Of a stretch of DNA of 10,992 bases, positions 1-10,992 are shown piece by piece. How positions within the stretch are numbered: position 1 is the first letter of the stretch; every line of letters starts with the position of its first letter. The notes under the pieces were generated by a model. That model ran no database searches. It had not been told where the DNA came from and saw only the letters and a list, made by a program, of their open reading frames with translations. Made by a program: the position numbers and the translations under genes. This stretch comes from Synergistaceae bacterium (GTDB lineage Bacteria > Synergistota > Synergistia > Synergistales > Synergistaceae): contig JAAYEY010000180.1 in NCBI GenBank assembly GCA_012728505.1, forward strand, positions 1-10,992. The letters run 5' to 3'.

Positions 1-263
1 AGAGAACCAAAGGGGTCAGACCTACACAATTGACATAAAGGGATATGTTTTTATCCTTGGTGCAGCGATAACAAGGTCTGAAACAAATATCGAAACCGTA
101 GGCCACTTGGAAATACCGATCGAAAAGATCATGAGACTTCCTGCTCCGTGGATTATGTAGGTCTGAACCGGATGAAGTTTCTCCAGGCCTGTTATTATAA
201 GCAGAATGATTCCGAGAGTTGATTATTTTGTCAATTGTGTAGGTCTGACCCCTATGGTGGTTT
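1..263 (-). repeat. Inverted-repeat element copy A (235-bp core)
   Basis: The ends are 25-bp perfect inverted repeats: 11-35 (AGGGGTCAGACCTACACAAT followed by TGACA) and its reverse complement at 229-253. The outer bases also agree in part (GAGAACC-type sequence just outside). An internal block around 173-179 (AACTTCA on the minus strand) lies exactly 70 nt from the GTCAG of the right end, the same spacing as in copy C, so A and C are homologous elements in opposite orientation. No transposase is seen inside. The end sequence resembles those around REP-associated Y1 (RAYT/IS200-like) transposases, which carry GGGGTCAG-type ends; that link is from memory and inferred. Confidence 0.8.
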
Positions 264-427
264 TCTCCTACCGTTCCGTGCATGCCGGCCGCCCAGACGT
301 AATACGTAGTCGAGAACGTCCAATCGGGATCGGTATCGCTCCCCTCTGCCTTCAGCGGCTGAACACCGGAAAGAAAAAGGAAAAGAAGGACGAGCGACAG
401 AATACGCGAGAAGTAGGATTTTTTCAT
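1..427 (-). CDS. Exported, outer-membrane-like protein, 5' part only, carrying an in-frame repeat insertion
   Basis: ATG at 427 follows an AAAGGGA Shine-Dalgarno sequence (433-439). Residues 1-29 form a clear signal peptide: MKKSYFSR, then a hydrophobic run LSLVLLFLFLSGV, then a likely cleavage region ending KAEG. The mature start has the segment DWTFSTTYYVWAAGMHGTVG, which resembles the first beta strand of a family of outer-membrane proteins starting 'W-F-x-x-x-P-Y-x-W-A-A-G-x-x-G'. About residue 58 the frame enters the inverted-repeat element (253 to 11) and stays open to the window edge, giving about 142 codons with no stop. The repeat-derived part reads like non-coding sequence (RGQTYTIDKIINSRNHS and so on). 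I infer that the element was inserted into the gene and that the product is probably broken, but a chimeric protein cannot be excluded. The remainder lies outside the window. The family assignment is by resemblance only. Confidence 0.6.
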   Translation of the reverse strand, partial: MKKSYFSRILSLVLLFLFLSGVQPLKAEGSDTDPDWTFSTTYYVWAAGMHGTVGENHHRGQTYTIDKIINSRNHSAYNNRPGETSSGSDLHNPRSRKSHDLFDRYFQVAYGFDICFRPCYRCTKDKNISLYVNCVGLTPLVL

Positions 428-453
428 AAATATCCCTTTCTTTAAATACTCGA

Positions 454-480
454 ATTGTAAGAAAAGTGAGTTTTTAACAA
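454..480 (-). promoter_or_regulatory. Predicted promoter of the exported-protein gene
   Basis: On the minus strand a -35-like TTGTTA (480-475) and a -10-like TACAAT (459-454) are separated by 15 nt. The spacing is a little short, but the -10 is good, and the predicted start leaves a leader of about 20 nt before the SD of the gene at 427. The homologous region upstream of the phosphoesterase carries the analogous TTGTGA / CATAAT pair. Confidence 0.5.
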
Positions 481-612
481 GATGCACATATGCTTTTGGA
501 TGATTCATCGCGAATGCGATGTCAGGATTCTATAGGACATGGAGTATTCCGTCAATTTACTCAAAAGTCCAGAATCCGCGAGACCAGCGATATCCTCAGA
601 CTGGCCTATTTC
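464..612 (-). repeat. Dispersed upstream block, copy P1
   Basis: This stretch aligns with 9857-10000 over about 145 bp. In the central 70 columns (521-590 against 9910-9979) about 50 bases match without a gap, including GTCAGGATT and GTCAAT-TAC. In both copies the block sits just upstream of, and includes the -35 region of, a minus-strand gene for an exported protein. On the plus strand both copies can be read as a short peptide starting MSGFY (P1 MSGFYRTWSIPSIYSK, P2 MSGFYSPQRIQSIYQK), with no convincing SD. It may be a shared regulatory region or a decayed interspersed repeat. Confidence 0.65.
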
Positions 613-626
613 TGTGATTCTTATTT

Positions 627-670
627 AACAACAAGACCCTGAGGGAATCATCCTTTAGGGTCTTGTTGTT
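627..670 (-). terminator. Strong hairpin downstream of mgtE
   Basis: AACAACAAGACCCT (627-640) pairs perfectly with AGGGTCTTGTTGTT (657-670): a 14-bp stem around a 16-nt loop, which can pair further (AGG/CCT). It lies 53 nt past the mgtE stop. The U-tract is weak in either direction, so it may act as a bidirectional barrier and not as a textbook intrinsic terminator. Confidence 0.7.
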
Positions 671-722
671 TCTTACATCTACCAATGTCATCGTGTAAGA
701 GCCTTAAAAATCTTATTCCCTT

Positions 723-2078
723 TTATATTCCGAGAATCAACTTAGCTGTTGTGAAATAGATCAAAAGTCCCGTTATATCTACAATAGTCGTCAGGACCGG
801 GGTGGCTACAAGTGCCGGGTCCAATTTCAACTTGGTCGCGCCTAAGGGCAGCAAAGCGCCCATAATAGTCGAAGATATTACCTGCAATCCAAGTGCCAGC
901 GAAATAGCGAATGCTATTTTTACCAATGAGAAACCATCCAGAACGCTAGATCCGCTGCCAAAGAAGAAAACCCGTCCGAACGCGATAGCTCCCAGAGGTA
1001 ACGACAGGAGCATCGCCACCCTGAACTCCCTTTCAAGAATACGGAGGACATCTTTTGTAGAAATTTCTTTAAGAGCCAGAGCCCGGATCACCAAGGTGGC
1101 GGACTGGCTGCCGGTATTGCCTCCTGTGTCTGCCAACATTGGCATGAATGTCATCAGCACCGTAAACTGCATAAGGAGACCTTCAAAGCTCTGTACGATA
1201 TATCCGGATACGAGGCTCAGAATAGCCAGAGCAATTACCCAGGGATAGCGGTTCCTAAAATGGCTCCTTACTGACGTTTCCATGTACATAACATCCGCGG
1301 CCGGCGTCGCGACTGGGATGAATTTTATGTCCAGGGTCTGTTTTCGGGTGATTATGCCAACCAATACATCGTCATCATTTATAACCGGCATCGCTTTAAG
1401 ATCGTATTTCTCGATATTTTCGACTGCGTCTTCCTTTTTATCATCAACACGGGAGAATATGCTCACTGAACGCATAATGTCACCAACCTTATCGTCTCTC
1501 CGAGCAACAATGAGGTCCTTGAGAGAGACGAACCCGAGGAGTTTACTGTTTTCGTCCACCACGTATGCGCAATAAAGAGTATCTCTGTCAGGGGCAATTT
1601 CTCTCAGGCGCTCGATGGCCTGTGAGGTCGTCAGATGCTGTGACAATGACGCATAATCAGATGTCATCACTGCACCTGCACTGCCTTCCCGGTAGAGCGA
1701 CGAACGGCGAATGTCTTCCCTTTCAGCCTGCGCCAAAGCAGGCAGGACAGATTCATGTAGACTTTCCGGGAGCTGCTTAAGCAAATTATCCCGATTACCC
1801 AAAGACATTCCAGCTAGCAGGAAAGCGATCTCTTTACGGTTGAGATCACTGATAATTCTCACCTGAAGATCTTTATCCAAGTGAATAAAAATTTCTGAGC
1901 GCAGGAAAGTGTCCGCATGCTGGAGAATCATCCAAGCTTTATCGCTCGACAAAGCTGAAATCCACCCTGCAATTTCGGCGGGATGTCCGGATTTACTTAA
2001 ATCTCGAAGGATTTTTGAGTACCCCGTAACAAGCACATCTTCCAGCTCGGGGGCAAGGAGCAGATTTTTGTTTTTCAT
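723..2078 (-). CDS. mgtE: MgtE-family magnesium transporter
   Basis: 451-aa Mg2+ channel/transporter of the inner membrane, about the usual family length. Order: N-terminal MgtE_N helical domain (about 30-130), two CBS domains that sense cytoplasmic Mg2+ (about 135-255), then a pore domain with about five membrane segments (about 280-451). The pore signature is at residues 311-325 (F-M-P-M-L-A-D-T-G-G-N-T-G-S-Q). The conserved pore aspartate is probably D434 in TTIVDITG, preceded by LDPALVATP. The start was chosen at 2078 because GGAGGTGA lies 4 nt upstream (2090-2083); a start 12 codons further up would run through the SD itself. The leader has a small ORF and an SD-sequestering stem, pointing to translational control. 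A decayed second copy of the C-terminus lies at 8296-8403. Confidence 0.95.
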   Translation of the reverse strand: MKNKNLLLAPELEDVLVTGYSKILRDLSKSGHPAEIAGWISALSSDKAWMILQHADTFLRSEIFIHLDKDLQVRIISDLNRKEIAFLLAGMSLGNRDNLLKQLPESLHESVLPALAQAEREDIRRSSLYREGSAGAVMTSDYASLSQHLTTSQAIERLREIAPDRDTLYCAYVVDENSKLLGFVSLKDLIVARRDDKVGDIMRSVSIFSRVDDKKEDAVENIEKYDLKAMPVINDDDVLVGIITRKQTLDIKFIPVATPAADVMYMETSVRSHFRNRYPWVIALAILSLVSGYIVQSFEGLLMQFTVLMTFMPMLADTGGNTGSQSATLVIRALALKEISTKDVLRILEREFRVAMLLSLPLGAIAFGRVFFFGSGSSVLDGFSLVKIAFAISLALGLQVISSTIMGALLPLGATKLKLDPALVATPVLTTIVDITGLLIYFTTAKLILGI

Positions 2079-2079
2079 G

Positions 2080-2133
2080 GGTTCACCTCCATTCCGGCCG
2101 CGGCAGGAGGGCAAAGGCGGCCTGAGGTGAACC
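2080..2133 (-). promoter_or_regulatory. SD-sequestering stem-loop in the mgtE leader
   Basis: In the transcript, GGUUCACCUC (2133-2124) is the exact complement of GAGGUGAACC (2089-2080), which contains the mgtE Shine-Dalgarno sequence; the start codon follows 1 nt later. An inner helix, GGCCGC (2122-2117) with GCGGCC (2101-2096), closes a 15-nt loop. The 16 pairs, mostly GC, would hide the ribosome binding site. The 5' arm lies 6-15 nt downstream of the stop codon of the leader ORF, so a ribosome finishing that ORF would cover it. Pairing is read directly; the regulatory role is inferred. Confidence 0.75.
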
Positions 2134-2162
2134 GGCTGGTTATGCTAAGAGGCGAAGCCGGT
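2131..2162 (-). promoter_or_regulatory. Alternative stem overlapping the leader-ORF stop codon
   Basis: ACCGGCT (2162-2156) pairs perfectly with AGCCGGT (2137-2131), 7 bp, with the leader ORF stop (2142-2140) in its 18-nt loop. Its 3' arm shares three bases (2133-2131) with the outer end of the SD-sequestering stem, so the two stems compete at their edge. A further 5-bp hairpin, CGCGA / TCGCG (2198-2194 with 2183-2179), lies inside the small ORF. Mutually exclusive or stacked folding of these is plausible but not computed. Confidence 0.5.
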
Positions 2163-2277
2163 AATTCACATCACAAGTCGCGAAGCCCAAAGATCGCGGT
2201 CCCGGGTCTTCAGTTTCTTTTTGAGATAATTCCTGGGTTGTATAATGACAACTGTGACTGTTGTCCGATTCGCTCAT
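2140..2277 (-). CDS. Leader peptide (upstream ORF) of mgtE, 45 aa
   Basis: ATG at 2277 follows a perfect AGGAGG (2290-2285) with 7-nt spacing, one of the best ribosome sites in the window. The 45-aa product starts MSESDNSHSCHYTTQ, has an acidic/proline stretch ETEDPGP at residues 21-27, and ends DVNYRLRLLA. It has no signal peptide or membrane segment and I recognise no family. It ends 61 nt before the mgtE start and just before the anti-SD arm. Salmonella mgtA has a leader peptide, MgtL, with an EPDP-type stretch that makes ribosomes drop off in low Mg2+; the acidic/proline run here recalls that by analogy only. It could also be a decayed gene, but the strong SD and position argue for function. 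Confidence 0.6.
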   Translation of the reverse strand: MSESDNSHSCHYTTQELSQKETEDPGPRSLGFATCDVNYRLRLLA

Positions 2278-2339
2278 AACCAAACCTCCTTTTAAATTAT
2301 CCATGCATGAGTTCATAGACCTCACTCAAGCTTTCTTCA

Positions 2340-2367
2340 AGTGTACCAATTTGGCAGAGAAAGTCAA
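2340..2367 (-). promoter_or_regulatory. Predicted sigma-70 promoter for the mgtE leader
   Basis: TTGACT (2367-2362) and TACACT (2345-2340) are separated by 16 nt. Transcription would start near 2333, giving a leader of about 255 nt that contains the small ORF and the stems. Repeat copy B begins only 15 bp upstream of the -35. Confidence 0.6.
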
Positions 2368-2381
2368 TTTTTAAGTAATAT

Positions 2382-2509
2382 GAGAGAACCGAAGGGGTCA
2401 GACCTACACAATTGACAAAAAGCCGGCAGTTGGGGCGCGCGGCAGGAATATGCCGCCGGTCGAGCAATAGGCAAGCAGTAATACCAATGGTCAGGCCTAC
2501 AACTTCATT
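2382..2509 (+). repeat. Inverted-repeat element copy B (one clear end)
   Basis: 2382-2420 reads GAGAGAACCGAAGGGGTCAG followed by ACCTACACAATTGACAAAAA, matching the left end of copy A almost base for base. No inverted partner is seen. A degenerate direct version, GGTCAGGCCTACAACTTCAT, lies at 2489-2508. Between them is a small hairpin, GCGGCA / TGCCGC, near 2440-2457. It looks like a truncated or rearranged copy, placed just upstream of the mgtE promoter. Confidence 0.65.
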
Positions 2510-2565
2510 TACAAATATACTTAAATCATTACGCAAATACGTATTTTTGTAAATAAGCTTTCAAA

Positions 2566-2830
2566 TCAAGAATTATTGATCAAAGCTCTTAATGCACACA
2601 TGACATCCTCGTTCGAGATCCCCTCCGCATATCTATAATCTTTTGTGTACTTGATCCACCTGGATTTCAACGTTTCGCTTTTGCTGATTTCTTCCAATCA
2701 ATTGTGCTCTCTCCGTTCGCCTGCTATCACAATCGGCTCGAAATGTTTGACGGTTTCGTCAATTACAACAATAATTGCTCTATCGGATGTATGTTTGGGC
2801 ATCTGAACTCTGATGGGAGGTTTGATGTCA
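2566..2830 (-). pseudogene. Broken gene remnant with one in-frame TGA
   Basis: The minus strand is open from about 2830 to the TGA at 2700-2698, then in the same frame for 43 more codons to the TGA at 2568-2566. The composition is protein-like on both sides: before it PKHTSDRAIIVVIDETVKHF then EPIVIAGERREHN, after it LEEISKSETLKSRWIKYTKD then YRYAEGISNEDVMCALRALI. No SD or start codon fits, and the 5' part would run into the start of the opposite-strand pRiA4b-like gene, so the gene appears cut off there. I do not recognise the family. The simplest reading is a truncated gene with a nonsense mutation. Confidence 0.5.
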
Positions 2831-3597
2831 TGCCACAGCACTATGTTTATAGCTTCTATGCAGAACTCAGAGACTACAGGCCAAAAATTTGGCGGCGCTT
2901 TGAGATCAACGGTGAAAAGACCATTGCGGAACTGGGATACGCCATAATGCTGATGTTTGAGATGCAGGCAAGCCATTTGTTCTGCTTCAGGGAAAATTCC
3001 AAAGAAAACTTCCTTGCTTATCTCCGGGCGGTTTACCCTGATGAAGAAAAATTTAACTCATATGTAGAAAAGATTTCGATGGATGAATTCTTGAAGAACT
3101 TCCGTTACGAACTGCCGAGCGAAGATATGTTTGTTCCGGATGATGAGCGCTTAATAGAGGCCGATAAGATAAAGCTGAGCAATGTGACTAATAGTCCCGG
3201 TTGGAAAACCTCATTTGAATATGATTTCGGCGACGGCTGGGAAATTGATCTGACTATTGAAAAATGTGAAAAGCGCGAGATCTCTCTGACAATATTGCCC
3301 CGCGTGCTCGAAGGTGAAGGCTTTGGCATTGTAGAAGATGTCGGCGGAGTCGGAGGTCTTGAAAATCTTGCAAAGATCCTTAAAAAGGGAAAGGGCAAAG
3401 AGTACAAAGAATTCTGCGATTGGCTTGGCTCTGACAGCCTTGACCTGGAAGCATTCGATGTTGAAGATATGAACTTCCGCCTAAAAAAACTGCTGCGGGT
3501 GTACAGGGATTCGTATGAAGACCATTACGAACCAACAGAAAGATCACTAAGCCTCCTGTTGAGAGAATACAAAGGCAAAGGCCCAAGGGGATATTGA
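2830..3597 (+). CDS. Plasmid pRiA4b ORF-3-like family protein
   Basis: 255-aa soluble protein of the pRiA4b ORF-3 family (PF07929), whose biochemical role is not known. Diagnostic stretches are VYSFYAELRDYRPKIWRRFE near the N-terminus (about 6-25), then LGYAIMLMFEMQASHLFCF (35-53), then FEYDFGDGWEIDLTIEK (129-145) and EDVGGVGG (169-176) in place of the usual 'P-E-D-x-G-G'. No membrane segment or signal peptide is seen. The start at 2830 was chosen because GGGAGG (2815-2820) lies 9 nt upstream; the frame is open further upstream (to 2704), but that part is antisense to the broken gene and unlike the family. It is transcribed alone, with its own terminator. Family members are often found on mobile or accessory DNA. 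Confidence 0.88.
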   Translation: MPQHYVYSFYAELRDYRPKIWRRFEINGEKTIAELGYAIMLMFEMQASHLFCFRENSKENFLAYLRAVYPDEEKFNSYVEKISMDEFLKNFRYELPSEDMFVPDDERLIEADKIKLSNVTNSPGWKTSFEYDFGDGWEIDLTIEKCEKREISLTILPRVLEGEGFGIVEDVGGVGGLENLAKILKKGKGKEYKEFCDWLGSDSLDLEAFDVEDMNFRLKKLLRVYRDSYEDHYEPTERSLSLLLREYKGKGPRGY

Positions 3598-3605
3598 ACA
3601 AGGAT

Positions 3606-3638
3606 AAAGGCAGGCGGATAGTTCGGCCGCTTGCCTTT
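3606..3638 (+). terminator. Intrinsic terminator after the pRiA4b-like gene
   Basis: AAAGGCAGGCGG (3606-3617) pairs with CCGCTTGCCTTT (3627-3638), 12 bp with one G-T pair and a 9-nt loop, followed by ATTTC. It begins 8 nt past the stop codon. The symmetric A/T ends would let it work in both directions. Confidence 0.8.
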
Positions 3639-3729
3639 ATTTCAGCTCTGTCGTTTAAATCTGCTTTATCTGTCCTGGATGCCCAGCGAAGCTTTTATAC
3701 CTGCCTGAAGGATCTGCAGGAGTACTAGG

Positions 3730-3928
3730 AGAGTCAGACCTACACAACTGCCAAAAAGGCCAGCTCCCAGAATACCTCTTCTGACAACATGAGGCCGGCA
3801 GTAAACTTCAGCTGGTTCAGGTCTGCATAAATCACGAATAAGGAATTCTCTAAATCCTTTAAATCTTTGTTCCACGCCGACCTTCGACTTCCATATCCGC
3901 TTCTTTCAATTGTGTAGGTCTGCCCTAT
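3730..3928 (+). repeat. Inverted-repeat element copy C
   Basis: The left end GTCAGACCTACACAACTGCC (3733-3752) and the right end, TCAATTGTGTAGGTCTGCCC (3906-3925 region), are inverted versions of the same terminal sequence, bounding about 192 bp. Internally AACTTCAGCTGGTTCAGGTC (3803-3822) matches copy A read on the minus strand, at the same 70-nt distance from the left GTCAG. It is about 43 bp shorter than A, so it has an internal deletion or A has an insertion. It lies between a terminator and the end of the 110-aa membrane protein gene. No coding potential is convincing inside it. Confidence 0.75.
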
Positions 3929-3941
3929 AATTGTTTCCGAT

Positions 3942-4274
3942 TTACAGTTGCTTCCCAGGTCGGCTGAGCCATCCTTCCAGTATCACACCATAGAAGATCC
4001 CGGCTACAAAACTTATATGTTCTTGAAAACCTGTAGAGCTGTAAAAGGCAAATGAAACCAAAAGCCCAAACAAGGCACCACGAAGCAAAGCTTTTTTTCT
4101 GACCGTAGCCGTCCAAGGAGCACCAATGACCAGACCAAGGATGAGACGGTTGTACCAGAGTGAGAAAATAAATTCCGGTGAAGCGGTAAAGCCGGACCTG
4201 ACATATGCACCTACCACACAGAAAAGTCCCAGCAGTGCTCCGCCAATGAGAGATGCTTTCATTCTTTTATTCAT
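3942..4274 (-). CDS. Small four-helix membrane protein, function unknown
   Basis: 110-aa protein with about four hydrophobic segments, near residues 7-26, 37-53, 64-81 and 86-103, joined by short loops. The first contains GGALLGLFCVVGAYVRSGF, and the connecting motif FSLWYNRLILGLVIG (37-51) looks conserved-type. Basic residues RKKALLR (59-65) follow segment two, and the C-terminus ends SRPGKQL. The start at 4274 is supported by an AGGAG SD at 4285-4281, 6-7 nt upstream. I recognise no named family; the pattern suits a hypothetical inner-membrane protein. It appears to be transcribed alone, with repeat elements on both sides. Confidence 0.75.
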   Translation of the reverse strand: MNKRMKASLIGGALLGLFCVVGAYVRSGFTASPEFIFSLWYNRLILGLVIGAPWTATVRKKALLRGALFGLLVSFAFYSSTGFQEHISFVAGIFYGVILEGWLSRPGKQL

Positions 4275-4366
4275 CGATACTCCTTCCGGATCTGTGCCGA
4301 TCCAAGCTTTGAATGCTACTTTTAATTAAAGATGTGAGATTTCTCTTTTATCTATTCAGCCAAGGG

Positions 4367-4403
4367 GAGAATCGGAGGGGGTAAGAGCTACACAATTTGC
4401 ATA
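4367..4403 (+). repeat. Inverted-repeat element copy D (single degenerate end)
   Basis: GAGAATCGGAGGGGGTAAGA followed by GCTACACAATTTGCATA matches the GAGAACC-AAGGGGTCAGACCTACACAATTGACA end with several changes. The following AACTTCCAGCGG (4410-4421) may correspond to the internal AACTTCA block of copies A and C, but only 29 nt in, implying deletion. It lies just downstream of the DUF4125 stop codon. Confidence 0.5.
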
Positions 4404-4444
4404 ATACCCAACTTCCAGCGGATTACCCTCCACCTGCTCCTACG

Positions 4445-5071
4445 CTAAGTCTGTTTTTCTCTTTTCGCGAGATATTCTTCAGCCTGATCAAGGCTTTCAA
4501 ATCCCCTGAGCTTCAGCCCGTTTTCCACTACTGTTTCGGGATAACTTCTGCCCCCTTTTTCGTACTCGTCGAGGTTGGCCTCGAAAAGTTCGAGGGTCTT
4601 CTGCGAGTAGGTCCAGAGCTCGCCGAGCTCGTAAGTTTCGATGGAGGTTCCGCCTGCAGCGGGTTCCTCCAACGTTCTTAGGGGACGGCCACGGCCTGAA
4701 ACAAGCGGGTATTTGGCACGGAAGGTTTCGTTCTGGAGGATTAGTCTGTCGACTATGCACCGGGCAACCTGTTTTTTCTCCTGTGATACGGGCGGTAGGC
4801 GGCGGGCTGTTTCTTTGTTGGCCTCCGGGTCACTGATGCACATCATGTAGCCGTATTTCTCGGTGAGAGGGTTGCGGCCTTCCTCTCGTGCAATATTGAG
4901 GTCTGCTTTCCAGTTTTTAAGCAGCGGCTCGGACCATGCCATGTACTGGCTACGTCGCATTTTACTGAAGGTTTCCCAATTGTCCTGGCAGGCCGCGCGA
5001 CCGCCTTCGTTCTCGACCTTGTCAAAGAAATCCCATTCCATTTGTATGATGCTCTCAATAATATTTTTCAT
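4445..5071 (-). CDS. DUF4125 family protein
   Basis: 208-aa soluble protein, last gene of a three-gene operon. It shows the hallmarks I associate with DUF4125 (PF13526): an N-terminal IIxMEW (8-13), NEGGRAACQDNWETF (21-35), MRRSQYMAW (38-46), KYGYMMCISDPEAN (72-85), then a C-terminal part with GxGRPLRT (127-133) and ETYELGELWTYS (145-156). No signal peptide, membrane segment or known catalytic motif is seen. The start at 5071 lies 2 nt past the DUF4037 stop, with a weak GGTGGG SD inside the end of that gene, so translation is probably coupled. The biochemical role is not known to me; pairing with a nucleotidyltransferase-like partner and a TPR protein suggests one shared process. Confidence 0.85.
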   Translation of the reverse strand: MKNIIESIIQMEWDFFDKVENEGGRAACQDNWETFSKMRRSQYMAWSEPLLKNWKADLNIAREEGRNPLTEKYGYMMCISDPEANKETARRLPPVSQEKKQVARCIVDRLILQNETFRAKYPLVSGRGRPLRTLEEPAAGGTSIETYELGELWTYSQKTLELFEANLDEYEKGGRSYPETVVENGLKLRGFESLDQAEEYLAKREKQT

Positions 5072-5073
5072 TT

Positions 5074-5991
5074 TTATCCCACCGATACTCCAAGGTTTTT
5101 AAGACACTCACTCTCTATCCGCTTCATTATCTCCTCCGCCTGAGGAACAAGGAACGACTCGGAGATGGAGGAAAGTCCCTCCTCTTGCAGAGCGTCGCGA
5201 ACATGTCGGCAGATAGATTCAATTATATCCTGCCGCTCAGCTTCGGGGGCTGAGTAGAGCGAATCGAGCTCCCGCACGATTTTCATGAATCGCGGCAGCG
5301 CACGGGCGCTTCTGAATGCCCATTTATAGTAGGGCATGTAGCGTTTGTTGAGTAGGTGCACAGATGAGAGCGCAGCGCGGACGAATTCGTCAAGTGCCAG
5401 CATAGCAGCCGGACCATCTCCACGCTTCATTATCCTGACATAGTTGTACTGCCCGGCCTGACCCATGACGAAAACACGGGCGGCAAGCTTTTTAATCCTT
5501 ACATCCCTTGGGTAACAGGGCAGAAGTGCTTTCCGGATCCTGCTGAATTCACCAAGGTCATCGCAAAAGACTTCTCCGCTTGTGGCCGAGGCAAGATGGT
5601 GCTCAGGAATGCGTAACCACGCAGTATCGTTTGGCGGAACGTCCGGACAGCCGGTGTACTGAATGTAGAAACGGCTTATTGGTATAACTCCCACGCGGCC
5701 AGAAGCCTGAGCCGTTGCGTTGCGCGAAAAACCCATGAATTCATTTGGCAGCGAATCGTAGAGCTCCTGCAGTTCGGACCCTAACACGACGAAGTCCTCA
5801 TCCGTCAGCCACAGACAGCAACCGGGACCAAAGTCGTGGTCGCGCGAAATGTCATCATCGTAACCGAGGCAGTCAGATCCCTGTCCCGCTAGGCCGGCGG
5901 CCACGCGACAAGCACGTTTGCCGAACCGCTCCGTTATAGCCGGAAAAACTGACTGTCTGTAAAATTCACGGCAAAGCTCAAGACCCTGCAA
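5074..5991 (-). CDS. DUF4037 nucleotidyltransferase-like protein
   Basis: 305-aa protein from a TTG start at 5991, chosen because AGAAGG (6004-5999) lies 7 nt upstream, it leaves a 4-nt gap to the preceding gene, and MQGLELCREFY resembles the usual DUF4037 start; longer alternatives overlap the TPR gene by over 100 nt. Residues 38-54 read GSDCLGYDDDISRDHDF: G-S, 11 residues, then D51-H-D53, which fits the polymerase-beta nucleotidyltransferase pattern G-S-x(7-13)-D-x-D. Later family-like stretches are GQYNYVRIMKRGD (180-192) and LLNKRYMPYYKWAF (213-226). No membrane segments. It may transfer a nucleotide to a small molecule or protein; the substrate is unknown. Second gene of the TPR / DUF4037 / DUF4125 operon. 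Confidence 0.85.
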   Translation of the reverse strand: MQGLELCREFYRQSVFPAITERFGKRACRVAAGLAGQGSDCLGYDDDISRDHDFGPGCCLWLTDEDFVVLGSELQELYDSLPNEFMGFSRNATAQASGRVGVIPISRFYIQYTGCPDVPPNDTAWLRIPEHHLASATSGEVFCDDLGEFSRIRKALLPCYPRDVRIKKLAARVFVMGQAGQYNYVRIMKRGDGPAAMLALDEFVRAALSSVHLLNKRYMPYYKWAFRSARALPRFMKIVRELDSLYSAPEAERQDIIESICRHVRDALQEEGLSSISESFLVPQAEEIMKRIESECLKNLGVSVG

Positions 5992-5995
5992 AGCT

Positions 5996-6844
5996 CTACC
6001 TTCTATCTTTCGCGCTGTCGGCAAACAGGAGCCAGCGTTCAGCCTCTTCCTTGTTCCCCGCAGCTTCAAAGGCCTTCGCACAGTTTCTGCTTGCGCGCGC
6101 ATAGTATTGATTACGACCGAAACGATTTTCTATGTTTGTTGCAGCACGTTTATAATATTCCGCAGCCTCCGCAAAATTGCCAAGCATGTACTCTAGCTGG
6201 CCGCGTGTCGCAAGCATACTGTCCACGTGCGGGTCTCCCTGAAGTGTAGCAAAGATCGCCTCAGATTTTTCCAAGTTTTCTCTGCCCTCATCAAATTTTT
6301 TCTGTGCTATGAGGCATATTGCAAGGTTGGCATGACACGTGGCAATTTCTGACTGCACATCTTCTATCTTCTCAAGCAGCGTGAGAGACTTCGCAAAACA
6401 TTCTCCCGCCCTCGTCACGTCGTTTGTAAGTAGCAGAGACTGAGCCATGTTGTTGTATAGAGCAGCAAAGTGGTAATCGCCCTCCGGAAGCTGTTCGGCA
6501 TATATCTCCTCTACACTATCATAAAGCTTAAGAGCCTCCGCCGCTTCTCCAAACGCAGACTTTGCAGTGGCATAGTTCAAAAGCGTGGTAGCATGCCCTA
6601 TGCCTCCCTCCAATCCGCAGGAGGAGATAAGACCAAGCGCCGTCTCCGCGGCCGTATAGCTCTTTTCCTTCTGTCCGGCAACACGCCAGAATCCCTCGAG
6701 CTCGTTGAAGACAGTTATGGCCGAGGTGCTGTCGCCCTCTTTGGCAAACAGTTCAGCCTTATTCTCAAGATAATCGACCGCATCCTGCATCTGCCCTTGC
6801 GCAAGCATTTCATCGAATTTATGAAGTATATTTTTTAAGTCCAT
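5996..6844 (-). CDS. Tetratricopeptide repeat protein
   Basis: 282-aa, almost wholly helical protein with about six TPR-like pairs, near residues 41-74, 84-117, 125-158, 167-200, 208-241 and 249-278; the clearest are AALYNNMAQSLLLTNDVTRA (127-146) and ATCHANLAICLIAQKKFDEG (168-187). There is no signal peptide or extra domain, so it is probably a cytoplasmic scaffold or binding protein. First intact gene of the operon; ATG at 6844 follows AAAGGGATGG. It ends 4 nt before the DUF4037 start. The fixed gene order suggests it works with the DUF4037 and DUF4125 products, but the partner is not shown by the sequence. Confidence 0.85.
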   Translation of the reverse strand: MDLKNILHKFDEMLAQGQMQDAVDYLENKAELFAKEGDSTSAITVFNELEGFWRVAGQKEKSYTAAETALGLISSCGLEGGIGHATTLLNYATAKSAFGEAAEALKLYDSVEEIYAEQLPEGDYHFAALYNNMAQSLLLTNDVTRAGECFAKSLTLLEKIEDVQSEIATCHANLAICLIAQKKFDEGRENLEKSEAIFATLQGDPHVDSMLATRGQLEYMLGNFAEAAEYYKRAATNIENRFGRNQYYARASRNCAKAFEAAGNKEEAERWLLFADSAKDRR

Positions 6845-6937
6845 TTATTCCATCCCTTTCATCATGGCCAACTGTTCGGCCACATTGAATTCCGTCTCCG
6901 TGTGCTCCTGTATCCGGTCATGTGTTACGTCCGGGAA
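6845..6937 (-). other. Short open frame ending at the TPR start codon; possible gene tail
   Basis: Thirty codons open after a TAG at 6940-6938: FPDVTHDRIQEHTETE, FNVAEQLAMMKGME, then TAA at 6847-6845, directly abutting the ATG of the TPR gene. The helical, acidic character and the TAA-ATG junction look like the C-terminus of a lost upstream operon member. No ATG with an SD exists near its 5' end, so translation as a whole is doubtful. Confidence 0.3.
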
Positions 6938-6953
6938 CTACACTGTCAACGTG

Positions 6954-6962
6954 ATTATATCA
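6954..6962 (-). promoter_or_regulatory. Extended -10 promoter of the TPR operon
   Basis: TGATATAAT on the minus strand combines a perfect -10 (TATAAT, 6959-6954) with an upstream TG, the extended -10 pattern, which compensates for the lack of a clear -35. Start of transcription would be near 6947, about 100 nt before the TPR gene. A second candidate, TTGACA near 6946-6941, lacks a good -10. Confidence 0.55.
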
Positions 6963-7018
6963 TCCATTACAGTAAGGACAGGGGACAATGGCGAAGAGGC
7001 AATTTCATCGCCGTTACG

Positions 7019-7038
7019 CGCGACATAAAAATGTCGCG
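7019..7038. terminator. Hairpin between amt and the TPR operon
   Basis: CGCGACAT-AAAA-ATGTCGCG is a perfect 8-bp stem with a 4-nt loop, 25 nt beyond the amt stop and about 60 nt upstream of the operon promoter. There is no T-tract in either direction, so it could be a weak terminator, an RNA-stabilising hairpin or an operator. A weaker second pairing (GGCGA / TCGCC) lies at about 6990-7012. Confidence 0.4.
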
Positions 7039-7062
7039 GGATTGGATATTATCCGCCAAAGC

Positions 7063-8262
7063 TTAGTTATATTGCTTCTCTCCGTGAACTGCAGAATCCA
7101 TTCCAATCTCTTCGTAACCCTTACTCAGGCGCAGAGGAGTAAAGATTGAAATAACCTTGAGAATTAAAACAGTCATCACAAAAGCATAAAGAGCCACGGC
7201 AGCCACACCTATGACCTGTATAAACAGCTGGCCTCCATTACCGTAAATCAATCCGGCTTTTGGTGCCACAGAAGGATCGGCGAGGACGCCTGCGAATATA
7301 AGTCCAAATGCACCTCCAACACCGTGAAGTGCCCAAACATCCAAGGTGTCGTCAAGGTTAAGAGAGGTTCTTAATCTAACCGCTGAGGCACATACCAAAG
7401 AACCGAAGAAACCGACGGGCAGACTATATATTGGCTGAACAAAACCTGCCATAGGCGTTATAACTACAAGACCGGCGATACCTCCCATTAGAGTGTCAAG
7501 GAGTGTTATTTTATGGTTGACAGGATAACTCATACACATCCATCCGAAAATACCGGCACTGCTTGCAATAAGAGTGTTTGCGACTGCAAGTCCGGCTACT
7601 CCGTTTGCGGCATAAGCACTGGCTCCGTTGAAAGCGAACCAGCCCATCCAAAGTATCCCAGCTCCAATTGAAACATATCCCATATTACAGGGAGTGTAAT
7701 CCATTTTTTTTCTTGATCCTATTACGCACACTGCAGCCATTGCCGACATACCGGCCGAAAGGTGTATTACAAGCCCTCCGGCAAAGTCGATCACTCCCAT
7801 CCGAGCCAGCCAGCCGCCGCCCCAGACCCAGTTTCCTGTAGGACAATAGACAAGGAGAAGCCACATTGCAATCATAATCATATATGCTTTAAAACTCATA
7901 CGCTCTGCCACAGCCCCCGCAATAAGAGCCGGAGTTATGATCGCGTATGCCATCTGTAAAACAAAGAAAAGTATAAAAGGAAGGTTCGGAGCTATACTTA
8001 CATTGGGAGAGATCCCTACATTATTCATAAACATATAAGAAGAGTTGCCTATCAAACCGCCGATACTTTCTCCAAATACAAGAGTAAATCCGAATAGAGT
8101 CCATAAGACTCCGACTATTCCAATTGAGATATACGTTTGTTCCATAATACCGATGAGATTTTTACGTCTGACAAGTCCACCATAAAAAATCGCAAGCCCT
8201 GGAGTCATAAAAAAAACAAAAATAGTACACGTGATTATGTACGCCACATCTGATCCATTCAT
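7063..8262 (-). CDS. amt: Ammonium transporter (Amt family)
   Basis: 399-aa channel for NH4+/NH3 with about 11 membrane segments and no cleavable signal peptide. Diagnostic stretches are FYGGLVRRKN (26-35), ITPALIAGAVAER (109-121), GNWVWGGGWL (143-152) with the outer tryptophan, DFAGGLVIHLSAG (159-171) with the structural aspartate D159 and pore histidine H167, WMGWFAFNGAS (205-215), and DVWALHGVGG (308-317) with the second pore histidine H313. The upper phenylalanine gate corresponding to E. coli F107 appears to be a tyrosine (Y106 in QMAYAIITP); F211 matches the other gate residue. AAAGGG (8279-8274) is the SD of the ATG at 8262. No glnK (PII) gene is adjacent within the window. The short cytoplasmic tail ends MDSAVHGEKQYN. 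Confidence 0.95.
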   Translation of the reverse strand: MNGSDVAYIITCTIFVFFMTPGLAIFYGGLVRRKNLIGIMEQTYISIGIVGVLWTLFGFTLVFGESIGGLIGNSSYMFMNNVGISPNVSIAPNLPFILFFVLQMAYAIITPALIAGAVAERMSFKAYMIMIAMWLLLVYCPTGNWVWGGGWLARMGVIDFAGGLVIHLSAGMSAMAAVCVIGSRKKMDYTPCNMGYVSIGAGILWMGWFAFNGASAYAANGVAGLAVANTLIASSAGIFGWMCMSYPVNHKITLLDTLMGGIAGLVVITPMAGFVQPIYSLPVGFFGSLVCASAVRLRTSLNLDDTLDVWALHGVGGAFGLIFAGVLADPSVAPKAGLIYGNGGQLFIQVIGVAAVALYAFVMTVLILKVISIFTPLRLSKGYEEIGMDSAVHGEKQYN

Positions 8263-8295
8263 TAAACAATCATCCCTTTAAAATTATATTCTTTT

Positions 8296-8403
8296 TTAAA
8301 TTCCTAAAATTGTTTTGGCTGTTGTGAAATAAATGAACAGACCGGTTGTGTCGACAATAATTATCAAGACTAAGGTCGATACTGACGTCGGTTCTAATGT
8401 TAA
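8296..8403 (-). pseudogene. C-terminal fragment of a second mgtE
   Basis: The 35 codons before the TAA at 8298-8296 align without gaps to the last 35 residues of the MgtE at 723-2078; 24 match, including IVD-TG and IYFTTAK-ILGI. The pore motif is damaged: LDPALVATP is LEPTSVSTL here and TT before IVD is II. The fragment starts directly after the phosphoesterase stop codon and in the same frame, so it is the stump of a former mgtE cut at that point. It lies in the leader of amt. Confidence 0.85.
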
Positions 8404-9783
8404 TTAAAAACCGGAGAGCTCTGCGGAGTCCATCTCCGTAATGCTTCCGTCTGTGGCGTAGCGATACAGCCCAACGTGTCGCTCATGCCTTCGAGGAACG
8501 ATAACAACGAATGTCATAGGACAACGGTTCTTGTCAATCCAAGTACCTGAGTTAGCGTAGATAGCTTTCAGTCCATCGTGTGTGTCTGAGGTGATTATTC
8601 TCGGTTCGTGAGAATGGCCGAAGACAACAATTCGCTTGTCAGAATCAGGGTTCTGAAAGTACTGGACATTCGCCTGTTCGTCTGTTTCGGCCGCCGAACT
8701 CGCTCCGATCAACGCCTTTCTCACTGGAATTCTGACGGCCACGTTGTTAAGAACCTGTCGTTCGTCCCAGTTCTCCAGTATCCCCTTAAAAAGATTCATC
8801 TCGATCGGGGCGCCCACATTCGCCTGCCGTGGGAAGAGGTCACTCATTGCATACGTTTCGGTGAAGCCGTCGATATTCGTCTTGATAATCTTTTCTTTGA
8901 AGCCCTGCCTTATCGGTAGTTCGTTCATCAACTCGTTCCATGTTTTCCAGTAGATATACGTAAGTTCTTGACTCTCACCAAGGGAGTTAGGAACTATAGT
9001 CGGTCTCGAGGTTCCCTGCTTCGGCATTCCTTCCATCACAGACGTCGTGGCAATACGTGTAAAGAAATACCCCGGAGGCGAGATGGCACCGGGAATAATG
9101 GCACTGTTCGAAAGGGGATCCGGCGCACAAAAGAAGTTATATCGGTGTCCATGCTCGATAGCAATCTCTGGGCGATTGTCGGGGGTATAAGTTCCCAGCC
9201 CCTGCACGTCTCGCGCCTGCGATATTCCGGGCATAATGCTTTGGACGTTCTCAGCGGTAATCAGTAGGTCGTGATTACCGGGAACATAGGTCAGTTTAAT
9301 CTTTCCGTCCCTAATGATGTCGTTGAAAGCGTCAATCACGTTTTTATTGTTCTTAGCGATGGACTGCACGAATTCCTTCTGGCTCTTCCCACGATAGGTA
9401 TCCCTGTCCACAGGAACGAACCACTCGTCGAGCAGGTCGCCCGCTATGACAAGCTCCTTCACGTTCGGAGCGAGTCGGAGCTTGCGGAGGAAGTTGGTGA
9501 GAGGACCGCGATTCTTTTGAATCTCCGCATACTCGTCGTCCGCACCGAGATGGATATCGCTGATGCAAACTATTATAGAGCGTTCGCTGCCAAGCCCCTT
9601 AATACCGCCCTGGTCGAGCGTAAAGGGGTATTTCGAGGCCACACCGCTCCCCTGAGCGCAGACGGCTGTTTCCTGCGGAGAACCCAGAGCCTTCTCGTTC
9701 ATTGTGCTGCGGGCGGAGCACTCAGGCACACTGAATATAAGGATCGAAAAAAGCAGTATGGTTAGTAGTTTCAATCTTTTCAT
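8404..9783 (-). CDS. Secreted calcineurin-like metallophosphoesterase
   Basis: 459-aa exported phosphoesterase. All five motifs of the calcineurin-like family are present: D76 and H78 in SDIHLG, D116 in AGDLLDEW, N170-H171 in PGNHD, H211 in EHGHRYNFF, and H390/H392 in FGHSHEP; together they bind a two-metal centre. Residues 1-24 form a signal peptide (MKRLK, hydrophobic core, then VPECSA). The start at 9783 was chosen over one 14 codons upstream because of this peptide and the AAAGGAAA SD just upstream. The GDLLDEW motif recalls LpxH-type enzymes, but the signal peptide and length do not fit LpxH; the substrate is unknown. The insert between the GNHD/H211 region and GHSH (about 220-385) is long. 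Its promoter lies in block P2. Its stop codon touches the mgtE remnant. Confidence 0.9.
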   Translation of the reverse strand: MKRLKLLTILLFSILIFSVPECSARSTMNEKALGSPQETAVCAQGSGVASKYPFTLDQGGIKGLGSERSIIVCISDIHLGADDEYAEIQKNRGPLTNFLRKLRLAPNVKELVIAGDLLDEWFVPVDRDTYRGKSQKEFVQSIAKNNKNVIDAFNDIIRDGKIKLTYVPGNHDLLITAENVQSIMPGISQARDVQGLGTYTPDNRPEIAIEHGHRYNFFCAPDPLSNSAIIPGAISPPGYFFTRIATTSVMEGMPKQGTSRPTIVPNSLGESQELTYIYWKTWNELMNELPIRQGFKEKIIKTNIDGFTETYAMSDLFPRQANVGAPIEMNLFKGILENWDERQVLNNVAVRIPVRKALIGASSAAETDEQANVQYFQNPDSDKRIVVFGHSHEPRIITSDTHDGLKAIYANSGTWIDKNRCPMTFVVIVPRRHERHVGLYRYATDGSITEMDSAELSGF

Positions 9784-9839
9784 CGTGTCTAATTTCCTTT
9801 CATGTATCGTGTGTTCGTTCAGCAATCCGTAAAAAGCGT

Positions 9840-9869
9840 ATTATGTCGAAAAAAGCAAGTGTTTCACAA
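9840..9869 (-). promoter_or_regulatory. Predicted promoter of the phosphoesterase gene
   Basis: TTGTGA (9869-9864) and CATAAT (9845-9840) are separated by 18 nt. The position matches the TTGTTA / TACAAT pair of the exported-protein gene at the left edge, as both lie at the downstream end of the shared P1/P2 block. The leader would be about 50 nt. Confidence 0.55.
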
Positions 9870-10000
9870 AATCCACACCTGCTTTCGTATTATTCATAGC
9901 CATCACAATGTCAGGATTTTACAGTCCACAACGTATCCAGTCAATCTACCAAAAAGCCCCGAATACCCAATACTAGCGACATTGTCCAATTGGTCATTTC
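9857..10000 (-). repeat. Dispersed upstream block, copy P2
   Basis: Homologous to P1 at 464-612 (see there for the alignment). The plus strand beyond it continues to 10110 in an open frame containing FIAKEGSLSLDINFRR, with no partner in P1, where the terminator hairpin begins instead. I see no good SD or known family for a plus-strand product. Confidence 0.65.
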
Positions 10001-10004
10001 AACG

Positions 10005-10319
10005 TTTCTTATCATACTTCATCGCCAAAGAAGGCAGTCTGAGCCTTGATATTAATTTTCGCAGATCTTTTACATCAAAGCATTCCGAACATACCTTATC
10101 TAAAAAATAATCCGGTCATTATACGCTCTACACCCTTTCCTATGAAGTTGAAAAGTGAGATAGACCTATCTTAATCATAATCTAGTGTTTCAGTTTCAAG
10201 CTAGCACATGGCTCTTTTTTTGACTGGCAAACAGAGATTTGTTAGCCTATTCTTCGCACTTATTAGTAGCAGATCACCAGGTTTGCAGTTATCATATACA
10301 TTAATTGGGGGAGATAAAA
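10005..10319 (+). other. Intergenic region upstream of fic
   Basis: No gene is supported here. Two small features: a perfect palindrome AGATAG-AC-CTATCT at 10158-10171, possibly an operator, and a TTGACT (10220-10225) with TAGCCT (10243-10248) 17 nt further on, a good -35 with a poor -10, which could be the fic promoter. No terminator-like hairpin was noticed. Confidence 0.35.
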
Positions 10320-10992
10320 ATGAATAATCTTAACGCTCTTTACAGAGATATTGATAACTATAAATCAGCGATTCAAGACAAAAGACCATTGTCTCCCGAG
10401 GAAGTCACTGGGCTTGAAAACTATTACCGCATAGGCAATACCTATGCCTCAAATGCTTTGGAGGGTAATTCTCTGACGCTTACAGAGACTAAGGTTTTGC
10501 TTGAAGATGGTTTGACTGCTGCAGGAAAACCGCTCCGCGATTCTTTTGAAGCTGAAGGACATGCGAAGGCATATGACTTCATGCTTGAAATGTCACGGGA
10601 ACATGACTTGGTAATATCCGAGGATAAAATTCTGCGTTTACACAAACTTTTTTATAGTGGCATAGACAGTGATGCTGCAGGCAAATATCGTGAAATAGCC
10701 GTCTTCATCTCTGGAACAGAATATGTTCCACCAATGGCAAAAGACGTCCCGTTACTAATGAAGACTTTTATTACGGAGCTGCACAAGATGAAGAACAAAG
10801 TTCACCCCGTAGAGCTTGCGTCATTTGCACATCTTCAAATAGCAAATATCCATCCCTTTGTTGACGGAAACGGACGTACTGCGCGACTGCTGATGAACAT
10901 GATTCTAATAAACAGTGGATATTCTATCGTCTCCGTTCCTCCGGTATTGAGACATGACTATATTACGTCACTTAAAGTAGCTCAGAGAACTG
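10320..10992 (+). CDS. Fic domain protein, N-terminal-inhibited class, 3' end cut off by the window
   Basis: The first 224 codons are present. ATG at 10320 follows a GGGGGAG SD (10306-10312). Fic proteins transfer AMP or a related group onto target proteins. The catalytic motif HPFVDGNGRTAR at residues 178-189 has every key residue (H178, D182, N184, R186, R189), and SGTEYVPPMAKD (131-142) forms the substrate flap. SNALEG at 44-49 fits the inhibitory helix motif S/T-x-x-x-E-G/N with E48 as the blocking glutamate, so the enzyme is expected to be autoinhibited in cis and not controlled by a separate antitoxin. None is seen upstream. The C-terminal part, where such proteins often carry a winged helix, lies outside the window. 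Confidence 0.92.
   Translation, partial: MNNLNALYRDIDNYKSAIQDKRPLSPEEVTGLENYYRIGNTYASNALEGNSLTLTETKVLLEDGLTAAGKPLRDSFEAEGHAKAYDFMLEMSREHDLVISEDKILRLHKLFYSGIDSDAAGKYREIAVFISGTEYVPPMAKDVPLLMKTFITELHKMKNKVHPVELASFAHLQIANIHPFVDGNGRTARLLMNMILINSGYSIVSVPPVLRHDYITSLKVAQRT

Follow-up and report, generated by a model that had tools for sequence, protein, structure and literature searches.

A candidate Mg2+-responsive leader peptide ahead of mgtE and mgtA in distant bacterial phyla

How is a magnesium channel gene controlled when its leader carries both a small upstream open reading frame (uORF) and a hairpin that hides its own Shine-Dalgarno sequence (SD)? The question is raised by the mgtE locus on a contig of 10,992 nt from a Synergistaceae bacterium; this whole stretch is referred to as the window. 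The mgtE product scores 307.9 bits against TIGR00400 (cut-off 232.75) and contains the Pfam domains PF03448, PF00571 and PF01769. The elements of the locus are the following.

2078-723, minus strand: mgtE, Mg2+ channel with MgtE_N, CBS and MgtE domains (TIGR00400 and Pfam)
2080-2101, minus strand: E3, SD-side hairpin arm GCGGCC..GGAGGTGAACC, pairing with E2; SD at 2090-2086
2117-2135, minus strand: E2, anti-SD arm CCGGTTCACCTCAGGCCGC (covariation with E3 and E1)
2156-2181, minus strand: E1, SD mimic within the uORF (codons 33-41) and alternative partner of E2 (duplex swaps and folding)
2277-2140, minus strand: uORF MSESDNSHSCHYTTQELSQKETEDPGPRSLGFATCDVNYRLRLLA, 45 codons and TAA at 2142-2140 (coding tests)
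2197-2208, minus strand: D-P-G-P, uORF codons 24-27, proposed pause or drop-off site (motif comparison)
2263-2271, minus strand: E-S-D, uORF codons 3-5, acidic start (early D/E counts)
2290-2285, minus strand: AGGAGG, ribosome-binding site of the uORF, 7 nt before the ATG at 2277 (sequence)
2340-2367, minus strand: promoter-like TTGACT-16-TACACT, 9/12 consensus matches, at chance level

The leader and its conserved reading frame

The initial annotation described the 45-codon uORF with its AGGAGG and stop codon, and an anti-SD arm with an inner GC helix. These elements are borne out by the sequence. The arm GGTTCACCTC at 2133-2124 (minus strand) is a perfect 10-base complement of GAGGTGAACC at 2089-2080, and the inner helix is formed by GGCCGC at 2122-2117 and GCGGCC at 2101-2096 (minus strand). 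The proposed competing stem, ACCGGCT at 2162-2156 with AGCCGGT at 2137-2131 (minus strand), is able to form. The suggested promoter is present as a sequence, but such sites are not above chance (two found versus 1.2 expected in the scanned stretch). Nor does the complete 261-nt leader by itself stand out in fold energy (z -1.09; equalled or beaten by 25 of 200 shuffles); its significance comes from comparative evidence.

Such evidence was found when mgtE leaders were aligned. A uORF and a hairpin over the SD recur ahead of mgtE in many phyla and also ahead of mgtA, with stem covariation and conservation of the uORF. The consensus uORF has an acidic start, MxDSDGSHSC, usually followed by D/E-D-P-G-P. 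Motifs were counted in 40 mgtE-leader uORFs and in 7 of 13 available mgtA leaders, picked for a usable start (L126, L128, L132, L142, L149 and L162 were left out). At least two D/E at residues 2-6 are found in 33/40 and 6/7, respectively; seven of the 40 lack them. A D/E-P-G-like motif is present in 31 of the 40 mgtE-leader uORFs and missing from nine. The stop codon of the uORF is absent in L039. Within the first uORF codons, 16-19 of 22 sequences could form a GGCA/TGCC hairpin, in which double changes are scarce.

Judged by sequence comparison, the window-type uORF is protein-coding, with its reading frame under selection. In 17 of 18 leaders that have a GAnCCnGGn site and a preceding SD and ATG, the two are in frame and the frame is open, over eight different distances from 6 to 72 nt. 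The single miss is L106, and ten further leaders with the 9-mer were excluded for having no SD and ATG under the rule used. BLOSUM scores of the uORF are 2.31 and 3.05 in frame versus 0.65-1.20 in the other frames.

These results bear on a reading in which the open frame arises by chance within a metal-binding riboswitch aptamer, whose conserved blocks bind Mg2+ or another ligand and drive E1, E2 and E3 directly. The codons within the nucleotide-conserved blocks AGT-CAY-AGT-TGC and GAC-CCT-GGA-CCG are indeed biased, and a Thioalkalivibrio mgtE motif has been published as a riboswitch candidate (PMC11109978). Against it stand the frame test, the coding pattern of substitutions and the lack of an Rfam match at the leader, and we regard it as distinctly improbable. 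Rfam searches of the window gave no family at the gathering score, the M-box included, in line with the initial annotation, which saw no M-box-like core. In nine loci (the window and eight relatives), the leaders were unmatched at E <= 1 and only fluoride riboswitches were found, elsewhere in the loci.

Two exclusive partners for the anti-SD arm

From covariation and duplex comparisons, the anti-SD arm E2 has two mutually exclusive covarying partners, E3 with the SD and E1 in the 3' codons of the uORF. The pair and swap tests were made on alignment A2, which holds 41 leaders (36 mgtE, 5 mgtA) selected for a recognisable hairpin from the 89 in hand (80 loci, the window, L120 and L122-L128). In these 41 leaders, 88.1% of E2:E3 cells are paired and 14 of 17 pairs show double-sided changes, a number reached by none of 500 shuffles. 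Controls in which the arms were slid against each other give 7-12 pairs with double changes versus the 14 observed and 36-55% paired cells versus 88.1%, the latter being the better separator. For E1:E2, the duplexes of the leaders' own arms average -21.0 kcal/mol versus -18.2 kcal/mol for swapped arms (p 5e-5, the lowest value attainable with 20,000 permutations); the upstream control gives p 0.13. An mgtE start could be assigned in 77 of the 80 loci, and without selection the SD helix beats 95% of shuffles in 35 of 78 mgtE leaders.

The hairpin arrangement points to control of translation. The Mg2+ link, which the initial annotation had proposed, gains support because the same leader also precedes mgtA, a second Mg2+ importer gene, whose product is a P-type ATPase not homologous to MgtE.

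Distribution among genomes

Occurrences were searched with a profile of the mgtE-leader uORF and with R1, a covariance model of the hairpin, which matches the window at 2152-2076 with 66.4 bits (the window being a training member). Of 20 carrier genomes, 18 have exactly one match to the uORF profile, in each case in the leader of mgtE; as 17 of these 18 are profile seeds, the result shows the absence of a second copy. Over 297 genomes from a single phylum, the profile gives 13 matches, four before mgtE (three of them seeds), seven before mgtA (none a seed) and two inside long open frames, apparently by chance. In the same genomes, all 19 R1 places at E <= 1e-4, of which 11 are training leaders, precede mgtE or mgtA; inspection of 12 of the 22 weaker places added one mgtE leader (L156). 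R1 matches at the mgtE start in 37 of the 80 mgtE loci, 34 of the 37 belonging to its training set. In the pooled scans there are 13 non-training places at E <= 1e-4: four precede mgtE, seven mgtA and two neither (L175, E 1.4e-6; L172, E 9e-6).

The element is scattered, not universal. In the phylum of L037 (titled Phycisphaerales) the uORF profile matches 1 of 199 genomes, the known L039 genome. In that of L047 (titled Spirochaetes) R1 is found in 2 of 247 genomes, and in that of L054 (titled Victivallales) 2 of 337 genomes match, with one seed genome in each pair. The short uORFs of Ignavibacteria (L083, L086) have no R1 match. In the host phylum, an mgtE-like or CBS match occurs in 32 of 60 related genomes, R1 gives no match at E <= 0.1 on 21 related mgtE loci, and the uORF is found in 1 of 185 genomes, the window's own. 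A single R1 match in the related locus L008 has E 0.23 and lies on the opposite strand. The host phylum alone would suggest that the leader is not conserved, a reading overturned by the leaders in distant phyla. The window mgtE was therefore probably acquired through transfer, unless the contig was assigned to the wrong bin.

Proposed direction of the switch and relation to known leaders

We infer a response to Mg2+ and a direction for the switch. The mechanism we favour, and consider reasonably probable, is a Mg2+-responsive translational attenuator in which pausing or drop-off on the uORF opens mgtE and run-through shuts it. At low Mg2+, the early acidic codons and D-P-G-P would be the places where the ribosome loses stability or slows down. 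E1, transcribed before E3, would then capture E2, and the SD would stay free. At sufficient Mg2+, the ribosome would elongate over E1, E2 would pair with E3 and mgtE would be blocked.

The initial annotation had proposed the opposite sense, with completion of the uORF exposing the mgtE SD. In this form of translational coupling, ribosomes that complete the uORF would occupy the anti-SD arm and melt the hairpin, and drop-off would turn the gene off. The terminating ribosome is near: counted from the first base of the uORF stop codon, E2 starts after 6-18 nt, and in the leaders used the mgtE start lies 45-72 nt past the stop. Also in its favour, E1:E2 pairing in the window before E3 is made is weak (0.00 free, 0.03 with the PG/P footprint only) and reaches 0.86 only when all upstream RNA is masked. 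But a footprint at the stop extends no further than the opening bases of the anti-SD arm, leaving the SD paired. In foldings of the 28 leaders bearing a PG-like motif, the mean probability of the SD being unpaired is then 0.18 versus 0.15 without a ribosome, with L037 (0.56) and L045 (0.71) as exceptions, and in the window it is 0.18 in all ribosome states folded. Moreover, coupling assigns no role to the covarying SD mimic E1, which makes sense if mgtE is opened by ribosomes that pause or drop off and not by those that reach the end of the uORF. We therefore consider coupling improbable and do not retain the direction first proposed.

The attenuator we favour would need to be kinetic (co-transcriptional), because folding of full leaders at equilibrium shows no switch, the SD having a mean unpaired probability of 0.12-0.18 for every ribosome position. 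When transcripts are cut off at E2, the fraction of E2 that pairs with the 3' part of the uORF (mean of the 28 leaders) is 0.63 if the PG/P footprint alone is masked and 0.75 if all RNA upstream of this footprint is masked as well. It is 0.085 with a ribosome on E1 and 0.385 with E1 shuffled. These means do show a switch, but the window's own values, given above, do so only with all upstream RNA masked, which speaks against the attenuator. Spacing is also compatible: in the window, codon 27, the last of D-P-G-P, starts 18 nt before E1 as placed by folding up to E2, such that the leading edge of a paused ribosome would lie just before E1. By duplex placement, the distance from P-G to E1 in the window is 12 nt, outside the range of 17-21 nt. 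Across leaders, the 38 uORFs examined yielded 25 spacings, of which 18 place the codon after P-G 17-21 nt from E1. The seven outside are the window, L040, L043, L045, L049, L052 and L075 (the cultured Desulfatibacillum alkenivorans), where L040, L049 and L075 are outliers because the motif pattern caught an earlier proline; the spacing of 17 in L063 likewise derives from a wrong motif.

In attenuators of the erm and SecM type, the position of the ribosome on a leader ORF chooses between stems, one of which hides an SD. They differ from the present leaders in signals, peptides and genes. A SecM-like variant would be arrest of the nascent chain without drop-off, in which a signal other than Mg2+, such as proline supply or EF-P, stalls the ribosome at PG/P, leaving E1 free and the gene on. 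It would fit the spacing between P-G and E1, and the prolines of MgtL are influenced by EF-P in Salmonella. It is at odds with the exclusive placement of the 19 R1 places before Mg2+ importers and with the nine mgtE-leader uORFs that have no P-G-like motif, and appears unlikely.

For the attenuator with drop-off, the closest parallels are enteric. MgtL, a uORF of 17 amino acids in E. coli, precedes mgtA and acts by way of Rho-dependent transcription termination; drop-off or slow translation switches the importer on. The resemblance noted by the initial annotation stands: a short uORF with early acidic and proline codons (residues Glu3 and Asp5, and D-P-G-P, in the window) precedes a Mg2+ importer gene. 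A Spirochaetota mgtA leader that shares the N-terminus of the uORF carries EDPLPRR, close to PLPRRR of MgtL. The present leaders differ in having about 45 amino acids, an SD-hiding hairpin with an SD mimic in the uORF, and a distribution over many phyla before both mgtE and mgtA. The window uORF, at 45 amino acids and of different sequence, does not fit the 17-amino-acid pattern of MgtL, in which alternating prolines abound after Met; the likeness is confined to an acidic start and a P-x-P-R core. R1 gives no match at E <= 1 around mgtA of E. coli. In the Salmonella mgtCBRU operon, mgtQ is an 8-amino-acid uORF before mgtB with Asp/Glu codons, where drop-off frees a hidden ribosome-binding site (PMC8092293). 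It shares with our leaders mutually exclusive stem-loops with the binding site of a Mg2+ transporter gene in the last stem (PMC8092293), and here too, by covariation, the importer site lies in a stem with an exclusive upstream pairing to the uORF. Compared by description, it differs in being of 8 amino acids and intergenic within an operon, and its authors' ribosome on region 1 favours stem 2:3 (PMC8092293). By analogy, the logic of the leader is most likely that of MgtL and MgtQ, on by drop-off.

Other mgtE leaders are known. The M-box (ykoK) Mg2+ riboswitch precedes mgtE in mycobacteria and would have in common with the present element Mg2+ control via the mgtE leader. SRC-65-1, a riboswitch candidate from one genus, Thioalkalivibrio, with 32 representatives, is an mgtE leader with a covarying stem whose base holds the SD and AUG; the description consulted mentions no uORF for the motif (Narunsky 2024, PMC11109978).

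Leader-peptide control of Mg2+ uptake is already known from enteric bacteria. Here a different peptide and a translational hairpin, probably with the same logic, are conserved in distant phyla; they yield an exact model of a switch with three arms, and D/E-D-P-G-P as a new candidate motif for pausing. One tentative possibility is that they represent an ancient, transferable family of leader peptides in about a dozen phyla, in which the ribosome serves as Mg2+ sensor for MgtE channels and MgtA pumps, and the acidic start and D-P-G-P steer E1. MgtL would then be either a related but shorter peptide or a product of convergence, with EDPLPRR as the link, and the Thioalkalivibrio candidate perhaps the same element misread. 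The element would account for some of the short "hypothetical proteins" ahead of Mg2+ transporter genes, and, if the model is true, ribosome-based sensing of Mg2+ would be a widespread principle common to two non-homologous importers.

The mgtE leader of the window and its relatives

The mgtE gene of the window is preceded by a small upstream ORF (uORF) and by an arm complementary to its Shine-Dalgarno (SD) region:

2078-723, minus strand: mgtE, TIGR00400 member with MgtE_N, CBS and MgtE domains
2277-2140, minus strand: uORF of 45 codons with a perfect AGGAGG, upstream of mgtE
2133-2124, minus strand: 5´ arm of a hairpin that contains an inner GC helix; the 10 bases of the arm complement the mgtE SD region at 2089-2080

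All of these elements, described in the initial annotation, are present in the sequence, and the absence of Rfam matches in the window (0) is consistent with its statement that there is no M-box-like core. The promoter it reported is a promoter-like site that is not out of the ordinary. Neither this site nor the fold energy of the whole leader is unusual, and the case therefore depends on comparative evidence. A short repeat (...TGTGTAGGTCTGACCCC...), which we take to resemble REP-type repeats, is found directly upstream of the leader (2383-2420), at 1-38 and 226-253, and in two further contigs of this genome, C101 and C144. At 8299-8418 (minus strand), what remains of the C-terminus of a second mgtE (63% identity over residues 412-451, interrupted by one stop) immediately precedes an ammonium-transporter gene.

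Among 185 genomes of the host phylum, the uORF was found only in the window's own, and a protein search with the uORF alone returned two near-identical proteins. The window's MgtE has close relatives in other phyla (40-61% identity). Of 234 confirmed places of such relatives 80 were kept, and many carry the same leader upstream: SD, uORF, stop, then CCGGTTCACCTCCGGCCGC ... GCGGCCG ... GGAGGTGAACC-ATG. The uORF before mgtE in these leaders, which come from many phyla, typically has 41-48 codons, the start M-x-D-S-D-G-S-H-S-C, a D-D-P-G-P block and the codons A-A-G-x-V-N before the stop. Carriers matched by R1, the hairpin's covariance model, are, by record titles, mostly of MAGs so that individual labels may be wrong, Desulfobacterota/Deltaproteobacteria, Planctomycetota, UBP14, Fermentibacteria, Zixiibacteriota, Kiritimatiellae, BRC1, Spirochaetes, Hydrogenedentota, Victivallales, CSSED10-310, Aminicenantes, Poribacteria and Clostridiales. 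Ignavibacterium has a short uORF (MHDSDEPGAK...) in a leader without an R1 match. In the mgtE leader L039, CAG replaces the usual TAG/TAA stop of the uORF and the frame continues beyond the mgtE start. Fluoride riboswitches lie close to mgtE in two distant carriers (L037:1828-1895; L051:4423-4501 and 6508-6577).

The uORF bears a coding signature. Among 78 mgtE-clade leaders, GAnCCnGGn occurs 70-135 nt upstream in 28, of which 18, under the rule applied, have an SD and ATG before the site; it is in frame and open in 17 of the 18 (the exception is L106), where the distance takes 8 values between 6 and 72 nt, each divisible by three (binomial p 1e-7). Read in frame, the BLOSUM62 score per codon is 2.31 vs 0.86 and 0.79 in the other frames for the N-terminal block (19 sequences) and 3.05 vs 0.65 and 1.20 for the DPG block (28 sequences), and substitutions are most frequent at codon position 3. 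At least two acidic residues fall within residues 2-6 in 33/40 mgtE-leader uORFs and 6/7 uORFs before the Mg2+ P-type ATPase gene mgtA; D/E make up 39% and 37% of residues 2-6, respectively, against 10% and 15% in the remainder; a D/E-P-G-like motif is found in 31/40 and 6/7. Serine at codons 7 and 9, where it occurs, is always AGT (22 sequences), and the P-G-P-R codons are biased (Pro CCT 14/25, Gly GGA 13/20, Arg CGA 6/7). The TEDPGP encoded at 2214-2197 (minus strand) resembles the D-x-E-x-N-P-G-P terminus found in viral 2A StopGo peptides, probably by coincidence.

Two partners of the anti-SD arm

The SD-hiding stem pairs the anti-SD arm (E2) with the SD-side arm (E3), and it covaries, which is a check that the initial annotation had proposed. 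In 41 leaders selected for a recognisable hairpin, 88.1% of cells are paired and both sides change in 14 of the 17 pairs; none of 500 shuffles reaches any of five measures. A shift of the partner by a single base cuts the pairing in half, although shifted versions still have 7-12 double-change pairs. RNAalifold alone recovers 7 of the 17 pairs. Without that selection (78 mgtE leaders), the best helix formed by the SD has a mean of 7.19 Watson-Crick pairs vs 5.15 in shuffles and reaches p <= 0.05 in 35/78 vs 1/13 other mgtE genes of the host order.

E2 can also pair with E1, a stretch in the 3´ portion of the uORF. Across the 41 leaders, own E1:E2 duplexes average -21.0 vs -18.2 kcal/mol for swapped ones (p 5e-5, the permutation floor), and E2:E3 duplexes -26.0 vs -21.2 kcal/mol; the same swap test on the 78 nt upstream of E1 gave no signal (-14.6 vs -14.2, p 0.13). 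Against shuffled E1, p <= 0.05 is reached in 18/41 leaders, and in 1/41 for the upstream control. On these swap and shuffle results, the A-A-G-x-V-N codons seem to reflect mainly a constraint on the RNA, serving as an SD mimic within the uORF.

The same leader before mgtA

A uORF profile (A1) built from 21 uORFs of mgtE leaders only matched a single time, in the mgtE leader, in 18 of 20 whole carrier genomes; as 17 of these 18 are its own seeds, this shows mainly the absence of a second uORF copy. When A1 was run on 297 genomes from the phylum to which genome G190 belongs, it matched 13 times: before mgtE (4; the seeds L118, L119 and L121 and the new leader L120), before P-type ATPase genes (7) and within long open frames with no mgtE or mgtA nearby (2; L129, L130). 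The best NCBIfam family of the seven ATPases is TIGR01524, magnesium-translocating P-type ATPase, which they match at 406-552 bits; as fragments of 387-497 aa they stay under the cut-off for the full length, 610.75. Because only mgtE-leader uORFs went into A1, its hits before mgtA count as independent evidence.

R1, trained on 36 mgtE and 5 mgtA leaders, was run on these 297 genomes too and found 19 places at E <= 1e-4 (11 of them training leaders), all upstream of mgtE (9) or mgtA (10); of 22 weaker places, 12 were examined and only L156 precedes mgtE. A second sample, of 326 genomes and with much overlap, contributed L173 before mgtA, L174 before mgtE (a training leader) and L175, which precedes neither gene. 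Further searches gave an mgtA leader (L164) in the phylum of a Spirochaetes carrier and an mgtE leader (L178) in that of a Victivallales carrier. Of eight carrier genomes scanned, six match at the training leader, one has no match and G942 matches only at L172, before neither gene.

Genome G198 carries one leader of each kind; in its mgtA leader (L162), the frame opened by a uORF-like start closes after about 10 codons (MNDSPGSLIA), and the hairpin is kept. In L173, a stretch resembling the MgtE N-terminus lies between leader and mgtA (14/33 residues identical to that of L039, E 2.6e-7 among 78 sequences), as if mgtA had taken the place of mgtE behind the same leader. In the mgtA leaders L122-L126, L132, L142, L149 and L173, a further short non-mgtA ORF begins at the hidden SD and mgtA starts farther downstream; that of L123 is hydrophobic, with ATT as first codon. 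The L164 uORF (1624-1764, minus strand; MNDSDGSHRC...NSEDPLPRRF) resembles proteins P0026 and P0030, and its DPLPRR is similar to PLPRRR of the enteric leader peptide MgtL.

A proposed switch set by the translating ribosome

The codon after P-G lies 17-21 nt upstream of the first paired base of E1 in 18/25 leaders (18 nt in 10); in the window the distance is 18 nt by the transcript-to-E2 fold and 12 nt by duplex. Given the size of a ribosome footprint, a ribosome that has G in its P site and the next codon in its A site (PG/P) would have its edge about 5 nt short of E1. In equilibrium folds of full leaders, the SD remains mostly hidden in all four ribosome states, with mean probabilities of being unpaired of 0.15 (free), 0.12 (at PG/P), 0.12 (on E1) and 0.18 (at the stop), and 0.18 throughout in the window. 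The initial annotation had completion of the uORF turning mgtE on; this sign is not favoured by the footprint test, where a ribosome at the stop codon leaves the window's SD at 0.18. In transcripts ending at E2 (28 leaders), the fraction of E2 that pairs with the uORF's 3´ portion averages 0.49 free, 0.63 with the PG/P footprint masked, 0.75 with everything masked up to that footprint, 0.085 with E1 under a ribosome and 0.385 after shuffling of E1. The window gives 0.00, 0.03, 0.86, 0.00 and 0.43; in the model, its E1:E2 pairing needs the upstream RNA removed, which following ribosomes could keep out of the way. Since the SD is mostly hidden at equilibrium in every state folded, a switch would have to be decided during transcription.

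Among the open-licence PMC papers listed, no title or abstract describes this mgtE/mgtA leader. The closest element in them, by description, is the mgtE motif of Thioalkalivibrio, which PMC11109978 lists as a riboswitch candidate and whose P4 has the SD and AUG at its base; mycobacterial M-boxes are the subject of PMC12810186.

At low Mg2+, ribosomes would be lost or delayed at the acidic and P-G-P codons, E1 would capture E2, and the SD of the importer would emerge free. At sufficient Mg2+, the ribosome would pass over E1, E2:E3 would form and the importer would be off. Drop-off or pausing that turns the importer on is our best reading of sequence and folding, with the Mg2+ response inferred, and it would act in the same sense as published MgtL (drop-off or delay to on; PMC11282234, PMC6460261 and PMC11611912) and the enteric uORF mgtQ (PMC8092293).
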